Assembly: GCF_018070465.1 (NCBI RefSeq)
Contig: NZ_JAGPXT010000002.1
Location: 1-64,000 of the forward strand
Origin: Micromonospora sp. C95
GTDB lineage: Bacteria > Actinomycetota > Actinomycetes > Mycobacteriales > Micromonosporaceae
Direction: 5' to 3'
Length of the DNA: 64,000 bases
A program made the position numbers and the translations under genes. The notes under the pieces are model-generated. The model worked only from the letters and a program-made list of their open reading frames with translations. It did not search any database and was not told the origin of the DNA. Below, piece after piece: positions 1 to 64,000 of the stretch (positions are counted from its first letter, which is position 1; every line of letters starts with the position of its first letter).

Positions 1-2
1 GC

Positions 3-119
3 ACCGGGCCGCCCGTGGGTACGTCGCCTCGGCTCTACAACGCCTGGGGCTTGGTTGACCTCATTGCCCGAGGTGTCTCCACCAACTCCCGCCAGGCACT
101 CCTCGTTTCACCTCCCTGA
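3..119 (+). CDS. C-terminal end of an unidentified gene (cut by window start)
   Basis: An open frame runs from the left edge to a TGA at 117-119. The last 38 residues contain the stretch GTSPRLYNAWGLVDLIARG, which reads like the end of a folded protein rather than random high-GC sequence. The start lies outside the window and I do not recognise the family. A frame this short could be chance, so the call is tentative. Confidence 0.3.
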   Translation, partial: TGPPVGTSPRLYNAWGLVDLIARGVSTNSRQALLVSPP

Positions 120-120
120 A

Positions 121-138
121 ATGCCGCCGACCGGGCGT
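121..138 (+). repeat. Interspersed short repeat, copy 1
   Basis: The sequence ATGCCGCCGACCGGGCGT lies directly after the stop of the preceding frame. Close relatives occur at 1054-1075, 3532-3551 and 4064-4085, with a more diverged one at 2442-2462, all in the same orientation. All copies are intergenic or at gene edges. Confidence 0.4.
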
Positions 139-186
139 GTCTCTCAGTAGTTGGGCATCAGGCTGTGGGTGCTCACGCTAGCCGCG

Positions 187-900
187 TTACACGACGCGGA
201 CGTGTAACGCCGTGGCGTCCGGTTCCGCGGCGAACCGCGCAGCGAAGTCGTCCTGCAACGAGAACAGCTCGGCCATGGGCACCGGCCGCCGGGTGGTGCC
301 AGCGAGGTTCTGGTGCGCTTCGCGCGACCACAGAAACGGGTAGACCGTTATGCCGTGCGACAAGGGCAACCCGCGTGTCTCCTCTTGCCAGCCTGGCCAG
401 CGCAGGGACTCGTAGAACTGGCTGGTACCACCCTCGGCGATCCACGACAGCCAAGCACCGTGACCAGCGCTGAGGGACTCCCACTCCAACGTGTCCGGCC
501 CGAAGTAGCACACCTCGCCGGGCTCCCCGGGGCGGCCGATGGTCGCCGGATCGGGGCCGTTGACCTCGAATCGTCCGCCGAGCACGTCGTAGCCGACCAC
601 CAGCGCCGCGGGCGCCTGCTCATCGCCCGGCAGGACGTTCACCTCCGCCAGCGAGGGCAGACCGCGCTCGCCACCACCGCCGAGCACACGCAGCCAGCCG
701 TCGTCGACCAGCAGACCACCGGTGTGCAATGCCAGCGCACCCAGCCGCGACCGCGTGGAGACCTGGAAGCGGTACAGGCTGTCATGCCCGACGGCTGCAG
801 AGACCGGCAAGATGTTGATCTGCGGATTCGACAGCAGTTCCATCTCGAGCGCTGGCCACGCCGGATCGGATGTAGCCTTCAGCTCCTCTACGTTGCGCAT
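187..900 (-). CDS. DUF2625 family protein
   Basis: Cytosolic protein of about 237 residues and unknown biochemical function. The N-terminus MRNVEELKATSDPAWP, the central TGGLLVDDGWLRVLG and the later CYFGPDTLEWESL and FYESLRWPGW segments match my memory of the DUF2625 family pattern. The open frame extends upstream to 984, but that extension is low-complexity and unlike the family. The ATG at 900 is preferred because it begins the conserved region and has a CATGAT box six bases before it, consistent with a leaderless transcript. It stands alone, with unrelated genes on both sides. Confidence 0.8.
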   Translation of the reverse strand: MRNVEELKATSDPAWPALEMELLSNPQINILPVSAAVGHDSLYRFQVSTRSRLGALALHTGGLLVDDGWLRVLGGGGERGLPSLAEVNVLPGDEQAPAALVVGYDVLGGRFEVNGPDPATIGRPGEPGEVCYFGPDTLEWESLSAGHGAWLSWIAEGGTSQFYESLRWPGWQEETRGLPLSHGITVYPFLWSREAHQNLAGTTRRPVPMAELFSLQDDFAARFAAEPDATALHVRVV

Positions 901-1053
901 CCGATCATCATGCCCCGGCCGCTGCACGTCGGCGAAGTGTGTCCCGCTGACCCGCTGATCCCGGTCGAGCAGCCTGACTGCCACCAGGTGGAGTTGGTTT
1001 GTGGGTCGTGCGAGGCGCGCTCATCTGGCCTCTGTGCGAGGGGACGGGCGACC

Positions 1054-1121
1054 ATGCCACCGACCGTCCGTTACGCAGCGTCACGACAACCGGGTCACGC
1101 CGACGCCCGGTCGTGCCGATG
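1054..1121 (+). repeat. Direct repeat upstream of the Sel1 gene
   Basis: The element starts with ATGCCACCGACCGTCCGTTACG and ends with CGGTCGTGCCGATG at 1108-1121. The same 14-mer recurs at 2495-2508, also about 53 bases after an ATGC...GCGTCACG block. The two copies bracket the Sel1-repeat gene. The middle of the element is diverged. Confidence 0.4.
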
Positions 1122-1177
1122 TGCGCGCATTCGGTTTCCGGTGAATCGGATGCGTTCGTGACGTCGTCCGGAGGCCC

Positions 1178-1183
1178 TACACT
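1178..1183 (+). promoter_or_regulatory. Candidate -10 box for leaderless Sel1 mRNA
   Basis: TACACT sits seven bases before the GTG at 1191, the spacing expected when transcription begins at the start codon. No Shine-Dalgarno sequence is present. No convincing -35 element was seen. Confidence 0.45.
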
Positions 1184-1190
1184 GCCGATC

Positions 1191-2384
1191 GTGGCGTTGA
1201 CGGCGTACGAGCAGGGTCTGTTGGCTGTTGAGCGGCGGGAGTACGGGGCGGCTCGGGAGCTGTTGGAGTTGGCTGGCGACGACCCTGATGCGTTGTTGCT
1301 GTCAGCTCAGCTTGCCGGAGAAGGGCTCGGCGGGCCGGTGGACCCGGCCAGGAAGCTGTCGCTGTACGAGCGTGCCGCCGATCTGGGCAGCGCGGAGGCC
1401 GCATACAACCTCGGGGCGATCCACGCGAACGCGCGACGGTACGCGGTCGGGTTGACCTGGTACCGCCGCGCGGCGGATCTCGGTGATTCCGGGGGCCTTC
1501 GTATGGCCGGCATCATGTACGCCACCGGGCAGGGGGTCACGGCAGACTTCGTCGAAGCGGAACGGCTACTGCTGGCGGCCGCGGTGACCGACGCAGGTCA
1601 GGTCTCGTTCGACCTCGGGACGCTGTACGCCGGTCAGCGGCATGACCCGGTCCTTGCGGCGCAGTGGTTCCTGCGCGCGGTGAAGGAGGGGGACACGCGA
1701 GCGCTGCGGCAACTGGAGTTGCTCGTGCCGCGTCTGCGTGAGCTGTCGGCGGATCAGAGCCGTGCCCGGACGATGCTCGGCGTCATTCTTGCGTTTCACC
1801 TCGACGAGCAGGTCGCCGGTGCTGAGCTGCTGGAGGTCGCCGCCGCCGACGGTGACCCGGAGGCGCAGCGCGCGCTGGCGTTTCTGCTCGACGGCGGCGC
1901 CGACGGGCTGGGCGACACGACCCGGGCGATGGCGCTGTATCGGGCGGCGGCGCAGGCCGGTGACGGATACGCGGCCTACAACCTCGGCGTCAAGGAAAGC
2001 GATCACCACGAGGCTGTGCGGTGGCTTCGGCGGGCAGCGGAAGCCGGAGTGCATGAGGCATACCCGCATCTCGCGAACCACCTCAGCGAGCTTGATATCG
2101 ATGACGAGGCGTTGCGGTGGTACGTCCGGGGCGCCGAGATCGGGCACCAGGGTTGCATGTTCGCGGCAGCCTGCTGGTACCGCGACGGCTTCGGTGGTCC
2201 CGTCAACCTCGTCCAGGCGCTGCGTTGGTACCTCGCCATGCTCAGCGCCGGCAATGGCGACGGCATCCATGAGGCACACAAGATCGTCCCGATGATGACC
2301 GACGACCAGATCCACGAGGCCGGTCGCCTCGCTGGACGAATCTCCGAAGCCGACGTCTTCGTCGCTCGCCGACACGCGATTTGA
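1191..2384 (+). CDS. Sel1-repeat (TPR-like) protein
   Basis: Protein of about 397 residues made almost wholly of Sel1-type helical repeats. Recurrent A-x-x-x-Y/W-x-R/L-A-A-x-x-G-x-x-x-A units are visible, for example YERAADLGSAEAAYNLG, WYRRAADLGDSGGLRMAG and YRAAAQAGDGYAAYNLG, about nine copies in all. Such repeats form a solenoid used as a protein-interaction scaffold; no catalytic domain is attached. It has no signal peptide or membrane segment, so it is probably cytosolic. The frame is open further upstream to 999, but GTG 1191 is favoured by the -10 box seven bases before it and because the repeats start right after it. Direct repeats flank the gene on both sides. Confidence 0.8.
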   Translation: MALTAYEQGLLAVERREYGAARELLELAGDDPDALLLSAQLAGEGLGGPVDPARKLSLYERAADLGSAEAAYNLGAIHANARRYAVGLTWYRRAADLGDSGGLRMAGIMYATGQGVTADFVEAERLLLAAAVTDAGQVSFDLGTLYAGQRHDPVLAAQWFLRAVKEGDTRALRQLELLVPRLRELSADQSRARTMLGVILAFHLDEQVAGAELLEVAAADGDPEAQRALAFLLDGGADGLGDTTRAMALYRAAAQAGDGYAAYNLGVKESDHHEAVRWLRRAAEAGVHEAYPHLANHLSELDIDDEALRWYVRGAEIGHQGCMFAAACWYRDGFGGPVNLVQALRWYLAMLSAGNGDGIHEAHKIVPMMTDDQIHEAGRLAGRISEADVFVARRHAI

Positions 2385-2441
2385 CCCCTGCCCGACGTAC
2401 GGCCCGGCCCACCAGCGATTCTCACGACCGAATGCGCGCTC

Positions 2442-2508
2442 ATGCGCAAGTCGGGCGTCACGTCGCGTGACGCAATGCGGTGAGGTCGAGCGCGCGGTCG
2501 TGCCGATG
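2442..2508 (+). repeat. Direct repeat downstream of the Sel1 gene
   Basis: Partner of the element at 1054-1121, sharing the 14-mer CGGTCGTGCCGATG at 2495-2508 and an ATGC...CGGGCGTCACG block at 2442-2462. It also contains a small inverted repeat, GCGTCAC (2455-2461) and GTGACGC (2467-2473), that could form a weak hairpin about 70 bases after the Sel1 stop codon. Confidence 0.35.
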
Positions 2509-2664
2509 ACAGTGCGTCACTGAGCCCCTGATGCGGCCGACACCGGCGGACCGGCGAAATTCACCGCGTACGTTGTATACGCCAACAGACGAACGCGACG
2601 GGCCGTGCTGCTATGACGGTGTGGAGTCCTCCTCATCGGCGTCACAGGGTGGCCGGTGCGTCAG

Positions 2665-3405
2665 TCAGGCCGTGGCGGGCATCCACCGCTCGAGCAGCGT
2701 GGGGTCGGCAACGATGGACTCAACCTGACGACGCTCCTCCATAGTCAGGCTGAGTTGCCGAAGCCTGGCGCCCCACTCCGGCACCCGTTCCGACTCCTCC
2801 AGTGCCGTCGACAGCTCGATGAGCACGGCCAGCGCCATTGCCTGCTGCACGGCCGGTGCGCTGTCGCCGTGGCGGCGCAGGCCCGAGTTCAGGGCTCGGA
2901 AGGCATGCCGGTCGTCGTTCTTGAACTCGCGCAGGATCCGCGCGTTGTCCAGAACCCGGGCAAGCCCTTGCAGCTGCTTGGAGCCGCCGTACTCCAACTC
3001 CGTCGGCTCGTCCCGCTGGATGAAAATGATCGAGTTTCCCGACGGATCCGTGACGGTGAACCGTGAGGCCCCGGGCCGGTACCGCGTTATCCGAGGTAGC
3101 CCTTTGGCAAGCACCTTTCCGTACGTGCGGCGCATCGCCTCGGTGAACGCTGCATGGTACGGCGCGACCGTATCGACCATTACCAGGCATCCGCCGGTGT
3201 TCTCCGACGGGTCCAGGTTGCTGGACGCGCGCCCGTAGTGCAGCTCGAAACCGCGCCACCGGAACGCCAGGTACAGGTAGGGCTTCGTCTGTTCGTAGGT
3301 CACGGCGAAGCCCATGGCGCGCCAGAAGGCCAGGGTTTCCTCCGGTGCCACACAGGGCAGCATCGGCACGGTGGTCTCGTTGGGCTGGACACCTTCGTCA
3401 AGCAT
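2665..3405 (-). CDS. VOC-family (glyoxalase/bleomycin-resistance-like) protein, copy A
   Basis: Protein of about 246 residues. Residues 10-130 form a vicinal-oxygen-chelate (glyoxalase / bleomycin-resistance) domain, with VPMLPCVAPEETLAFWRAMGF at the first beta-alpha unit and FTVTDPSGNSIIFIQR at the last strand. A C-terminal part of about 100 residues is all-helical and rich in Leu and Arg, and is not part of the usual fold. The family covers metal-dependent lyases, dioxygenases and drug-binding resistance proteins; the substrate cannot be read from sequence. A GTG exists at 3414, but ATG 3405 has GAGGTG at ideal spacing. The gene at 7843-8562 is a paralogue with the same architecture. Confidence 0.75.
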   Translation of the reverse strand: MLDEGVQPNETTVPMLPCVAPEETLAFWRAMGFAVTYEQTKPYLYLAFRWRGFELHYGRASSNLDPSENTGGCLVMVDTVAPYHAAFTEAMRRTYGKVLAKGLPRITRYRPGASRFTVTDPSGNSIIFIQRDEPTELEYGGSKQLQGLARVLDNARILREFKNDDRHAFRALNSGLRRHGDSAPAVQQAMALAVLIELSTALEESERVPEWGARLRQLSLTMEERRQVESIVADPTLLERWMPATA

Positions 3406-3531
3406 CGTCAGCACCTCATTTGTTCAACAGGGCAGGCGACGCAGCAGTCTGCCAAACCCGCGACCATCACGCACATGCGAGAACTCGACGATCGTTGCGG
3501 ACTTGACAGAGCTGCATCGTCGCGCACGCTC

Positions 3532-3551
3532 ATGCCGCCGAGCGGGCGTCG
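3532..3551 (+). repeat. Interspersed short repeat, copy
   Basis: ATGCCGCCGAGCGGGCGTCG lies in the gap between the VOC gene and the next minus-strand gene. It belongs to the same short family as the elements at 121, 1054 and 4064. Confidence 0.35.
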
Positions 3552-3568
3552 TTGCCTGCGGTGCTCCG

Positions 3569-4027
3569 TCAGTAGTGACTGAAGACCTGGCGAACCGTGA
3601 TGCCAAGCACGGTCGACACTTGCGCTGCCTCGTCGGGCGACAACCAGCCACGGCCTGGATCGCGAACCTGAAGTTCGAATCGCGCAAAGGCGGCTGGCCA
3701 GGAGTACTCCAAGTCGTTGAGCGAAACGGTGGCACTGCAGCACGGTGTCACGGCATCCAATGTCGCAAAGCGAGTGGCATAGGCATCGTCCATGCGCTCC
3801 TGCCACCAGTCGGAATCCAGCGAAGCCGCGCAGACCGGGCAGCCGACTGCCTCGAAGTTGACGCCCTGGTCGATGAACGTAACGTCGGCGTACCGGCAGG
3901 CGACCAGCTCTCCCGCGTCCGGACACATCGCCGAGACGACCTCGGCCGCAGCATCCACGGCGTCCTCGGCCGGCACCCAATCTGGCACGGTCGGCACGAC
4001 ACGAAGGAGACTTTCACTCACGCCCAT
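3569..4027 (-). CDS. Hypothetical protein with paired Cys motifs
   Basis: Protein of about 152 residues that I do not recognise by name. It is acidic and Trp-rich, with a CPVC motif and, about 35 residues later, a CC pair (TPCCSAT). Four cysteines in that arrangement could bind zinc. The C-terminus has helical character (SPDEAAQVSTVLGITVRQVF). The frame is open upstream to 4393, but that part is Pro/Arg-rich and not protein-like, so the ATG at 4027 (MGVSESLLRVVPTVPDW) was chosen; CAGGAT next to it is only a weak ribosome site. The neighbours are unrelated single genes. Confidence 0.55.
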   Translation of the reverse strand: MGVSESLLRVVPTVPDWVPAEDAVDAAAEVVSAMCPDAGELVACRYADVTFIDQGVNFEAVGCPVCAASLDSDWWQERMDDAYATRFATLDAVTPCCSATVSLNDLEYSWPAAFARFELQVRDPGRGWLSPDEAAQVSTVLGITVRQVFSHY

Positions 4028-4063
4028 ATCCTGTACCAGCTGACGCCAAGCCGATATCCGCAC

Positions 4064-4085
4064 ATGCCGCCGACCGAGCGTCACG
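4064..4085 (+). repeat. Interspersed short repeat, copy
   Basis: This copy reads ATGCCGCCGACCGAGCGTCA followed by CG and is the closest match to the copy at 121-138. It lies upstream of the divergently oriented genes at 4027 (minus) and 4276 (plus). Confidence 0.4.
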
Positions 4086-4275
4086 GTAAGTGATCGATAT
4101 GCTCGTTGTGATCGACGCGCGGTAGCCGCCGTGTCACCGTTCGGAGGCCGGCAGGGTTTCCCGTAGCTCACCCGGCCAGCCCCCGCCCACTCGCGGATCT
4201 GTCCATCCACTTGAGGGCGCCAACGCCGGTTGCCATGCCGTTGGGGTGGTGACGGAGACCCGGCAGACTTGCACC

Positions 4276-4701
4276 ATGAGTTCTCGGCGGTTTGTCTTCC
4301 TGGACCCTGATGGCATGGCCGGGGGGTGGCTGTATGTGGTTGTGGAGGCGGGCACCGGGGTGTTTTATCAGCAGCAGTACGGCGGCACAGCATGTCGGCA
4401 GGGGCAGGTGGAAGGCTTCCTCGTCCCGATAGCGGGCGACGGTGCGTTTGACGTACTACGCCAGTTGTTCGAGAAGGACTTCCGTGGAGCCGGCACCTGG
4501 ACCCATCCGTGGCGAGGCGAGGAGCGGGACAGGCTTAGTCGCATCATCGGCGGCCTTTCGTACTGGGCGTGCGATGGACACAGCGAGGAGCCGTACGCCC
4601 TGCGGCTGGACGAGAGCCGGATCCGTGAGGCCGATGAGGCATGGGTTCCGGTGATCACTCCCGACGGCCCTGGGGTGCTGGTGTGGCGCAACTCGGACTG
4701 A
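4276..4701 (+). CDS. DUF6210 family protein
   Basis: Protein of about 141 residues and unknown function. FVFLDPDGMAGGWLYVVVEA followed by a GVFYQQQYGG segment and VEGFLVPI fits the DUF6210 pattern as I recall it. No membrane segment or signal peptide is visible. The ATG at 4276 is preferred over the upstream in-frame GTG because the conserved region starts there and CAGACT lies six bases before it, another leaderless arrangement, with TTGGGG 17 bases further upstream. Confidence 0.65.
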   Translation: MSSRRFVFLDPDGMAGGWLYVVVEAGTGVFYQQQYGGTACRQGQVEGFLVPIAGDGAFDVLRQLFEKDFRGAGTWTHPWRGEERDRLSRIIGGLSYWACDGHSEEPYALRLDESRIREADEAWVPVITPDGPGVLVWRNSD

Positions 4702-4709
4702 GCTTCGAC

Positions 4710-4946
4710 TCATGCGAACCAGCGGAACTCGTGGGCGAAGTGCGCATGAATGGAGTAATCGGCATATACCGCTAGGTATCCGGCGGATGCGAGCCGTCCG
4801 GCCGGGGGATTCCCCTCGCCGGAGGGGCCGTCTTCAACCGAAGCCCCTACGGCTGCCGGGCGCACCAACCGGGTGAGCATCGACATCAATACGACCTCCC
4901 AGATCGCGGACCACCAGTGCCCAGCGCCGAGTGGATGATCATGCAC
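4710..4946 (-). CDS. Small hypothetical protein (78 aa)
   Basis: A GTG at 4946 opens a 78-codon frame beginning HDHPLGAGHWWSAIWEVVLM and ending AHFAHEFRWFA. Aromatic-rich, helical segments make it look more like a real protein than a shadow frame. The frame is open much further upstream, but that portion is Arg/Pro-rich and unlike a protein. I do not recognise the family. It converges with the DUF6210 gene, nine bases away. Confidence 0.45.
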   Translation of the reverse strand: MHDHPLGAGHWWSAIWEVVLMSMLTRLVRPAAVGASVEDGPSGEGNPPAGRLASAGYLAVYADYSIHAHFAHEFRWFA

Positions 4947-5034
4947 GCTATGCTGCAACAGGTGCGACCTGGTCTGCGAGATATAGGCACCTGATGGTGG
5001 TCGCCGTGTGCGATCGGGTGGAACGATCAGGACC

Positions 5035-5154
5035 ATGGCGTCGTTCCGGCTCTTGCGGCAGACCAACCGGTCCCCCCGGTACACCCACGTCACCGTCGAG
5101 GTCGCTGCCGCCGCTGGCCGCAGCGGATGGATCCGTAGCGGAGCGGAGCGCTGA
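5035..5154 (+). CDS. Tiny ORF translationally coupled to next gene
   Basis: A 39-codon frame from ATG 5035 ends with a TGA that overlaps the ATG of the next gene (TGATG at 5152-5156). The peptide begins MASFRLLRQTNRSPRY and ends GWIRSGAER. AACGAT lies seven bases before its ATG, matching the leaderless pattern of nearby genes. It could be a genuine small leader-type protein, a truncated gene, or chance. Confidence 0.3.
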   Translation: MASFRLLRQTNRSPRYTHVTVEVAAAAGRSGWIRSGAER

Positions 5155-5627
5155 TGATCACGGGATACGACACGGTTCTCATCACGGGCGCACCGGTCCA
5201 CGCTGGCATTCGAATGATGCTGGACGACCTGCATGGCAGATGGCCGAAGATGTTGGTCGCCCTGGGCGGGAACCACGTCGGGCCCTTTCTTCCATGGCGG
5301 ACGACGCGGGCGCAGGTACCGGCTGGCGCAGGTGAGGTGTACGTCGCGCGCGATGCGGAGATGGAGCGGCGCTGGGACGATCTCGGGTACTCGCTCATGG
5401 AGCAAGCCGAGGGACCGTTCGCAGTGCTCTACCAGTCCTCCAGCCAGCTGGCGGTCGAGATTCAGCTCAATGAAGATCCCTACGAACGAGAAGGATTTAG
5501 CTTCGAGCCCTACCCGGCGACGTTGGTCACCGCCGGGCTGTCGCTGGTCACTCTCGTTACGCCGGACGTGGACAGCCCTTTCAGTCAAGGTTTGCTCAAC
5601 GCGCTCAGACAGGCGCTGATCAGTTAA
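5154..5627 (+). CDS. Hypothetical protein (157 aa)
   Basis: Cytosolic protein of about 157 residues that I cannot assign. It has mixed alpha/beta character with hydrophobic strands (MITGYDTVLITGAPVHAG, GPFAVLYQSSSQLAVEIQL, LVTAGLSLVTLVTP) and no signal peptide. GCGGAG sits eight bases before the ATG, and the start codon overlaps the stop of the 39-codon frame upstream, suggesting translational coupling. Confidence 0.55.
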   Translation: MITGYDTVLITGAPVHAGIRMMLDDLHGRWPKMLVALGGNHVGPFLPWRTTRAQVPAGAGEVYVARDAEMERRWDDLGYSLMEQAEGPFAVLYQSSSQLAVEIQLNEDPYEREGFSFEPYPATLVTAGLSLVTLVTPDVDSPFSQGLLNALRQALIS

Positions 5628-5938
5628 GCAGGCGGCTGATCCTTCCGCTGCGACCTATCGCTGAGCATCCTCATCTACCGCATCGAGCGTGTGGGCAGGC
5701 GGTGTACCCGTCGCTGCCGGTGGCCGAGCCTTGCTGGGCGCGGACGTTCGGCTCTCCGAGGAGGATGCGTCGATCTGGAGGTCGCGACGCTGCTGCGGGT
5801 GAGCTACGACCTGTACTTCTGGCCGTCTGGGGCAGCAGCGAATCCCCGGCGGCAAGGGTACCCACCCTGAGGTCGCGGCAGCAGGTTCGGGGTGCTGCTC
5901 CGGGGAGATCCGGATCCACGCGCGTAGCAGGGAGATCG
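5628..5938. other. Intergenic stretch with a possible frameshifted gene relic
   Basis: No intact gene was found. On the plus strand one frame reads RALLGADVRLSEEDAS near 5730-5772, and a second frame continues as DLEVATLLRVSYDLYFWPSG from about 5772 to 5830. Joined by one frameshift they look like a single acidic, helical protein segment, so this may be the remains of a decayed gene. The rest shows nothing recognisable. Confidence 0.3.
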
Positions 5939-6769
5939 ATGATGGGCGTCGTGGCGACCAATTGGACATCCCCGCAGATCCGCCTTCGTCGGCCTCTCGT
6001 CGTGTTCTTCGCTCTGACCTTCTTGTTCGGCTGGGGGGCTCTGGCGTCCCTGATCGCATTCGGCGGTCTCATGGAGCCGGTCTTCGGCCCTCCGTCCGGC
6101 ACGCACCCGGTTTTCGTCCTGGCCGTGTACTCCCCCGAGTTCGCGGCCCTCTACGTCATCTGGCGGGAGGGCGGCCTGCGCGATGTCCGGGACCATCTGC
6201 GCCGTCTGGCCCTGTGGCGGATGCCTGCCGGATGGTGGTGGTTCCTGCTGCTTGCGATGCCGGCGGGCAAGTACGTGAGCGCGCTGCTGAATGGGACGGC
6301 GGGCGAGTTCCCCTTCTCGCCGTGGTACATGGTCCTGCCCGCGCTGATCCCGGCGCTCCTCCTCGGGCCGATCGAGGAACTCGGCTGGCGCGGTTACGCC
6401 CAGCCGATGCTGCAACGTCGGGTCAACCCCTTGGTGACCAGCCTGATCCTCGGATTCTTCTGGGGGCTGTGGCATCTGCCCGCGTTCCTGCTCAGCGGCA
6501 CCCCGCAGAGCGCATGGTCCTTCGGCCCATTCATGCTCGGTGCGTTCGCGCTATCGATCATCATGACGCCCCTGTTCAACGTTTCCGGCGGCAGCATCCT
6601 CATTCCCGCCCTGTTCCACTTTCAGGCCAACATCCCCGCCTACCCTGAGGGGCAGCCGTGGGAAAACTACGTGTTCGCTGTCGTGGCAGTGGTCATGGTG
6701 ATCTGGAAGCGGGACCACTTCTTCTCCCGCGAGGGTGCCGTCACCGACGTCGTCCTCCGTACCCGCTGA
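5939..6769 (+). CDS. CPBP-family intramembrane glutamic protease
   Basis: Integral membrane protein of about 276 residues with roughly seven or eight hydrophobic helices. It carries the CPBP/Abi (CAAX protease-like) signature: EELGWRGY supplies the paired glutamates and arginine, FFWGLWHLP the first catalytic histidine, and NVSGGSILIPALFH the downstream Asn/His motif. Family members cleave peptides within the membrane; some confer bacteriocin self-immunity or process prenylated peptides. The substrate is unknown. The frame is open upstream to 5702 without protein character. ATG 5939 or 5942 follows GGGAG at good spacing. It stands alone. Confidence 0.8.
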   Translation: MMGVVATNWTSPQIRLRRPLVVFFALTFLFGWGALASLIAFGGLMEPVFGPPSGTHPVFVLAVYSPEFAALYVIWREGGLRDVRDHLRRLALWRMPAGWWWFLLLAMPAGKYVSALLNGTAGEFPFSPWYMVLPALIPALLLGPIEELGWRGYAQPMLQRRVNPLVTSLILGFFWGLWHLPAFLLSGTPQSAWSFGPFMLGAFALSIIMTPLFNVSGGSILIPALFHFQANIPAYPEGQPWENYVFAVVAVVMVIWKRDHFFSREGAVTDVVLRTR

Positions 6770-7073
6770 CCTCTCGCGCCCAAGCGCGCAGCGGCGCGCC
6801 CGCAGAGATGTGCACTCCGGACACTGTCTCAAGGAAGCTGTCATCGGGCGGGGCCGTTGAGCTGGTGTTCGACAGCTTCAGTGACTGGTTGGCGGGCGCG
6901 TCTCATTGGAGATGGCTCGGCACAACCGGATGCCGTGCGTTGTCCGTGACGGTGTGGCCGGCGCGGCGCGCCGGTGGGCAACGACCGCATTATGTTGCCC
7001 GCGATCTCGGGTACCCCGATCTGCCGCGAGTTGCGGTGTACAGGGGCATCGCGGCGGTGAGATCCTGGGCGGC
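6770..7073. other. Intergenic stretch, nothing recognised
   Basis: About 300 bases between the CPBP protease and the DinB-family gene. Short open frames are present on both strands, but none has protein-like composition or a ribosome site. GATCCT at 7061-7066, seven bases before the next start codon, is a candidate -10 box. Confidence 0.4.
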
Positions 7074-7652
7074 ATGACAGACCCCGACGCCAAGGCGAAT
7101 CTCCATCGGTATCTTCGGGAGGCCCGTGAGGCACTGCTCGGGAAGCTCGACGGGCTGTCGGAGTACGACCTCAGGCGCCCGCTCGTGCCGACCGGGACGA
7201 ACCTGCTCGGGCTGGTCAAGCACCTGGCCTCGGTGACCGCCGGGTATTTCGGCGAGGTGTTCGACCGCCCCTTTCCCGAGCCCGTCGCGGGCCTGAACGA
7301 AGACGCGGAGCCGAACACGGACATGTGGGCCGCGGCCGACGAGTCCCGCGACGACATCATCGGCCTGTGGCACCGAGTCTGGGCACATGCCGACGCCACG
7401 ATCGAGACGCTCCCGATCGACGCGCCCGGCTCGGTGCGCTGGTGGGGCCACACGCCGGTGACGCTGCAGCACATTCTCGTACACATGCTCGCCGAGCTGA
7501 ACCGGCACGCCGGACACGCCGACATCGTGCGCGAGCTGATCGACGGCCAGGTCGGTTGGCGGCGGCCCGGCGACAACGTCGTCGAGGGCGACGAGACGTG
7601 GTGGGCCGCCTACCACGAGAGGCTGGAATCCACCGCGCGCGAGTTCGCCTGA
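7074..7652 (+). CDS. DinB/DUF664 family putative metalloprotein
   Basis: Protein of about 192 residues of the DinB/YfiT four-helix-bundle superfamily (DUF664 branch). These proteins usually hold a divalent metal with three histidines and include mycothiol- or bacillithiol-dependent transferases. The N-terminal helix with LRRPLVPTGTNLLGLVKHLA supplies one histidine, and HILVHMLAELNRHAGHADI gives the clustered H-x3-H pair typical of the family. The substrate is unknown. ATG 7074 is chosen because the conserved N-terminus starts there and GATCCT lies seven bases upstream (leaderless). The open frame further upstream is not protein-like. Confidence 0.75.
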   Translation: MTDPDAKANLHRYLREAREALLGKLDGLSEYDLRRPLVPTGTNLLGLVKHLASVTAGYFGEVFDRPFPEPVAGLNEDAEPNTDMWAAADESRDDIIGLWHRVWAHADATIETLPIDAPGSVRWWGHTPVTLQHILVHMLAELNRHAGHADIVRELIDGQVGWRRPGDNVVEGDETWWAAYHERLESTAREFA

Positions 7653-7682
7653 GGACGCGCGTACGGTCTCGCGGCGCGGCCA

Positions 7683-7701
7683 GGCGGCCAGCGTGGCCGC
7701 C
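7683..7701. terminator. Hairpin downstream of the DinB gene
   Basis: GGCGGCCA, a 3-base loop and TGGCCGCC form a perfect 8-bp stem about 30 bases after the stop codon. There is no U-tract, as is common in high-GC actinomycetes. Confidence 0.45.
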
Positions 7702-7842
7702 TCCGGCCCGCGAAACTGAGTTCGTTCACGGCGTCGCCCCAGGTGCCCATCTGGGCTGGCATCTCAGTCGTCGGGGAGCCGTGCTCCCGGGCCACCCAGC
7801 GTCCGGACGTAGCCGAGATGAGGGAGGCGTTCGTGTGGTGAG

Positions 7843-8562
7843 TCACCGTAGTGCTGCTGCGATGTCGGCGGCGTTGTCGAACACGGGTGCCGCCCTTTCG
7901 GATTCGTCTTCCGTGAGCGTGACGGACTGGGCGCGGGCCAGCATCTCGGCCGCAGTCTTTGGATCGTGCAGCACCATCGCGAGTTCGGCGCGGTAGACCA
8001 GGACCTCTACCTGCTCGACCGGGTCGTCGTCGGCATGCGGGCGGGCCAATGCGCTGTCGAGGATCCGAACGGCCTGTCCGACGTTCCCCCTGGAATCGGC
8101 CTGCACGACAGCATTCGCCAGGGCCTTGGCCAGCCGCCCGGCGGGCGCGCTGTCCGGTATGGGCGCGGTGGCGGCGTCCCGGAAGACGCGGATCCAGTTG
8201 CCGCCCGGGTCGATGACGCTGAACCCGCCCAACCCGTCGGCGTTCTTCCGCGCCCGCGGCCGGGTCATCCGCGGCGTTCCGGACACCAGTACCTTGCCGT
8301 ACGCGGCACGCATGCCGGCGGCGAACGCCGAGTGCAGTCCCTCGATGTCCGCGGTGAGGACGAGACAGGACCCGTAGGACTGCTCCGGGTCGAACCCGGC
8401 GATCTCGAAGAACTGCAGATGCAGGTCTTCCCGCTGCACCGCCACGCACGGGTTGGGCTTGCGTTGCTTGTACGTGGTGCGAAAACCGAGGACTCCGTAG
8501 AAGGTTTCGACGTCGTCAATGGAGGCGCACGGCAGCAGGGGAACGGTCCGCTCGTTGGTCAT
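7843..8562 (-). CDS. VOC-family (glyoxalase/bleomycin-resistance-like) protein, copy B
   Basis: Protein of about 239 residues and a paralogue of the gene at 2665-3405. It has an N-terminal VOC domain (TVPLLPCASIDDVETFYGVL, later FSVIDPGGNWIRVFRD) and a C-terminal helical region of about 100 residues resembling TPR-type repeats (GQAVRILDSALARPHADDD, VYRAELAMVLHDPKTAAEML). The family includes drug-binding proteins and metal enzymes; the role here is unknown. AAGGAGG lies almost directly against the ATG, closer than usual, but no better in-frame start exists nearby. Fusion of VOC with a helical tail in two copies suggests a conserved subfamily. Confidence 0.75.
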   Translation of the reverse strand: MTNERTVPLLPCASIDDVETFYGVLGFRTTYKQRKPNPCVAVQREDLHLQFFEIAGFDPEQSYGSCLVLTADIEGLHSAFAAGMRAAYGKVLVSGTPRMTRPRARKNADGLGGFSVIDPGGNWIRVFRDAATAPIPDSAPAGRLAKALANAVVQADSRGNVGQAVRILDSALARPHADDDPVEQVEVLVYRAELAMVLHDPKTAAEMLARAQSVTLTEDESERAAPVFDNAADIAAALR

Positions 8563-8743
8563 GCCTCCTTCCTAGACGTCGCAGGGTGTCCGTCGCCCAT
8601 GGAAATAGCCGATCATCACCGCCAGCCACCCGATCGGCCGATGACCCAGAATCAATGCCGCCCAGACGAGCCATCGGCTCGCCAAGATCAGGCATCCGGA
8701 TCTGCCGTTGCGCGGTACTGATCGATCGGAGGCGTGCCGGATT

Positions 8744-8857
8744 TCAGGCGCGCTCGAAGGTGAGGTCGAAGTCCTTCCGCCAGGACCTGCCGGCATCCTC
8801 GGACGCCTCCCAGCGGCCGAAGACGAGACTCATCTCGGAGCGCGCCCGCAGCGACAT
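8744..8857 (-). pseudogene. C-terminal remnant resembling DUF1579-type protein
   Basis: A 37-codon minus-strand frame ends LVFGRWEASEDAGRSWRKDF plus a short tail before the stop. The pattern of a strand, then E-x-S-x-D-x-G-x-x-W, then an aromatic/basic strand is typical of the C-terminal end of DUF1579-like lipocalin-fold proteins. The upstream part of such a gene is absent: the frame runs into the APH-like gene on the other strand. I read it as the tail of a deleted gene. Nothing else was found in 8563-8743. Confidence 0.35.
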
Positions 8858-8878
8858 CGCCGATCGGCCCTCGATAAT
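8851..8878 (+). promoter_or_regulatory. Candidate promoter of leaderless APH-like gene
   Basis: GCGACA (8851-8856) and GATAAT (8873-8878) are separated by 16 bases. GATAAT ends seven bases before the GTG at 8886, so the transcript would begin at or near the start codon. Confidence 0.45.
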
Positions 8879-8885
8879 GGCTGGT

Positions 8886-9623
8886 GTGGATGAGGTCACG
8901 GTCGTCGTCGCCCACAGTGAGCGCGCGACCCTGCGGGTGGGCGATGTGTTCCTGAAGGTCGACAGTGATCAGGCGCGCATCGACGTGGAGGTCGAGGCGA
9001 TGCGGCTGGCGCCCGTCCCGACCCCCGAGGTCCTGTGGCGCAGGCCGCCGGTCCTCGCGATCGCCGCCGTACCCGGCCGGGCGCTCGGCCGTCTCGGCGA
9101 GCCGTCGCCCGCGTCACCGGCGGCGTGGGCCGCGGCGGGCGTGGCGATCCGGGAACTGCACGACGCGCCACCACCGCCGTGGGCCGGCAGGAAGCTCGTC
9201 GGCCTGGACGCGCAACTCGAACGCGAATGCGCCTGGCTCGTCGACAGCGGCACCCTGCCCGCCGACCTGGTCGAGCGCAACCGCGAGATAGCCGAGGCCG
9301 CGTTCCGGCCGTGGACTCCGGTGTTCATGCACGGCGACCTGCAGATCACTCACATCTTCACCGACGGCGACGAGGTCACCGGCGTGATCGACTGGTCCGA
9401 GGCGGCACCCGGCGACGCGCTGTACGACCTGGCCATCCTGACCCTCGGGCACGAGGAACGACTCGACGATCTCCTCGCCGGTTACGGCACCGACGTCGAC
9501 CGGGACGTGATTCGCGCCTGGTGGTCGACGCGCAGCCTGCTGGCGTCCCGCTGGCTGATCGAACACGGCTTCGACCCGTCCGCACCCGGCTGCGAGTTCG
9601 ACGTCCTCAGATCGCGGATGTGA
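8886..9623 (+). CDS. APH-family phosphotransferase (aminoglycoside/choline kinase-like)
   Basis: Protein of about 245 residues of the aminoglycoside phosphotransferase / choline kinase fold. The catalytic loop is HGDLQITHIF (canonical HGDxxxxN) and the metal-binding segment is GVIDWSEAAPGDALYDLA. The Asp of HGD is present, but the usual Asn five residues later is His; an N-terminal strand-glycine loop is short. It may phosphorylate a small molecule, including an antibiotic, but sequence alone does not show which. GTG 8886 is chosen over the in-frame ATG 8877 because GATAAT lies seven bases before it. The last 17 bases overlap the convergent gene. Confidence 0.75.
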   Translation: MDEVTVVVAHSERATLRVGDVFLKVDSDQARIDVEVEAMRLAPVPTPEVLWRRPPVLAIAAVPGRALGRLGEPSPASPAAWAAAGVAIRELHDAPPPPWAGRKLVGLDAQLERECAWLVDSGTLPADLVERNREIAEAAFRPWTPVFMHGDLQITHIFTDGDEVTGVIDWSEAAPGDALYDLAILTLGHEERLDDLLAGYGTDVDRDVIRAWWSTRSLLASRWLIEHGFDPSAPGCEFDVLRSRM

Positions 9624-10578
9624 GGAGATCGGGCGACCTGTCCATGGTGTCCCGGTCCGGGCAGCAGACGGTCAGCGCGGCGGGCACGGCGCGTACCTTC
9701 AGTTTCCGGGCCGTGCTGCGGGCGCCGCCGTCCAGCTCGTACGTCTTCGGCTCGGCGAAGCGGACCTTGACCTTGCGGCCCCGAGTGATCCGCACGAACG
9801 TCGAATCGGCTGAGCGGCCGGTGGCCATCTTGCCGAGGGTCCGGGCCCAGTCGATCGCGCCGCTCGCGGTGGAAACCCCGATCTCCAGCGCACCGCTGTC
9901 GGGGCGCGCGTCGTCGAAGGCCGGTATGCCGCCGGTGATGGTGCCGACGTTGCCGAACAGCACACAACTGGCCTCACCATCGAACCAGAGCACACCGTCG
10001 ACGGTGATCCGGGTCCGGGTCAGCTCGCCGCGCACGTGACGCAGCCCGGTCCACACGTAGGCGAGCCGACCCAGACGTCCCTTCATCTCCCGGTCGGCCT
10101 CCCGGATGAGGTCACCGTCGAAACCGGCACCGGCCATCACCGCGAAGTGCTCGCCGTTGAGCTTGCCCAGGTCGAGCCGGCGCCGCTGCCCGTGCAGACC
10201 GATCCGGACCGCCTCGCGCAGATCCTCGGGAATACCCAGGTTGGTGGCGAACAGGTTGGCGGTGCCGGCCGGCAGGATCGCCATCGGTACGCGGGATCCG
10301 GCGAGGGTGTCGGCGCAACGTTGCACCATGCCGTCGCCGCCCCAGACGAAGACCAGCTCAGCACCCTTGTCGAGCGCCTTGCGCACCTTCTTCGGTGCCT
10401 TGCGGCTCTTGGGCACCTCGTACCAGAGCAGCTGCTCGACACCCGCGCCGACGAGGGCGGCGCGCAGCTCGTCCAGGCCACCACCGAGGCTCTTCTTCCG
10501 GTGGGCCACGACCGCGACGGTGCCCACCGCCACGGCGGACGCCGGCCGGTCCGGATCCACAAGCACACTCGCACTCAT
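9607..10578 (-). CDS. Diacylglycerol kinase-family lipid kinase (DagK/YegS-like)
   Basis: Protein of about 323 residues of the DAG-kinase catalytic superfamily. Such enzymes phosphorylate diacylglycerol or other lipids with ATP at the inner membrane face. The nucleotide-binding motif VFVWGGDGMVQ and the following ILPAGTANLFATNLGI are clear; the C-terminal half (FGNVGTITGGIPAFDDARPD, then FVRITRGRKVKV) matches the lid domain. It has a basic N-terminal region and no transmembrane helix. It converges with and overlaps the APH-like gene by 17 bases. A role in phospholipid turnover is likely, but the exact lipid is unknown. Confidence 0.8.
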   Translation of the reverse strand: MSASVLVDPDRPASAVAVGTVAVVAHRKKSLGGGLDELRAALVGAGVEQLLWYEVPKSRKAPKKVRKALDKGAELVFVWGGDGMVQRCADTLAGSRVPMAILPAGTANLFATNLGIPEDLREAVRIGLHGQRRRLDLGKLNGEHFAVMAGAGFDGDLIREADREMKGRLGRLAYVWTGLRHVRGELTRTRITVDGVLWFDGEASCVLFGNVGTITGGIPAFDDARPDSGALEIGVSTASGAIDWARTLGKMATGRSADSTFVRITRGRKVKVRFAEPKTYELDGGARSTARKLKVRAVPAALTVCCPDRDTMDRSPDLLTSAI

Positions 10579-10839
10579 GCCGGCCAGTGGTACCCGACCG
10601 CCGGCAATTTCACGCCTGGCCCGCTACTGCCGCGGATGCGGCGCAGTGAGCCCGGCGAGGGGTTGACCGGTGGGGTGGGGTGTGCGGCTGCTGTCGACCT
10701 GATAGCGCAGACGGATCACAGCCCGAGACGCGGTCCGTAGCCACCGCCACAGCGCACGGCGTGATAGCACAAACGGTTCAGCTCGACAGGGCCCACACAC
10801 CCTGCCACAGGCCACTTCCCGGCCGGGCAGACACGAGCC
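10579..10839. other. Intergenic stretch, nothing recognised
   Basis: Between the lipid-kinase gene and the htpG terminator hairpin. No protein-like frame, promoter or repeat could be supported on either strand. Confidence 0.4.
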
Positions 10840-10894
10840 CGCCCGCTGCCGGGACCGGGGTGGCTGTGACGCCATTCGATCCCGGCAGCGGGCG
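10840..10894 (-). terminator. htpG terminator hairpin
   Basis: A perfect 15-bp inverted repeat, CGCCCGCTGCCGGGA at 10840-10854 and its complement at 10880-10894, has a 25-base loop and lies about 20 bases after the htpG stop codon. There is no U-tract. Confidence 0.6.
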
Positions 10895-10915
10895 AAGTGC
10901 TGACGGCGGGCGCGG

Positions 10916-12829
10916 CTACAGGGTACGGGCGAGGCGGTCGGCGAGGATCCGGGCGAACCGCGACGGGTCGGCCAGGTCACCGCCCTCCGCGAGCAGCGCG
11001 GTGCCGTAGAGCAGCTCGGCGGTCTCCGCCAGGGAGTCGCCGGCACCCTGCTCGTGGGCCTTGCGCAGGCCGGTGACCAGCGGGTGGGTCGGGTTGATCT
11101 CCAGGATGCGCTTGACCTTCGGCACCTCCTGCCCCATCGCGCGGTACATCTTCTCCAGGGTGGGCGTGAGGTCGTGCGCGTCGCCGACCACGCAGGCCGG
11201 CGAGGTGGTCAGCCGCGACGACAGGCGGACCTCCTTGACGTTGTCCGCCAGCACGGTGCCCATCCAGCCGAGCAGGTCGGCGTACTCGGTGCGCTGCCGC
11301 TCCCGTTCGGCCTCGGCCTCGGTACGCTCCTGCTCACTGTCGAGGTCGACCTGCCCCTTGGCGACCGAGCGCAGCGTCTTGCCGGCGTAGCTGCCGACCC
11401 GCTCGACCCAGACCTCGTCGACCGGGTCGGTGAGCAGCAGCACCTCGTAGCCCTTGGCGCGGAACGCCTCCATGTGCGGAGAGTTCTCGATGGTGGCCCG
11501 GTTCTCGCCGGTGGCGTAGTAGATGTCGCTCTGGCCCTCCCGCATGCGTGCCACGTAGCCGGCCAGGTCCGTCTGCTCGGCCGGGTCGTTGGTGGAGGCC
11601 ACCGACAGGATCTCCAGCAGGGTGTCCTGGTTGTCGGTGTCCTCCAGCAGACCTTCCTTGACCACCGGCCCGAACTCGGTCCAGAAGGTGCGGTAACGCT
11701 CCGGCTGGTCGGTCTTGAGGTCCTTGACCGTGGCGAGGATCTTCTTGACCAGGCGGCGGCGGACGGCCCGGATCTGGCGGTCCTGCTGGAGGATCTCCCG
11801 GGAGATGTTCAGCGACAGGTCGTGGGCGTCCACCACACCCTTGACGAACCGCAGGTAGTTGGGCATCAGCGCGTCGCAGTCGTCCATGATGAACACGCGC
11901 TTGACGTACAGCTGCACGCCCCGTCGCCCCTGCGGGGAGAACAGGTCCAGCGGCGCGTGGGTGGGGATGAACAGCAGCGCCTCGTACTCGAAGGTTCCCT
12001 CGCCCCGCATGTGGATGGTCTCCAGCGGGTCCGCCCAGTCGTGGCTGACGTGCTTGTAGAACTCGTGGTACTCGGCGGGCTCGACCTCGCCGCGCGGGCG
12101 GGCCCACAGCGCCTTCATCGAGTTGAGCGTGACGGTCTCGATGGTGGCGGGGGCGTCGTCGGTGCCGGGCCGCTCCACGGTCATCCGGATCGGGTGGGCG
12201 ATGAAGTCGGAGTAGCGCTTGACGATCTCCCGGATCGTCCACTCGGCCGTGTAGTCGTGCAGGTTGTCCTCGGCGTCGGCGGGCTTGAGGTGCAGGGTCA
12301 CCGCCGTGCCCTGGGCAGCGTCGTCCAGCTCGGTGATGGTGTAGGTGCCCTCGCCGGTGGACTCCCAGCGGGTACCGCCGCTCTCGCCGGCCCGCCGGGT
12401 GACCAGCTCGACCCGCTCGGCGACCATGAACGCGGCGTAGAAGCCGACGCCGAACTGACCGATCAGCTCCTGCGAGGCGCCCGCGTCCTTGGCCTCCCGC
12501 AGCTGCCGCAGCAGCTCCGCGGTGCCGGACTTGGCGATCGTGCCGATGACGGAGACCACCTCGTCGCGGCTCATGCCGATGCCGTTGTCCCGCACGGTGA
12601 GGGTGCGGGCGTCCCGGTCGACCTCGATGGCGACGTGCAGGTCGCCGGTGTCGACGGCGAGATCCTTGTCTACCATCGACGCAAGGCGCAGCTTGTCCAG
12701 CGCGTCGCTGGCGTTTGAGATCAACTCGCGGAGGAAGACGTCCTTGTTCGAGTAGATCGAGTGGACCATCAGCCGGAGCAGCTGACGCGCTTCGGCCTGG
12801 AACTCCAACGTCTCGGCCCGGTCGTTCAC
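10916..12829 (-). CDS. htpG: Molecular chaperone HtpG (Hsp90)
   Basis: Bacterial Hsp90, a dimeric ATP-dependent cytosolic chaperone, of 637 residues, the usual length. The GHKL ATPase domain has FLRELISNASDALDKLR, VRDNGIGMSRDE and the lid GQFGVGFYAAFMVA. The middle domain contains GVVDAHDLSLNISREILQQD, and the C-terminal dimerisation domain follows. The start is GTG 12829, preceded by AAAGGA with a six-base spacer. It is probably monocistronic: a hairpin follows the gene, and the next upstream gene ends about 90 bases away. TATCCT at 12870-12875 (minus strand) is a possible -10 box; no HspR/HAIR or CIRCE element was seen. Confidence 0.95.
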   Translation of the reverse strand: MNDRAETLEFQAEARQLLRLMVHSIYSNKDVFLRELISNASDALDKLRLASMVDKDLAVDTGDLHVAIEVDRDARTLTVRDNGIGMSRDEVVSVIGTIAKSGTAELLRQLREAKDAGASQELIGQFGVGFYAAFMVAERVELVTRRAGESGGTRWESTGEGTYTITELDDAAQGTAVTLHLKPADAEDNLHDYTAEWTIREIVKRYSDFIAHPIRMTVERPGTDDAPATIETVTLNSMKALWARPRGEVEPAEYHEFYKHVSHDWADPLETIHMRGEGTFEYEALLFIPTHAPLDLFSPQGRRGVQLYVKRVFIMDDCDALMPNYLRFVKGVVDAHDLSLNISREILQQDRQIRAVRRRLVKKILATVKDLKTDQPERYRTFWTEFGPVVKEGLLEDTDNQDTLLEILSVASTNDPAEQTDLAGYVARMREGQSDIYYATGENRATIENSPHMEAFRAKGYEVLLLTDPVDEVWVERVGSYAGKTLRSVAKGQVDLDSEQERTEAEAERERQRTEYADLLGWMGTVLADNVKEVRLSSRLTTSPACVVGDAHDLTPTLEKMYRAMGQEVPKVKRILEINPTHPLVTGLRKAHEQGAGDSLAETAELLYGTALLAEGGDLADPSRFARILADRLARTL

Positions 12830-12899
12830 ACCAAGTCCTTTCCGGTCATCAGCACGACGGTTCGCGGAAAGGATACGAGTCGTCGCGCTGCGCGTGCGT

Positions 12900-12914
12900 C
12901 GGGCGGTCCGCCCG
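12900..12914 (-). terminator. Short hairpin after the GerMN lipoprotein gene
   Basis: CGGGCGG and CCGCCCG, separated by one base, begin three bases after the stop codon of the GerMN gene. It could terminate the two-component operon, though the arms must open to make a loop. Confidence 0.35.
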
Positions 12915-12917
12915 TTC

Positions 12918-13514
12918 TCACCGAGGATTGATCAACACGGCGTAGTCGGAGGCGGTGAGCGGCTCCGACGACAGCGAGCCGTCCGCGCGGGGGACGCTCA
13001 GCGGCGTGTCGCCCTCCAGGAACAGCACCGCCGTGACGTCGGTGCGGGCGCTGAGCGTGCAGACGATCTGACCGTACGCCAGCCGACCGTCGCTGCGGCC
13101 GGTGTCCACCGCCGTCAGCCCGACGGTGACCCGGGCCAACCCGTCGACCAGCTCGACCACCGCGCTGGTGAAGGCTCCCGGCAGGGCACTTGTCAGCCCG
13201 TCGTCGCGCTCGCCCGGGGTCGGTCCGGCCAGCAGGGCCCGCAACTGCGCGTCGAGCGCGGGCACCTGGTCGGCCCGGCGGATCACCGGCACCAGGCGTT
13301 CGTCGCGGGAGAAGTAGAGCACCTCGGTCACCGCGCCGGTCTCGGCCGCCGTCGGCGCGGCGGTGGCCGTGGCCGGGAAGGGTACGGGTGGCGGGGTGAC
13401 CGCGCGGGGTCGATCCTCGGCGGGTACCCCGCACGCCCCGAGCAGGGCGGACACGGTCAAGATCGTCACGACCCCGACCGTCCGCGCGGCCCGGACGGTG
13501 CCGGGCCGGTTCAC
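12918..13514 (-). CDS. GerMN-domain lipoprotein of a two-component operon
   Basis: Exported lipoprotein of about 198 residues. The N-terminus has a basic stretch, a hydrophobic core (VGVVTILTVSALLGACG) and a lipobox LGAC at the cysteine. The mature part holds a GerMN domain (VLYFSRDERLVPVIRRAD, then AFTSAVVELVDGLARVTVG), found in spore-germination GerM and actinobacterial LpqB. Its GTG start overlaps the histidine-kinase stop by four bases (GTGA), so translation is coupled. Regulator-kinase-lipoprotein operons occur in actinomycete envelope-stress systems such as CseB/CseC with CseA; by analogy it may modulate the kinase's sensing at the outer face of the membrane. Confidence 0.8.
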   Translation of the reverse strand: MNRPGTVRAARTVGVVTILTVSALLGACGVPAEDRPRAVTPPPVPFPATATAAPTAAETGAVTEVLYFSRDERLVPVIRRADQVPALDAQLRALLAGPTPGERDDGLTSALPGAFTSAVVELVDGLARVTVGLTAVDTGRSDGRLAYGQIVCTLSARTDVTAVLFLEGDTPLSVPRADGSLSSEPLTASDYAVLINPR

Positions 13515-14866
13515 GAGAGGCTCCCCGGCAGGGTGACCCGGAATCGGGCGCCGCCCTCCGGGCGGTCGCTGACCGAGGCGTCTCCGCCGTGCGCGGCGGC
13601 GTGCTGGGCCACCAGGGCCAGCCCCAGGCCGGTACCGTCACCGCCGCCACGGTAGTTGGCCGCCCGGCCCCGGACGAAACGGTCGAAGATCGCCTTGCGG
13701 TCCTCCATCGGCACTCCCGGGCCTTCGTCGTCGACCTCGATCACGCCGGTGTCCGCCGCGTGGGACAGCCGCACCGCGACCGGTCCCGCCCCGTACCGCT
13801 CGGCGTTGTCCAGCAGGTTCGCCAACACCTGGGCGACCCGGCGACGGTCCACCCGCCACCCGGCTGGCGTTCCCGCTGCCAACTGCACCATCGACTCCGG
13901 CAGGTCCCGGTCCCGGCACGCCTGCCGGGCCAGCTCGGGCAGGTCCACCGACTCCCGGTGCACCGGTTGGTCACCACGGGCCAGGTCCAGCAGGTCGTTG
14001 ACCAGTTGCTGGAAACGGTCGATCTCGTCGGCGACGAGCCGCGCCGCGGTGGCGGTCCGCTCGTCCTGGCCCTCCCGACGCCGGGACAGCACACTTGCCG
14101 CCGCGGCGAGGGTCTGCAACGGCGAGCGCAGTTCGTGACTGACGTCGGCGGCGAAACGCCGGTCCCGCTCGATCCGCCCGGCCAGCTCGTCGACCATCCG
14201 GTTGAAGGAGGTGGACAGGCGGGTCAGGTCCGGGTCGGTGTCCGGGGCGAGTCGGGTGGTGAAGTCGCCGGCCGCGATCCGCTCGGCCGCGTCGGCGACG
14301 GCGGTCAGCGGACGCAGCCCGTGTCGGGTGGCGTACCAGCCGAGGGCCGCCCCCGACCCGGCGACCATGATGGCCACCGCGGTGAGCGCCAGCGCCAGCA
14401 CCTGGAAGGTCTGTTCCAGTTCCCGCAGCGAGGCGATCTCGTAGAAGGCGGTCGACTCGGACAGCGGCACGCCGACCAGCATCACCGGAGTGTCGTTGAC
14501 GCGGACCCGCTGCACCGCCGGCTCTCCCGCCGAGACCAGCTCCTGGAACCGGGCCGGCACGATCGTGGTCAGCCCGGTGTCGGCGGTGCGGGCGTACCAC
14601 TCGCCGTCGAGCAGCACCAGGGGTCGCCGTCCGGTGCCGGTGTCCAACGCCCGCAGCGCCTCCGCGACGTCCGGGTTCTCGATGTTCAGCCCGGCGCGGA
14701 CCACCGCCGCGTCGTAGTACGCCGCCCGCAGCACGGTGCGCTCCCGCTCGTCGAGCAGGGTGCGGCGGGTCAGTTCGTACGACACCAGGGCCATCGAGGC
14801 GGACAACAGCAACGCACCGACCGCGAACGCGGCGGTGACCCGGGCACGCAGTCCGAGGCGTCTCAT
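13511..14866 (-). CDS. Sensor histidine kinase (HAMP, HisKA, HATPase)
   Basis: Membrane histidine kinase of about 451 residues. It has two transmembrane helices (near residues 10-30 and 165-190) enclosing an extracytoplasmic sensor of roughly 130 residues, then a HAMP linker (GLRPLTAVADAAERIAAGDF), a HisKA box FAADVSHELRSPLQTL with the phosphorylated His, and a HATPase domain with NLLDNAERYG, DEGPGVP and GTGLGLAL. It should phosphorylate the response regulator encoded just upstream. ATG 14866 is chosen because ATGA overlaps the regulator stop by four bases; the longer open frame has no protein character. Confidence 0.9.
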   Translation of the reverse strand: MRRLGLRARVTAAFAVGALLLSASMALVSYELTRRTLLDERERTVLRAAYYDAAVVRAGLNIENPDVAEALRALDTGTGRRPLVLLDGEWYARTADTGLTTIVPARFQELVSAGEPAVQRVRVNDTPVMLVGVPLSESTAFYEIASLRELEQTFQVLALALTAVAIMVAGSGAALGWYATRHGLRPLTAVADAAERIAAGDFTTRLAPDTDPDLTRLSTSFNRMVDELAGRIERDRRFAADVSHELRSPLQTLAAAASVLSRRREGQDERTATAARLVADEIDRFQQLVNDLLDLARGDQPVHRESVDLPELARQACRDRDLPESMVQLAAGTPAGWRVDRRRVAQVLANLLDNAERYGAGPVAVRLSHAADTGVIEVDDEGPGVPMEDRKAIFDRFVRGRAANYRGGGDGTGLGLALVAQHAAAHGGDASVSDRPEGGARFRVTLPGSLS

Positions 14867-15552
14867 CGTTGCAGTTTGTAGCCCAGCCCGCGCAGCGTCA
14901 CCAGGTGTCGGGGGTTGGCCGGATCGGCTTCGATCTTCTGGCGCAGCCGACCGACGTGCACGTCGACAAGCCGTTCGTCGCCGCTGTCGTACCCCCAGAC
15001 CCGGCTGAGCAGCTGTTGCCGCGAGAGCACCCGGCCGGCGTGTTCGGCCAGCTCGCACAGCAGCCGGAACTCGGTGCGGGTGACCGCGACCGGTGCACCG
15101 GAGCGGCGCACCTCCCCCGCCTCGGGGCTCACCTCCAGGTCACCGAAGGCGAACACCGGCACCGGCTGCGGGCCGTCCGGTGCGGTCGTCGTGCGGCCAC
15201 GTCGGCGCAGGGCGCGCAGCCGGGCGGTCAGTTCCTTGATCGCCACCGGCTTGACCACGTAGTCGTCGGCACCGGCCTCGAGGGCGGCGACGATGTCGTG
15301 GGTGTCGTCGCGGGCGCTGACCACGACGATCGGTACGTCGTCGTCACGGCGCAGTTGGCGGATGCCCTCGAAGCCGTCGATGCCGGGCAGCATCAGGTCG
15401 ACCAGGACGTAGTCGGCGGGATCGCGGCGCTGCGTGCGCAGCCCCTCCTCGGCGGTGGCCGCTCCCCGGGCCTCGTAGCCCTCGTCCTCCAGAGCGAGCA
15501 GCAACGCCAACCGGATCCGGTCGTCGTCCTCGATCACCAGTACCGCTGTCAT
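14863..15552 (-). CDS. OmpR-family response regulator
   Basis: Response regulator of about 229 residues. The receiver domain has the acidic pair in VLVIEDDDRIRLALLLALED, phospho-acceptor Asp in VLVDLMLPGIDG, Thr/Ser region VVSARDD and Lys in DDYVVKPVA. The C-terminal winged helix shows VTRTEFRLLCELAEHAGRVL and VDVHVGRLRQKI. It is first in a three-gene operon with the kinase and lipoprotein. It resembles CseB-like regulators, but I would not assign orthology. ATG 15552 is chosen at the conserved N-terminus; an ATG at 15564 is possible. Confidence 0.9.
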   Translation of the reverse strand: MTAVLVIEDDDRIRLALLLALEDEGYEARGAATAEEGLRTQRRDPADYVLVDLMLPGIDGFEGIRQLRRDDDVPIVVVSARDDTHDIVAALEAGADDYVVKPVAIKELTARLRALRRRGRTTTAPDGPQPVPVFAFGDLEVSPEAGEVRRSGAPVAVTRTEFRLLCELAEHAGRVLSRQQLLSRVWGYDSGDERLVDVHVGRLRQKIEADPANPRHLVTLRGLGYKLQR

Positions 15553-15706
15553 ACCCGGAATCATCTCCAAGCCCTGGCCGCCGGGCCAACCGCGATCGAC
15601 AACAGGGGGTTTTGTCACGCAACTGTCATCCGTCCGCGCGGTGGCCGCCAACCCCGCTGGGCAGGGTGAGAGCCACTCGGAGACCGCAGGAGAGGGGGGC
15701 TTGCAC

Positions 15707-16168
15707 GTGACCGCACCACGACGCCCCGAGTGCTCGGTGCCGCTGGTGGAGGTGGCCATCACCGAGTTCGATCTGAGCTGCCTGCCGGAGACCGGCGCGG
15801 TCCTCGATCAGCTCCTGGCCCTGCGTCCCCGCCAGGTCGTGGTCGACCTGGCCGGCTGTCGGCACATCGACGCCGCCGCCATCGGCCTGCTGCTCGACGT
15901 GCACCGTCGGATGGTCCGTGCCGGCGGTGTGCTGGCCGTACGCAATCCGAACCCGCGCATCACCCGCATCCTGCAGACCGCCCGGCTGGACCAGATCCTG
16001 CCGGTGCACACCGACGCCGGGGCCACCTCGGCCCCGATCGCCGAGGCGGCCCCCGCCGCACCTGCCACCGCCGCACCGGGCGTGCTACCGGCCGACGGGA
16101 CACCGGCACCGGGTACGGTGCCGCGCGCCGCCGCGTACGGCCGCGCCGCTGTCACCGTACGCACCTGA
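15707..16168 (+). CDS. STAS-domain protein (anti-sigma-factor antagonist type)
   Basis: Protein of about 153 residues with a STAS domain over roughly residues 12-105. VVVDLAGCRHIDAAAIGLLL contains the conserved strand and helix, but the Ser/Thr normally phosphorylated by an anti-sigma kinase (D-S-x-G/A) is Ala here (DAAAIG). The tail (residues 105-153) is Ala/Pro-rich and disordered. Such proteins regulate sigma factors by partner switching. GTG 15707 is preceded by GGAGAGG. It is divergent from the response regulator and first in a likely three-gene plus-strand unit. Confidence 0.75.
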   Translation: MTAPRRPECSVPLVEVAITEFDLSCLPETGAVLDQLLALRPRQVVVDLAGCRHIDAAAIGLLLDVHRRMVRAGGVLAVRNPNPRITRILQTARLDQILPVHTDAGATSAPIAEAAPAAPATAAPGVLPADGTPAPGTVPRAAAYGRAAVTVRT

Positions 16169-16211
16169 CACACCGCAGCCGACGCATCTGACCGCGAGCA
16201 CGAGGAGCAGC

Positions 16212-16481
16212 ATGACCAGCGCCGGGATCGCCACGGCCCTCGCCGTCGGCCTCGCCGTCGGCGCGCTCAGCCGACTGGTCCTGCCCGGCCGTCCGGCTGC
16301 GCCGCTGTGGCTCACCATGACCATCGGCGCCGTCGCCTCGCTGCTCGGTGCCATCACCGCCTGGCTCGCCGGCGTACAGGGGTTCAGTCTCCTGGGCCTG
16401 GTCGTGCAGGCCGGGCTCGCCGCGGTCGCGGTGGTGATCGTGGTCGCCACCACCGGCAAGGAACGCTCCGACTCCCTGTGA
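16212..16481 (+). CDS. Small membrane protein (GlsB/YeaQ/YmgE-like)
   Basis: Membrane protein of 89 residues with three hydrophobic segments: IATALAVGLAVGALSRLVL, a central LWLTMTIGAVASLLGAITAW and a C-terminal AGLAAVAVVIVVAT. Size and the Gly-rich first helix followed by a basic turn fit the transglycosylase-associated GlsB/YeaQ/YmgE family, whose function is poorly known and often linked to stress response. GAGGAG precedes the ATG. It sits between two STAS genes on the same strand, suggesting a shared stress-related unit. Confidence 0.65.
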   Translation: MTSAGIATALAVGLAVGALSRLVLPGRPAAPLWLTMTIGAVASLLGAITAWLAGVQGFSLLGLVVQAGLAAVAVVIVVATTGKERSDSL

Positions 16482-16566
16482 GGAGTCCGTACGGCGACGG
16501 TGCCCCACCCGCCGCCCCGAGTCCCGTACCCCGGCCGATCGGCCGCGGCACCGGAGAGGAAGCAGG

Positions 16567-17244
16567 ATGACCGTCGTACCGGACGACAACCTGATGACCC
16601 TGATCTGCGACGTCTGTGGTGAGACCACCACCGGCACCGCATGTGTGCTGCCCGACGCCGAGGTTGTCTGGACGCTGGTCTCCGACCACGGGTGGAGCGG
16701 TTCACCGTTCGCCACCGGCCCGCACCGCTGCCCCCGGTGCAGTGCGCTGCCGCCGGGCAGCTCGCCCGGTGACGCCGACCGCGGTGGGTCCGGTGGCGTC
16801 GCCGAGGTGGCGGTGGTGCCCACCGACGGCGGCGGCGACCAGGACAGCGGGGACGCGCTGCGGGCCGCGCTGCGCGGCGCGTTCGACGTGGCCGGGACGG
16901 TGGTGGTGGACCTGACCCACGTGCAGGTCATCGACTCGCTCGGGCTGGGCATGCTCGTCCGGGCGCACCGGGACGTACGCGAGCGCGGCGGACGGCTCTG
17001 CCTCGCCGCGCCGTCGAGGTTCATCCGCACCGTGCTGCACACGATGAAGCTCGACGGGGTGTTTCCGATCTTCGACAGCCTCGACGCCGCCCTCGATCAG
17101 CTGCGCGTCGCGGCGCTGCAGGACGCCGTCTCGGCCGGCGTCTCGCCGGTCGACGTGACGCCGTCCGACGTGCCGCGTCCGGCCGCCGAGGTGCCGTCGG
17201 TGCCCACGCCCCGCCGCCGTGCGGCCAGCCGCGTCACCGTCTGA
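16567..17244 (+). CDS. STAS-domain protein with N-terminal Cys4 zinc-ribbon-like segment
   Basis: Protein of about 225 residues. Residues 10-60 contain CDVCGE and, about 40 residues later, CPRC: two CxxC knuckles that could bind zinc. A linker follows, then a STAS domain around residues 75-190 with VVVDLTHVQVIDSLGLGMLV. Here the phospho-acceptor Ser (D-S-L-G) is present, unlike the STAS protein two genes upstream. The C-terminus is Pro/Ala-rich. Zinc-ribbon plus STAS is not the standard anti-anti-sigma layout. AGGAAGCAGG precedes the ATG. It may act with the upstream STAS gene in partner switching. Confidence 0.75.
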   Translation: MTVVPDDNLMTLICDVCGETTTGTACVLPDAEVVWTLVSDHGWSGSPFATGPHRCPRCSALPPGSSPGDADRGGSGGVAEVAVVPTDGGGDQDSGDALRAALRGAFDVAGTVVVDLTHVQVIDSLGLGMLVRAHRDVRERGGRLCLAAPSRFIRTVLHTMKLDGVFPIFDSLDAALDQLRVAALQDAVSAGVSPVDVTPSDVPRPAAEVPSVPTPRRRAASRVTV

Positions 17245-17260
17245 CCGCTGCCCTGCCGGC

Positions 17261-17292
17261 GGCCGGCCCTGGATGGCACCGGGTCGCCGGCC
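17261..17292. terminator. Hairpin between convergent STAS and MarR genes
   Basis: GGCCGGC (17261-17267) pairs with GCCGGCC (17286-17292) around an 18-base loop in the 53-base gap between two convergent genes. It could act in both directions. Confidence 0.4.
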
Positions 17293-17297
17293 TTCCG

Positions 17298-17825
17298 TCA
17301 CTCCACCACCGAATCCGCCCACTGCTGCCACCAGGCTCCGTCGGTGAGTTCACCGGCAGCGCGCAGTACCGCCACCAGCGCGCCGGTGGTGACGTCGGTG
17401 TCGCCGGGGCGCAGGTCGGCAAGCATCCGCTCCAGTTCCTGCTGTCGGGCTCGCATGCCCAGGCCGACGAGTTCCTTGCCGGCGACGGTCAGCCCGACCC
17501 AGGCAGCCCGACGGTCGGCCCGCCGCTCGTGCCGTGCCACCAGCCCTTTGCGGACCAGCCGGTCGCACATCCGGGTGGCGGTGGACGACTGCACGCCGAG
17601 CAACTTCGCCAGGTCGACCACCCGCTGCGGGCCGGGCACCAGCACCACGAGCGTCCGAAACTGCTGCAGCGTCACATCGGCGTCGATGCGCGCCAGCGTC
17701 CGCATGGCGACGGCCACCATCACCCGGCTCAGCGAGACGAGGGCGCCGACGAACTCGTCGGCCGGCTCGCCGCGCACGTCGTCCGTCATCGCCATCGGGT
17801 CGGACTGGATGGTCATGTCCTCCAT
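17298..17825 (-). CDS. MarR-family transcriptional regulator
   Basis: Regulator of about 175 residues with a MarR winged-helix fold. LTLQQF-like helices (DVTLQQFRTLVVLVPG) lead to the recognition region VVDLAKLLGVQSSTATRMCD, followed by RLVRKGLVARHERRADRRAA and the wing LTVAGKELV. MarR proteins are usually dimeric repressors relieved by small ligands. It is divergent from the MFS exporter at 18591, a classic regulator-exporter arrangement, though 765 bases separate them. Three in-frame ATGs (17825, 17816, 17795) are possible; the first was taken, while GGAGG just before 17816 supports the second. Confidence 0.85.
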   Translation of the reverse strand: MEDMTIQSDPMAMTDDVRGEPADEFVGALVSLSRVMVAVAMRTLARIDADVTLQQFRTLVVLVPGPQRVVDLAKLLGVQSSTATRMCDRLVRKGLVARHERRADRRAAWVGLTVAGKELVGLGMRARQQELERMLADLRPGDTDVTTGALVAVLRAAGELTDGAWWQQWADSVVE

Positions 17826-18396
17826 GCTGGCACAACACGGGCCGGATCGGGACGACCGGTCCACATAGGGGACAACTGCGACACCGACCGTGACTGGATG
17901 GCCGCTCCGGGCCATGGGGAACGGTTGTCGCCGACACCGTGCCGCCCCACCTGCTCGGGTTGCGCCCGGTCCGCGCGGAGCGACGCCGATCGCGTACCGA
18001 CCGGCCGGAGATCGTTTTCCGGGAAGCGGCGCAGCTCGCGCCCGAGCTGCACGAGGCCAGTCCCGATCGCGCGACGCCGGCGGCTGCCCTGCTCGACGCA
18101 TTTGTATAGACCCCGGCGCGTTACGGGAAGATGGCCAGCAATTCACGAACGAATATGCTCGGAAATTGCGGAGGCGGTTGCCCGACGGGTCGCGGTCCGG
18201 GACTTGTCGCGGAGGTGATGCCGCTGCGGGCGCGACCCGACGGTGCGGTGCGCACGCCTCTCAACGACAGCTCCGACAGGGCCTTTGAAGTGCGGAAATG
18301 GCGGTAAACGTCAACACGGCGACAGCACTGGGTGGGCCTGTTGATCACCTTGAGTGAGCCTAGCACCGATCGACGTGACCGTGCAACGCTCGCCGA

Positions 18397-18412
18397 CTGA
18401 TCGATAGATCAG
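18397..18412. promoter_or_regulatory. Palindrome upstream of the MFS gene, candidate operator
   Basis: CTGATCGATAGATCAG is a perfect 6-bp inverted repeat around GATA, about 90 bases upstream of the predicted -35 element. Position between a MarR gene and an exporter makes it a candidate operator, but the motif is short and unproven. Confidence 0.3.
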
Positions 18413-18499
18413 AGCCCGTCAAACTGGTCGCAAACAGGGTGAGCCACCCGGAGGCAGCAATTCATGACCACTCACCGAAATGAGTCAAATAATTGACGG

Positions 18500-18528
18500 T
18501 TGTCACCCGGGAAACACCCTTGTAGATT
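18500..18528 (+). promoter_or_regulatory. Candidate promoter of the first MFS gene
   Basis: TTGTCA (18500-18505) and TAGATT (18523-18528) are separated by 17 bases. Transcription would begin near 18535, giving a leader of about 55 bases with GGAGG upstream of the ATG. Confidence 0.5.
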
Positions 18529-18590
18529 TCGGTGGTCGCCAATTCGCCGACGTTCTTCTCGTCTCAGGACAGCTCGGAGGTCGGTAGTCC

Positions 18591-20384
18591 ATGTCCGAAT
18601 CCCGCACTGTCGACGTGGCACCCGCGAAACGCCGCGGACCACTCGGATTCCTGCTCGGCGTGACGCTGGTGACGGCCGGCGTCCTGTTTCAACTGCCCGA
18701 CGTGAAGATGATGATCGACCATGCCCGGATGGGGTCGGCCGAGCCCGGCACGGACGGCATGGCCGACATGCCGGGCATGGAGGGCATGGCCCCCGGCGAG
18801 CCGATGGACATGTGGACGCCGACGATGATCCTCGGCATGCTGCTGCTCCTCGTCGGCCTGCTGGTGGCCGGGCGGGCGTTGTTCGCGGGAGTCCAGCGAC
18901 CGGACTCCGCGAGCGTCACCGTGGAGTCGATCGAGCATGGCCGGCTGCGACCGGCGTACTGGATCACCTGCGCGGTGCTGACCATCGCCCTGGTGGTCGA
19001 CATCATGAAGCCACTCACCCTCGGTTTCGTCATGCCCGGCATGAGCGACGAGTACGGCATGTCCCTCGAATCGATCTCGATCCTGCCCCTGGTGGCCCTC
19101 ACCGGCACGGCCGTGGGTTCGGTCCTCTGGGGCCTGCTCGGCGACCGGTACGGGCGGCGGACCGCCCTGCTCCTGGCCACCCTGCTGTTCATCGCGACCT
19201 CGGCGTGCGGCGCCATGCCCACCTTCGAGTGGAACCTCGTCATGTGCTTCACGATGGGCACCTCCGCCGGTGGCCTGCTGCCCCTGGTGTTCACCCTGAT
19301 CGCCGAGCTGACCCCACGCCGGCACCGCGGCTGGGTGGCGGTGACCGTCGGCGGGATCGGTGGTCTGGGCGGTTACCTGGCGGCCAGCGAGGCGGCGAGC
19401 CACCTGGAGCCGACGCTGACCTGGCGCGCGCTCTGGTTGATCGGGCTGCCCTCCGGGCTGCTGCTGTTGCTGCTGGCGCCGTTGATCCCCGAGTCGCCGC
19501 TGTACCTGCTGCGCGCCGGGCGGCGTACCGAGGCGGAGAGGGTGCTCCGTCGCTACGGATCCCACCTGGGTGCCACGCCACCGGCCGCCGACACCGTCGC
19601 CGCCGCGACGCGCCCCGGCGTGGGCGCGATGCTGCGGGCGTACCCCGTGGTGACATCGGTGATCGGGGTGGTCGGTGTCGTCTGGGGCCTGGTGAACTTC
19701 GGCTTCCTGGTGATGTTGCCCGCGCAACTGCGCGAGGCGGGCCTGGCCGGCGGTGTCGCGAGCGGGTTGCTGGCCGACTCGGCGCTCTACTCCACCCCCG
19801 CCCTGGTGCTGGTCGTGCTGCTCTACGCGGCCTGGAGCGGCCGCCGCGCGCTGGCGCTGTTCATCACGATCACCGCGCTCGGGCTCGGCGGAGTGGCCCT
19901 CTGGAGCACCGCCAGCGGCGGGACGATGCTGCTGCTGGCCTCCATCGGACTGCTGGTGCTGTCGCTGTCGGCGGTGAACGCGATGCTGCTGCCGTACAGC
20001 GCCGAGATCTACCCGACCGCGATGCGGGCCACCGGCTCCGGCTTCGCCGGTGCGGCCACCAAGGTCGGCGGCATCCTCGGACCGTCCACCATGCTGCTGG
20101 TCCTCTCCCTCGGTGGCGGGCTCGTCGCGCCGGCCGTCGTGCTGGGTGTGCTGTGCCTGGCCGCCACGGTCCTGCTGCTGGTGTTCGGGCCGGAACTGGG
20201 CGCCTCCGTCGGGCCGCTCGCGCGTCGCGGGGTCGGCGCCGTGTCGGTGGACCGGACCAGGGCCGCGCCACCCGCCGACCCGTGGCCGGCGACCGGCAAC
20301 GGTGTGCCGGCGACCCGGCCGGCAGCCTCCGACGACGACGATCCGCGGGACGCCCGCCCGGCCGCGACACCCACCCGCACGTAG
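18591..20384 (+). CDS. MFS transporter with methionine-rich extracytoplasmic loop
   Basis: Membrane transporter of about 597 residues. Residues 115-540 form a 12-helix MFS core of the sugar/aromatic-acid-porter type: GLLGDRYGRRTALL is the loop 2-3 signature and PRRHRGW the loop 4-5 motif. Ahead of it lie two extra helices (residues 17-36 and 78-100) joined by a loop with about ten methionines in residues 40-80 (GMADMPGMEGMAPGEPMDM). Such Met clusters bind copper or silver in metal-handling proteins; in an MFS protein this is unusual. The last 60 residues are disordered. It is followed 75 bases later by a second exporter gene. Substrate unknown; the adjacent peptide cluster makes product export possible. 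Confidence 0.8.
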   Translation: MSESRTVDVAPAKRRGPLGFLLGVTLVTAGVLFQLPDVKMMIDHARMGSAEPGTDGMADMPGMEGMAPGEPMDMWTPTMILGMLLLLVGLLVAGRALFAGVQRPDSASVTVESIEHGRLRPAYWITCAVLTIALVVDIMKPLTLGFVMPGMSDEYGMSLESISILPLVALTGTAVGSVLWGLLGDRYGRRTALLLATLLFIATSACGAMPTFEWNLVMCFTMGTSAGGLLPLVFTLIAELTPRRHRGWVAVTVGGIGGLGGYLAASEAASHLEPTLTWRALWLIGLPSGLLLLLLAPLIPESPLYLLRAGRRTEAERVLRRYGSHLGATPPAADTVAAATRPGVGAMLRAYPVVTSVIGVVGVVWGLVNFGFLVMLPAQLREAGLAGGVASGLLADSALYSTPALVLVVLLYAAWSGRRALALFITITALGLGGVALWSTASGGTMLLLASIGLLVLSLSAVNAMLLPYSAEIYPTAMRATGSGFAGAATKVGGILGPSTMLLVLSLGGGLVAPAVVLGVLCLAATVLLLVFGPELGASVGPLARRGVGAVSVDRTRAAPPADPWPATGNGVPATRPAASDDDDPRDARPAATPTRT

Positions 20385-20459
20385 TTGCGCAACCACTGTC
20401 GGCACGGAAGCCTCTAGCACGGCAACGGGCGTGACAACCGAGAAGAACGAGGAGCGTCG

Positions 20460-22019
20460 ATGGCCACTGAGGACGAAGGTCGACCACGGGGCGCCCGGCT
20501 GGTGCTGCTCATCCTCCTGGTGGCACAGATCATGGCGACGATGGACAACTCCATCGTCGCGGTGGCCACCAAGACCATCAAGGATGACCTGAATACCTCC
20601 GGCGCCGTACTGCAACTGATCCTGTCCGGGTACACACTGATGTTCGCGGTGCTCGTGGTCACCGGCGCGCGTCTCGGCGGCGACGTGGGACACCGGCGGC
20701 TGTTCATGATCGGGCTGGCCGGCTTCACCGCCAGCTCCCTGCTCTGCGGAATCGCCCCGACCGCGAGCACGCTGGTCGCCGCCCGCCTGCTGCAAGGGGC
20801 CTTCGGGGCCATGATGGTGCCGCAGGTGCTCTCGGTGATCCAACTCGTCTTCACCGGGCCGGCCCGGGCCCGCGCAATCGGGCTCTACTCGATGGTGCTG
20901 GCGCTCGGCGTGGCCGCCGGTCAGATCGCCGGCGGCGTGATCGTCAGCGCCGACGTGCTGGGCAGCGGCTGGCGAGCCGCGTTCCTGGTCAACGTGCCGA
21001 TCGGGCTGGCCCTGCTGGCGGCGGCGCCACGTTACCTGCCCGGGCACACGTCCAACTCGCGGTTCCGGCCCGACATCGTCGGCATCCTGCTGCTCGCCGT
21101 CTCGATGGGCGCGGTGGTCGCACCGCTGGTCTTCGGGCGGGAACAGGGTTGGCCCGCGTGGGCCCTGGCCAGCGTCGCCGCCGGCACCGTCGGGCTGGTC
21201 CTCTTCGTGCGGTACGAGCTGCGGCTGGGCGCCCGGGGCGGACAGCCCGTGCTGGAGATCGACGCGCTGCGACCGCGAGGCGTCAAGTCGGGACTGCTGG
21301 CCTGCTGCATCCTCAACTTCGCCTTCGCCGGGGTGCTGTTCCCGCTCACCCTGCACGTGCAGAACGGGCTTGGCTACACGCCGCTGCAGGCCGGGCTGAT
21401 GTTCATCCCGTACCCCGTGGGGTTCGCGGCCGTCAGCCTCACCTGGACGCGGCTGCCGAAACGATTCCACCGTCCGCTGCCGGTCGCCGGCCTGCTGGTG
21501 TTCGCCCTTGCCCTGGCCGCACTCGCGGTCGTGGTGGCCGGCGGCTGGCCGATCGCGGTGGTGTCGGCGCTGCTGCTGCTCGCCGGTGCGGGCATGGCGG
21601 CCGGTTTCAGCACGCTCGTGGAGCAGACGGCCGCGACCGTGGGGCCCCGCTACGCCGCCGCCCTGTCGGCCCTGGTCTCGACCGGGACGCTGCTGGCCAG
21701 CGTGGTCAGTGTGGTCGTCGTCGGTGGCGTCTACCTGGCGACCGCCGAGAACGACCCGAGCCGCTCCGCGCTCGGGTTGAGCCGTAGCCTCTGGGTCGAC
21801 GCCGGTCTGCTGATGCTGGGGTTCCTGCTGGCCTACCGGACCTGGCGGCTGTCCACCCGGGTGCCGGCCGAGCCGGCACCGACCGGCGACGCTGCCGAGC
21901 AGGTGGAGGCCGTGGCGGCGCCGGGCAACGCACCCCCCGGGGAGGTCGAGGCCGAGCCGGAGGCGGGCCTGGTCGAGGAGACGTCCACGCCGACCGGAGC
22001 GCGCCCCGCCCCGAGGTGA
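20460..22019 (+). CDS. DHA2-family MFS drug:H+ antiporter
   Basis: Fourteen-helix MFS efflux protein of about 519 residues, the usual DHA2 length. Motif A-like GARLGGDVGHRRLFMIGL follows helix 2, the first helix carries MATMDNSIVAVA (the D-x-T/S-I-V-N/A motif of DHA2 members), and motif C-like GVAAGQIAGGVIV is in helix 5. The C-terminus is Glu/Pro-rich. These proteins export hydrophobic drugs and natural products against protons. GAGGAGCG precedes the ATG. It follows the first MFS gene on the same strand and converges on the NRPS genes with a shared terminator, so it may export or give resistance to the cluster's product. Confidence 0.85.
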   Translation: MATEDEGRPRGARLVLLILLVAQIMATMDNSIVAVATKTIKDDLNTSGAVLQLILSGYTLMFAVLVVTGARLGGDVGHRRLFMIGLAGFTASSLLCGIAPTASTLVAARLLQGAFGAMMVPQVLSVIQLVFTGPARARAIGLYSMVLALGVAAGQIAGGVIVSADVLGSGWRAAFLVNVPIGLALLAAAPRYLPGHTSNSRFRPDIVGILLLAVSMGAVVAPLVFGREQGWPAWALASVAAGTVGLVLFVRYELRLGARGGQPVLEIDALRPRGVKSGLLACCILNFAFAGVLFPLTLHVQNGLGYTPLQAGLMFIPYPVGFAAVSLTWTRLPKRFHRPLPVAGLLVFALALAALAVVVAGGWPIAVVSALLLLAGAGMAAGFSTLVEQTAATVGPRYAAALSALVSTGTLLASVVSVVVVGGVYLATAENDPSRSALGLSRSLWVDAGLLMLGFLLAYRTWRLSTRVPAEPAPTGDAAEQVEAVAAPGNAPPGEVEAEPEAGLVEETSTPTGARPAPR

Positions 22020-22048
22020 CCGGGGTCGCCGGGTGATGATGCTCGTCC

Positions 22049-22083
22049 GGGGCCCGCCCAGACCGATCGTCCGGGCGGGCCCC
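22049..22083. terminator. Bidirectional terminator between the exporter and NRPS genes
   Basis: GGGGCCCGCCC (22049-22059) and GGGCGGGCCCC (22073-22083) form a perfect 11-bp stem with a 13-base loop. It lies 29 bases after the MFS stop and 8 bases after the NRPS stop, serving both convergent transcripts. Confidence 0.65.
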
Positions 22084-22091
22084 GACTCCGG

Positions 22092-25000
22092 TCAGCCGAG
22101 GTCGAGCACCCGCGCCACCTGGTCGTCGATGAGGGCTGCCAGCGCGGGCAGGTGCTGCGGGGACCACATCGAGTAGTGGTCGCCCGGCAGCGTCACCACC
22201 TCCATCGCCGGGCTCCACCGGCGCCACGCCGCGCGGCTGACCTCCCGCTGCGCCTGCACCAGGACCGTCCGGCCGGCGTACGGTGCCGGCTGGTAGCCGT
22301 AGATGGCCCGCATGTTGGCGCGGAACACCGCGTACCGGTGGGCGACGAAGTCGGCCCGCACGTCCGACGGGATCAGTCCGTGCCGGACCAGGAACCCGGT
22401 GAGCGCCCCGATCGGATCGGTCGCGTCGACCACCGCGGCGTCCAGCGGCGGTGCCGGTGCCGCGGAGAGCCCGGCCAGGTCGGCGACGAAGGTCTCCATC
22501 ACCTGCCGCTCACTCGGCAGCGGCAACGGGCCGGGCTCGTTGGAGTCGATCATCACCACGAGATCCGGTGCCGCACCCGCGGCGGCGAGTTGCCGGGCCA
22601 TCTCGAAGCACAGGAAGCCCCCCATCGACCAGCCGGCGAGCAGGTACGGCCCGTTCGGCTGCCGCTCGCGCAGCGCACCGACGTACCGCCCGGCGAGCGT
22701 CACCAGGTCGTCGACCGGGTCGATGCCGCCCTCCAGTCCCGGCGCCTCGAAGCCGTCCATCGGCTGCTCCGGATGCAACGCCCGGCTCAGCGGGAGATAC
22801 CAGTACGGCGAGCCGGAGACCGCGTGCGGGCAGTAGAGCCGGGGCCGCGAGCCGGTGGGCTTGAGGGTGACAAGTGGCGAGGCGTCCACCACCGGTCCGT
22901 GGTCGACGAACCGGGCCACCGACCGGACGGTGGGGGTGGCATAGAACTGCTTGAGCGACACCGACGTGCCGATCCGCCCGGCGATGCGGGCCAGCACGTG
23001 CGCCGCCTGCAACGAGTGCCCGCCGAGGTCGAAGAAGGACGTCTCCACGCCCACCCGCGGCACCCCCAGCACCTCCGCGAAGATCTCCGCTACCCGGCGC
23101 TCGGCCCCGGTGGTGGGGGCCGCCCCGGTGTCGTCGGTCTCCACTGCCTCCGGTGCCGGCAGCGCCCGCCGGTTGACCTTGCCGCTGGTGGTCAGTGGCA
23201 GCGCGGGCAGCCGGACGAACCCGCCGGGCACCAGGTGGGCGGGCAGCTCCGTGCCCAGGTGCGTCCGCAACGTCGCGTCGGTGGCCGGTTCGGCGGCGTC
23301 CACCACGTACCCGACGAGCCGCTGTACCCCGTTGCCGTCGCGCACCACGGTCACGGCGGCCCGGGCCACCCCGGGGTGCCGGCTCAGCAGTGCCTCGATC
23401 TCGTCGAGTTCGACGCGCAGGCCCCGCAACTTCACCTGGCCGTCCAGCCGGCCGCCGAAGTGCAGCCGGCCCTGCGCGTCCCAGTGACCGCGATCGCCGG
23501 TGCGGTAGACCCGCCCCTGCGGATCGAACGGATCCACGGTGAACCGACGCCCGGTCAGCTCCTCGTCGTTGAGGTAGCCGGTGCTCAGCGCCGCGCCACC
23601 GATCAGGATCTCCCCCGGCACCCCGACCGGGACCGGGTTGTCCCAGCGGTCGACCAGGTAGGTGCGGCGGTTCGGCATCGTCGTGCCGATCGGCGGCGGG
23701 GTGGGTGCCGACCAGTCCGTGCAGTCGTGGGCGAGGCAGCCCACCGTGGCCTCGGTCGGGCCGTACAGGTTGACGAACCGGCGCCGGTCCGGACGCGCCC
23801 ACCGGGCCACCAGGTCGGCGGGGCACACCTCGCCGCCGACCAGCACCTCCCGCAGCGCGTCGAACCGGTCGGTGTCGTCCTCGACCAGACCGAGCGTCGT
23901 CGGCGTCAGGAACAGGTGCGTGATCCGTTCGGCCGCCAGCACCTCGGCCAGCCCGCCCGGCGAGAGCAGCCGGTCCTTGCCGATCACCACCACCGTGGCG
24001 CCGGAGGTGAGCGCCGCCAGCACCTCACCCGCGGCCAGGTCGAACACCGGCGCACAGCCGTGCAGCACCCGGTCGCCGGGCCCGCAGCGCCACTGGTCAC
24101 GCATCCAGTCCAGGTAGGTGGCGAAACCCCGGTGCGGCAGCTGGACGCCCTTCGGGTCACCCGTCGTGCCCGAGGTGTGCAGCACGTACGCCAGGTCGTC
24201 CGGGCCGGTCGACGGCTCCGGGGCGAGCCCGGCGCCGGAGTCCAGGTCGCCGGCGTCGAGCAGGAGCGTCCGCCACGGACCGTCCGGTACGCCATCGGCA
24301 TGCTCGGTGCGGGTGAGCACGAGCCGGGCGGCACAGTTGGTCAGGATCCGGCGCAGCCGGTTCGGCGGGGCCGCGGTGTCCAGCGGCACGTACACCCCAC
24401 CGGCGTGCCAGATCGCCAGCGGCGTCAGCACCTCGTCGACGCCCCGGTCCAGCAACGCCGGCACCCGGTCGCCGGGTCGCAGGCCAGCGGCGCGCAGTCC
24501 GGCCGCCCGCCGCGCGGCCCGGTCCAGCAGCTCGCGGTAGGTCAGCTCGTGATCGGCGTCCCGGACGGCCACCGCGTCGGGGGTGCGCTCGGCCTGCGCC
24601 CGGACCAGTTGGTGGACGGTGGCCGGGGTGACCTCCCGGCGCGCGCCCGCACCGAGGGCCAACACCCGCTCCCGTTCGGCGGGATCGAGCATCGGCAACC
24701 GCGACAGGGGCGTACCCGGCTCGGCCAGGCCCGCGTCGAGCAGCCGCGCGACGTGGTCGAGCATGGCCCGCACCCGCCGCGCGTCGAACAGGTCGGTGGA
24801 GTACTCGGTGAGCACCGAGTACCGGTCACCGTGGTCGACCAGGCTGACCATCATGTCGAAGCGGGACCGGTCCAACCGCAGGTCGACCGGGGTGCTGTCG
24901 GTGCCGGGCAGCGTCGGTCCGCCCCAGGTGGAGCCGTCCAGCAGCTGCACGGCCACCTGGAACAACGGGTTGCGGCCCGGGTCGCGGGGTGGGGCGAGCC

Positions 25001-26129
25001 GCTGCACCACCCGCTCGAACGGGGCGTCCTGGTGCTCCCACGCGCCCAGGCAGGTGTCCCGGGCCCGGTCGACCAGGGTGGCGAAACTGGGGTCGCCCGA
25101 GGTGTCCAGTCGCAGCACCCCCATGTTGGCGAAGAACCCGACCACGCTCTCCAACTCCGGTCGGCTGCGTCCGCTGAAGGTGGTGCCGACGGCCAGGTCG
25201 TCGGTGCCGGTGTAGCGGGCGAGCATCGCCGCGAAGGCCGCCACCAGCACCATGAACGGACTCGCGCCGGTCTCCTTCGCCAACGCCTGCACCCCGGCGT
25301 GCAGCTGCGGATCCAGTGGTTGCTCAAGCAACGCACCCCGGAACGACGCGGTGGTCGGCCGGGGTCGATCGGCCGGCAGTTCCAGGGTGGGCAGATCGGC
25401 CAGCCGCTGCGCCCAGTACCTCAGGTGGTTGTCCAGTTCGGCCGTGGCCAGCTGCTGATGCTGCCAGCGGGCGAAGTCCGGGTACTGGAGGGCGGGCGGG
25501 TCCGGCTGCGCTGGCGTGCCGTGCCGGTGGGCGTCGTACCCGGCGGCCAGTTCCCGCAGGATCAGGCCCATCGACCAGCCGTCGACCACGATGTGGTGCG
25601 CCGCGACGGCGAGAGCGTGCTCGGTGGGGCCGAGTCGGACCAGCCGGGCCCGGAACAGCGGGCCGGTGGCCAGGTCGAACGGGCGGTGCACCTCCTGCTG
25701 CTGGAGCAGGGTCAGCGCCGCCGCACGGCGCTGCTCCTCGGGCAGCCGGGACACGTCGTCGACGACCAGGCTGGCCGGCCCCGGCGGCAGCACCCGCTGG
25801 TACGCCACGCCGTCGACGCTCGCCACGACCGTGCGCAACGCCTCGTGCCGGGCGACCACGCCGTCCAACGCCCGCCGCAGCGCGGCGGTGTCCACCTCGC
25901 CGGTCAGGTACGAGGCCTGCACCAGGTTGTACGTCGGCTCGGCCGGCGCGAGCTGGGCGAGGAACCACAACTGTTCCTGGGCCCGCGACAGCGGCACCCG
26001 CTCGTCGCCGGCCGGGCGGGCGCTTATCGTGGCCGGTGTCTGCCGGCGCTGTTGCCGCATCCGTTCCAGCAGCAGCCGCCGGCGCTCGTCCAGTCGGGCT
26101 ACCCTGCCGTCGAAGGTCTCGTCGGACAT
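22092..26129 (-). CDS. NRPS module C-A-T-TE (terminating module)
   Basis: Nonribosomal peptide synthetase of 1345 residues. The condensation domain (about 45-470) has intact HHIVVDG at 178-184. The adenylation domain (about 500-1000) has HTSGTTGDPKG at 651-661, FDLAAGE at 696-702, YGPTEAT at 789-795 and SGKVNRR at 982-988. The carrier domain has LGGHSL with phosphopantetheine Ser1039. The thioesterase (about 1095-1340) has GWSMGG with Ser1168 and a late GDHYS histidine. By alignment to GrsA the pocket code reads D-L-G-F-L-G-L-V-G-K, which I cannot match to a known substrate. It adds the last residue and releases the product. ATG 26129 follows AAAGGAG. Confidence 0.93.
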   Translation of the reverse strand: MSDETFDGRVARLDERRRLLLERMRQQRRQTPATISARPAGDERVPLSRAQEQLWFLAQLAPAEPTYNLVQASYLTGEVDTAALRRALDGVVARHEALRTVVASVDGVAYQRVLPPGPASLVVDDVSRLPEEQRRAAALTLLQQQEVHRPFDLATGPLFRARLVRLGPTEHALAVAAHHIVVDGWSMGLILRELAAGYDAHRHGTPAQPDPPALQYPDFARWQHQQLATAELDNHLRYWAQRLADLPTLELPADRPRPTTASFRGALLEQPLDPQLHAGVQALAKETGASPFMVLVAAFAAMLARYTGTDDLAVGTTFSGRSRPELESVVGFFANMGVLRLDTSGDPSFATLVDRARDTCLGAWEHQDAPFERVVQRLAPPRDPGRNPLFQVAVQLLDGSTWGGPTLPGTDSTPVDLRLDRSRFDMMVSLVDHGDRYSVLTEYSTDLFDARRVRAMLDHVARLLDAGLAEPGTPLSRLPMLDPAERERVLALGAGARREVTPATVHQLVRAQAERTPDAVAVRDADHELTYRELLDRAARRAAGLRAAGLRPGDRVPALLDRGVDEVLTPLAIWHAGGVYVPLDTAAPPNRLRRILTNCAARLVLTRTEHADGVPDGPWRTLLLDAGDLDSGAGLAPEPSTGPDDLAYVLHTSGTTGDPKGVQLPHRGFATYLDWMRDQWRCGPGDRVLHGCAPVFDLAAGEVLAALTSGATVVVIGKDRLLSPGGLAEVLAAERITHLFLTPTTLGLVEDDTDRFDALREVLVGGEVCPADLVARWARPDRRRFVNLYGPTEATVGCLAHDCTDWSAPTPPPIGTTMPNRRTYLVDRWDNPVPVGVPGEILIGGAALSTGYLNDEELTGRRFTVDPFDPQGRVYRTGDRGHWDAQGRLHFGGRLDGQVKLRGLRVELDEIEALLSRHPGVARAAVTVVRDGNGVQRLVGYVVDAAEPATDATLRTHLGTELPAHLVPGGFVRLPALPLTTSGKVNRRALPAPEAVETDDTGAAPTTGAERRVAEIFAEVLGVPRVGVETSFFDLGGHSLQAAHVLARIAGRIGTSVSLKQFYATPTVRSVARFVDHGPVVDASPLVTLKPTGSRPRLYCPHAVSGSPYWYLPLSRALHPEQPMDGFEAPGLEGGIDPVDDLVTLAGRYVGALRERQPNGPYLLAGWSMGGFLCFEMARQLAAAGAAPDLVVMIDSNEPGPLPLPSERQVMETFVADLAGLSAAPAPPLDAAVVDATDPIGALTGFLVRHGLIPSDVRADFVAHRYAVFRANMRAIYGYQPAPYAGRTVLVQAQREVSRAAWRRWSPAMEVVTLPGDHYSMWSPQHLPALAALIDDQVARVLDLG

Positions 26130-26152
26130 CTCACTCCTTTCAGGACACCGCC

Positions 26153-26179
26153 GGCCCCGCCGCGCACGGCGGCGGGGCC
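26153..26179 (-). terminator. Hairpin between the two NRPS genes
   Basis: GGCCCCGCCGC and GCGGCGGGGCC form a perfect 11-bp stem with a 5-base loop in the 68-base gap. Both genes probably belong to one transcript, so this may attenuate, or stabilise upstream mRNA, rather than stop transcription completely. Confidence 0.45.
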
Positions 26180-26197
26180 CGCGGACGCGACCGGCGA

Positions 26198-29100
26198 TCA
26201 GTCCGCCGCCAGCAGCCGTTCCACCTCGTCGTCGCTGAGCTGCTCGATCTCGTCGAGCAGCTCCCACTGCGCCGCCTGCTCGGCGGCCCGTCGGCGTCCG
26301 GCCAGCTCGGCCAGGGCCGCGACGGTCGGTGCCGCGTAGAAGTCCCGCACGGTCAGCGGCACCCCGAGTGCGTCGTTGAGCCGACCCACCGCCCGGATCG
26401 CCTGCAGCGAGTTGCCGCCGCTGAGGAAGAACTCGTCCCCGCGGCCCGCCCGTTGCAGACCGAGCAGCTCGGCGAAGACGCCGGCGATGAGCCGCTCGTC
26501 GTCGGTGCCCGGCGGCACGTACGCCGGTTGCCCGGCACCGGACTCGGGAGCGGGCAGCCGCTTGCGGTCGACCTTGCCGGTGCGGGTCAGCGGCAGCTGC
26601 GGCAGGCGCAGCACCACGTTGGGCACCATGTATCCGGGCAGCTTCCCGGCCAGCGTCGTCCGCAGGGCCGCCACGTCGTCGTCCGACAGCTCGCCGACCA
26701 CGTACCCGACCAGGACCGCCTCGGTGCCCGTGCCGTGCACCGCCGCGGCGGCCCCGGACACGCCGGCCGTCGTACGCAGGGCATGCTCGACCTCACCCAG
26801 CTCGACCCGCAGGCCACGCAGCTTGACCTGCCCGTCGCGGCGGCCGAGGAACTCCAACTGGCCGTCCCGGTTCCACCGGGCCAGGTCACCGCTGCGGTAC
26901 GCCCGCCCCTCCCCGGCCCGCTCGTCGGCACCGAATGCCGAGGCGGTCAACTCGGGCCGGTCGAGGTAGCCACGCGCCACCCCGTTGCCGGCGACGACCA
27001 GCTCACCGGGGACACCGACCGGCGCCAGGTCACCGCTGTCGTCGACCACGTACACCCGCCGGTTCGGCATCGGACGGCCGATCGGCACCGTAGCGGCGGG
27101 TGCGGGGCCGGCGGGGCACTCGTACCAGGTGCAGCCCACGGTGGCCTCGGCCGGGCCGTACAGGTTGAGCACCCGTCGGCCGTCGACGTGCCACGCGGCC
27201 ACCAGCGACGGCGGCGCCGGCTCGCCGGCCATCATCACCGACCGCAGCTGCGGCAGTTCGGCCGGGTCGAGCAGACCCAGCACCGTGGGTGTGGTGAAGA
27301 TGTGCGTCGCGCCGGTCTCGCGGGCCAGCCCGGTCAACGCACCTGGGCGGTGCACGTCGTCGTGACCGGCCACCACCACGGCCGCCCCGGCGGTGAGCGC
27401 ACCGAACAGTTCACCGACGGCCAGGTCGAACACCGGTGCGCAGCAGTGCATCATCCGGGACTGCGGTGCGATGCCGAAGTCCGGCACCATCCACTCCAGG
27501 TAGCCGGCGACCATGCCGTGCTCGATGAGCACACCCTTGGGCTCGCCGGTGGAACCGGAGGTGTACAGCACGTACGCCAGTGACTCGGGAGTCAGCTCGG
27601 CCAGCCACGGCTCGTCGGCCGCGTCCGGCAGCTCCGCCGCCGGGTCCACGATGGTCACCCCGGTCAGGGCGTCGAGCCGCGCCGGGTCGCCCACCACCAC
27701 CCGGGCGCCGGTGTCGCGCACCTGGAAGGCCAGCCGGCCGGGCGGTGCGGCCGGGTCCATCGGGGCGTACGCGGCGCCGGCCCGCAGCACGGCCAGCACG
27801 CTCACCACCTCCGCGAGGCTGCGCTCCAGCAGCACCGGCACGACGTCGCCGGTGCCGACCCCGGCGGCACGCAGCCCCGCGGCGAGCCGCCGGCTGCGCT
27901 CGTCGAGTTCGGCGTAGCTGAGCGTGCTCTCGGCGGCGATGACCGCGGTGGCCTGCGGGGTACGGGCCACGCTCGCCGCGAACAGCTCCGGCAGGGTGGC
28001 CGTTCGGTGCGGTCGCCGCTCCCCCTGGGCCAGCGCGAGCAGTTCGGCCCGCTCGGTGTCGTCGAGCAGGGGCAGGGCCGACAGCGGCGTCTGCGGTGCC
28101 GCCACGGCGGCCCGCAGGACCCGCTCCAGGTGGCTGAACATCGCCTCGATCCGGGCGCTGTCGAACAGATCCGTGGCGTACTCGATCCGGAAGGTGATCC
28201 CGTCGGTCTCCTCGTACGCGTTGATCGCCATGTCGAAGCGGGAGACGCCCGGATCGACATCGAGGAACTCGGCGGCCATCCCGGGGAACCGGAAATCCAC
28301 CAGGTCGCCGCTGAGCAGGTCGATGGAAATCTGGAAGACCGGATTGCGGCTGGGGTCGCGGCGTCGACCGAGCCGCCCGACGACCCGCTCGAACGGCGCG
28401 TCCTGGTGGTCCCAGGCGGCCAGCAGGGTGCCCATGGTGCGGCGGACCGCCTCGCCGAAGCTCGGATCGCCGGAGAGGTCGGTACGCAGGGCCAGCATGT
28501 TGACGAAGAAACCGACCAGATCCTCCAGCTCCGGACGGCTGCGACCGGCACCGGCGGTGCCGACCACCACGTCGTCGACGCCGGTGTAGCGCATCAGCAC
28601 CGTCTTGAAGCCGGCGAGCAGCACCGCGTACGTGCTGGCCTGCTCCTGTTGGGCCACCCGGCGCAGGCCCGCCAGCACGTCGGCGGGCATCCGACGCACC
28701 AGCAGGGCGCCACGGTTGCTGGCCGTGGCCGGGCGGGGACGATCGGTGGGCAGGTCCAGGGTGGGCGCGTCGGCCAGCTGCCGCGCCCAGTAGGCCAGCT
28801 GCGGCTCCAGGTCACCGGCGTCCAGCTGCCGGCGCTGCGCCAGCGCGTGGTCGGCGTACTGCAACCGCAGGGCGGGCAGCTGTGCCTGCCGGTCGTGCCG
28901 CAACGCGTCGTACAGCTCGGCGAGATCACGCACCAGCAGCCCGGCCGACCAGCCGTCGGCGCAGATGTGGTGCAACACCATGCTGAGCACGTGCTCCTGG
29001 CCGTCCAGGCGGATCAGCCGGGCCCGCAGCATCAGGTCGCCACCCAGGTCGAACGGCTCGGTGGCGTCGCGCTCCAGCTCGACACGCAGCGCCTGCTCCC

Positions 29101-32100
29101 GGTCGTCGGCTGCCGTCACAGCCAGCTCGTGCACCGGTAGCGGCACCGCACCGGCGGCCGACACCAGTTGGTACGGGGTGTCGTCGTCGGTGCCGAAGGT
29201 GGTGCGCAGCGCCTCGTGGCGGGCCACCACGGCGGTCAGCGCCCGGCCGAGCAGTTCGACGTCGAGTGGTCCGGTGAGCCGTACCGGCACCGGGATGTGG
29301 TAGGTCGGCTGGCCGGGTGCCAGCTGTTCGAGGAACCACAGCTGCTCCTGCGTCGGTGACAACGGTAGCCGCTGCCCTTCGTGCCCGCCGGATACCGGGC
29401 CGTCCTGCCCGGCGAGGGCCGCCCGCGCGGCCCGTAGCCGCTGTTCCAGGTCGGCGATCTCCTGTTCCAGCCGGGCCCGGGTCTGGTCGGCCACCGGCGC
29501 CACGTCGGTCGGGGCCGCCGGATCGGTGCGCGGCTGCGTTCCGGCGAGCAGCTGGGCGATCTCACTGACCCGCGGCTTGGTGTAGAAGTCCCGCATGGTC
29601 GCGCTGGCCCCGCCGAGTTCGGTGATCCGGGACAGCACCCGGGCCGCCATCAGCGAGTTGCCGCCCAGCTCGAAGAAGTTCGCGTCGGCGCCTACCCGCT
29701 CGACACCGAGCACCGCGGCGAAGATCTCGGCGACCCGCTCCTCCTCGGGGGTGCGCGGCGCGACCAGCTCCACCTCGGCCGAGCCGGTCTCCTCGGGAAC
29801 CGGAAGCCGGTTACGGTCCACCTTGCCGACGCTTGTCAGCGGCAGTACCGCCAGGGCCACGAAGACGTGCGGCACCATGTACGGCGGCAGGTCGGCGAGC
29901 AGGTGCTCGCGCAGTTCCTCGGTCGGCGGCGCCGCCGCGCCGACCGGGACCACGTAGCCGACCAGCCGCTTGCTGCCGGGGCTGTCCTCACGCAACGCCA
30001 CCGCCGCCTCGGCGACGCCGGGATGCGCGGTGAGCGTCGACTCGATCTCCTCCAGCTCGATGCGCAGCCCGTTGAGCTTGACCTGGGTGTCGATCCGGCC
30101 GAGGAACTGGATCTGCCCGTCCTCGGTCCACACGCCCAGGTCACCGGTGCGGTACATCCGCTCCCCCGGTCGGTACGGGTTGTCGATGAACTTCTCGGCG
30201 GTCAGCTCCGGCCGGTTGAGGTAGCCCCGGGCGAGGCCCTCACCGCCGGTGATCACCTCACCGGGCACGCCGACCGGTTGCAGGTTGTTCCACCGGTCCA
30301 GCACGTAGGCCACCCGGTTGGGCATCGCCCGCCCGATCGGCGGTTGGCCGATCCAGGTGCGGTGCTCGCACTCGTAGAAGATGCAGCCGACGGCGGCCTC
30401 GGTCGGTCCGTACCCGTTGATGAACCGGCGACCCGGGGTGTTCCAGCGGTTGATCAGGTCACCCGTGACCGCCTCACCGCCGGCGATCATGTATTTCAGG
30501 TCGGGGTAGCTGCCCGGCGGGATGCGGCCCAGGATGGCCGGCGGCCCGCCGATGTAGGTGATCTTCTCCGAGACCAGCAGCTGCCCGATCACGTCCGGGT
30601 CGGTGCGGTGTTCCTCCGGTACGAAGACCATCGTCACGCCACGGGTCAGTGCGGTGAAGATCTCCCCCTCGGCGAAGTCGAAGATCGGTGCCATGTGTTG
30701 CAGCAACCGGTCGCCGGGACCGAAGTCGAAGATGTTGCCGAGCCAGAGCAGGAACGTGTTCAGCGCGTGGTGCTCGATCATCACGCCCTTGGGCTTGCCG
30801 GTCGACCCCGAGGTGTAGAGCACGTAGGCCAGCGAGTTCTCGTCGGCCAGTTCGTCGAGCGGCGCCGCACCGGCGGCCGCCGCCGACAACTCGTCCCACT
30901 CGGTGTCCACCAGCACCGGCGTCGCGGCGGTGCCCTCGGGCAGCCGGTCGGCCAGCGCGCTGCGGGTGACCACCGCCTTGGCCGCGGTGTCGTCGAGGAT
31001 GAACTCGATGCGCCGCACCGGGTGGCCCGGGTCCATCACCACGAACGCGCCGCCGGCCTGCTGCGCGGCGACCATGCCGACGATCAGGTCGAAGCCCCGT
31101 TCCAGCAGCAACGCCACGATGTCGTCCCGGCCCACGCCGAGCGCCCGGAAGCGGTGCGCCAGCACCCCGGCGCGGCGGTCCAGTTCGCCGTAGGTCAGCT
31201 CGGCACCGTGCAGGGTGGCCGCCACCAGGTCGGGTCGTTCGGCGGCCAGCCGCGCGATCTGCACGTGCACCGGTTCGCGGGCGCGCTCCCCCTGCGGTCC
31301 CTGCCAGGTGTGCAGCAGCAGCGTCCGCTCCTCCTCGTCGAGCAGCGGCAGCGCCGACAGTGGGGTGTCCGGAGCGTCGACTGCGGTCCGCAACACCCGT
31401 TCCAGGTGCCGCAGCAGCCGCGCCATCCGCGGCTCGTCGAACAGGTCGACCGAGTAGTCGGCGACCAGGCGCAGCTGGTCGGGGCTCTCGGTGGCGGTGA
31501 TGGACAGGTCGAACGGGTGCCCGCCCGGGTTGGCGTCCAGCGAGGTGACGGTGAGCCCGGGCAGGTTCGGCTCGGTGCTCTGGGTGGCGCTGCCCAGCAG
31601 TTGCAGACCCACCTGGAACAGCGGGTTCCGCGAGGGGTCACGGACCGGCTGGATCCGCTCCACGACCTTCTCGAACGGCACCTGCTGGTGCTTCCACGCC
31701 TCCAGCACCACGCCGCGTACCCGGGTCAGCAGTTCGCCGAAGGTCGGGTCGTCGGCGACCTCGGTCCGCAGCACCACCATGTTGACGAAGTAGCCGATGA
31801 GCGGCTCCAGCTCGGCCGGCTCCCGGCCGGTGGTGGTGGTGCCGACGACGATCTCGTCCTGTCCGCTGTACCGGGCCAGCACCGCCTGGTACGCCGTCAT
31901 CAGCGTCATGAACAGGGTGGCGTTGTTGCGGGCGGAGAGCTGACGCAGCCGGTGCAGCAGGTCCCCGTCGAGGGTGCGGGACACCGCGGCGCTGCGGTAC
32001 GACATGGTGGCCGGTCGCGGTCGGTCGGTGGGCAGTTCCAGGGTGGGCAGCCCGTTCAGCCGCTGCTGCCAGTGGTCGAGCTGGTCGGCGAAGACGTCGT

Positions 32101-32797
32101 CGCTGAGCTGGTGGCGCTGCCAGGCCGCGTAGTCGCCGTACTGCACGGGCAGCGGTGCCAGCGCCGGCGGGCGGCCGGTGTGGTGCGCCGCGTACAGCTC
32201 GGACAACTCGTTGGTGAGCACCGCCTGCGACCAACCGTCGGAGGCGATGTGGTGCATGGTGACGGCGAGCAGGTGGTCGGCGTCGTCGAGGCGGACCAGC
32301 AGCGAGCGGAACAGCGGCCCCTCCGCCAGGTCGAACGGTCGCCGGATCTCCTCCTGCACCCGCCGCTGCGCCTCCGCCAACCGCGCCTCCGGGTCCGCGA
32401 CGTCGCTGAGGTCGTCCACCACAAGGTGGTGCGGCTGCTCCCCCGGCTTGGCGATGTGCTGGTGCGGTTCCCCGTTCTCGGCCCGGATGGTGGTCCGCAG
32501 CGCCTCGTGCCGCTCGACGATGTCGGCCAGCGCGCGGCGCAGGGCCGTCAGGTCCAGCGACCCCTGCAACCGGAACACCGACGGCACGTTGTACGTGGAC
32601 TGTCCGGGCACCAACTGGTCGAGGAACCACAGCTGTTCCTGCAGGTAGGACACGGGCGCGGTGTCCGCCTCCCCGACCCGGCGGGGAATCCGGGTCGACG
32701 GGCGTTGGCGTTCGGTCAACTGCGCACCGACCTGCTTCAGCAACAGGGCGCGCTGCTCGGCGGTCAGAGTGGAGAGGCGTTGGGCGTGCTGGTTCAT
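26198..32797 (-). CDS. NRPS, two modules C-A-T-C-A-T
   Basis: Synthetase of about 2199 residues with two complete elongation modules. Both condensation domains are intact (HHIASDG near 182; HHICADG in the second). Both carrier domains have GGNSL. A charged coiled-coil-like linker (RARLEQEIADLEQRLRAA) sits between T1 and C2. The C-terminal tail EIEQLSDDEVERLLAAD looks like a docking segment. Pocket codes by alignment to GrsA are D-F-G-G-I-G-G-V-G-K for A1 and D-L-G-F-M-A-L-V-G-K for A2. A2 nearly equals the code of the terminating module, so the same amino acid may be used twice. An ATG at 32851 overlaps the aminotransferase stop (ATGA), but ATG 32797 has GAGGAG at good spacing. Confidence 0.93.
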   Translation of the reverse strand: MNQHAQRLSTLTAEQRALLLKQVGAQLTERQRPSTRIPRRVGEADTAPVSYLQEQLWFLDQLVPGQSTYNVPSVFRLQGSLDLTALRRALADIVERHEALRTTIRAENGEPHQHIAKPGEQPHHLVVDDLSDVADPEARLAEAQRRVQEEIRRPFDLAEGPLFRSLLVRLDDADHLLAVTMHHIASDGWSQAVLTNELSELYAAHHTGRPPALAPLPVQYGDYAAWQRHQLSDDVFADQLDHWQQRLNGLPTLELPTDRPRPATMSYRSAAVSRTLDGDLLHRLRQLSARNNATLFMTLMTAYQAVLARYSGQDEIVVGTTTTGREPAELEPLIGYFVNMVVLRTEVADDPTFGELLTRVRGVVLEAWKHQQVPFEKVVERIQPVRDPSRNPLFQVGLQLLGSATQSTEPNLPGLTVTSLDANPGGHPFDLSITATESPDQLRLVADYSVDLFDEPRMARLLRHLERVLRTAVDAPDTPLSALPLLDEEERTLLLHTWQGPQGERAREPVHVQIARLAAERPDLVAATLHGAELTYGELDRRAGVLAHRFRALGVGRDDIVALLLERGFDLIVGMVAAQQAGGAFVVMDPGHPVRRIEFILDDTAAKAVVTRSALADRLPEGTAATPVLVDTEWDELSAAAAGAAPLDELADENSLAYVLYTSGSTGKPKGVMIEHHALNTFLLWLGNIFDFGPGDRLLQHMAPIFDFAEGEIFTALTRGVTMVFVPEEHRTDPDVIGQLLVSEKITYIGGPPAILGRIPPGSYPDLKYMIAGGEAVTGDLINRWNTPGRRFINGYGPTEAAVGCIFYECEHRTWIGQPPIGRAMPNRVAYVLDRWNNLQPVGVPGEVITGGEGLARGYLNRPELTAEKFIDNPYRPGERMYRTGDLGVWTEDGQIQFLGRIDTQVKLNGLRIELEEIESTLTAHPGVAEAAVALREDSPGSKRLVGYVVPVGAAAPPTEELREHLLADLPPYMVPHVFVALAVLPLTSVGKVDRNRLPVPEETGSAEVELVAPRTPEEERVAEIFAAVLGVERVGADANFFELGGNSLMAARVLSRITELGGASATMRDFYTKPRVSEIAQLLAGTQPRTDPAAPTDVAPVADQTRARLEQEIADLEQRLRAARAALAGQDGPVSGGHEGQRLPLSPTQEQLWFLEQLAPGQPTYHIPVPVRLTGPLDVELLGRALTAVVARHEALRTTFGTDDDTPYQLVSAAGAVPLPVHELAVTAADDREQALRVELERDATEPFDLGGDLMLRARLIRLDGQEHVLSMVLHHICADGWSAGLLVRDLAELYDALRHDRQAQLPALRLQYADHALAQRRQLDAGDLEPQLAYWARQLADAPTLDLPTDRPRPATASNRGALLVRRMPADVLAGLRRVAQQEQASTYAVLLAGFKTVLMRYTGVDDVVVGTAGAGRSRPELEDLVGFFVNMLALRTDLSGDPSFGEAVRRTMGTLLAAWDHQDAPFERVVGRLGRRRDPSRNPVFQISIDLLSGDLVDFRFPGMAAEFLDVDPGVSRFDMAINAYEETDGITFRIEYATDLFDSARIEAMFSHLERVLRAAVAAPQTPLSALPLLDDTERAELLALAQGERRPHRTATLPELFAASVARTPQATAVIAAESTLSYAELDERSRRLAAGLRAAGVGTGDVVPVLLERSLAEVVSVLAVLRAGAAYAPMDPAAPPGRLAFQVRDTGARVVVGDPARLDALTGVTIVDPAAELPDAADEPWLAELTPESLAYVLYTSGSTGEPKGVLIEHGMVAGYLEWMVPDFGIAPQSRMMHCCAPVFDLAVGELFGALTAGAAVVVAGHDDVHRPGALTGLARETGATHIFTTPTVLGLLDPAELPQLRSVMMAGEPAPPSLVAAWHVDGRRVLNLYGPAEATVGCTWYECPAGPAPAATVPIGRPMPNRRVYVVDDSGDLAPVGVPGELVVAGNGVARGYLDRPELTASAFGADERAGEGRAYRSGDLARWNRDGQLEFLGRRDGQVKLRGLRVELGEVEHALRTTAGVSGAAAAVHGTGTEAVLVGYVVGELSDDDVAALRTTLAGKLPGYMVPNVVLRLPQLPLTRTGKVDRKRLPAPESGAGQPAYVPPGTDDERLIAGVFAELLGLQRAGRGDEFFLSGGNSLQAIRAVGRLNDALGVPLTVRDFYAAPTVAALAELAGRRRAAEQAAQWELLDEIEQLSDDEVERLLAAD

Positions 32798-32847
32798 CTC
32801 GCTCCTCGGCACGGACTGCGGTGACGACTGTCGGATCGGTTCGGAGG

Positions 32848-34218
32848 TCATCGGTAGTGGCTGCCTATGGCGGACAACGCCTCGTCGAGGATGTCCAGGC
32901 CCTCGCGGATCTCCTGCTCGGTCGCGGTGCACGGCGGCACCACGTGGATCCGGTTGGTGTGCAGGAACGGCCAGAGTCCGCGCTTACGGCAGGCGGCGGC
33001 CACCTCGTCCATCGGTCCGGGCGGTCCGCCGGGCGCCCCGAGCGGCGGCAGCATCTCGCGGGTGTCCCGGTCCCGCACCAGCTCCAGCGCCCAGAACACG
33101 CCGAGTCCGCGTACCTCGCCGATGACCGGGTGCCGTTCGGACAGCTCCCGCAGACCGGGGCCGAGCACCTCGGCACCGAGGTGGGCGGCGTTCTCGACGA
33201 TCCCTTCCTCGCTCATCGCCGTGATGGCGGCAACCGCGGCGGCGCAGGCCAGCGGGTGCCCGGAGTAGGTCAGACCGCCGGGGTAGGGCCGGTCGGCGAA
33301 GGCGTCGAACACGCGCGGACCCATCAGCACCCCGCCGAGCGGGACGTAGCCGGAGTTCACCCCCTTGGCGAAGGTGATGAGGTCGGGCACGACATCCCAG
33401 TTCTGCACCGCGAACCAGCGTCCGGTCCGGCCGAAGCCGGCCATCACCTCGTCGGCGATCAGCAGGATGCCGTGCCGGTCACACAGCTCGCGCACGCCGG
33501 CCAGGTAGCCCTCCGGCGGCACCAGCACACCGTTGGTGCCGACCACCGGTTCCAGGATCACGGCGGCGACGGTGCCCGGCCCTTCCAGCGCGATGACCTG
33601 CTCGAGGTGGGCCAGCGCCCGCTGCGCCTCCTCCGGCTCGGTGCGGGCGTGGAACGCGCTGCGGTACAGGTAGGGGCCGAAGAAGTGGATGACGCCGGCC
33701 GCACCGGTGTCGACCGGCCAGCGACGCGGGTCGCCGGTCAGATGCAGCGCCAGGTGTGACGCGCCGTGATAGGAGCGGTACGCGGCGAGCACCTTCGGTC
33801 GCCCGGTGACCAGGCGGGCCATCCGCACGGCGTGTTCCACCGCGTCGGTGCCGCCGTTGGTGAACAGCACCCGGTCGAGGTCGCCCGGTGCCCGTTCGGC
33901 GATCAGCCGGGCCGCCCGCGCCCGCTGGTCGTTGCCGAACGCCGGGCTGACCGTGCACAGCCGTTCGGCCTGGCGCTGGATCGCCGCCACCACCTTCGGG
34001 TGCTGGTGACCGATGTTGACGTGCACGAACTGGGAGGCGAAGTCGAGGTAGCGGTTGCCGTCGTAGTCCCAGAAGTACGAGCCGAGCGCCCGCGCCACCG
34101 GCATCGGCGACAGTTGTCGCTGCGCGGACCAGGAGTAGAACAGGTGGGCCCGGTCCTCGGCCAGGATGCCCTGCGCCGTGTCGGGCAGCGGATCGCTGTG
34201 GTGGTCGTGCGCGCTCAC
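32848..34218 (-). CDS. Class III PLP aminotransferase
   Basis: Aminotransferase of about 456 residues, cytosolic, PLP-dependent. LFTNGGTDAVEHAVRMAR is the PLP-phosphate loop, ILLIADEVMAGFGRTGRWFA holds the conserved Asp, and DLITFAKGVNSGYVPLGGV contains the Schiff-base lysine. Overall it resembles actinobacterial proteins annotated as taurine:pyruvate or omega-amino-acid aminotransferases, so an amine or beta/omega-amino acid is a likely substrate. GTG 34218 has GGGAG upstream. Its TGA overlaps a possible NRPS start, so it is the first gene of the aminotransferase-NRPS-NRPS transcript. It is divergent from the SDR gene. Confidence 0.85.
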   Translation of the reverse strand: MSAHDHHSDPLPDTAQGILAEDRAHLFYSWSAQRQLSPMPVARALGSYFWDYDGNRYLDFASQFVHVNIGHQHPKVVAAIQRQAERLCTVSPAFGNDQRARAARLIAERAPGDLDRVLFTNGGTDAVEHAVRMARLVTGRPKVLAAYRSYHGASHLALHLTGDPRRWPVDTGAAGVIHFFGPYLYRSAFHARTEPEEAQRALAHLEQVIALEGPGTVAAVILEPVVGTNGVLVPPEGYLAGVRELCDRHGILLIADEVMAGFGRTGRWFAVQNWDVVPDLITFAKGVNSGYVPLGGVLMGPRVFDAFADRPYPGGLTYSGHPLACAAAVAAITAMSEEGIVENAAHLGAEVLGPGLRELSERHPVIGEVRGLGVFWALELVRDRDTREMLPPLGAPGGPPGPMDEVAAACRKRGLWPFLHTNRIHVVPPCTATEQEIREGLDILDEALSAIGSHYR

Positions 34219-34286
34219 GCGGCTGCTCCCGTCGGACTGAAGTGGTGGATACTGCCGGGCATCGATGACCGAGAGGGGTGGTGGGC
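34219..34286. promoter_or_regulatory. Divergent promoter region, aminotransferase / SDR
   Basis: In this 68-base gap GATACT (34248-34253, plus strand) overlaps a TATCCA-like box on the minus strand. It probably drives the NRPS transcript in one direction and the SDR gene in the other. Confidence 0.35.
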
Positions 34287-35027
34287 GTGCCCAAGCTGGC
34301 CGTGGTTTCCGGAGGTGGCACCGGGATCGGGCGGGCGATCGCCGAGGAACTGGCCGCGGAGCACGAGGTGGTGCTGCTCGGCCGGCGCGCGGAGGTGCTG
34401 AGACGCACCGCCGAGGAGCTGTCCGGCGGGCACCGTCGGGTCCGGGCGGTGGTCGCCGACCTGTGCGAGCCCGAGGACGTACGCCGGGCCGCCGACGAGA
34501 TCACCGCCGGGGGGCGTACGGTCGACGTGCTGGTCAACAACGCCGGGGGCAACTTCGCGCCGCAGCCGGCCGAGGATCTGTCCACCCTGCGCGAGCAGTA
34601 TCTGCGCAACCTCGGTGGCAACGTGTTGCCGGTGGTGCTGCTGACCCAGGCGCTGCTGCCCGCCCTGCGGCGCCCGGGTGGCCGGATCGTCACGGTGACC
34701 TCCATCGCGGCCTTCCGCGGCAACGCCTCCTACGGGGCCGCCAAGGCGGCGCTGCACCCGTGGTCCACTGAGTTGGCCGCGCGGCTGGCCGGTGCGGGCA
34801 TCACGGTGAACGTCGTCGCCCCCGGCTACGTGGGCGGCACCGAGTTCTACCGGGACCGGATGACGCCGGAGTTCCACCGACAGCGTTCGGCGCAGGCGCC
34901 GGTCGGCCGGGGCGGCACGGTGACCGACGTCGCCGCGCTGGTCGGCTACCTCGCCGGTGCCACGGCGGGTTTCGTCACCGGCCAGATCATCCAGGTCAAC
35001 GGCGGCGCGCTGATGGGCCGGGGCTGA
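34287..35027 (+). CDS. Short-chain dehydrogenase/reductase (SDR)
   Basis: NAD(P)-dependent oxidoreductase of about 247 residues, a classical SDR. The cofactor loop VSGGGTGIGRAIAEEL, structural VLVNNAGG, and catalytic Ser (TVTSIAAF) and Tyr-x-x-x-Lys (YGAAK) are all present; the C-terminus FVTGQIIQVNGGALMG is typical of FabG-like enzymes. It is the only plus-strand enzyme gene inside the cluster core, divergent from the aminotransferase. It could oxidise or reduce a keto/hydroxy group of a precursor. GTG 34287 is chosen because AGGGG lies eight bases before it; GTG at 34278 or 34281 is possible. Confidence 0.85.
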   Translation: MPKLAVVSGGGTGIGRAIAEELAAEHEVVLLGRRAEVLRRTAEELSGGHRRVRAVVADLCEPEDVRRAADEITAGGRTVDVLVNNAGGNFAPQPAEDLSTLREQYLRNLGGNVLPVVLLTQALLPALRRPGGRIVTVTSIAAFRGNASYGAAKAALHPWSTELAARLAGAGITVNVVAPGYVGGTEFYRDRMTPEFHRQRSAQAPVGRGGTVTDVAALVGYLAGATAGFVTGQIIQVNGGALMGRG

Positions 35028-35030
35028 TCC

Positions 35031-35101
35031 GGGACCGGCCGACGGTCGCCGGACAGGCCCCCGGTAGGGTCCGCCGGCCCGTCGGCGCATCGGCCGGTCC
35101 C
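35031..35101. terminator. Bidirectional terminator, SDR / lyase
   Basis: GGGACCGGCCGA (35031-35042) pairs perfectly with TCGGCCGGTCCC (35090-35101); CCGACGG and CCGTCGG can pair further inside. It fills the gap between convergent genes. Confidence 0.5.
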
Positions 35102-35116
35102 GTCGCTGCGCACCCG

Positions 35117-36526
35117 TCACCCGCGGCCTGCCAGCCACTTGCGCGCCTCCGCCACGGCACGATGGGTCAGGTCGGTCGACGCACCGAGATAGCGGGCCGG
35201 ATCAAAGATCACCTCGACCTCGTGGTCGGGCAACAGGCGGCGTAGCTCGGCGCAGCCGTCCAGGGACTCCCGCAGCGAGCCACCGGCGTCGTGGGCCTGC
35301 TGGCTGAGCTCGTAGACACGTTCGTGGGCGGTCTGTTTGCCGACGTGCGCGCCGAGGGCGAGCATCAGCCGCTCGGAGGCGAGCTGGTCGGCGACGACCC
35401 GGGTGTTCTCGCGCAGCCGGTCGACGTTGACGGTGAGACCGCTGACCAGCTCCCGGGTGATCTCGCAGGCGGCCAGGGTGTAGTGGGACACGTCCGGTAC
35501 GCACGCCCACTCCACCCGCAGCGCGCGCGAGTCCCGCTCGTGGTCACCGATCATCCCGCTGTACGCGATGCCCGCCTGGGCGGCGGCGAGCTTCGCCATC
35601 ACCACCACCTGCTCGCACCGTTCCGGGTTCCGCTTGTGCGGCATGGTGCTCGACCCGACCTTGCCGTACCGCCACGGTTCGGTGACCTCGCCGAACTCGG
35701 GCCGGCCGATGGTACGGATCTCGTCGGCGACCCGACCCAGGGTGCCGGCCACCATGGCAAGTGTGGTGACGAACTCCACCACCCGGTCGCGGGCCACGTG
35801 CCAGCCGATCGTCGGTACGCCCAGGCCCAGCCGGGCGGCGAAACGCTCCAGCAACCCGATGCCCTCGGTGCCGAAGCCGGCCATGGTCCCGGCACCGCCG
35901 AACAGCTGGGCCACCACGACCCGGGACCGGACGGTCGCCAGCCGCTCGGTGTGCCGCAGGATCTCGTCGATCCAGCTGGCGGCCTTGAGGCCGAAGCTCA
36001 TCGGCAGCGCGGCGCGCGCGTGGGTGCGCCCCACCGCCACCGTGTCGGCGTGTTCCTCGGCCAGTTCCACCAGGCAGGCGAGAATCTCCGCCAGCTCCCG
36101 GTCGACCTCGTCGAGGGTGTCCCGGATCTCCAGCGACTGCCCGGTGTCCTGGATGTCCTGGGTGGTGGCGCCGAAGTGGATGAACTCCCCGGTGCCGTCC
36201 GGGCAGGCGGCCTGGAACACCCGCAGCAGGCCGACCAGCGAGTGCCCGGAGCGTTCGATCTCCTGCTGCACCGCGTCCAGGTCGATGCGCTCCAGCTGGG
36301 CCGCCGACACGATGCCCTCGACCGCCGGCCCGGGAATCATGCCCAGCTCACCCTGCGCCTGGGCCAGCGCCGCCTCGATGTCGAGCCAGCGCTGTTTGCG
36401 ACAGACGTCGCAGTAGATCCGCCGGCTGGCGGCGGTCGCGTAGCGGTTGCCGTAGAAGCGGGAGTCGGTGATGTGGCCCCGCTCGTGGCGGCAGGTGTCG
36501 ACCGAATGGGCGTGGGTGACGGACAT
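35117..36526 (-). CDS. Adenylosuccinate lyase-superfamily enzyme
   Basis: Enzyme of about 469 residues of the fumarase/aspartase superfamily, PurB / carboxymuconate-cycloisomerase branch. These homotetramers cleave a C-N (or C-C) bond by beta-elimination, often releasing fumarate. The signature GSSTMPHKRNPERCEQ carries the catalytic-loop serine region; FIHFGATTQDIQDTG and GRTHARAALP match the other two conserved regions. As a cluster enzyme it probably does not make AMP; a lyase acting on an N-substituted aspartate is likely. It may instead act like CreD-type nitrosuccinate lyases, but no CreE-like partner is seen. GGAGG precedes the ATG; it ends the long minus-strand operon. Confidence 0.85.
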   Translation of the reverse strand: MSVTHAHSVDTCRHERGHITDSRFYGNRYATAASRRIYCDVCRKQRWLDIEAALAQAQGELGMIPGPAVEGIVSAAQLERIDLDAVQQEIERSGHSLVGLLRVFQAACPDGTGEFIHFGATTQDIQDTGQSLEIRDTLDEVDRELAEILACLVELAEEHADTVAVGRTHARAALPMSFGLKAASWIDEILRHTERLATVRSRVVVAQLFGGAGTMAGFGTEGIGLLERFAARLGLGVPTIGWHVARDRVVEFVTTLAMVAGTLGRVADEIRTIGRPEFGEVTEPWRYGKVGSSTMPHKRNPERCEQVVVMAKLAAAQAGIAYSGMIGDHERDSRALRVEWACVPDVSHYTLAACEITRELVSGLTVNVDRLRENTRVVADQLASERLMLALGAHVGKQTAHERVYELSQQAHDAGGSLRESLDGCAELRRLLPDHEVEVIFDPARYLGASTDLTHRAVAEARKWLAGRG

Positions 36527-36541
36527 CGGTGCCTCCGTGGT

Positions 36542-37729
36542 TCAGCGACGAACGGGTCGGCTGGTCGCGGTCAGTGGTCGGGTGAGGAAGGGACTGGTGC
36601 CGTACGGCGGCTCATCGGGGGTCACGCGGGCGGCGGCGGCCGTGTCGTACGCGACCTGGCGCAGCGGCAGGTCGTGGCGGCAGGCCTCGTCGGTCAGGTG
36701 GTCGACGAGCTGGCGCATCAGCTCCGTCACGCCGTCGAGCACCCCGCGTGGGCTCGGACAGCTGGTGGGCCCGAAAAGCGCCTCCATCGAGGCGGATCCG
36801 CCGATGCCGCCCACGAAGTCGGGCACCACGAGCACACCGGCCCGGTGCAGCGCGTGCTCCGCCTGCGGGCTGAGCCCGCAGTTGGCGCCGACCACCACCA
36901 CCGGTGCCGGCAGCCGGTCGGCCCGCTCCGCCGGCAGCCCGTCGGCGCCGGCGGCGAGCAGCACCAGGTCGGTGGGCAGGTCGAGCAGCGCGGCAGCCGG
37001 CATCCGTCGGGCGTGCCGGGCCAGTTGCGACACCGGGGTGCCGGCCGGCTCGGCCAGCATCGCGGCGACGTCCAGTCCGCGCGGGTCGGCGACGCAGCCG
37101 TACTCGTCGGCGATCCCGGTGATCCGGACGCCCTCCTGTGCCAGCGTGTACGCCGCCGCGCGGCCCAGGTTGCCGAATCCCTGCAGCGTGCAGGAGAGCG
37201 GACCGGGCAGGGCACTGGCCCGGGCGGCCATCACCGCCGCCTGGGCCAGGGCGTGACCGGCGCGGCGCTGGGCCAGGGTCAGCGCGCCGACGTGCTGGTC
37301 GAGCAGGCCCATCCGGGCGACGAACTCCGCCTCACTGAACTCCTGGGCGCCCCGGACGGCGTACTTGATCGACGGGATGCCCTCCAGCACGGCGAGCTGT
37401 TCCAGCTCGTCCCAGTGGGTGCCCATGTCGCAGCCCATGCTGAACCGGGTCATCAGCTGCCCGCGCAGGAAGCGCAGGAAGCGGCGCAGCGCCGCCGCCT
37501 TGCCCGGTGCCCTCGGGTCGTAGTCGATGCCGCATTTCGCGCCGTCGACGTTGATGCCGAGCAGCCGCTCCTTCAGGGTCATCCGGGAGGCCAGTTCACC
37601 CAGCTCCGCTGCGGTCAACCCGGGCTTCACCCGGCAACCACCGGCGGCCAGCCGGCAGTCCAACCCGTCGTAGACCAGCCAGCCCTGGAATCCCTCGATC
37701 GGGTCCACGTACTCGATGACAGCGTTCAC
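36542..37729 (-). CDS. Glu/Leu/Phe/Val-type amino-acid dehydrogenase
   Basis: NAD(P)-dependent dehydrogenase of about 395 residues, GLFV family, which interconverts L-amino acids and 2-keto acids. GGCRVKPGLTAAELGELASR plus MTLKERLLGINVDGAKCGID contain the conserved substrate-binding and catalytic lysines (TLK, GAK). The Rossmann domain has LQGFGNLGRAAAYTL, and ANCGLSPQAE corresponds to the G-A/G-N-x-P region. Substrate cannot be assigned. Its GTG overlaps the stop of the CBS-like gene by four bases. In context it may aminate a keto acid made by the ThDP enzyme or oxidise an intermediate from the CBS-like step. Confidence 0.8.
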   Translation of the reverse strand: MNAVIEYVDPIEGFQGWLVYDGLDCRLAAGGCRVKPGLTAAELGELASRMTLKERLLGINVDGAKCGIDYDPRAPGKAAALRRFLRFLRGQLMTRFSMGCDMGTHWDELEQLAVLEGIPSIKYAVRGAQEFSEAEFVARMGLLDQHVGALTLAQRRAGHALAQAAVMAARASALPGPLSCTLQGFGNLGRAAAYTLAQEGVRITGIADEYGCVADPRGLDVAAMLAEPAGTPVSQLARHARRMPAAALLDLPTDLVLLAAGADGLPAERADRLPAPVVVVGANCGLSPQAEHALHRAGVLVVPDFVGGIGGSASMEALFGPTSCPSPRGVLDGVTELMRQLVDHLTDEACRHDLPLRQVAYDTAAAARVTPDEPPYGTSPFLTRPLTATSRPVRR

Positions 37730-39123
37730 GGCTTCCCCCGCGATGATGGTGCGGACCCGCTCGCGCCCCGGCCCTCGCCCAGGTACTCGACCAGGCAGCG
37801 GGCGGTCAGCAGGCAACGCGGGAGTCCTCCGTCGACCACCAGTACGGCGGTCGACGGCTCGGACAGCATCGGAACCACGTCCGGCAACGGCGTGCCGGCG
37901 CCGACCTGCGGCGGCGGTGGGCTCAGGTGGTCGCCGACCAGGTCGTCGGCGCCAGCGCCGGCGGCGTACGCACCGGCGAGCGTGGCCTCGGTGACACAAC
38001 CGAGGATCTCCGCCAGCCGCAGCGGCGGTGTGGCCGCACTGACCAGCAGGTGCGTGGTGTCCGCGTCGCGCAGCAGCTTCGCCGCGTTGGCCAGGGTCTC
38101 GTCCGGCCGGATCAGCGGCGGATGCCCGCCGGTCGCGGCGTCGCGCACCCTCGGCTGGTCGGTGGGTGGGTCGTACAGGCCCAGGCCGGCGAGCCAGTCG
38201 TCGTTGAAGATCTTGGACAGGTAGCCACGGCCGGAGTCCGGTAGCAGCACGACGACGAGGGCCGCCGGTCCGGCCGCGGCGGCGACCCGCACCGCGGCGG
38301 CGGCGGCCATCCCACCGGAGCCGCCGGTGAGCAGGGCGTCCTCGCGGGCCAACCGGCGGGTCATCAGGATCGACTCCTGGTCGGTGACCGCGATGACCTC
38401 GTCGACCACCGACGGGTCGTAGGAGTCCGGGCAGCTCGGCTGGCCCACCCCTTCCACCAGGTACGGCCGCCCGGTGCCACCGGAGTAGATCGAACCGTCC
38501 GGGTCGACGCCGATGATCCGTACCGTCCCGCCGGAGACCTCCCGCAGGTAGCGCCCGACACCGGAGATCGTGCCGCCGGTGCCGATTCCGGCGACGAAGT
38601 GCGTCAGCCGGCCCTCGGTCTGCCGCCACAGCTCCGGTCCGGTGGTGTGGTAGTGCGACTCCGGGTTGCTGCGGTTGGCGTACTGGTTGAGCTGTACCGC
38701 GCCGGGCCGTTCGGCGGCGATCCGGGACGCCACGCTGCGGTACGAGTCCGGATGCTCGGGCCGCACGGCGGCGGGACAGACCACCACCTCCGCCCCGTAC
38801 GCCCGCAGCACGTCGATCTTGTCGCGGGACACCTTGTCGGGGCAGGTGAAGACGCAGCGGTAGCCCTTCTGCTGGGCCACGATGGCCAGCCCCACCCCGG
38901 TGTTGCCGGAGGTGGGCTCCACGATCGTCCCGCCGGGGCGCAGCAGGCCGTCGGCCTCGGCCGTCTCCACCATCCGCAGGGCGATGCGGTCCTTCACCGA
39001 ACCGCCCGGGTTCAGGTACTCCACCTTGGCGTAGACCGGGGCCGAGCCGGGCGGCACCACGCTGCGCAGTCGCACCAGCGGGGTGTCACCGATCAGCTCG
39101 GTAAGTGATTCGTGCAGGTTCAC
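37726..39123 (-). CDS. Cystathionine beta-synthase-like PLP enzyme with CBS domains
   Basis: Fold-type II PLP enzyme of about 465 residues. KVEYLNPGGSVKDRIA holds the PLP lysine, PTSGNTGVGLAI the substrate loop, and GIGTGGTISGVGRYL the phosphate loop; residues about 345-455 form a CBS-domain pair. Length and layout match actinobacterial cystathionine beta-synthase (Rv1077 type). These enzymes replace the beta-substituent of serine or an O-activated serine with a nucleophile. Relatives in secondary metabolism (SbnA) use an amino acid as nucleophile to make diaminopropionate precursors. GTG 39123 overlaps the ThDP-enzyme stop by four bases (GTGA). Confidence 0.85.
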   Translation of the reverse strand: MNLHESLTELIGDTPLVRLRSVVPPGSAPVYAKVEYLNPGGSVKDRIALRMVETAEADGLLRPGGTIVEPTSGNTGVGLAIVAQQKGYRCVFTCPDKVSRDKIDVLRAYGAEVVVCPAAVRPEHPDSYRSVASRIAAERPGAVQLNQYANRSNPESHYHTTGPELWRQTEGRLTHFVAGIGTGGTISGVGRYLREVSGGTVRIIGVDPDGSIYSGGTGRPYLVEGVGQPSCPDSYDPSVVDEVIAVTDQESILMTRRLAREDALLTGGSGGMAAAAAVRVAAAAGPAALVVVLLPDSGRGYLSKIFNDDWLAGLGLYDPPTDQPRVRDAATGGHPPLIRPDETLANAAKLLRDADTTHLLVSAATPPLRLAEILGCVTEATLAGAYAAGAGADDLVGDHLSPPPPQVGAGTPLPDVVPMLSEPSTAVLVVDGGLPRCLLTARCLVEYLGEGRGASGSAPSSRGKP

Positions 39124-40838
39124 GCGACACCCACCTCCATGCTCACCGGGCCGCTCACGCTCATCCGGCGGTACGCCGAGATCCAGGACAGGCTGGTGCG
39201 GACGTCGACCACCACCGGCCCGCCGTGCGCCAGCGCCCGGGCCAGGCACGGCTCCACGTCCTGCTCCGTGGTGACCGCGAGCCCCAACGCGCCGTACGCG
39301 CGGGCGAGCGCGACGAAATCCGGATTGTCGAGGTCCGTGGCGATGACCCGGCCGGGGTACGCCCGCTCCTGATGCGCCCGGATGGTGCCGTAGCTGCCGT
39401 TGTTGGCGATCACCACGATCAACGGCAGCCGGCGGCTCACCGCGGTGGCCAGTTCCGAGCCGGTCATCAGGAACCCGCCGTCGCCCACGATCACCACCGT
39501 CGGGCGGCCGGTACGCAGCGCGGCGGCCACGCCACCCGGCACCCCGAAACCCATGGCGCTGGAACCGACACCGAGCATCCTCGCGTCGCCGGTCAACCTC
39601 AGGTAGCGGTAGAGCCAGCTGGTGAAGGTGCCGGAGTCGAGGGTGACCACCACATCGCCGCCGGTCAGCTCGTCCAATCCGGCGACGAGCGCACCGAAGG
39701 CCAGGCCGTCGTCGCTGGGGTGCGGCGACCACCGGGCCTTGGCCACCTCCAGCTGGTGCAGCTCGTCGACCCAGCCGACCCGCCCCGCGTCCACCCCGGC
39801 CGGTGCCAGGTCGGCCAGTTGCCGCAGGAACTGCACCGGGTCGGCGGCCAGCCCGACCGTCGGCGGATGGGTGCGGCCGAGCCGCTGCGGGTCGGGATAG
39901 ACGTGCACAAGTGCCTGTGCGGGGTTTCCGGGCCTCGGCAGCCGCCGCGACAGCGTGGTCACGTCGTCGAGTCGGGTGCCGACCGCCAGCACCAGGTCGG
40001 CACGGTCGAGCAGGGTCCGCTGCCGCTCCTGGGTGTTGTTGTGCAGGTGGCCGGCGTAGCAGGGGTCCCGGTTGTCGAACAGGTCCTGGCGCTTGTTGCT
40101 GGTCAGCACGGGCAGGTGATGCCGGTGGGCGGCGGCGGCCAACACCCGCCGCCCGGTCTCGCCGCCGAGCGTGCCGCCGGCCAGCAGGAGGGGACGTTGC
40201 GCACCGTGCAGCAGATCCCGCACCCGGTCGAGGTCGGCCGGGGTGGCTGCGGTCGCGCCCGGCTGCCAGCGGGTCGGCACCGCGCCGACCGGGTCCGGCA
40301 GGTCCAGCACGTCCTCGGGCAGCACCAGCACGACCGGGCCCGGGGTGCCCGACTGTGCGGTGCGGAACGCGCGGGCGACGAACTCGCCGGTGCGGGCCGG
40401 CTCCAGCAGTACCAGCACCTCCTTGGCCAGCCCGCTGAAGGCGCGGGCGTAGTCGACCTCCTGGAACGCCTCGGTGCCGAGATCGCAGCGGGGCACCTGG
40501 CCGATCACCAGCACCAGCGGGGTGGCGTCGTACCAGGCGGAGTGCACCGCGATGCTCGCGTTGGTGGCCCCCGGGCCCCGGCTGACCAGGCACACCCCGG
40601 GTCGTCCGGTGAGCTTCGCGTCGGCCACCGCGGCGAAGCCGGCGGACGCCTCGTGCCGGCTGGTCACCACGTCGACCGTCGACGCGGCGTGCAACTCGTC
40701 CAGCACCGCCAGGTAGCTCTCCCCGGCGACGCAGAAGACCCGGTCCACGCCGTGGGCGAGCAGCGTGTCCACCACCGTGGCGGCGACGGTACGCGGTGCC
40801 GGCGACGCCCGGTCCGCCGCCTGCGGGGCGGTTGTCAC
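39120..40838 (-). CDS. Thiamine-diphosphate-dependent enzyme (acetolactate synthase-like)
   Basis: ThDP enzyme of about 572 residues with the three-domain layout of acetolactate synthase and related decarboxylases. The catalytic glutamate is in TSRHEASAGFAAVADA; the ThDP motif is VIVGDGGFLMTGSEL followed by IANNGSYGTIRAHQ. Such enzymes decarboxylate 2-keto acids and may ligate the resulting carbanion to an aldehyde or keto acid. The N-terminal Ala-rich leader is short. It overlaps the binding-protein homologue upstream and the CBS-like gene downstream by four bases each, so the three are made together. Product unknown; it is not a housekeeping IlvB by context. Confidence 0.85.
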   Translation of the reverse strand: MTTAPQAADRASPAPRTVAATVVDTLLAHGVDRVFCVAGESYLAVLDELHAASTVDVVTSRHEASAGFAAVADAKLTGRPGVCLVSRGPGATNASIAVHSAWYDATPLVLVIGQVPRCDLGTEAFQEVDYARAFSGLAKEVLVLLEPARTGEFVARAFRTAQSGTPGPVVLVLPEDVLDLPDPVGAVPTRWQPGATAATPADLDRVRDLLHGAQRPLLLAGGTLGGETGRRVLAAAAHRHHLPVLTSNKRQDLFDNRDPCYAGHLHNNTQERQRTLLDRADLVLAVGTRLDDVTTLSRRLPRPGNPAQALVHVYPDPQRLGRTHPPTVGLAADPVQFLRQLADLAPAGVDAGRVGWVDELHQLEVAKARWSPHPSDDGLAFGALVAGLDELTGGDVVVTLDSGTFTSWLYRYLRLTGDARMLGVGSSAMGFGVPGGVAAALRTGRPTVVIVGDGGFLMTGSELATAVSRRLPLIVVIANNGSYGTIRAHQERAYPGRVIATDLDNPDFVALARAYGALGLAVTTEQDVEPCLARALAHGGPVVVDVRTSLSWISAYRRMSVSGPVSMEVGVA

Positions 40839-42145
40839 GGCAGTTCCCCGTCGGCCGTCGAGGGCCGGAACTTGCTGTCGGCCAGGGCCGGCGGGTAGAT
40901 GATCGCCGCGTCGTCGAAGGTCTGCCCGACCGTCTGGTACTGCATGACCACCAGCTCCGGCGGGTTGTGGTGCCAGTGCTCGGCGCCCCGCTCGAAGCGC
41001 AGCGGGCCCCGCCAGGTGTCGAACTCGGTGGACTCCAGGGCGTCGAGCAGGCCCTCGCGGCTGTCCGTGCCGGCCACCTGCAACGCCTGGCCGATGATTG
41101 TCACGTCGGTGAAGGCGCTCAGGCAGGTGTCCGGCGGCGCGAAGCCGTAACGCTGCATGAACCGGTCGGTGAACCAGCGTCCGATCGGCGTCATCTCCGA
41201 CCACGAGGGACGGAACTTCGTCGCCGGCCACATCACCCCGTTGCCGCCCGCGCCGGCCATCCGCCAGTAGTCCTGCGAGCGCATCGGGAAGCCGAAGGTC
41301 ACCATCATCGGCACCGCCGGCAGCAGACCGAGTTCGATGGCCTGCTGGAGGATGTGGTAGCTGTTGCCGACCGGGCCGCCGCCGGCGACGACGTTGAGCC
41401 CGCCGTTGATGAACGCGTCCGGCTGCCACTGCTTGATCTGCCGCAGCTGCTCCCGCCAGTCGAGCGCGACCTCCTGCTCGAAGTCGAACCGGAGGAACTC
41501 CATGCCGTGCCGCGACTCGCCGTACTGCTGGAGGGTGTCGGCCATGGTCTTGCCGAACACCGTGTCCGGCGCGATCATGCCGATGCGGCGGGCGCCGATG
41601 TCGGCCAGGCAGTCCATCATCAGCGGTACCCGGTCGGCGATCGAGAAGTAGGTGCGGAAGATCGTGCGCCGCCCGTGGGTCACCGTGCTGTGCCCGTTCT
41701 CGACGAACATCGGCACGCCGATCTTCTCGCACATCTCCGCCACCCACGGGGTGGTACGCAGGTGCCACTGGCCCATCACGGCGAGCACCTCGTCGACCAT
41801 GGCCAGCTTCGCCATGCCCGCGACGGCGGAGCGCGGGAAACCCTCCTCCGCGGCGGTCACCATGTCGTTGTACGCGATGAACGAGACGTTGCGCCCACCC
41901 AGTACACCGCCGTGCTCACGCAGGTACTCGGCACCCAGGCGGGCACCCCGCGAGACCAGTACGCCGGCCATCGCGTCACCGGGGCGGCTCATCGGCGTGA
42001 GGATGCCGATCTTGATCGGGTTGTCGCCGGCGACCGAGTTCACCGCCTCGATCTCCTGCAACGCCAGCTCCATCGGAGTGCTCGCCGGTGCGGTCGGCTG
42101 CGCGTTGCGCGGCGCGGGAACCTCGGCGTTCGTCGTGGTGGTCAC
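40835..42145 (-). CDS. Periplasmic-binding-protein homologue without signal peptide
   Basis: Protein of about 436 residues of the branched-chain amino acid / amide-binding family (Peripla_BP type I). IKIGILTPMSRPGDAMAGVL opens the first lobe; MGQWHLRTTPWVAEMCEKIG and IGMIAPDTVFGKTMADTL belong to the two-lobe fold. The N-terminus is a 40-residue Ala/Pro/Thr-rich segment with no hydrophobic core and no lipobox cysteine, so the protein should stay in the cytosol. There is no permease or ATPase beside it. It could be a ligand sensor (compare AmiC), a carrier of an intermediate, or a repurposed enzyme. AAGGAG precedes GTG 42145; it overlaps the ThDP gene. Confidence 0.8.
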   Translation of the reverse strand: MTTTTNAEVPAPRNAQPTAPASTPMELALQEIEAVNSVAGDNPIKIGILTPMSRPGDAMAGVLVSRGARLGAEYLREHGGVLGGRNVSFIAYNDMVTAAEEGFPRSAVAGMAKLAMVDEVLAVMGQWHLRTTPWVAEMCEKIGVPMFVENGHSTVTHGRRTIFRTYFSIADRVPLMMDCLADIGARRIGMIAPDTVFGKTMADTLQQYGESRHGMEFLRFDFEQEVALDWREQLRQIKQWQPDAFINGGLNVVAGGGPVGNSYHILQQAIELGLLPAVPMMVTFGFPMRSQDYWRMAGAGGNGVMWPATKFRPSWSEMTPIGRWFTDRFMQRYGFAPPDTCLSAFTDVTIIGQALQVAGTDSREGLLDALESTEFDTWRGPLRFERGAEHWHHNPPELVVMQYQTVGQTFDDAAIIYPPALADSKFRPSTADGELP

Positions 42146-42189
42146 GGCATCTCTCCTTCTGCGGTCGGCTCGTGCCAGGTGGGACAAGG

Positions 42190-43305
42190 TCACAGTCGGT
42201 AGGCGGCCCGGTAGTCGGCGAATCGACGGCGCAGGCCGTCCGCGTCGAGCCCGTAGTCGCTCAGTCGGTACTGGTGGCGGCCCGGAGCGGTGTGCGCGGC
42301 GGTGCGGATCGCCGACCGCACCGCCCGCTGGGCCGGCGGGTCGAACGGCAGTCCGGCGAACGCGCAGACCCGGGAGACCGCCGTCACGGGGTCGGCGATC
42401 AGGTCCCGGTAGCGCAGGTCGAGCACCGGCAGGCCGGCGAACGCCTCGGGGTCGCGCAGCCCCGGCAGGGCGGCGGCGGTGCGGTCCAACCAGAAGGCAC
42501 CGATCTCGTACGGGTCGACGTGCCGGGAGCGCGCCGCCCGCACCGTCCGGGTGAGGCTGCACACCGAGGCGACCGTGGTCACCGGATCCCGGTGCAGCCG
42601 CACGACCCGGGCCTGCGGGTAGGTGCTGGCCAGTTCCGCGCCGTGCCACAGGTGGAACGGGCACTTGAGCACCACGTGCTGGCCGGTGCCGGAGCCGACG
42701 ATCGCGGCGAGCTGTTCGCGGTGCAGCGCGTACGCCCCGGTGTGGTCCTGGCGGGACAGCCAGTCGAGGTATCCGGGCACGTGGTAGCGCAGGCCGAAGA
42801 TCTCGGAGTGGAAGCTGTTGGCGATCAGCCGGTGGCACTCCTCGGGCTTGCGGGGATGCAGCGGATGGATCGCGGCGAAGGCCGGGGCGGCCCGGTGGTA
42901 CTCCGCCACGTAACGGTCGGCCGCGGCCACCAGTTCCTCGGGCGGCTGCGTCGCGCCCGGTGCCAGCAGTTCCCACAGCTGCGGCGCGCGCACCTGCGGG
43001 TGCGCGGCGAGCAGGAGTTGCAGCAGGGTCGTCCCGGTGCGGTGCAGGCCGGTCACCACCGTCACGGTCGGCGGCCGGTCCACCGCCGGTCGCTGTCGGG
43101 CGGCCAGCCGCTGCTGGACGCGCAGCGCGTTGACCAGCGAGTCCCGCGCCACCCGTGCCCCGTCGGGGGTGAGCTGCGCCTCCTCGTTCATCGCCCGCAC
43201 AAGCCGGCGGAGCGCGGGCAGAAAGCGCGGCTGGTCGGTGAGCGCCTCGCCGTCGCCGAACGCGGCACGGGTCACCTCGTCCGGATCGAGCAGGACGGTG
43301 GTCAC
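42190..43305 (-). CDS. Sulfotransferase-family protein
   Basis: Protein of about 371 residues of the PAPS-dependent sulfotransferase family. The 5'-phosphosulfate loop VVTGLHRTGTTLLQLLLAA is near residue 82, and the 3'-phosphate-binding helix ARVVRLHRDPVTTVASVCSL is about 130 residues later. The enzyme would move a sulfonate group to a hydroxyl or amine of the peptide or a precursor. No signal peptide or membrane segment. GTG 43305 overlaps the mutase stop by four bases (GTGA) and has GGGAGG upstream. No PAPS-synthesis genes are in the window. Confidence 0.85.
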   Translation of the reverse strand: MTTVLLDPDEVTRAAFGDGEALTDQPRFLPALRRLVRAMNEEAQLTPDGARVARDSLVNALRVQQRLAARQRPAVDRPPTVTVVTGLHRTGTTLLQLLLAAHPQVRAPQLWELLAPGATQPPEELVAAADRYVAEYHRAAPAFAAIHPLHPRKPEECHRLIANSFHSEIFGLRYHVPGYLDWLSRQDHTGAYALHREQLAAIVGSGTGQHVVLKCPFHLWHGAELASTYPQARVVRLHRDPVTTVASVCSLTRTVRAARSRHVDPYEIGAFWLDRTAAALPGLRDPEAFAGLPVLDLRYRDLIADPVTAVSRVCAFAGLPFDPPAQRAVRSAIRTAAHTAPGRHQYRLSDYGLDADGLRRRFADYRAAYRL

Positions 43306-44753
43306 CGGACACCTCCCGAACTCGCGGCGGCACCCGGTCCGGCGGTGGCCGGGTCCGGGCACTCGACCGTCGCGCGGTCGGCCTGGAACCGCCGCTCCGC
43401 GTGCAGGAAGAAGTTGATGTCGGAGCGGATCTCGTCGATCAGCCGGCGGCTCAGGCTGGCCCGGTCCACCCGCAGGCACTGCTCGTTACGGCGCAGGGTG
43501 GGCCGGCTGAACGGCAGCCGGCCCGGGTTGAGATAGCGGATGGCGCCGGTGGCGTCCCGCTTGGGGATCACCTCCGATCGGGCGTGCACGCTGGCGCTGA
43601 ACGGGATGTCGAGCCGTCCGTCGGCGAAGGCGTCGACGATCGCCGCCGGAAGGTCCGGGGCCGCCAGCACCGGTTCGACCAGCTCGGCGACCTCGCGTTG
43701 CAGCCAGTAGGTCTCCTCCTCGACCGTCGCCTCGTCCACCCGCACGAAGTCGAGCAGGTCGGTGCAGGCCAGCGTGGCGGTGCGGATCCCGGCCACGTTG
43801 GCCTGCGCGTCGGGGATGCCGCGGGCCTCCTGGTTGGTCTTGTTGATCACTTTGGCGGCACCGCCGAGTCGGGCGGTGAGCCCGCCGTACAGGATCAGGG
43901 CGTCGGCGACGTCCGGATCGGCCGGGAAGACGCCCATGAACTCGTGCAGGACCGGGAAGATCTCCACGTTCTCCGGCAGGTACCGCCGGGCCAGCACCGG
44001 GATCGAGCGCAGCGCGGCGATGTCCTGGTGCACCTCGCCGCCCTGGGGGTAGGCGATGGACAGGCAGCGCACCCCGGCCAGGCTCGCCGCGCGCGCCTCC
44101 AGGACGCAGACCGCCAGGCTCACCGACGGGGGTACCAGCACGGCGGTGAGGGTGCCGAACAGTTCCCGGTCGACGATCACCCCCTCCTCGGCGAGCACCC
44201 CGCAGAGCCGGTCCACCTGCGCCCACGCCGCCAGGGACCGGGTCAGCGACACGTCCTTGGAGTACGGCAGGTTGTAGTCGATGCCGCCGCCCTCGAACGA
44301 GGTGAACCCCGACGCCAGGGAGACCGCGAACAGCTCACGCGGATCGGGTGAGCCGTGCCGGACCTCGATCGGGGCGTCCACCGACTCGTTGAGTTCCCGG
44401 CCGCGCCGCCAGCCGTGGGTGACCAGCGGATAACCGTTGAGGTCCGCCGGCTCGCGCTGCAACGTCTGGGCCGCGGTGCGGAACTGCTTGAGCCGGGTGA
44501 ACGAGTCGATGGTGATGGTCAGGATGCCGGGCCGGGCACGCCGCTCCAGAGTCGTCAGCAGGTTCCGCATCTCGTCGTGCCCGCCGACGCCGCAGCGGGG
44601 CTGCACCACCGGCCGACGGCGTGCGGCCGCGGCGCGCAGCACCTCCACCGGTGCTCGCTTCGGCGACTTGCGGATGTACTGCATGGTCTCCGTCCAGGGC
44701 GGCAGCATGGCCGAGACTCGTGGCTCGACGTCGAGCTCGGGTAGGTCAGACAC
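43302..44753 (-). CDS. glmE: Glutamate (methylaspartate) mutase, epsilon subunit
   Basis: Catalytic TIM-barrel subunit of adenosylcobalamin-dependent glutamate mutase, 483 residues, the family's usual length. QPRCGVGGHDEM near residue 50, ASGFTSFEGGGIDYNLPYSK and INKTNQEARGIPDAQAN are strongly conserved. With the small B12-binding subunit it rearranges L-glutamate to (2S,3S)-3-methylaspartate. In antibiotic clusters (friulimicin, vicenistatin) this supplies 3-methylaspartate or a product derived from it; in anaerobes it ferments glutamate, which is unlikely here. The start overlaps the small-subunit stop by eight bases. No GlmL/MutL reactivating protein is present in the window. Confidence 0.93.
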   Translation of the reverse strand: MSDLPELDVEPRVSAMLPPWTETMQYIRKSPKRAPVEVLRAAAARRRPVVQPRCGVGGHDEMRNLLTTLERRARPGILTITIDSFTRLKQFRTAAQTLQREPADLNGYPLVTHGWRRGRELNESVDAPIEVRHGSPDPRELFAVSLASGFTSFEGGGIDYNLPYSKDVSLTRSLAAWAQVDRLCGVLAEEGVIVDRELFGTLTAVLVPPSVSLAVCVLEARAASLAGVRCLSIAYPQGGEVHQDIAALRSIPVLARRYLPENVEIFPVLHEFMGVFPADPDVADALILYGGLTARLGGAAKVINKTNQEARGIPDAQANVAGIRTATLACTDLLDFVRVDEATVEEETYWLQREVAELVEPVLAAPDLPAAIVDAFADGRLDIPFSASVHARSEVIPKRDATGAIRYLNPGRLPFSRPTLRRNEQCLRVDRASLSRRLIDEIRSDINFFLHAERRFQADRATVECPDPATAGPGAAASSGGVR

Positions 44754-45183
44754 CGGTCAGCGGGGTGGCCCGGGCGGCGTGCAACAGGTCCAGCAGCAGC
44801 GGGATCTGGTCGGCCTCGTCGAGGATGTGATCGACGCCGAGGTTCAGCAGCCGCTCCCGCTCGTCGCCGTCCTTGTGACTGCCCACCGAGAGGTTCCCCC
44901 CGACGATCAGGGGGCAGTGCAGGCGTCCGGCGGCCCGCAGCGCCGGCAGGTCACGCAGATCCTCGTACGCGTGGCCGTTGAGGCTGCCGATCAGCACCGC
45001 CTCGGCGTCCGGGTGGGCTACCAGCGCGTCGGCGAAGTCCTCAAGCGGTGTGCAGACGCCCAGGTTGACGACGCAGAAGCCGGCTTCGCGCAGCCGCATC
45101 GCGATGAGATGGTTGGCCACCGCGTGGGCGTCGCTGCGGGCCACCCCGATGATGACCGTTCGTTGGGTCTTGCGACTGGACAT
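44746..45183 (-). CDS. glmS: Glutamate (methylaspartate) mutase, B12-binding sigma subunit
   Basis: Cobalamin-binding subunit of 145 residues. VIIGVARSDAHAVANHLI corresponds to the base-off/His-on motif: Asp and His are present, but DxHxxG is DxHxxA. The second motif SxL reads GSL (LIGSLNGHAYED), and the GG motif is intact in LIVGGNLSVG. The axial histidine is therefore kept while two secondary positions are changed. It carries adenosylcobalamin for the epsilon subunit. GGGAGG precedes ATG 45183. The symbol here means the mutase sigma subunit, not glucosamine-phosphate synthase. Confidence 0.9.
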   Translation of the reverse strand: MSSRKTQRTVIIGVARSDAHAVANHLIAMRLREAGFCVVNLGVCTPLEDFADALVAHPDAEAVLIGSLNGHAYEDLRDLPALRAAGRLHCPLIVGGNLSVGSHKDGDERERLLNLGVDHILDEADQIPLLLDLLHAARATPLTGV

Positions 45184-45242
45184 GTCGTCGTACCTCCCGA
45201 TGTACGCGGTGCGGTCCGATGTGTGCAGTGCGGTGCCGGCCG

Positions 45243-46466
45243 TCAGTCGTCGAAGGCGGAGAAGACGCTGCGGCCGCTCACCTGAGCGATCCGGGCCCGG
45301 TCGTACTCCTGTGGATCGGCCCGGCCCAACGAGTCGAAGACCAGGTTGATCGCCGGGACCAGACCCCACACCTCCCGGTACGGCGGCCACCCGCGATGTC
45401 CCGCCTCGATGTCCGCGTGCCGGGCGAAGATGTAGTTGGCCCAGTCGCGACTCATCGGATGCCGGTGGTGGAAGTCGTGCACCACCGTGTCGCCGGTGAG
45501 CACCAGGTACCGGGCCGGCAGGTGCACCACGAGCATCCGCAGCGACCAGCGCAGCCACCGGGCCGCGCGGCGCAACGGCCCACCCGACCGGTCGACCGGC
45601 GCGCGCTCCCCGATCAGGATGGCGTTTGTGAGACTGGCGAAGTACTCCCGACCGCGCCGCTGGGTGACCTCCGGGCCGGGAAAGGTGTGCTTGACGCACA
45701 GCCGCAGGGTGTTGCTGATCTGGTAGAAGACCGTCATCGGCAGCACCCAGGCGACCAGCAGGAAGACCCACATGTCGAACAGCACCGCCGACGCGACCAC
45801 CGTGGCGTAGCCTGCCACCGTCGCCACCCGCAGCGTCCGGCTGGCCGGGGCGAAGTAGGACTGGATCCGGCCCAGCAGGAAGTTCAGGTGGAACGCCGGG
45901 GACAGCAGCTTGTGCCGGACGAGGTGCCGCCACATCTGCCGGCGGGTCATCCCGGGCCGCAGTTCCAGGCCGATCAGGAACGCCTGGACGGTGGGATCGC
46001 GGACGGTCATGTGATGCACCGCGTGGTGGTCGATGACGTGCTCGGTGCTGTAGCGGTCGAAGTCCTGCACCATGAGCGCGGCGGCGACCAGCCGACCGAC
46101 CACCCGGTCCCGGCGGGGGCGGGCCCACATGTTCCGGTGCGCCGCCTGGTGGTACATCATCATCCGCAGGTTCCGGGCCCCGTGCAGCGTCATCGACCAG
46201 CCCAGCAGCAGAAGCAGCAGCCACCAACCGCCGGCTGCCAGCGCGACCCAGCTGATCGCCAGGCCGCCGACCATCGAGGCGGTCGCCGCCCAGAGATGGA
46301 TTCCGGGCGTGAGCCGTACCGGCCGCTGACCGGTGTGCGGCTTGCCGGTGAGGAACGTCAGCGGCATCGCCAGTACCCGGGGCAGGGCGTTCATCGAGTC
46401 ACGGATCGACACCGACTCGTCCGGCGACGTGTAGGCGAGGGTCGTGCCGTGTTGCTGCATCACCAT
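45243..46466 (-). CDS. Membrane fatty-acid desaturase/hydroxylase-like protein
   Basis: Integral membrane protein of about 407 residues with pairs of hydrophobic helices and three histidine clusters: MYHQAAHRNMW, EHVIDHHAVHHM and HDFHHRHP. These match the diiron-binding boxes of the membrane desaturase / hydroxylase / beta-carotene-ketolase superfamily. Such enzymes use O2 to desaturate or hydroxylate unactivated carbon. In this cluster the substrate could be an acyl chain, an amino-acid side chain or the peptide; no fatty-acyl ligase or starter C domain points clearly to a lipid. AGGGAG precedes ATG 46466; it lies 36 bases after the decarboxylase. Confidence 0.75.
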   Translation of the reverse strand: MVMQQHGTTLAYTSPDESVSIRDSMNALPRVLAMPLTFLTGKPHTGQRPVRLTPGIHLWAATASMVGGLAISWVALAAGGWWLLLLLLGWSMTLHGARNLRMMMYHQAAHRNMWARPRRDRVVGRLVAAALMVQDFDRYSTEHVIDHHAVHHMTVRDPTVQAFLIGLELRPGMTRRQMWRHLVRHKLLSPAFHLNFLLGRIQSYFAPASRTLRVATVAGYATVVASAVLFDMWVFLLVAWVLPMTVFYQISNTLRLCVKHTFPGPEVTQRRGREYFASLTNAILIGERAPVDRSGGPLRRAARWLRWSLRMLVVHLPARYLVLTGDTVVHDFHHRHPMSRDWANYIFARHADIEAGHRGWPPYREVWGLVPAINLVFDSLGRADPQEYDRARIAQVSGRSVFSAFDD

Positions 46467-46502
46467 CGTTGCGCTCCCTGACGGATCTCTGCGGAAGGGG
46501 CG

Positions 46503-48020
46503 TCAGGACCGGCCCGCCGCCTCCAGTGCCGCGCCCGTGGCCAGCACGTCGTCGACAACCTGGTCGAGCTGCTCGCCGGTGGTGGCGGGGTTGAGCAGCA
46601 TGAGCTTGAGCCAGACCTCCTTGCCGCCGCCGGGACGCGGCAGGAAGACCCGGGCGAGCATGGCGTGCCCGTCACGCATCAACTGGCGCCGCAGGCCGCT
46701 GTTGAACACGTCGAGATCACTGCCGTCGCCGGGCAGGTAACGGAACAGCACGGTGCTGAGCACCGGCTCGGCGGCCAGTTCGAGCTTCGCCTCCCGGGCC
46801 ACCCGCGCCGCGCCGTACCGGGACAGCTCGTGGCAGGCGTCCACCATGGCACCGATGCCGTCCCGGCCGTACGCCCGCAGCGTGGCGGCGATCTTGAGCG
46901 CGTCGCAGCGGCGGGTGGCCTGGATGGAGTGCCCGTAGCGGCCGACGAAACCCTCGGCCACGTCGTCGGGTGAGTTGAGGCTGGTCTGCTGGACGGCGAG
47001 ATGGTCCAACGTGGCCGCGTCCCGAGCCAGGAACACCCCGGCCGACGCCGGCACCCAGCCGAACTTGTGCAGGTCGAGGGTGACCGAGTCGGCCTCGGCG
47101 AGCCCGTCGAACAGCGGCCGCAGCCGCTCGGAGAACAGCGCCCCACCGCCGTACGCGGCGTCGGCGTGCAGCCACACGCCATGCTCGCGCGCCACCCGCG
47201 CCAGCTCCGGCAGCGGGTCCACCCAGCCGAAGTCGGTGGAGCCGGCGCAGACGAACAGCATCACCGGCAGGCAGTCGGCGGGAAGTTCGCGCAGGATCCG
47301 GTCGGCCTCGCCGGGGATCATCCGGCCCAGGTCGTCGGCCGGTACCCGGATGATGCCGTCCGCGCCGATACCCGCGATGCTCGCGCCACGGTCGACGGAG
47401 AAGTGCACCGTCTCGGTGCACAGCACCACCGGACGGACGCCACCGACGGCCAACCCGCTGTCGAAGGTGGACCGGCCGAGTCGGCGGCGGTACGCCTCGT
47501 CCCGGGCGATCAGCATGGCCATGACGTTGGAGATGCTTCCGCCGGCGGTCAGGGTGCCACCCGCGTCGGCGCCGTAGCCGACCAGGGTGGCCAGGTCCTC
47601 GATCAGCCGGCGCTCCAGTTCCAGCGCGAACGGGCCCGCCTCCCACGCGTGCATCGACTGGTTCAGCGCGCCGGCCACCAGGTCGGCGGCGACGGCCACC
47701 GCGGTGGGCGGGCACTGCATCCGGGCCACCGTCGCGGGGTGGCTCACGTCGACCGACCAGTTGGCGTACGCCTCGACGAGCTTGCGCAGCACCTCGGCGG
47801 GGTTGCCGCCGGTCGCCGGCAGCAGTGGCTCGGCGAGCACGTCGTCCGCGTACGCCCGGACGGCCGTCGGGCCGCCCGGCGCCACCGGGGTGGCCCGTCC
47901 CTTGCCCACGTCCGCCAGGACGCCCAACACGTCGTCGACCAACGCTCGGAGCTGTCGCATGCTGTCGTGGTCGGCGGTCGCCACGAAGGTGGGTGCGTCG
48001 CCGATGCTCGGCACTGACAC
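46503..48020 (-). CDS. PLP-dependent decarboxylase (aspartate/diaminobutyrate type)
   Basis: Group II PLP decarboxylase of about 505 residues. NQSMHAWEAGPFALELER and GTLTAGGSISNVMAMLIARD match the diaminobutyrate decarboxylase / PanP branch. WLHADAAYGGGALFSE holds the cofactor Asp, and SVTLDLHKFGWVPAS the Schiff-base lysine. It should remove the alpha-carboxyl of an amino acid. Next to glutamate mutase, 3-methylaspartate (giving beta-aminoisobutyrate) is an attractive substrate; diaminobutyrate, aspartate or cysteate are alternatives. GTG 48020 is chosen for AAGGGG upstream and normal family length, though the frame is open to 48224. It appears to be the first gene of the long operon. Confidence 0.85.
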   Translation of the reverse strand: MSVPSIGDAPTFVATADHDSMRQLRALVDDVLGVLADVGKGRATPVAPGGPTAVRAYADDVLAEPLLPATGGNPAEVLRKLVEAYANWSVDVSHPATVARMQCPPTAVAVAADLVAGALNQSMHAWEAGPFALELERRLIEDLATLVGYGADAGGTLTAGGSISNVMAMLIARDEAYRRRLGRSTFDSGLAVGGVRPVVLCTETVHFSVDRGASIAGIGADGIIRVPADDLGRMIPGEADRILRELPADCLPVMLFVCAGSTDFGWVDPLPELARVAREHGVWLHADAAYGGGALFSERLRPLFDGLAEADSVTLDLHKFGWVPASAGVFLARDAATLDHLAVQQTSLNSPDDVAEGFVGRYGHSIQATRRCDALKIAATLRAYGRDGIGAMVDACHELSRYGAARVAREAKLELAAEPVLSTVLFRYLPGDGSDLDVFNSGLRRQLMRDGHAMLARVFLPRPGGGKEVWLKLMLLNPATTGEQLDQVVDDVLATGAALEAAGRS

Positions 48021-48236
48021 GGCTTTCCCCTTTTCTGGTTCTGCAGCGGGAAAGGGCATTCGGGCACGGCCCTCTACCGCACCGAATCCACCTTCGTGGA
48101 GCCGGTCCGGAACCGCCGTCAATTGTTGTGACCGAAAGTAGTCGCCGAACTGGACTGGCCAACCATGGGCGTACCAGGAAGCGAATGTCTCATCGCTCAT
48201 CGCGCTCCGACAACGACGGTACAACTGACCGGCCCC

Positions 48237-48267
48237 TTGCGCCAGTGGAGAATTGAGGAACTAGAAT
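48237..48267 (+). promoter_or_regulatory. Candidate leaderless promoter of the glycolipid-binding gene
   Basis: TTGCGC (48237-48242) and TAGAAT (48262-48267) are 19 bases apart. TAGAAT ends seven bases before ATG 48275, and no Shine-Dalgarno sequence intervenes. Confidence 0.5.
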
Positions 48268-48274
48268 CTCCGGC

Positions 48275-48862
48275 ATGTCCGATTTGGAGAGACTAAGTAC
48301 GACCAGTTGGGAACGGTCCGACCGGCTGTTCCTGGAAATGGGCAAGCTGGACCGGACGCCGACCGGCTTCCGACTGTCGGGAACCGCCCTGTACCGGGGC
48401 AGGGGCGGCCCGACCAGCGCCACCTACCTCGTCGAGACGGATGCCGCGCGACGGTCCCGGTCCGTCCGGATCGAGGTCGACGAGCCGACCGGGCTGCGGA
48501 CGCTGGCCCTGCACGCCGATGACGAGGGTCGCTGGCACTCCGCCGAGGGCCCCCTCGACCTGCCGTTTCCCTGCGAGGACGTGGATCTGGCGGTTACCCC
48601 GGCCACGAACGGCCTGACCATCCGGCGGCTCGATCTCGCCGTCGGCGCCGAGGCCACCGCCCGGGTGCTGTGGATCCAGGTGCCCTCGTTCGGCGTACGC
48701 GCCGTCGAACAGGGATACCAACGGATCGACCGCGACACCTATCGGTACAAGGGCCGATACGGCAGCTACAAATTGACGGTCGACGCCAATGGAATGGTGC
48801 TCGACTATCCCGGCGGCGGGTGGCGTTCAGTGGCGCACAAGGTTAGCCGTCGGGTGCCGTGA
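48275..48862 (+). CDS. Putative glycolipid-binding family protein
   Basis: Protein of about 195 residues matching the putative glycolipid-binding family (PF06475-like). YLVETDAARRSRSVRIEVDE, GPLDLPFPCEDVDLAVTP, TNGLTIRRLDLAVG and the ending VLDYPGGGWRSV follow the family pattern. No signal peptide is visible, and the biochemical role of the family is not established. It lies on the opposite strand between the decarboxylase and the third NRPS gene, with its own leaderless promoter, so it may be unrelated to the peptide cluster. Confidence 0.75.
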   Translation: MSDLERLSTTSWERSDRLFLEMGKLDRTPTGFRLSGTALYRGRGGPTSATYLVETDAARRSRSVRIEVDEPTGLRTLALHADDEGRWHSAEGPLDLPFPCEDVDLAVTPATNGLTIRRLDLAVGAEATARVLWIQVPSFGVRAVEQGYQRIDRDTYRYKGRYGSYKLTVDANGMVLDYPGGGWRSVAHKVSRRVP

Positions 48863-48875
48863 CAGTTATGCGGTC

Positions 48876-48902
48876 GGGGGTGGGTGCGGGACACCCAACC
48901 CC
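48876..48902. terminator. Bidirectional terminator, glycolipid-binding gene / NRPS
   Basis: GGGGGTGGGTG (48876-48886) and CACCCAACCCC (48892-48902) pair with one mismatch around a 5-base loop in the 57-base gap between convergent genes. Confidence 0.5.
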
Positions 48903-48919
48903 GGCCCGCAATTGCGGCT

Positions 48920-51900
48920 TCAGCCGCCGATATCTGCGAACATACGCTCCAGCTCCTCTGCGGGAATGGCTTCCAGCATGCGCTCCTCGATACGCGCCGC
49001 GAGCGCTTCCAGAACGGGTACCTCAAAGATGTCCTGAACCGCCAGGTCGACGCCGAACCGCATGCTGACCGCCGCGATCATCGGTACGGCACGCAGCGAG
49101 TGGCCACCCAGCTCGAAGAAGTTGTCGTCGAGACCGACCGACGGCACACCGAGGATCTCCTGCCAGATCTCGGCGACGGTCTGCTGGGTGCCGGTCTCCG
49201 GCGGTCGGTGCGCGGCGCCGGCCGCCAGCTCCGGCGCGGGCAACGCCCGAAAGTCGACCTTGTTGTTCGGGGTGAGCGGGATGGTGGGAATCGTGACGTA
49301 GTGGGCCGGCACCATGACACTGGGCAGGGCGGCCGCCACCCGGGCCCGCACTGCGGCGGGATCGAAGGGGTGCCCGTCGGCCGGCACGACGTACGCCACG
49401 AGCGTGCGCCGCGTGCCGATCACCGGTGCGGTCACCACGGCGGCGGCGACCGACTCGTCGTCGGCGACAGCGCTCTGGATCTCGCCGAGTTCGACCCGCA
49501 GCCCGTCGATCTTCACCTGGGTGTCCAACCGGCCGTGGAACTGGATGGTGCCGTCGGGCAGCCAGCGGCACCGGTCGCCGGTGCGGTAGAGCCGGTGCCC
49601 GTCGCCCGGGCGGAAGGTGTCCGGCAGGAACCGCTCGGCGTTGAGATCGGGGCGGTTGTGGTAGCCGAGCGCCACGCCGGGACCGCCGAGGTACAGCTCG
49701 CCCCACACGCCGACGGGTACCGGTTGACCAAGTGGGTCGAGGATGTAGGCGGTGGTGTTGTGCATCGGCCGTCCGATGGGGATCGACGGCCAGTCCGGGT
49801 CCACGTAGGTGATTCGGTGGCTGACGCTGAAGGCGGTCACCTCGGTCGGCCCGTACCCGTTGACCATCGACACGTGCGGCAGCCGTTCCAGCACCTGACG
49901 GATGTGCGGCAGTGACAGGACGTCCCCACCGGCCATGAACTGACGCAGGTCGCGCAGGTCCTCCAGGTGGGTGTCGATGGTGAGGTTGGCCAGCGGCGCG
50001 ACCAGCCAGAGCGTGTCCACCCCCTGCTCGCGGACGGTACGCGCGACCCGGGCCGGGGTCGGCACCCCGGGTGGCAGCAGCACCACCCGCCCGCCGTTGA
50101 GCAGCGGCCCGAAGATCTCCAGCGTGCAGGCGTCGAAGGAGAGCGGGGAGATCTGCAGGTAGCTGGTCCGTTCGTCGAGTTGGAGAATGTCCGTGTTGAT
50201 CACCAGACGGACGACTCCCCGGTGGATCGTCTCGACTCCCTTCGGCCGGCCGGTCGAGCCCGAGGTGTAGACGATGTAGGTCAGGTCGTCGGCGGTGTTG
50301 ACGTTCACCGGGTTCTCGGTCGGTTGCGCGGCCAGCGACGCGGCGTCGGCGGGCTCGTCGAGCACGAGCACCGCGACCTCCTCGCCGACCGGTGCCAGCT
50401 CACGCAGCCGCTGCTGCGTGACCAGGAAGCGGGCCTGGGTGTCGGCCAGCATGAACGCCAGCCGGTCCGTCGGATACGCCGGATCGAGCGGCACATACGC
50501 GCCACCGGACTTCAGCACCGCCACGACGGCGACCATGAGTTCGAGCGAGCGTTCCAGGCAGAGGGCGACCAGGGTGCCCCGACCGACGCCACCGGCGCGC
50601 AGCCGGTGAGCGAGCCGGTTGGCCTGCTCGTTGAGCTCGCGGTAGGTCAGGTGTCGCCCCTCGATGGTGACCGCCCGGGCGTCCGGCGTACGCAGCACCT
50701 GCTCCTCGAACAGCTCGTGCACGGTGACGTCCTGCGGGAACGGCGCGTCGGTGCGGTTGAACTCGTCCAGCAGCCGGGCCCGCTCGGCATCGTCCAGGAT
50801 GGCCAGTCGGTGCACCGCGGTGTCCGGGTCGGCGACCGCGGCACGCAGCAGGTTCACGTAGTGGCCGAGCATCCGCTCCGTGGTCGTCGGGTCGAACAGG
50901 TCGGCCCGCCAGGTCAGGGTGAGCCGGGTGCCGCTCGGGTCGGGCTGAGCCAGCAGCGCCAGGTCGGGCAGGGTGGCCGCGGCCGGTACGAGGGTCTGCG
51001 CCAGCACCGTGACCTCGCCGAAGCAGCCGGCCGCGGCGGTGACCCGGCGGGCGGTGAACGCCGCCTGGAACAGCGGGCTGCGGGCCGGATCGCGCGGCGG
51101 ACGTACCTCCTCGACAAGGGTCTCGAACGGCAGCGGCTCGGGGGTGTCGGGTGGGGCGCACAGCGCGGCGAACGGGGTGTGCTCGTCGGTCTCGCAGCGC
51201 AGCACCCGCCAGGTCGCCACCGGCCCCACCAGGCCGGCGGTGTCCGGCGTGCGGCGCTCGTCGCTGACTCCCAGCGCGAGTACCGCTTGGCCGGACCAGC
51301 GGTGCAGCAGGGCCTGGAAGCACGCCCGCAGCACGTCGGCCGATGCCACGCCGAGCCGGGCGGCCAGGTTCTCCACCTGCTCGTGCAGCACCGGCGGCAG
51401 CCGCAGGTCGGCGGTACCAGCCGCGTAGTGGGGTTGTACCGGACGAATCCGGTCGGTCGGCAGCTCCAGCGGGGCGACGTCGGCGAGGTACTCCCGCCAG
51501 GCGGCGCCGGCGACCACCCGGGCCGCCTCCGCAGCGGCCCGTTCCCGCTGCGCGAACCCGGCGAACTCGTCCCGGACGGTGGTGTCGGCCGGCCCGGACG
51601 GTTCGGCGAGCCGGGCCTGGTAGGCCGCACCGAGGCGGGTGACGACGAGCGTGAGGGAGGCCGGGTCCACCACCGCGCGGTGGGCGATCAGCAGCAGCAG
51701 GTGTTCGTCGGCCGCCAGGCGTAGCAGTTCGGCCCGGATCAGCGGGCCACGGCCAAGGTCGAACCGGGTCTCGGTGGCCCGCCCGACCGCTCGCCGGACC
51801 GCCTCCTCGCGTTCGGTGTCCGACAGCCCGGACAGGTCCGCGCCGGCCAGCGCCGCCGGAACCGGTGCCGCCGACCGCCGGTCGGCCCGGCCCTGGTCGG

Positions 51901-52096
51901 TGCCGATCGCCAGGCCGAGCGCGGCCTCGGCGGCGACCACGTCACCGAGCGCGGTGGCGAGCGTGGCCGCCCGCAGCGGCCCACGCAGCCGCACCTGCTC
52001 CACCAGAACCTCTACCGGCGCGTCCACGTACTGATCGATGAACCAGGACCTCTCCTGGCCGAGCGACAGGCTCGGTTCGGTCTCCCCCTGCGGCAT
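48920..52096 (-). CDS. NRPS C*-A-T with degenerate condensation domain, predicted Val-loading
   Basis: Synthetase of about 1058 residues. The condensation-like domain (about 10-430) has HRAVVDP at 139-145 where HHxxxDG is expected: the catalytic second His is Arg and the Gly is Pro. Other C-domain features remain (FDLGRGPLIRAELLRL). The adenylation domain has FDACTLE and YGPTEVT; the GrsA-aligned code D-A-L-W-M-G-G-A-F-K is very close to published valine codes. The carrier domain has LGGHSL near 996-1001, and a helical tail (EAIPAEELERMFADIGG) may dock to the next protein. It is probably the loading module. ATG 52096 has GGGAG ten bases upstream; an ATG at 52132 lacks a ribosome site. Confidence 0.9.
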   Translation of the reverse strand: MPQGETEPSLSLGQERSWFIDQYVDAPVEVLVEQVRLRGPLRAATLATALGDVVAAEAALGLAIGTDQGRADRRSAAPVPAALAGADLSGLSDTEREEAVRRAVGRATETRFDLGRGPLIRAELLRLAADEHLLLLIAHRAVVDPASLTLVVTRLGAAYQARLAEPSGPADTTVRDEFAGFAQRERAAAEAARVVAGAAWREYLADVAPLELPTDRIRPVQPHYAAGTADLRLPPVLHEQVENLAARLGVASADVLRACFQALLHRWSGQAVLALGVSDERRTPDTAGLVGPVATWRVLRCETDEHTPFAALCAPPDTPEPLPFETLVEEVRPPRDPARSPLFQAAFTARRVTAAAGCFGEVTVLAQTLVPAAATLPDLALLAQPDPSGTRLTLTWRADLFDPTTTERMLGHYVNLLRAAVADPDTAVHRLAILDDAERARLLDEFNRTDAPFPQDVTVHELFEEQVLRTPDARAVTIEGRHLTYRELNEQANRLAHRLRAGGVGRGTLVALCLERSLELMVAVVAVLKSGGAYVPLDPAYPTDRLAFMLADTQARFLVTQQRLRELAPVGEEVAVLVLDEPADAASLAAQPTENPVNVNTADDLTYIVYTSGSTGRPKGVETIHRGVVRLVINTDILQLDERTSYLQISPLSFDACTLEIFGPLLNGGRVVLLPPGVPTPARVARTVREQGVDTLWLVAPLANLTIDTHLEDLRDLRQFMAGGDVLSLPHIRQVLERLPHVSMVNGYGPTEVTAFSVSHRITYVDPDWPSIPIGRPMHNTTAYILDPLGQPVPVGVWGELYLGGPGVALGYHNRPDLNAERFLPDTFRPGDGHRLYRTGDRCRWLPDGTIQFHGRLDTQVKIDGLRVELGEIQSAVADDESVAAAVVTAPVIGTRRTLVAYVVPADGHPFDPAAVRARVAAALPSVMVPAHYVTIPTIPLTPNNKVDFRALPAPELAAGAAHRPPETGTQQTVAEIWQEILGVPSVGLDDNFFELGGHSLRAVPMIAAVSMRFGVDLAVQDIFEVPVLEALAARIEERMLEAIPAEELERMFADIGG

Positions 52097-52209
52097 CTGC
52101 TCGTCACTCCCGTCTCGACATGAGGTGGTCATACGGATTGGAAGGTCAACGTGGACACGACGATGCGGCCTGTCCCTGGCTGTCGGGTGCCACCCGCCGG
52201 CCGGTCTGC

Positions 52210-52743
52210 TCACTCCTCGGCGGCGATCACCTCCCGGCGGGTCGGCACCGAGGAGACCGGATAGGAGCCGGCGGCGTGCGTGTTGTGGAAGGCCAGCGCG
52301 ATGCCGAGCAGGATCACGCAGCCGAGCAGGACAGGTACGAAGAGAAACAGCCACCCGGGCTGCGCCAGCATCACGAGTACGGTGTCGCCGCCGGCCGGCG
52401 GGTGGAATGACCGGGTCAGTCCCATCAGGGCCATGGCCAGGCCGACTGCGGCGGCGATGGTCCACGGGGCGTTTCCCAGCACGCGTACGCCGAGCAGGCC
52501 GACCAGCGTGCAGATCGTGTGTCCACCGAGGACGTTGCGCGGCTGGGCGAACGGCGCCTGCGGCGCCCCGAAGATCATCATGCAGGTGGAGCCCAGCGGC
52601 GCGATCAACAGGGGCGTACCGGCCAGCAACGCCACCGAGCCCACCGCGCCGATGCCCAGGGTGCCGCCCACCCCGGCGAGCACCGCCGTCCGAGGTGGCC
52701 ACGGGCGTCCGACTCCACGCACCAACGACCGTACGACAAGCAC
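52210..52743 (-). CDS. HPP-family membrane protein
   Basis: Membrane protein of about 177 residues with four or five hydrophobic helices. LGSTCMMIFGAPQAPFAQPR and RSFHPPAGGDTVLVML contain the HPP motif that names the family. Some HPP proteins are nitrite transporters in chloroplasts and cyanobacteria; the role in actinomycetes is unknown. GTG 52743 is preceded by GGGGGA. It lies 113 bases upstream of the third NRPS gene on the same strand and could share its transcript, or simply mark the cluster edge. Confidence 0.8.
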   Translation of the reverse strand: MLVVRSLVRGVGRPWPPRTAVLAGVGGTLGIGAVGSVALLAGTPLLIAPLGSTCMMIFGAPQAPFAQPRNVLGGHTICTLVGLLGVRVLGNAPWTIAAAVGLAMALMGLTRSFHPPAGGDTVLVMLAQPGWLFLFVPVLLGCVILLGIALAFHNTHAAGSYPVSSVPTRREVIAAEE

Positions 52744-53149
52744 GCGCTTCCCCCAGCCATGCCTTGATGTTGCCGTCGCGTTAACGAAACCGCGCCCGAA
52801 AGGGCTCTCGATCCCACGAATCCCGACCCACGGAGCGGGCGCCGCCCGCCCTCCAGCCTTCGATTGGCACCCCGGACAGCTCGACTACCAGGCAAGACAT
52901 TGGCTCCTCGGCCCCCGCACCGACAGATCCAACGACGGGAAGCTTATCGCTTTGCATGCATCCTGTCACTGGATGGCATGTGGCATGGAAGTGACATTCA
53001 CCGATGTTGCTGATTTGTGGTTATCCCACGCGAGGGACGAGAAAACATGGCCTAACCGGGCACTGACGACATCCCGTGAGAGGTTTCCTGGCGACTGATT
53101 GAACCCATCCACCATCTCCGTCCGTACCTCGGTGCGAAGGGAGTGGCCC
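52744..53149. other. Divergent intergenic region with small hairpin
   Basis: No gene was found. CATGCATCC (52955-52963) and GGATGGCATG (52971-52980) can pair imperfectly around TGTCACT and might be an operator or hairpin. Promoters of the HPP gene (minus) and the secreted-protein gene (plus) must lie here, but no convincing -35/-10 pair was seen. Confidence 0.35.
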
Positions 53150-53944
53150 ATGAAGCGCCTGACCCCGTTGCTCACCCTCCTGTCGGGGGCGGTGACGGCT
53201 GCCGTGCTGTTCACGATGAGTGCACAGGCATCCCCGCCGGGCACCCAACCCGCGGCCGGCGGCGGTGCACCGGCTGCCGCGCCGGCACCACCCGCCGACG
53301 TGGCGGCGGACCCCGACGCCGAGGTGGACCCCGACGCGGCTGCGCCCGACGAGGAACCGAGCGACGCCGACGCCCGCCGACCGGCCGACACCTCGCCGCC
53401 GACGGACCCCGACGCCGCGTCGGCCGGCACCGAGGTGACCTCGGTCGAGCAGAACTGGATCGGTGAACTCGAGAACGGGGCCACCATCGCCATCACCGTC
53501 ACCGACGGCAAGGCCGAGGCGTACGTCTGCGACGGCCGGAGCATGGAGCTGTGGCTGTCCGGCACGGTGCGGGACGGCAGGATCGAGCTGACCGGCAAGG
53601 ACGCGAAGCTGACCGGTGTCATCCGGGGCGACCGCGCCAGCGGCGAGATGATCGTGGGCGTCCGGCGCTGGAAGTTCACCGCCCGACTCGACGACACGGC
53701 GACCGACGAGGCGGTGGTGAAGTCCGGGTCGGGAACCGCACCGGCGATCTACCGGGTGACCGACGAGACCCGTAAGGCCGGCTTCGACGGCGGCTGGATC
53801 ATGCTGCCCGACGGCACCCAGATCGGCATCGTCACCTGGAACGGCAAGCCCATTCCGGCACCGCCGCTGGACCCCGCCTTCAACAGCACGGTGGTCGACG
53901 GCGTCACCCTCGTCGCCGAGCCGGTCGTCCCCGGGGCGCGGTGA
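53150..53944 (+). CDS. Secreted protein of a redox cassette
   Basis: Exported protein of about 264 residues. The signal peptide MKRLTPLLTLLSGAVTAAVL continues to a probable cleavage site near AQA-S. Residues 35-100 are Pro/Ala/Asp-rich and disordered. The rest is beta-rich (WIGELENGATIAITVTDGKA, later GVIRGDRASGEMIVGVRRW), containing one cysteine (YVCDG). I do not recognise the domain. AAGGGAG precedes ATG 53150. Its TGA overlaps the start of the DUF6529 gene (TGATG), and a Rieske gene follows, so it is likely the extracytoplasmic partner of an electron-transfer unit. Confidence 0.65.
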   Translation: MKRLTPLLTLLSGAVTAAVLFTMSAQASPPGTQPAAGGGAPAAAPAPPADVAADPDAEVDPDAAAPDEEPSDADARRPADTSPPTDPDAASAGTEVTSVEQNWIGELENGATIAITVTDGKAEAYVCDGRSMELWLSGTVRDGRIELTGKDAKLTGVIRGDRASGEMIVGVRRWKFTARLDDTATDEAVVKSGSGTAPAIYRVTDETRKAGFDGGWIMLPDGTQIGIVTWNGKPIPAPPLDPAFNSTVVDGVTLVAEPVVPGAR

Positions 53945-54576
53945 TGTCCCAGCACCGGCAGGGCGGGGCACGCACCGTGCCCCGCCGGGCGTCCGAGCCC
54001 ACCATCGAGTTGATGCGTGACTTCGGGGCCCCGCCGCCGAGCGCACCGAGGCGGCGGCCCTCGCTGCTGGTGCCGCTCGTCGTCGGCGCCGGGGTGGCGG
54101 TTGCGCTCGGCGTCTACGGACGCACCCACACCCCCACCGGCATCGCGGTGAACGTGGCCGGCTTCTCCTCGCCGCTGACGGTGAAGGTGTGGCTGGGCAC
54201 CGGGGCGGCGTCCTTCGCCGTCATCCAGGTGCTGTCCGCGCTGGCGATGTGGGGTCGGCTCGGTGGCTTCTCCCCGTCCTGGGCCGGTTCGGTGCACCGC
54301 TGGTCCGGGCGGATCGCGTTCCTGCTCACCGTGCCGGTCGCGGTGCACTGCCTGTACGCGCTCGGCTTCGCCGACTACGACACCCGTACGCTGCTGCACT
54401 CCCTGCTGGGCTGCTTCTTCTTCGGCGCCTTCGCCACCAAGATGCTGACCCTGCCCAAGCGCGGCCTCGCCGGTTGGGTGCTCCCCACGGTCGGCGGGGT
54501 GGTGTTCGTCGCCCTGATCGGTGTCTTCCTGACCTCGTCGGTCTGGTACTTCACCACGTTCGGCATCCAGTTCTGA
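53944..54576 (+). CDS. DUF6529-like membrane protein, possible b-type cytochrome
   Basis: Membrane protein of about 210 residues with a disordered N-terminus and five hydrophobic helices from residue 40 on. Histidines lie in or next to helices (SVHRWSGRIAFLL, VAVHCLYALGF, LLHSLLGCFF), an arrangement seen in b561-like haem proteins. It matches DUF6529 as I recall that family. Together with the Rieske lipoprotein it could pass electrons across the membrane. The ATG overlaps the upstream stop by one base, indicating coupling. Haem binding is an inference. Confidence 0.65.
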   Translation: MSQHRQGGARTVPRRASEPTIELMRDFGAPPPSAPRRRPSLLVPLVVGAGVAVALGVYGRTHTPTGIAVNVAGFSSPLTVKVWLGTGAASFAVIQVLSALAMWGRLGGFSPSWAGSVHRWSGRIAFLLTVPVAVHCLYALGFADYDTRTLLHSLLGCFFFGAFATKMLTLPKRGLAGWVLPTVGGVVFVALIGVFLTSSVWYFTTFGIQF

Positions 54577-54602
54577 TCCCCGGAAAGGCAAGGCACCCGC
54601 AG

Positions 54603-55106
54603 ATGAACCACGAGCAGGCTGGCTGCTGCCGGTCGCGACGCGCCCTGCTGGCCGGTACCGGCGCGGTGGGCGTGGCCGCGCTGGCCGGCTGCGCGACGTA
54701 CGGCCAGCCGACGGCGGCGCCGCCGGCCGGCAGCTCCGGCGCCGCCGACCCGTCGGGCACCTCCGGTGCCGACCCCTCCGGCACCGCCACCCCGGGCGAC
54801 GACGGGGCGGACGCCGGTCCACCGGCACTGGCCACCCTCGCCGACATCCCGGTCGGTGGCGGCGCGATCTTCGCCGACGCCGGCGTGGTGGTGACCCAGC
54901 CGAGCGACGGGGTCATCAAGGCGTACTCGGCGACCTGCACCCACCAGGGCTGCACGGTGACCTCGGTCTCCGACGGCACCATCGTCTGCGCCTGCCACAA
55001 CAGCGTGTTCGACATCGCCGACGGCTCGGTACGCAGTGGCCCGGCGGGAGCCCCGCTGCCCGCCGCGAACGTCACCGTCGACGGTGACGCCATCCGATTG
55101 GCCTGA
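54603..55106 (+). CDS. Rieske [2Fe-2S] Tat-exported lipoprotein
   Basis: Protein of about 167 residues. The N-terminus CCRSRRALLAGTGAVGVAAL followed by AGC combines a twin-arginine-like signal with a lipobox cysteine. A Gly/Ser/Asp-rich linker leads to a Rieske domain with CTHQGC and CACHNSVF, the two Cys-His pairs that hold the [2Fe-2S] cluster. It is anchored at the outer face of the membrane and likely exchanges electrons with the preceding membrane protein. No dehydrogenase or oxygenase partner is adjacent. It is third in a three-gene operon ended by a strong hairpin. Confidence 0.9.
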   Translation: MNHEQAGCCRSRRALLAGTGAVGVAALAGCATYGQPTAAPPAGSSGAADPSGTSGADPSGTATPGDDGADAGPPALATLADIPVGGGAIFADAGVVVTQPSDGVIKAYSATCTHQGCTVTSVSDGTIVCACHNSVFDIADGSVRSGPAGAPLPAANVTVDGDAIRLA

Positions 55107-55162
55107 CCAGGCGCTCGGCGATGCGAACACGGTGACGCGGCCCACCCAGGCCCGGGCCGCGC

Positions 55163-55235
55163 GGGGCCGTCCGAGGTGGCGTCACGTCCCCGGACGGCCC
55201 CTGCCCCACCCACGATCCGCGGGTGGGGCAGGGGC
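55163..55235. terminator. Nested alternative hairpins between Rieske and cellulase genes
   Basis: A perfect 15-bp stem, GCCCCTGCCCCACCC (55197-55211) with its complement at 55221-55235, has a 9-base loop. A second stem, GGGGCCGTCC (55163-55172) with GGACGGCCCC (55192-55201), overlaps it, so only one can form at a time. The convergent genes end at 55106 and 55245. Confidence 0.65.
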
Positions 55236-55244
55236 ACCTCAGCG

Positions 55245-57215
55245 TCAGGACGCGGTGCAGGTGAGCGCGGAAGGCGTACCCGATCCGCTGCCGGTCAGCC
55301 CGAAGGTGGTGCTGGCGCCGGCGGCGAGCTGCCCGTTGTAGGGCTCGTTGCGCACGGTCACGGTGGTTCCGGAGGTGGTGAGCCGGCCGTTCCACAGTGA
55401 CGCGATCGTGGTGCCGGCGGGGGCGGTCCAGGTGACCGTCCAGCCGGAGATGGCCGCGGTGCCGGTGTTGCGGACGGTCACCTCCGCCTGGTAGCCGCCC
55501 TGCCAGGAGCTGGTGACCCGGTACGTGGCGGCGCAGCCGGCGTCGCCGTTGTCGTTGCCGGCCGGGGTGGTGACGGTCAGCGGCGGCGAGGCCGAGGAGA
55601 CGTTGCCGGCCGCGTCGCGGGCCCGCACGGTGAAGGTGTAGCTGGTCGAGGCGCTCAGCCCGGTCGCCCGGTAGGTGGTCCCGGAAACCGTGCCGACCAC
55701 GGTGGCCGCCCCGGTTCCGGTGGCCCGCAGCACCTCGTACGAGGTCACGCCCACGTCGTCCGTGGCCGCCGCCCAGGTCAGCGTGGCGGCGGTGGCGGTC
55801 ACGTCGGTGGCGGTCGGCCGCCCGGGGGCGGTCGGCGCGGTGGTGTCGCCGGGGCCTGGCCCGCCGGCGTAGCGCTCGGCGAGGCTCATGCCGGTGGTGG
55901 AGTCGGTGCCACCGAGGCGCACCTGGTGGTCGAGGCCGACGAACTTGCCGTTGTGCTGCCACAGCGCGGGCTTGAGCATCTGGTTGTACTTCGTCTCGTC
56001 CCAGCTGGCCCAGTCGTCGAGCAGCAGGCCCCCGGTGTCACCGGAGTTGGGGTTGAGACACCAGAACGTGTGGTGGATGCCGTTGGAGATCATCAGATCG
56101 CGCAGCGCGGCCATCCAGCGGTCCTGCCGGGCGTCCTGACCCAGCCGGCCACCCCACTCCCCGACCAGCAGCGGCGCGATGTTCTGCTCGTGGATGTAGA
56201 ACCAGTTCGGCCGCCACACGTCGTTGGTCAGCGAGTCCTTGTCGAAGTCACCCTCGAACCACGGCTGCTCGTACACCAGCGGTCCGTAGTCGTGCGGCGA
56301 GTAGACGAGTTGGTCCTGCTGGGCGCCGAGGTCGACCGGGTGCTCGGCGACGCCGCGCAGGTTGCCGCCCCACCAGTTGTAGTGGTAGTTGGGGCTGCGG
56401 TCGGGGTTGGTGTTCGGCGACTCCCAGGTGGCGCCGGCGCGCGGGTAGATCTCGATGCCCTCGCAGAGGATCAGCAGGTTCGGGTTGATCGCCAGGATCC
56501 GCCGGCCCGCCGTCTCGCACGCGTACTTGAAGTTGTCCTGGTCGGTGCTGGAGTCCCACTTGGCCCGCTGGGGATCGTTCGGGGTTCCGTGCGGCTCGTT
56601 CTTGATGTCCATCGCGACGATGGTGTCGTTCGTCCGGTAGCGGGTGGTGATCCACTCCCAGCCCTGGAAGAACAGCTCCGGCGTGACGCTGCCCTTCCAC
56701 CACACCGGATAGACGTGGCCGGAGTTGTCCGCCTCGGCGCTGTGCACGTCGAGCATGACCTTCAGCCCGTACTTCTCGCACAGCGCGAGCCAGTGGTCGA
56801 AGACCTGGAGGTTGTTCAGGCCCTCCAGCTCCGGGTTGACGTACGTGTTGACGTTGGGCCGGATCGTCTGCCCGGCCTTCCACTCCAGCAGCAGCTGCGT
56901 GGAGATGGGCACCCGGACGATGTTGATGCCGCGCTGGGCCATCTGGCGGGTGATCGATTCGAGGTTGCCCGACCACAGGCCGTGGAAGACCCGCTCGCTG
57001 GCGTTGAAGCCGAACCAGTTGGCCCCGGTGAGCCAGACCTGGTTGCCGGCCTCGTCGACGATCCGGTTGCCGTCGGTGTGCAGCCAGTCGGCAGTGGCCG
57101 CGGCGGCCGGTGCCGCAGCCGTCGGGGCCGCTGTCGCGGCGGGTGCGACGGCGGTCAGGCCGAGCAGGGCCACGGCCGCCGTCACGGCGGCCTGGAGTTT
57201 TCTACGTGCAGACAT
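55245..57215 (-). CDS. Secreted GH5 cellulase with FnIII and CBM2
   Basis: Extracellular endoglucanase of about 656 residues. A signal peptide covers residues 1-30. The GH5 catalytic domain (about 43-440) has the acid/base glutamate in DIKNEPHG (Glu207) and the nucleophile in VGEWGGR (Glu353). A fibronectin type III domain follows (458-551), then a family 2 cellulose-binding module (561-656) with flanking cysteines and surface tryptophans (WQGGY, GWTVTW, LWNG). It hydrolyses beta-1,4-glucan. AGAGGAAG precedes ATG 57215. A near-perfect CebR box lies about 65 bases upstream, so expression should respond to cello-oligosaccharides. Confidence 0.93.
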   Translation of the reverse strand: MSARRKLQAAVTAAVALLGLTAVAPAATAAPTAAAPAAAATADWLHTDGNRIVDEAGNQVWLTGANWFGFNASERVFHGLWSGNLESITRQMAQRGINIVRVPISTQLLLEWKAGQTIRPNVNTYVNPELEGLNNLQVFDHWLALCEKYGLKVMLDVHSAEADNSGHVYPVWWKGSVTPELFFQGWEWITTRYRTNDTIVAMDIKNEPHGTPNDPQRAKWDSSTDQDNFKYACETAGRRILAINPNLLILCEGIEIYPRAGATWESPNTNPDRSPNYHYNWWGGNLRGVAEHPVDLGAQQDQLVYSPHDYGPLVYEQPWFEGDFDKDSLTNDVWRPNWFYIHEQNIAPLLVGEWGGRLGQDARQDRWMAALRDLMISNGIHHTFWCLNPNSGDTGGLLLDDWASWDETKYNQMLKPALWQHNGKFVGLDHQVRLGGTDSTTGMSLAERYAGGPGPGDTTAPTAPGRPTATDVTATAATLTWAAATDDVGVTSYEVLRATGTGAATVVGTVSGTTYRATGLSASTSYTFTVRARDAAGNVSSASPPLTVTTPAGNDNGDAGCAATYRVTSSWQGGYQAEVTVRNTGTAAISGWTVTWTAPAGTTIASLWNGRLTTSGTTVTVRNEPYNGQLAAGASTTFGLTGSGSGTPSALTCTAS

Positions 57216-57278
57216 GCGACTTCCTCTGTGGTGGATGAGGGAGCGAGCACGTCGAGAAACAGTCCTGCCCAAGGACCG

Positions 57279-57292
57279 TGGGAGCGCTTCCA
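57279..57292 (-). promoter_or_regulatory. CebR-type operator upstream of the cellulase
   Basis: TGGGAGCGCTTCCA differs by one base from the CebR consensus TGGGAGCGCTCCCA known from Streptomyces and other actinomycetes. CebR is a LacI-family repressor released by cellobiose. The site sits 64-77 bases upstream of the cellulase start. Confidence 0.8.
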
Positions 57293-57340
57293 CGCCTACC
57301 CTAGGCAATCACCCCCCACAACGGAAGTCCCACCCCGCAA

Positions 57341-57421
57341 CCCCGCCGATCTTGCACCTTTCGTCCCCGCAAAGGCCACTAAAAGGACGTATCAGCGACC
57401 GAAAGTGCAAGATCGGCGGGG
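57341..57421. repeat. Long palindromic intergenic element
   Basis: CCCCGCCGATCTTGCACCTT at the left end recurs as its reverse complement at the right end (57400-57421), giving arms of about 22 bp with one single-base gap and a 36-base loop. It lies 9 bases after the urtE stop, so it may end the urt transcript. It also resembles a mobile palindromic repeat. Confidence 0.6.
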
Positions 57422-57430
57422 TGGTGGTGG

Positions 57431-58126
57431 TCAGACGGCGAGGGCTTCGCGGACGGTGTGTTCGGCGGTGGTGCCGCCGTCGCCGGCGGAGGTGACGCGG
57501 CCGGACTCCAGGACGTGGTAGCGGTCGGCGACCCGCAGCGCGAAGCCGAGATGCTGCTCGACCAGGAGCACGCTGAACCCGGTCTGGGCGATCAATGCCA
57601 CGATCCGGTCCTGGATCTCGGTCACCACCGACGGCTGGATGCCCTCGGTCGGTTCGTCGAGCATCAGCAGCCGGGGCCGGGTGATCAGGGCCCGGGCGAT
57701 GGCCAGTTGTTGACGCTGACCGCCGGAGAGCAGCCCGGCGCGACGGCGCAGCAGCGGGCGCAGCGCCGGGAACAGGTCCAGCACCTCGGCGGTGGCCGTG
57801 GCACCGTCCCGGCGGCCGTCGGCGACCAGGCGCAGGTTCTCCGCCGCGGTCAGGTGCGGAAAGCACTGCTGCCCCTGCGGCACGTACGCGATCCCCCGGG
57901 CGACCCGCTCGTGCGGCGCCAACCGGGTGATGTCCTCGCCGTCGAGTTCGACCCGGCCGGCGGTGGGGCGCAGCAGTCCGGCGGCCACCCGCAGCAGGGT
58001 CGACTTGCCGGCACCGTTGTGGCCCAGCACGGTGGCGACCCCGTCGGCGGGTACCGTCACGTCGACGCCGTGCAGCACCCGGCTGCGCCCGTAACCGGCG
58101 TGCACGCCACGCATCGCGAGCATCAT
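57431..58126 (-). CDS. urtE: Urea-type ABC transporter ATPase UrtE
   Basis: ATP-binding subunit of about 231 residues. Walker A is LGHNGAGKSTLL, the signature LSGGQRQQLAIARAL, Walker B RLLMLDEPTEGI with the following EQHL switch histidine region. It resembles LivF/UrtE and energises urea (or short amide) uptake together with UrtD. The ATG overlaps the urtD stop by four bases (ATGA). It is the last gene of the urtABCDE operon. Confidence 0.9.
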   Translation of the reverse strand: MMLAMRGVHAGYGRSRVLHGVDVTVPADGVATVLGHNGAGKSTLLRVAAGLLRPTAGRVELDGEDITRLAPHERVARGIAYVPQGQQCFPHLTAAENLRLVADGRRDGATATAEVLDLFPALRPLLRRRAGLLSGGQRQQLAIARALITRPRLLMLDEPTEGIQPSVVTEIQDRIVALIAQTGFSVLLVEQHLGFALRVADRYHVLESGRVTSAGDGGTTAEHTVREALAV

Positions 58127-58896
58127 GCCTCCGTCTGGGTCGGGGCCGACCCGGCGTCGACCGGGTGACCGAGGTAGACCTCCTGCACACGCGGATCGGC
58201 CTGCACCTGCGCGACGGTGCCCTCGCTGAGCACCCGACCGGCGTGCAGCACGCTGACGGTACGCGCGAAGCGGCGCAGGAAGTCCATGTCGTGCTCGATC
58301 ACCACCACCGTGCGGTCCTGGCTCACCTTCTCCAGCAGGCGCCCGGTGGCGTCGCGTTCCTCGTGGCTCATGCCGGCGACCGGCTCGTCGAGCAGCAGCA
58401 GCCGGGTGTCCTGCACCAGCAGCATGCCGATCTCCAGCCACTGCTTCTGCCCGTGGGCGAGGGTGCCGGCGAGCTGGTCGGCACGACTGGCCAGGCCGAT
58501 CACGTCGAGGGCCTCGGCCACCTCGTCGGGCACGCCGTGGCGGCGGCGCAGCAACGTCGCCCAGTTGCGCCGGGCCCCGGCGGCGATGTCGAGGTTCTGC
58601 AACACGGTCAGCTCCTCGAACACCGTCGAGGTCTGGAAGGTGCGGCCGACGCCGAGCCGGCTGATCCGGTGCACCGGCCGGCCGAGCAGTTCCCGATCAC
58701 CGAAGCGTACCGAGCCGGTGGCCCGGACCAGCCCGGTGACCGCGTCCACCAGGGTGGTCTTGCCGGCACCGTTGGGCCCGATCAGGAACCGGATGTCGCC
58801 CGGGGCGACGTCGAGGGAAACCCCGTCGACAGCGGTGAACCCGTCGAAGCTGACCCGCAGGTCCCGTACGTAGAGCCCGTGCAACTGCCCGGTCAT
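58123..58896 (-). CDS. urtD: Urea-type ABC transporter ATPase UrtD
   Basis: ATPase of about 257 residues. Walker A is GPNGAGKTTLVDAVTG; the signature reads LAHGQKQWLEIGMLL instead of LSGGQ, as is typical of UrtD and distinguishes it from generic LivG. Walker B is RLLLLDEPVAGMSHEE. It pairs with UrtE on the cytosolic side of the UrtBC channel. Its ATG overlaps the urtC stop by four bases. The reading frame is open upstream into urtC but only in an antisense-free shifted frame without protein character. Confidence 0.92.
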   Translation of the reverse strand: MTGQLHGLYVRDLRVSFDGFTAVDGVSLDVAPGDIRFLIGPNGAGKTTLVDAVTGLVRATGSVRFGDRELLGRPVHRISRLGVGRTFQTSTVFEELTVLQNLDIAAGARRNWATLLRRRHGVPDEVAEALDVIGLASRADQLAGTLAHGQKQWLEIGMLLVQDTRLLLLDEPVAGMSHEERDATGRLLEKVSQDRTVVVIEHDMDFLRRFARTVSVLHAGRVLSEGTVAQVQADPRVQEVYLGHPVDAGSAPTQTEA

Positions 58897-60062
58897 GCCG
58901 CCCCCTCCCGCCGCCGTGGTCGAAATCGGGCGAATCGGCTCGGCCGGGGTTCGCCGTCGTCGCGGCGGCGGGCCAGGCCGATCAGCGACGCCAGGCCGCC
59001 GGGCAGGAACGCCACCACCACCACGAACAGCAGGCCCTGGAGGTACGTCCAGGTGCCCGGGAAGCGTTCCGACAGGGCGGTACGCGCCCACGCCACCGCG
59101 ACCGCCCCGAGTACCGGGCCGAGCAGCGTGGCACGCCCGCCGATGGCGACGCCGATGACGAACTCGATGGACGGCACGATCCCGATCAGCGCCGGGGAGA
59201 TGATGCCCACCGCGGGCACGAACAGCGCGCCGGCCAGCCCCGCCATGCCGGCGGCCACCACGTACGCGACCAGCTTGACGGTGGCCGGGTCGTAGCCGAG
59301 GAAGCGGACCCGCTCCTCCGAGTCGCGCACGGCCACCAGCAGCTCGCCGTAGCGGCTCTGCATCAGGTGCCGGGCCAGGGCCAGCAGGGCCAGCAGGGTG
59401 CCGGCGATGATGAAGTACACCATCCGCTGGTTGACCGGGTCGTCGAGGTCGTAGCCGAAGAAGCCCTGGATGTCGGTGAGCCCGTTGGTGCCGCCGGTGG
59501 TGCCCTGCTGGCCGATCAACAGGATCACCATGGCGGCGGCGAGGGCCTGGCTGAGGATGGCGAAGTAGGCGCCGCGCACCCGACGCCGGAACACCAGCGA
59601 CCCGAGTACGAAGGCGACCGCCATCGGCAGCAGCATCGTGGCGGGCAGGGCGAACCATGGGCTGGCGAACGGCCGCCACCACAGTGGCAGCTCGTCGAGT
59701 TGCCCGTACAGCATCATGAAGTCGGGCATGTTGCCCGGACCCGCGTCGGCGAGCTTGAGGTGCATGGCCATCGCGTATCCGCCGAGGCCGAAGAAGACGC
59801 CCTGGCCGAGGGTGAGCATGCCGCCACGCCCCCAGGCCAGGCCGATACCGACCGCGACCATTGCCACGCAGAGATACTTGGCCAGCAGGGAGAGCCGGAA
59901 GTCCGACAGCAGCAGCGGCGCGACGGCGAAGAGCAGGGCAGCGCCGAAGGCGAATCCGACGGCGGCCCGGTACCGGTGCCGGGACGGTCCGGCCGCCGGT
60001 CTGGTCGGTGGTGTCGGCGACGGGTCGGCGGCGGCGACGGGATCTCGGGCGACGGTGGTCAT
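58893..60062 (-). CDS. urtC: Urea-type ABC transporter permease UrtC
   Basis: Permease of about 389 residues with about ten hydrophobic helices. AWGRGGMLTLGQGVFFGLGG and the cytoplasmic coupling region AVRDSEERVRFLGYDPATVK are characteristic of LivM/UrtC. IGQQGTTGGTNGLTDIQGFF fits the urea subgroup. It forms the membrane channel with UrtB. ATG 60062 overlaps the urtB stop by four bases; the N-terminal 40 residues and C-terminal 30 are basic and cytosolic. Confidence 0.92.
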   Translation of the reverse strand: MTTVARDPVAAADPSPTPPTRPAAGPSRHRYRAAVGFAFGAALLFAVAPLLLSDFRLSLLAKYLCVAMVAVGIGLAWGRGGMLTLGQGVFFGLGGYAMAMHLKLADAGPGNMPDFMMLYGQLDELPLWWRPFASPWFALPATMLLPMAVAFVLGSLVFRRRVRGAYFAILSQALAAAMVILLIGQQGTTGGTNGLTDIQGFFGYDLDDPVNQRMVYFIIAGTLLALLALARHLMQSRYGELLVAVRDSEERVRFLGYDPATVKLVAYVVAAGMAGLAGALFVPAVGIISPALIGIVPSIEFVIGVAIGGRATLLGPVLGAVAVAWARTALSERFPGTWTYLQGLLFVVVVAFLPGGLASLIGLARRRDDGEPRPSRFARFRPRRREGAA

Positions 60063-60946
60063 GCCAGACTCCTGGTACGCAGGGTGAACAGGCCCTGGGG
60101 TCGCCACTGGAGGAACGCGACGATGGCGATGAAGACCATCACCTTGGCGACGCTGAGGGTGGTGAGGTATTCGCCGGTCGCCTGGAGCACGCCCAGTGCG
60201 AAGGCGACGATGACGGTGCCCTTGAGCTGGCCGATCCCGCCGACCACGACGACCAGGAAGGCGTCGATGATCAGGTTGGTGCCCATGGTGGGACCAATCG
60301 GTCCGAGCAGGGTGAGGGCCACTCCGGCGATGCCGGCCAGGCCGGAGCCGATGAAGAAGGTCATCCGGTCGACCCGGGCGGTGGGGATGCCGGAGACGGC
60401 GGCGAGGTCGCGGTTCTGCACGACGGCCCGGATCCGGCGCCCCAGCGGGGTGACCCGCAGGGCGAGGGTCAACGCGACGACCGCGCCGCCGGCCAGGGCC
60501 AGGATGAACAACCGGTTGTTGGCCACCGTGATGCCACCGGGCAGCGCGATGTTTCCGGTGAGCAGTTCCGGGGCGCGGGTCTGCACGTTGGGGCTGCCGA
60601 AGATGTCCCGGGCGAGCTGTTGCAGGATCAGCGACACCCCCCAGGTGACCAGCAGGGTGTCCAGCGGGCGGGCGTAGAGGCGGCGGATCAGCAGCATCTC
60701 CAGCAGCACGCCCATCGCGCCGGCCACCACGAAGGCGATCGGCAGGGCGATCAGCAGCGACCAGCCGGCCGCGGTGATGACCTGTTGCAGCACGTAGGTG
60801 GTGTAGGCGCCGGCCATGATGAACTCGCCGTGGGCCATGTTGATGACGCCCATCTGGCCGAAGGTCAGGGCCAGGCCGAGGGCGATGAGCAGCAGCACCG
60901 CCCCGATGCTGACGCCGGTGAAGAGTTGGCCGATGAGAACTGTCAC
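60059..60946 (-). CDS. urtB: Urea-type ABC transporter permease UrtB
   Basis: Permease of about 295 residues, LivH/UrtB type, with eight or so hydrophobic helices. LALTFGQMGVINMAHGEFIM near the N-terminus is the conserved permease motif, and RAVVQNRDLAAVSGIPTARV is the ATPase-coupling loop. It partners with UrtC. The start is GTG 60946. It follows urtA after a 64-base gap containing a strong hairpin. Confidence 0.92.
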   Translation of the reverse strand: MTVLIGQLFTGVSIGAVLLLIALGLALTFGQMGVINMAHGEFIMAGAYTTYVLQQVITAAGWSLLIALPIAFVVAGAMGVLLEMLLIRRLYARPLDTLLVTWGVSLILQQLARDIFGSPNVQTRAPELLTGNIALPGGITVANNRLFILALAGGAVVALTLALRVTPLGRRIRAVVQNRDLAAVSGIPTARVDRMTFFIGSGLAGIAGVALTLLGPIGPTMGTNLIIDAFLVVVVGGIGQLKGTVIVAFALGVLQATGEYLTTLSVAKVMVFIAIVAFLQWRPQGLFTLRTRSLA

Positions 60947-60973
60947 GGTGCGTACTCCGAACTGCTTGTGGAT

Positions 60974-61006
60974 GCGGGCCCGGGCGGGTGCGCCGCCCGG
61001 GCCCGC
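60974..61006 (-). terminator. Intercistronic hairpin between urtA and urtB
   Basis: GCGGGCCCGGGCGG (60974-60987) and CCGCCCGGGCCCGC (60993-61006) make a perfect 14-bp stem with a 5-base loop, four bases after the urtA stop. Such structures after a binding-protein gene usually protect its mRNA or partly terminate, giving more binding protein than permease. Confidence 0.6.
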
Positions 61007-61010
61007 CGGG

Positions 61011-62255
61011 TCAGCTCAGGCCGCCGGCCCACGGGTAGCTCTTGAGGTACGGGTCGGGGGTGATCGGTTCGCCGGAGTTCCAGACCTCCGTGATCAGCCC
61101 GTCTGCGCCGATCTTGCCGACGCGCGCCGTCTTGGCGATGTGCTGGGTGGCACCGTCCACGGTGACCAGCCCCTCGGGTGCCTCGAAGGTGATGCCGTCG
61201 GAGGCCTCCCGAACCTTCTCCACGTCGAAGGTGCCGGCCTTCTCGACCATCGCCTTCCACAGGTAGACCGAGATGTACGCGGCCTCCATCGGGTCGCTCG
61301 TCGGCTTGTCCGCCCCGTACTTGGCCTTGTAGGCCGCGACGAACTTCTCGTTCGCCGCCCCGGGCGTGGTCTGGTAGTAGTTCCAGGCGGTGAGCTGGCC
61401 CTCCAGGTACTGGGTGCCGATGCTCTTGACCTCCTCCTCGGCGATCGACACCGACACCACCGGCATGCTGTCGGCGGTCAGCCCGGCCGACTTGTACTCC
61501 TTGAAGAAGGCCACGTTGCTGTCACCGTTGAGCGTGTTGAAGACCGCGTCCGCGCCGGAGGACTTCACCTTGTTCGTGATGGTGCCGAACTCGGTGGAGC
61601 CCAGCGGTGCGTAGTCCTCGCCCAGCACCTTCATCCCGTTGGCCTCGGCGTACGCCTTGATGATCTTGTTTGCGGTACGCGGGAAGACGTAGTCGGAGCC
61701 GACCAGGTAGAGCGAGGTGGTGCCCTGGGCCTTGAGGTAGTCCAGGCCGGGGACGATCTGCTGGTTCGTCGTGGCCCCGGTGTAGAAGATGTACGGCGAC
61801 TGCTCCAGGCCCTCGTACTGCACCGGGTAGAACAGCAGCGCCTTGTTCTTCTCGAACACCGGCTTGACGGCCTTGCGGCTGGCCGAGGTCCAGCAGCCGA
61901 AGACGGCCGCCACGCGGTCCTCGCGGATCAGCTTCTCGGCCTTCTCGGCGAAGGTCGGCCAGTCCGAGGCGCCGTCCTCGCCGACAGGTTCGATCTTCTT
62001 GTCGAGGACGCCCCCGGCGGCGTTGATCTCCTCGATCGCCAGCATGATCGAATCCCGGACGGTGACCTCGCTGATGGCCATCGTGCCGGAGAGGGAGTTG
62101 AGCAGGCCCACCTTGACGGTGTCGCCGGAGACATCGGCGGCGACTCCCGCCGAGGTGTTCCCGTCGGTGGTCTTGCTGCCGCACGCGGCCAGCGCGGCCG
62201 CGGCGACCAGGGTCATGGCACCCGCCAGGATGCGGCGGCCCCGGATCAGTGTCAT
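61011..62255 (-). CDS. urtA: Urea-type ABC transporter substrate-binding lipoprotein UrtA
   Basis: Lipoprotein of about 414 residues. The signal peptide [19 protein letters not shown] ends in lipobox LAAC. The mature protein is a type I binding protein of the urea/amide group: [20 protein letters not shown] at the first strand, [20 protein letters not shown] and the aromatic segment [19 protein letters not shown] agree with UrtA. It captures urea outside the membrane and delivers it to UrtBC. AGGGAG precedes ATG 62255. First gene of the urt operon. No urease genes are in the window. Confidence 0.93.
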
Positions 62256-62711
62256 CAAATCTCCCTGCGTCGCGCGTGTGACGTCAGTCAGTGCCCGGGA
62301 ACGATCGTCGGCCCCGAGTCGAAGTGCGGATCTGTCTAACTGCGGTGCGGTCCGTCGGAACATTCGGCGCTGCCCGGACGATGGGTGGACACCGGTCCGA
62401 GCGGCGATTCGGATATCGGGCAGGGAAAGCTTCGATCCGTTTCATTGCACGGATGTTTCCCAATCCTCAATAGACTGTTTCCGCTGGCCGGGCGTCCAGA
62501 TGGCGGGCACGAAAAATGCCGGTGCCTCGCCCTGGAGAATCGGCGGAATGACACCGGCGCACGATTTTCAGCCGCAGTCGGCTGCGCTTTTCCGTCCATC
62601 ACCGGACGGTGGTGAAATCCGGCGCCACGGCCGGATGCTTCACGTAGGAAGTATCTTTGCCGCCGGCCGACGAACCTGTCAAGGCACGGTCCGGTCACGC
62701 CCCGACGAAGA
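62256..62711. other. Intergenic region upstream of urtA
   Basis: About 455 bases without a protein-like frame, somewhat less GC-rich than the genes. It must hold the urtA promoter. TGTTTCC occurs at 62454-62460 and again at 62476-62482, exactly 22 bases apart, with a further GTTTC at 62439-62443. On the urtA strand these read GAAAC, the half-site seen in nitrogen-control GlnR boxes, but the partner half at the proper spacing is missing. Confidence 0.4.
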
Positions 62712-63896
62712 TCACAGTTCGGTCAGGACGGTGAAGTCCAGGCCGTCGGCCTCGGCCAGGTAGATGCGCTGGCGAACGTGCCGGCGGCGCAGCCGCAACT
62801 CACCGCGCGGCCCGTCGTAGGTCACCACCTCGGCGGAGGCCTCCACCGCCCGGACGTCGAGCGTGCCGGCCTTGGCGATCAGCGCGGCCAACAACATCAC
62901 ACCCTCGTAGCAGGACTCACCCAGGCTGCCCAGCGGCGGCGCCTCCAGCCCGAAGCGGCGGCCGAAGCTGCCGTGGAAGTCGAGGTTCTCCTGGGTCACC
63001 AGGCCGGCGAAGAAACCCGCTGTGCTGAACAGCCCCCGGGTGTTGGCGGCACCGCTGGCCAGCAGCATGTTCTCGTCCATCAGGGTGCTCAGGCGCAGGC
63101 ACCGCTGGTCCAGACCGGCCCGCGCGAACGCCCGGTTGAACCGGACCGCGTCCGCGCCCACGAGCAGCATCAGCACCGCGTCGGCGTCGCTGTGTTCGAT
63201 GCGCCGCAGCACCTCGGCGTAGTCGTGCGTCTCCAGGGGCAGGAAGTGCTGGCCGACCACCCGCCCGCCGCTGCGCAGCGCGTACCGGTGCGCCGCCCGG
63301 GTGGTCCGGCGTGGCCAGACGTAGTCGTTGCCGACCACGAACCAGCGCCGCGCCCCGAGATCCCCGGCAAGCACCCGCATCGCCGGCCACAGCTGCGCGT
63401 CCGGCGTCTCGCTGGTCAGGAAGACACCCTCGGTGCGCTCACCCCCCTCGTACAGGGCGGTGTAGACGTACGGCACCCGGTGTGCGATGCGCGGCGCCAC
63501 CGCCTGGCGTACCGAGGAGATGTGCCAGCCGGTGACGCCCTGCACCGCGCCCACCGACACCAGCGCCTCGACCTCGGCGGCCACCTCGGCCGGCGGTGCC
63601 CCGCCGTCGACCGGCACCAGCCGCAGCTCCCGGCCGAGCACGCCGCCACGCCGGTTCAACTCCTCGACCGCGAGCTGCGCGCAGAGTTCACAGCTCGGAC
63701 CGAACATGCCCGCCGGCCCGCGCATCGGGTACACCAACGCGATGCTGACCACGCCCCGGTCGACGGTCAGCCAGGACGCCCCGGCGGCGATGCTCTCCCC
63801 CGCCTGCGGGCGTCCGGAGCCTGGTGCCGGCGCGGACATGAACACATGGTGGCCGCCGCCGCTGGTGAAGACCAGCCCTCCCAACCAGCGGGACAT
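62712..63896 (-). CDS. AmiC-like ligand-sensing binding protein
   Basis: Protein of about 394 residues of the amide/urea type I periplasmic-binding fold. VSIALVYPMRGPAGMFGPSC opens the fold; ARRWFVVGNDYVWPRRTTRA resembles the UrtA hinge region. There is no signal peptide, so it should be cytosolic, like AmiC, which senses amides and holds the antiterminator AmiR inactive. Its position upstream of urtA on the same strand suggests it senses urea or an amide for this system. ATG 63896 is preferred because CATCGT lies six bases before it (leaderless); starts at 63917 and 63839 are possible. Confidence 0.8.
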   Translation of the reverse strand: MSRWLGGLVFTSGGGHHVFMSAPAPGSGRPQAGESIAAGASWLTVDRGVVSIALVYPMRGPAGMFGPSCELCAQLAVEELNRRGGVLGRELRLVPVDGGAPPAEVAAEVEALVSVGAVQGVTGWHISSVRQAVAPRIAHRVPYVYTALYEGGERTEGVFLTSETPDAQLWPAMRVLAGDLGARRWFVVGNDYVWPRRTTRAAHRYALRSGGRVVGQHFLPLETHDYAEVLRRIEHSDADAVLMLLVGADAVRFNRAFARAGLDQRCLRLSTLMDENMLLASGAANTRGLFSTAGFFAGLVTQENLDFHGSFGRRFGLEAPPLGSLGESCYEGVMLLAALIAKAGTLDVRAVEASAEVVTYDGPRGELRLRRRHVRQRIYLAEADGLDFTVLTEL

Positions 63897-63935
63897 CTCG
63901 GTACGATGACACCGCATCAGCGAGGCGGGAGTGCC

Positions 63936-64000
63936 ATGTCAGACCTTCCCGGTTCCGCAGCCGACCTGCTACCCCTGCTCACCCGCGCCGAGCGGCTGCT
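63936..64000 (+). CDS. N-terminus of a divergent gene, cut by window end
   Basis: ATG 63936 is preceded by GGGAG with a five-base spacer and opens a frame to the window edge. The visible 21 residues contain SDLPGSAADLLPLLTRAERL, helical in character. Divergence from an AmiC-like sensor suggests a regulator, but the fragment is too short to assign. Confidence 0.5.
   Translation, partial: MSDLPGSAADLLPLLTRAERL

Follow-up and report, generated by a model that had tools for sequence, protein, structure and literature searches.

A methionine-rich N-terminal hairpin marks a patchily distributed bacterial family of MFS transporters with a possible role in soft-metal handling

Results

Gene, predicted fold and topology

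The window, i.e., the complete stretch of 64,000 nucleotides analysed from Micromonospora sp. C95, carries a gene for a transporter of the major facilitator superfamily (MFS) whose product is predicted to begin with an additional methionine-rich hairpin. The gene and the elements of its product that are referred to below are the following:

18591..20384, + strand: gene of the Met-hairpin MFS transporter (open reading frame with ATG start, 597 amino acids; Pfam match and AlphaFold2 model)
18618..18686, + strand: extra N-terminal helix a, residues 10-32 (AlphaFold2)
18687..18818, + strand: Met-rich, presumably extracytoplasmic loop, residues 33-76 (AlphaFold2 and methionine count)
18729..18755, + strand: lineage-specific loop insertion 1, residues 47-55 (alignment)
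18777..18815, + strand: Met-rich loop insertion 2, residues 63-75, with M63, M66, M72, and M74 (alignment)
18819..18884, + strand: extra N-terminal helix b, residues 77-98 (AlphaFold2)
18825..18839, + strand: M79xxxM83, outer end of helix b
18951..19055, + strand: MFS TM1 with D137 and K140 (D-x-M-K-P)
19206..19217, + strand: extracytoplasmic TM3 end with C206 and M209
19242..19256, + strand: M218-C219-x-x-M222 in TM4

Membership in the MFS is indicated by profile as well as by fold. The MFS_1 model of Pfam scores 95.4 bits (curated cut-off, 33.4), the best stretches being residues 143-498 for MFS_1 and 162-532 for Sugar_tr, and no Pfam family of another type was matched by the protein; the predicted model matches MFS structures in Foldseek and VIA-align comparisons. 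This AlphaFold2 model, built with 61 family sequences (mean pLDDT, 83.8; pTM, 0.84), contains 14 helices, of which helices a and b precede the MFS core with its first long helix at residues 121-155, in agreement with the two extra N-terminal helices postulated in the preliminary description. Helix a lies in a well predicted region (pLDDT of 80, 98, and 94 for the ten-residue blocks over residues 11-40). A short helix (residues 35-49) is placed inside the hairpin loop, the detailed shape of which is uncertain because the block values drop to 60-82 over residues 41-80. Motif A (GDRYGRR, residues 184-190) puts the TM2-TM3 loop into the cytoplasm, so that loop 33-76 should be extracytoplasmic according to the established MFS topology, as had been proposed before.

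The first 110 residues are covered by no separate Pfam or NCBIfam model, and no curated model of the Met-hairpin MFS family was found in these collections. A structure search with the hairpin alone (a 78-residue fragment of a homologue, pLDDT 85.6) retrieved no match at E <=0.001, a result which is silent on the novelty of the fold. No standalone hairpins were detected in 8 genomes at E 0.01, each genome containing one match, and an Rfam scan of positions 16000-23000 gave no match reaching the gathering threshold.

The methionine hairpin and its conservation

Ten of the 25 methionines of the transporter fall between residues 40 and 80 (positions 40, 41, 47, 57, 60, 63, 66, 72, 74, and 79), with M83 following just beyond, which bears out the earlier count of about ten. 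This density of ten methionines per 41 residues was not reached in any of 20000 shuffles of the protein.

Homologues were collected from named genomes, from the family and the class of the window organism, and from plasmids. The search in named genomes picked its candidates by six peptide patterns, and 80 of the 115 relatives were kept; the class-level search used a profile of the hairpin plus TM1, and its hits L125-L127 were thereby selected for the hairpin. Three relatives (L044, L061, and L090) were dropped by a start-codon rule and two (L091 and L128) lie outside the final alignment of 88 distinct proteins, but all five were checked separately; L003 was dropped because it missed the threshold of E 1e-8. 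The aligned relatives are chiefly from Proteobacteria and share about 39-44% identity with the window protein.

The loop is conspicuous across this alignment, methionine accounting for 26% of residues 34-83 versus 3.6% beyond residue 83 (83 distinct rows). All 88 proteins have M60, M79, and M83, and also G30 and G89, so that the objection named in the preliminary description, a loop not conserved among close homologues, does not apply. Strong conservation is also seen for H34 (82/88), M37 (82/88), and M62 (78/88). If relatives left out of the alignment are added to the 88 rows, the three invariant methionines are kept in 89 of 92 judgeable N-termini; L061 is outside this number because its N-terminus is masked. 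The MxxM-type spacing pointed out previously does exist as a run of residues 57, 60, 63, and 66, but only M60 of this run is conserved family-wide, M63 and M66 being located in a lineage-specific insertion.

Two such insertions enlarge the loop of the window protein. The first one has letters only in the rows of the window, V. sediminis, and V. sioxanthis, and is a gap in Allorhizocola and all others, and the second, Met-rich one occurs in 4/88 distinct rows, namely those of the window, V. sediminis, V. sioxanthis, and Allorhizocola. These four proteins form one clade (support 1.0), in which the loops vary in length between 47 and 56 residues and stay rich in methionine (10-14 Met), and in which H34 and M37 have been lost. 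As judged from the alignment, the long Met-rich loop is best regarded as an enlargement, restricted to one lineage, of a feature that the family as a whole conserves.

Altered residues in the transporter core

The family differs from ordinary MFS porters at positions within the core as well. D137 of TM1 is common to the family (88/88) and most control MFS, whereas position 140 is Lys in 88/88 family rows versus Glu or Asp in 22/23 controls, and the position of the motif-B arginine in TM4 is occupied by C219 in 88/88 rows versus Arg in 22/23 controls; note that the controls are weak matches, several of them near-identical, and include the distant member L091, which is the exception in both comparisons. 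SV2A also has an arginine at the position equivalent to C219 in a profile alignment. Further invariant residues are C206 and M209 (both 88/88) at the end of TM3 and M222 (88/88) in TM4, while M218 is found in 86/88 rows, the figures for TM1 and for M218-C219 being inflated within L004-L083 because the search pattern MPGMSDEY lies in TM1 and FEWNLVMC contains M218-C219. Among the relatives found by other routes (L086, L089, L117, L118, L125, and L127), C219 and M222 are present in 6/6 and M218 in 5/6.

MxxxM occurs only twice in the window protein, as M79-M83 and as M218-M222, and each of the two is a family feature; HxxxM does not occur anywhere in it. No substitutions at all are seen for M60, M79, M83, M209, and M222 across the 88 rows. 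Columns conserved to at least 97% make up 6/21 of the Met columns versus 16/266 of the Leu, Ile, Val, Phe, and Ala columns (Fisher p = 0.003, with kinship ignored); because Met columns are thus conserved more often, it seems from the alignment to be methionine itself that matters, rather than bulk hydrophobicity.

Outlying relatives and distribution

The window protein exhibits the complete set of residues by which the family may be delimited, namely a hairpin with M60, M79, and M83 and a core with K140, C206, M209, C219, and M222. The relatives checked separately are instructive in this respect. L044 fits the family, and L090, L091, and L128 each lack parts of the set. L090 has a hairpin-like N-terminus without the hairpin methionines, together with C206N, M218V, and C219S in the core, and retains M209 and M222. 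L091 likewise has a hairpin-like N-terminus devoid of these methionines, shows M209T, M218C, and M222L, and retains K140, C206, and C219. The hairpin methionines and part of the core set have therefore eroded together in both. L128 contains the whole core set and no detectable hairpin, indicating that the core can do without the hairpin.

The distribution of the family is sparse. Counting the centre genome in each case, hairpin matches were obtained in 11/151 genomes from the order of a Rhodanobacter member and in 3/150 from the order of a Variovorax member, and hairpin-plus-TM1 matches in 5/394 genomes from the class of the window organism; in one of these five, the match covers TM1 only. Within the window's genus, a strong match was found in 1/37 other genomes (presumably that of V. 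sediminis), as seen in a first look which scored six candidates per genome. The Met-hairpin MFS transporters are a real bacterial family which is patchily scattered. No published description of it was found in the open literature searched, which does not prove that there is none.

The NRPS island of the window

The window contains a region of 33 kb (20226-53072) with genes for a DHA2-like exporter, NRPS modules, MutE, B12-binding, PALP, lyase, and TPP proteins, and a dehydrogenase. An HPP-family membrane protein is encoded at its far edge (52213-52743, - strand), and an HPP gene also adjoins the Sphingomonas homologue L118. A secreted-type protein without matches, a DUF6529 membrane protein, and a Rieske protein follow in tandem (53144-55103, + strand).

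Between the end of the transporter gene and the gene of the DHA2-like exporter there are 75 bases, and the distance to the first NRPS gene is about 1.7 kb; the locus of V. sioxanthis is arranged alike over the length that it covers. Yet V. sediminis, in which the order of hsp90, two-component genes, both STAS genes, and the transporter gene is that of the window, keeps the transporter in the same flanking context but lacks the MarR, DHA2-like exporter, and NRPS genes there. Here, window position 20226, near the 3' end of the transporter gene, is joined directly to 53072, and the transporter is followed by the unmatched secreted-type protein, the DUF6529 membrane protein and, as placed by synteny, the Rieske protein. 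Regions 17247-18521 (MarR gene) and 20226-53072 are unmatched in the V. sediminis stretches compared, and the best match to the last NRPS gene in this genome is 41% identical. The island may have been lost from V. sediminis or gained by the others; a short similarity at the junction was equalled by 6/1000 shuffles. As V. sediminis retains the transporter in place, the latter is separable from the island.

A search with the two NRPS proteins (E 1e-10) covered 90 homologue loci, 86 of which lack any match. L034 and L127 gave AMP-binding-like matches only, and module-length NRPS matches occurred at two loci, L005 (the same cluster in V. sioxanthis) and L038 (Aquabacterium, about 39% identity). 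The link to the nearby peptide suggested in the preliminary description is rejected on the basis of this search and the V. sediminis synteny, and the function of the transporter is apparently independent of the adjacent peptide gene cluster.

Neighbourhoods of relatives elsewhere

In Proteobacteria, the neighbours of the homologues change from locus to locus. Clustering of open reading frames around 88 loci revealed no common genomic partner, the largest clusters representing shadow frames of the transporter itself. Neither a common partner nor a copper-related family was present among the top 25 of 144 Pfam families, as obtained for 118 of 277 neighbour genes after dereplication and filtering by length and distance. 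An S41 peptidase was encountered seven times among the neighbour genes. When 1.47 Mb of sequence around 80 loci were scanned for motifs, no P-type ATPase came up, and the only matches were three short GMxCxxC frames and one HCHxxxH frame, the latter of which appears to be a shadow frame without a PDB match. Among 901 called genes scanned at 82 loci, there was no copper-gene neighbour either. Thus, the 80 loci did not reveal a credible copper-gene neighbour by motif, which is weak evidence, since only some of 1635 calT genes are located near copper genes according to a report on them (PMC6362234).

Some of the actinobacterial loci point to small-molecule chemistry. Genes for an FAD monooxygenase, an FMN dehydrogenase, a P450, and the Met-hairpin MFS transporter follow each other in this order in members of two actinobacterial families:

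L127:7591-13179 and L130:4513-12565: shared order of FAD monooxygenase, FMN dehydrogenase, P450, and MFS genes

In the L130 genome, which is the same as that of L087, genes for a DUF6282 protein and an aldehyde dehydrogenase come after the MFS gene. Genes for a flavin halogenase and for a DAHP synthase of class II lie around L006, and the copy of S. clavuligerus adjoins an annotated enediyne protein and a polyketide synthase. Enediyne-type genes flank the relative at L117 (1-10254), and the polyketide synthase, 4HBT thioesterase, and NQR2/RnfD-like protein encoded beside the transporter at L128 (9240-17384) would make up a gene set of the enediyne type. No small-molecule pattern was apparent for L125, L126, L131, and L132 in the part of their genes that was scanned, one of the scans being without L132 genes. 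A Sphingomonas plasmid copy sits between genes for an HPP-family protein and a carbonic anhydrase. Directly upstream of a marine homologue, a TonB-dependent receptor and a PepSY_TM protein are encoded (L010:6602-9745), a setting which may represent metallophore uptake of the siderophore type at this one locus.

Discussion

Soft-metal handling as the leading interpretation

Metal substrates are rare among MFS porters. The interpretation that we tentatively place first, barely ahead of a purely organic substrate, is that the Met-hairpin transporters capture and transport a soft metal of the Cu(I)/Ag(I) type, either as ion or on a small organic ligand. Conserved Met and Cys residues in the interior of the transporter apparently form a counterpart to the hairpin methionines. 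This pairing suggests that a soft metal, or a molecule with metal bound to it, is handled. In the mechanism proposed, a secondary transporter of the MFS type would display methionines, plus a histidine in most relatives, on an N-terminal helical hairpin at the outer membrane face. The thioether and thiol groups of the hairpin (M60, M79, and M83), of the outer TM3 end (C206 and M209), and of the outer TM4 half (M218, C219, and M222) might then form one soft-ligand pathway into the central cavity. We infer both that the hairpin and core sets touch and that they bind metal, and import would be the more likely direction than export.

The data fit one soft-ligand site spanning the hairpin and the N-domain, provided that the two sets are in contact. 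The fixed Met/Cys set in the outer half, the two MxxxM motifs, and the joint partial erosion in two relatives are most economically read as such a site, for which Cu(I)/Ag(I), free or complexed, would be the natural ligand. The predicted hairpin, its conservation, the substitutions in the core, the erosion in L090 and L091, and the motifs of the copper sites of CcoA speak for a metal, whereas the lack of copper neighbours in the scans, the operons of organic chemistry, nearest folds that belong to organic-ion and sugar porters, the hairpin-free L128, and the loss of H34 and M37 in the window's clade speak against it. The soft-ligand set on one side and the organic contexts and fold relatives on the other would both be accommodated by a metal carried on an organic molecule. 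The transporter may also be metal-responsive, as offered in the preliminary description.

Other explanations

The reading that follows closest in rank, and which is almost as likely, is that of a transporter for an organic compound such as an aromatic or polyketide-like acid or its product, in which Met and Cys would serve as the lining of a hydrophobic entry, without participation of a metal. The best NCBIfam models, aromatic-acid/H+ symporters and 2A0119 cation transport proteins, are consistent with it although they score far below their cut-offs, as are the likeness of the core fold to SV2A, URAT1, and OCTN2, the monooxygenase-dehydrogenase-P450 operons of two families, the halogenase and DAHP synthase around L006, and the enediyne-type genes at L117 and L128. 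However, a hydrophobic lining should accept Leu or Ile, yet none of the five invariant methionines is replaced in 88 rows, and C219 and K140 displace residues of the usual MFS machinery.

Methionine-rich extracytoplasmic segments may also undergo reversible oxidation, and the hairpin might accordingly serve as a redox element, either as periplasmic oxidant sink or sensor or as a soft packing element stabilising the transporter. We consider this improbable. It would suit the secreted-type, DUF6529, and Rieske proteins after the V. sediminis gene, but this Rieske neighbourhood was encountered in one genus only, and a sink would hardly need M60, M79, and M83 to be fixed and to erode with part of the core. 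Finally, export or import of the adjacent NRPS product by recognition of a metal complex of that peptide is largely refuted by the synteny and the neighbourhood search described above and is highly improbable.

Significance

The most far-reaching version of the soft-metal interpretation is that of an undescribed MFS family moving a soft metal or its complex via a thioether/thiol relay from the hairpin to TM4, with the TM1 acid and the TM4 arginine exchanged for Lys and Cys. As a whole, this version is rather doubtful; if it applies, the replacement of these two residues would imply a coupling different from that of ordinary proton-coupled MFS porters. With its fixed Met/Cys set, its altered TM1/TM4 pair, and no shared partner in Proteobacteria, the transporter offers a clean single-gene system, and even if the metal reading fails, there is still an MFS family which dispenses with the usual motif-B arginine.

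Comparison with known transport systems

From about residue 105 onward, the core is most closely related, in sequence as well as in fold, to the AAHS or metabolite:H+ symporters and the SV2-SLC22-like MFS. None of the structural alignments listed begins before residue 105, the best matches being SV2A and SLC22 porters, and the similarity to all these proteins stops short of the N-terminal hairpin. Moreover, controls of this kind carry the motif-B Arg and the TM1 acid, in contrast to Cys and Lys in the Met-hairpin family. Assignment to any of three curated families was rejected, the scores being 107.1 bits for the AAHS aromatic acid/H+ symporters (TIGR00895; cut-off, 418.55), 93.7 for 2A0119 (TIGR00898; cut-off, 550.75), and 50.7 for SV2 (TIGR01299; cut-off, 637.3).

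The DHA2 exporters share the number of 14 helices with the window protein. In DHA2 proteins, the extra helices are inserted between TM6 and TM7, and the position of those of the window protein at residues 10-32 and 77-98, before TM1, does not allow its assignment to this group. Ctr1 is a small trimeric copper transporter with three helices and without the MFS fold; its outer segment is rich in Met, and an MxxxM follows within one of the membrane-spanning helices. The combination of these two elements is a resemblance only, since the window protein has an MFS profile and fold and is not a member of the Ctr1 family.

The MFS importer CcoA provides a parallel for a soft-metal site. According to the respective publication, CcoA consists of 12 helices and uses MxxxM in TM7 and HxxxM in TM8 as Cu sites, with Cys and Met residues of the periplasmic side being of importance as well (PMC8406296). 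Compared with this description, the window protein differs by its 14 helices, by the location of MxxxM in the N-terminal hairpin and TM4, and by the lack of HxxxM, and since MxxxM occurs only at 79-83 and 218-222, it is not assigned by motif to the CalT/CcoA group as characterised there. What the Met-hairpin family does have in common with CalT/CcoA is the MFS fold and the presence of an MxxxM motif.
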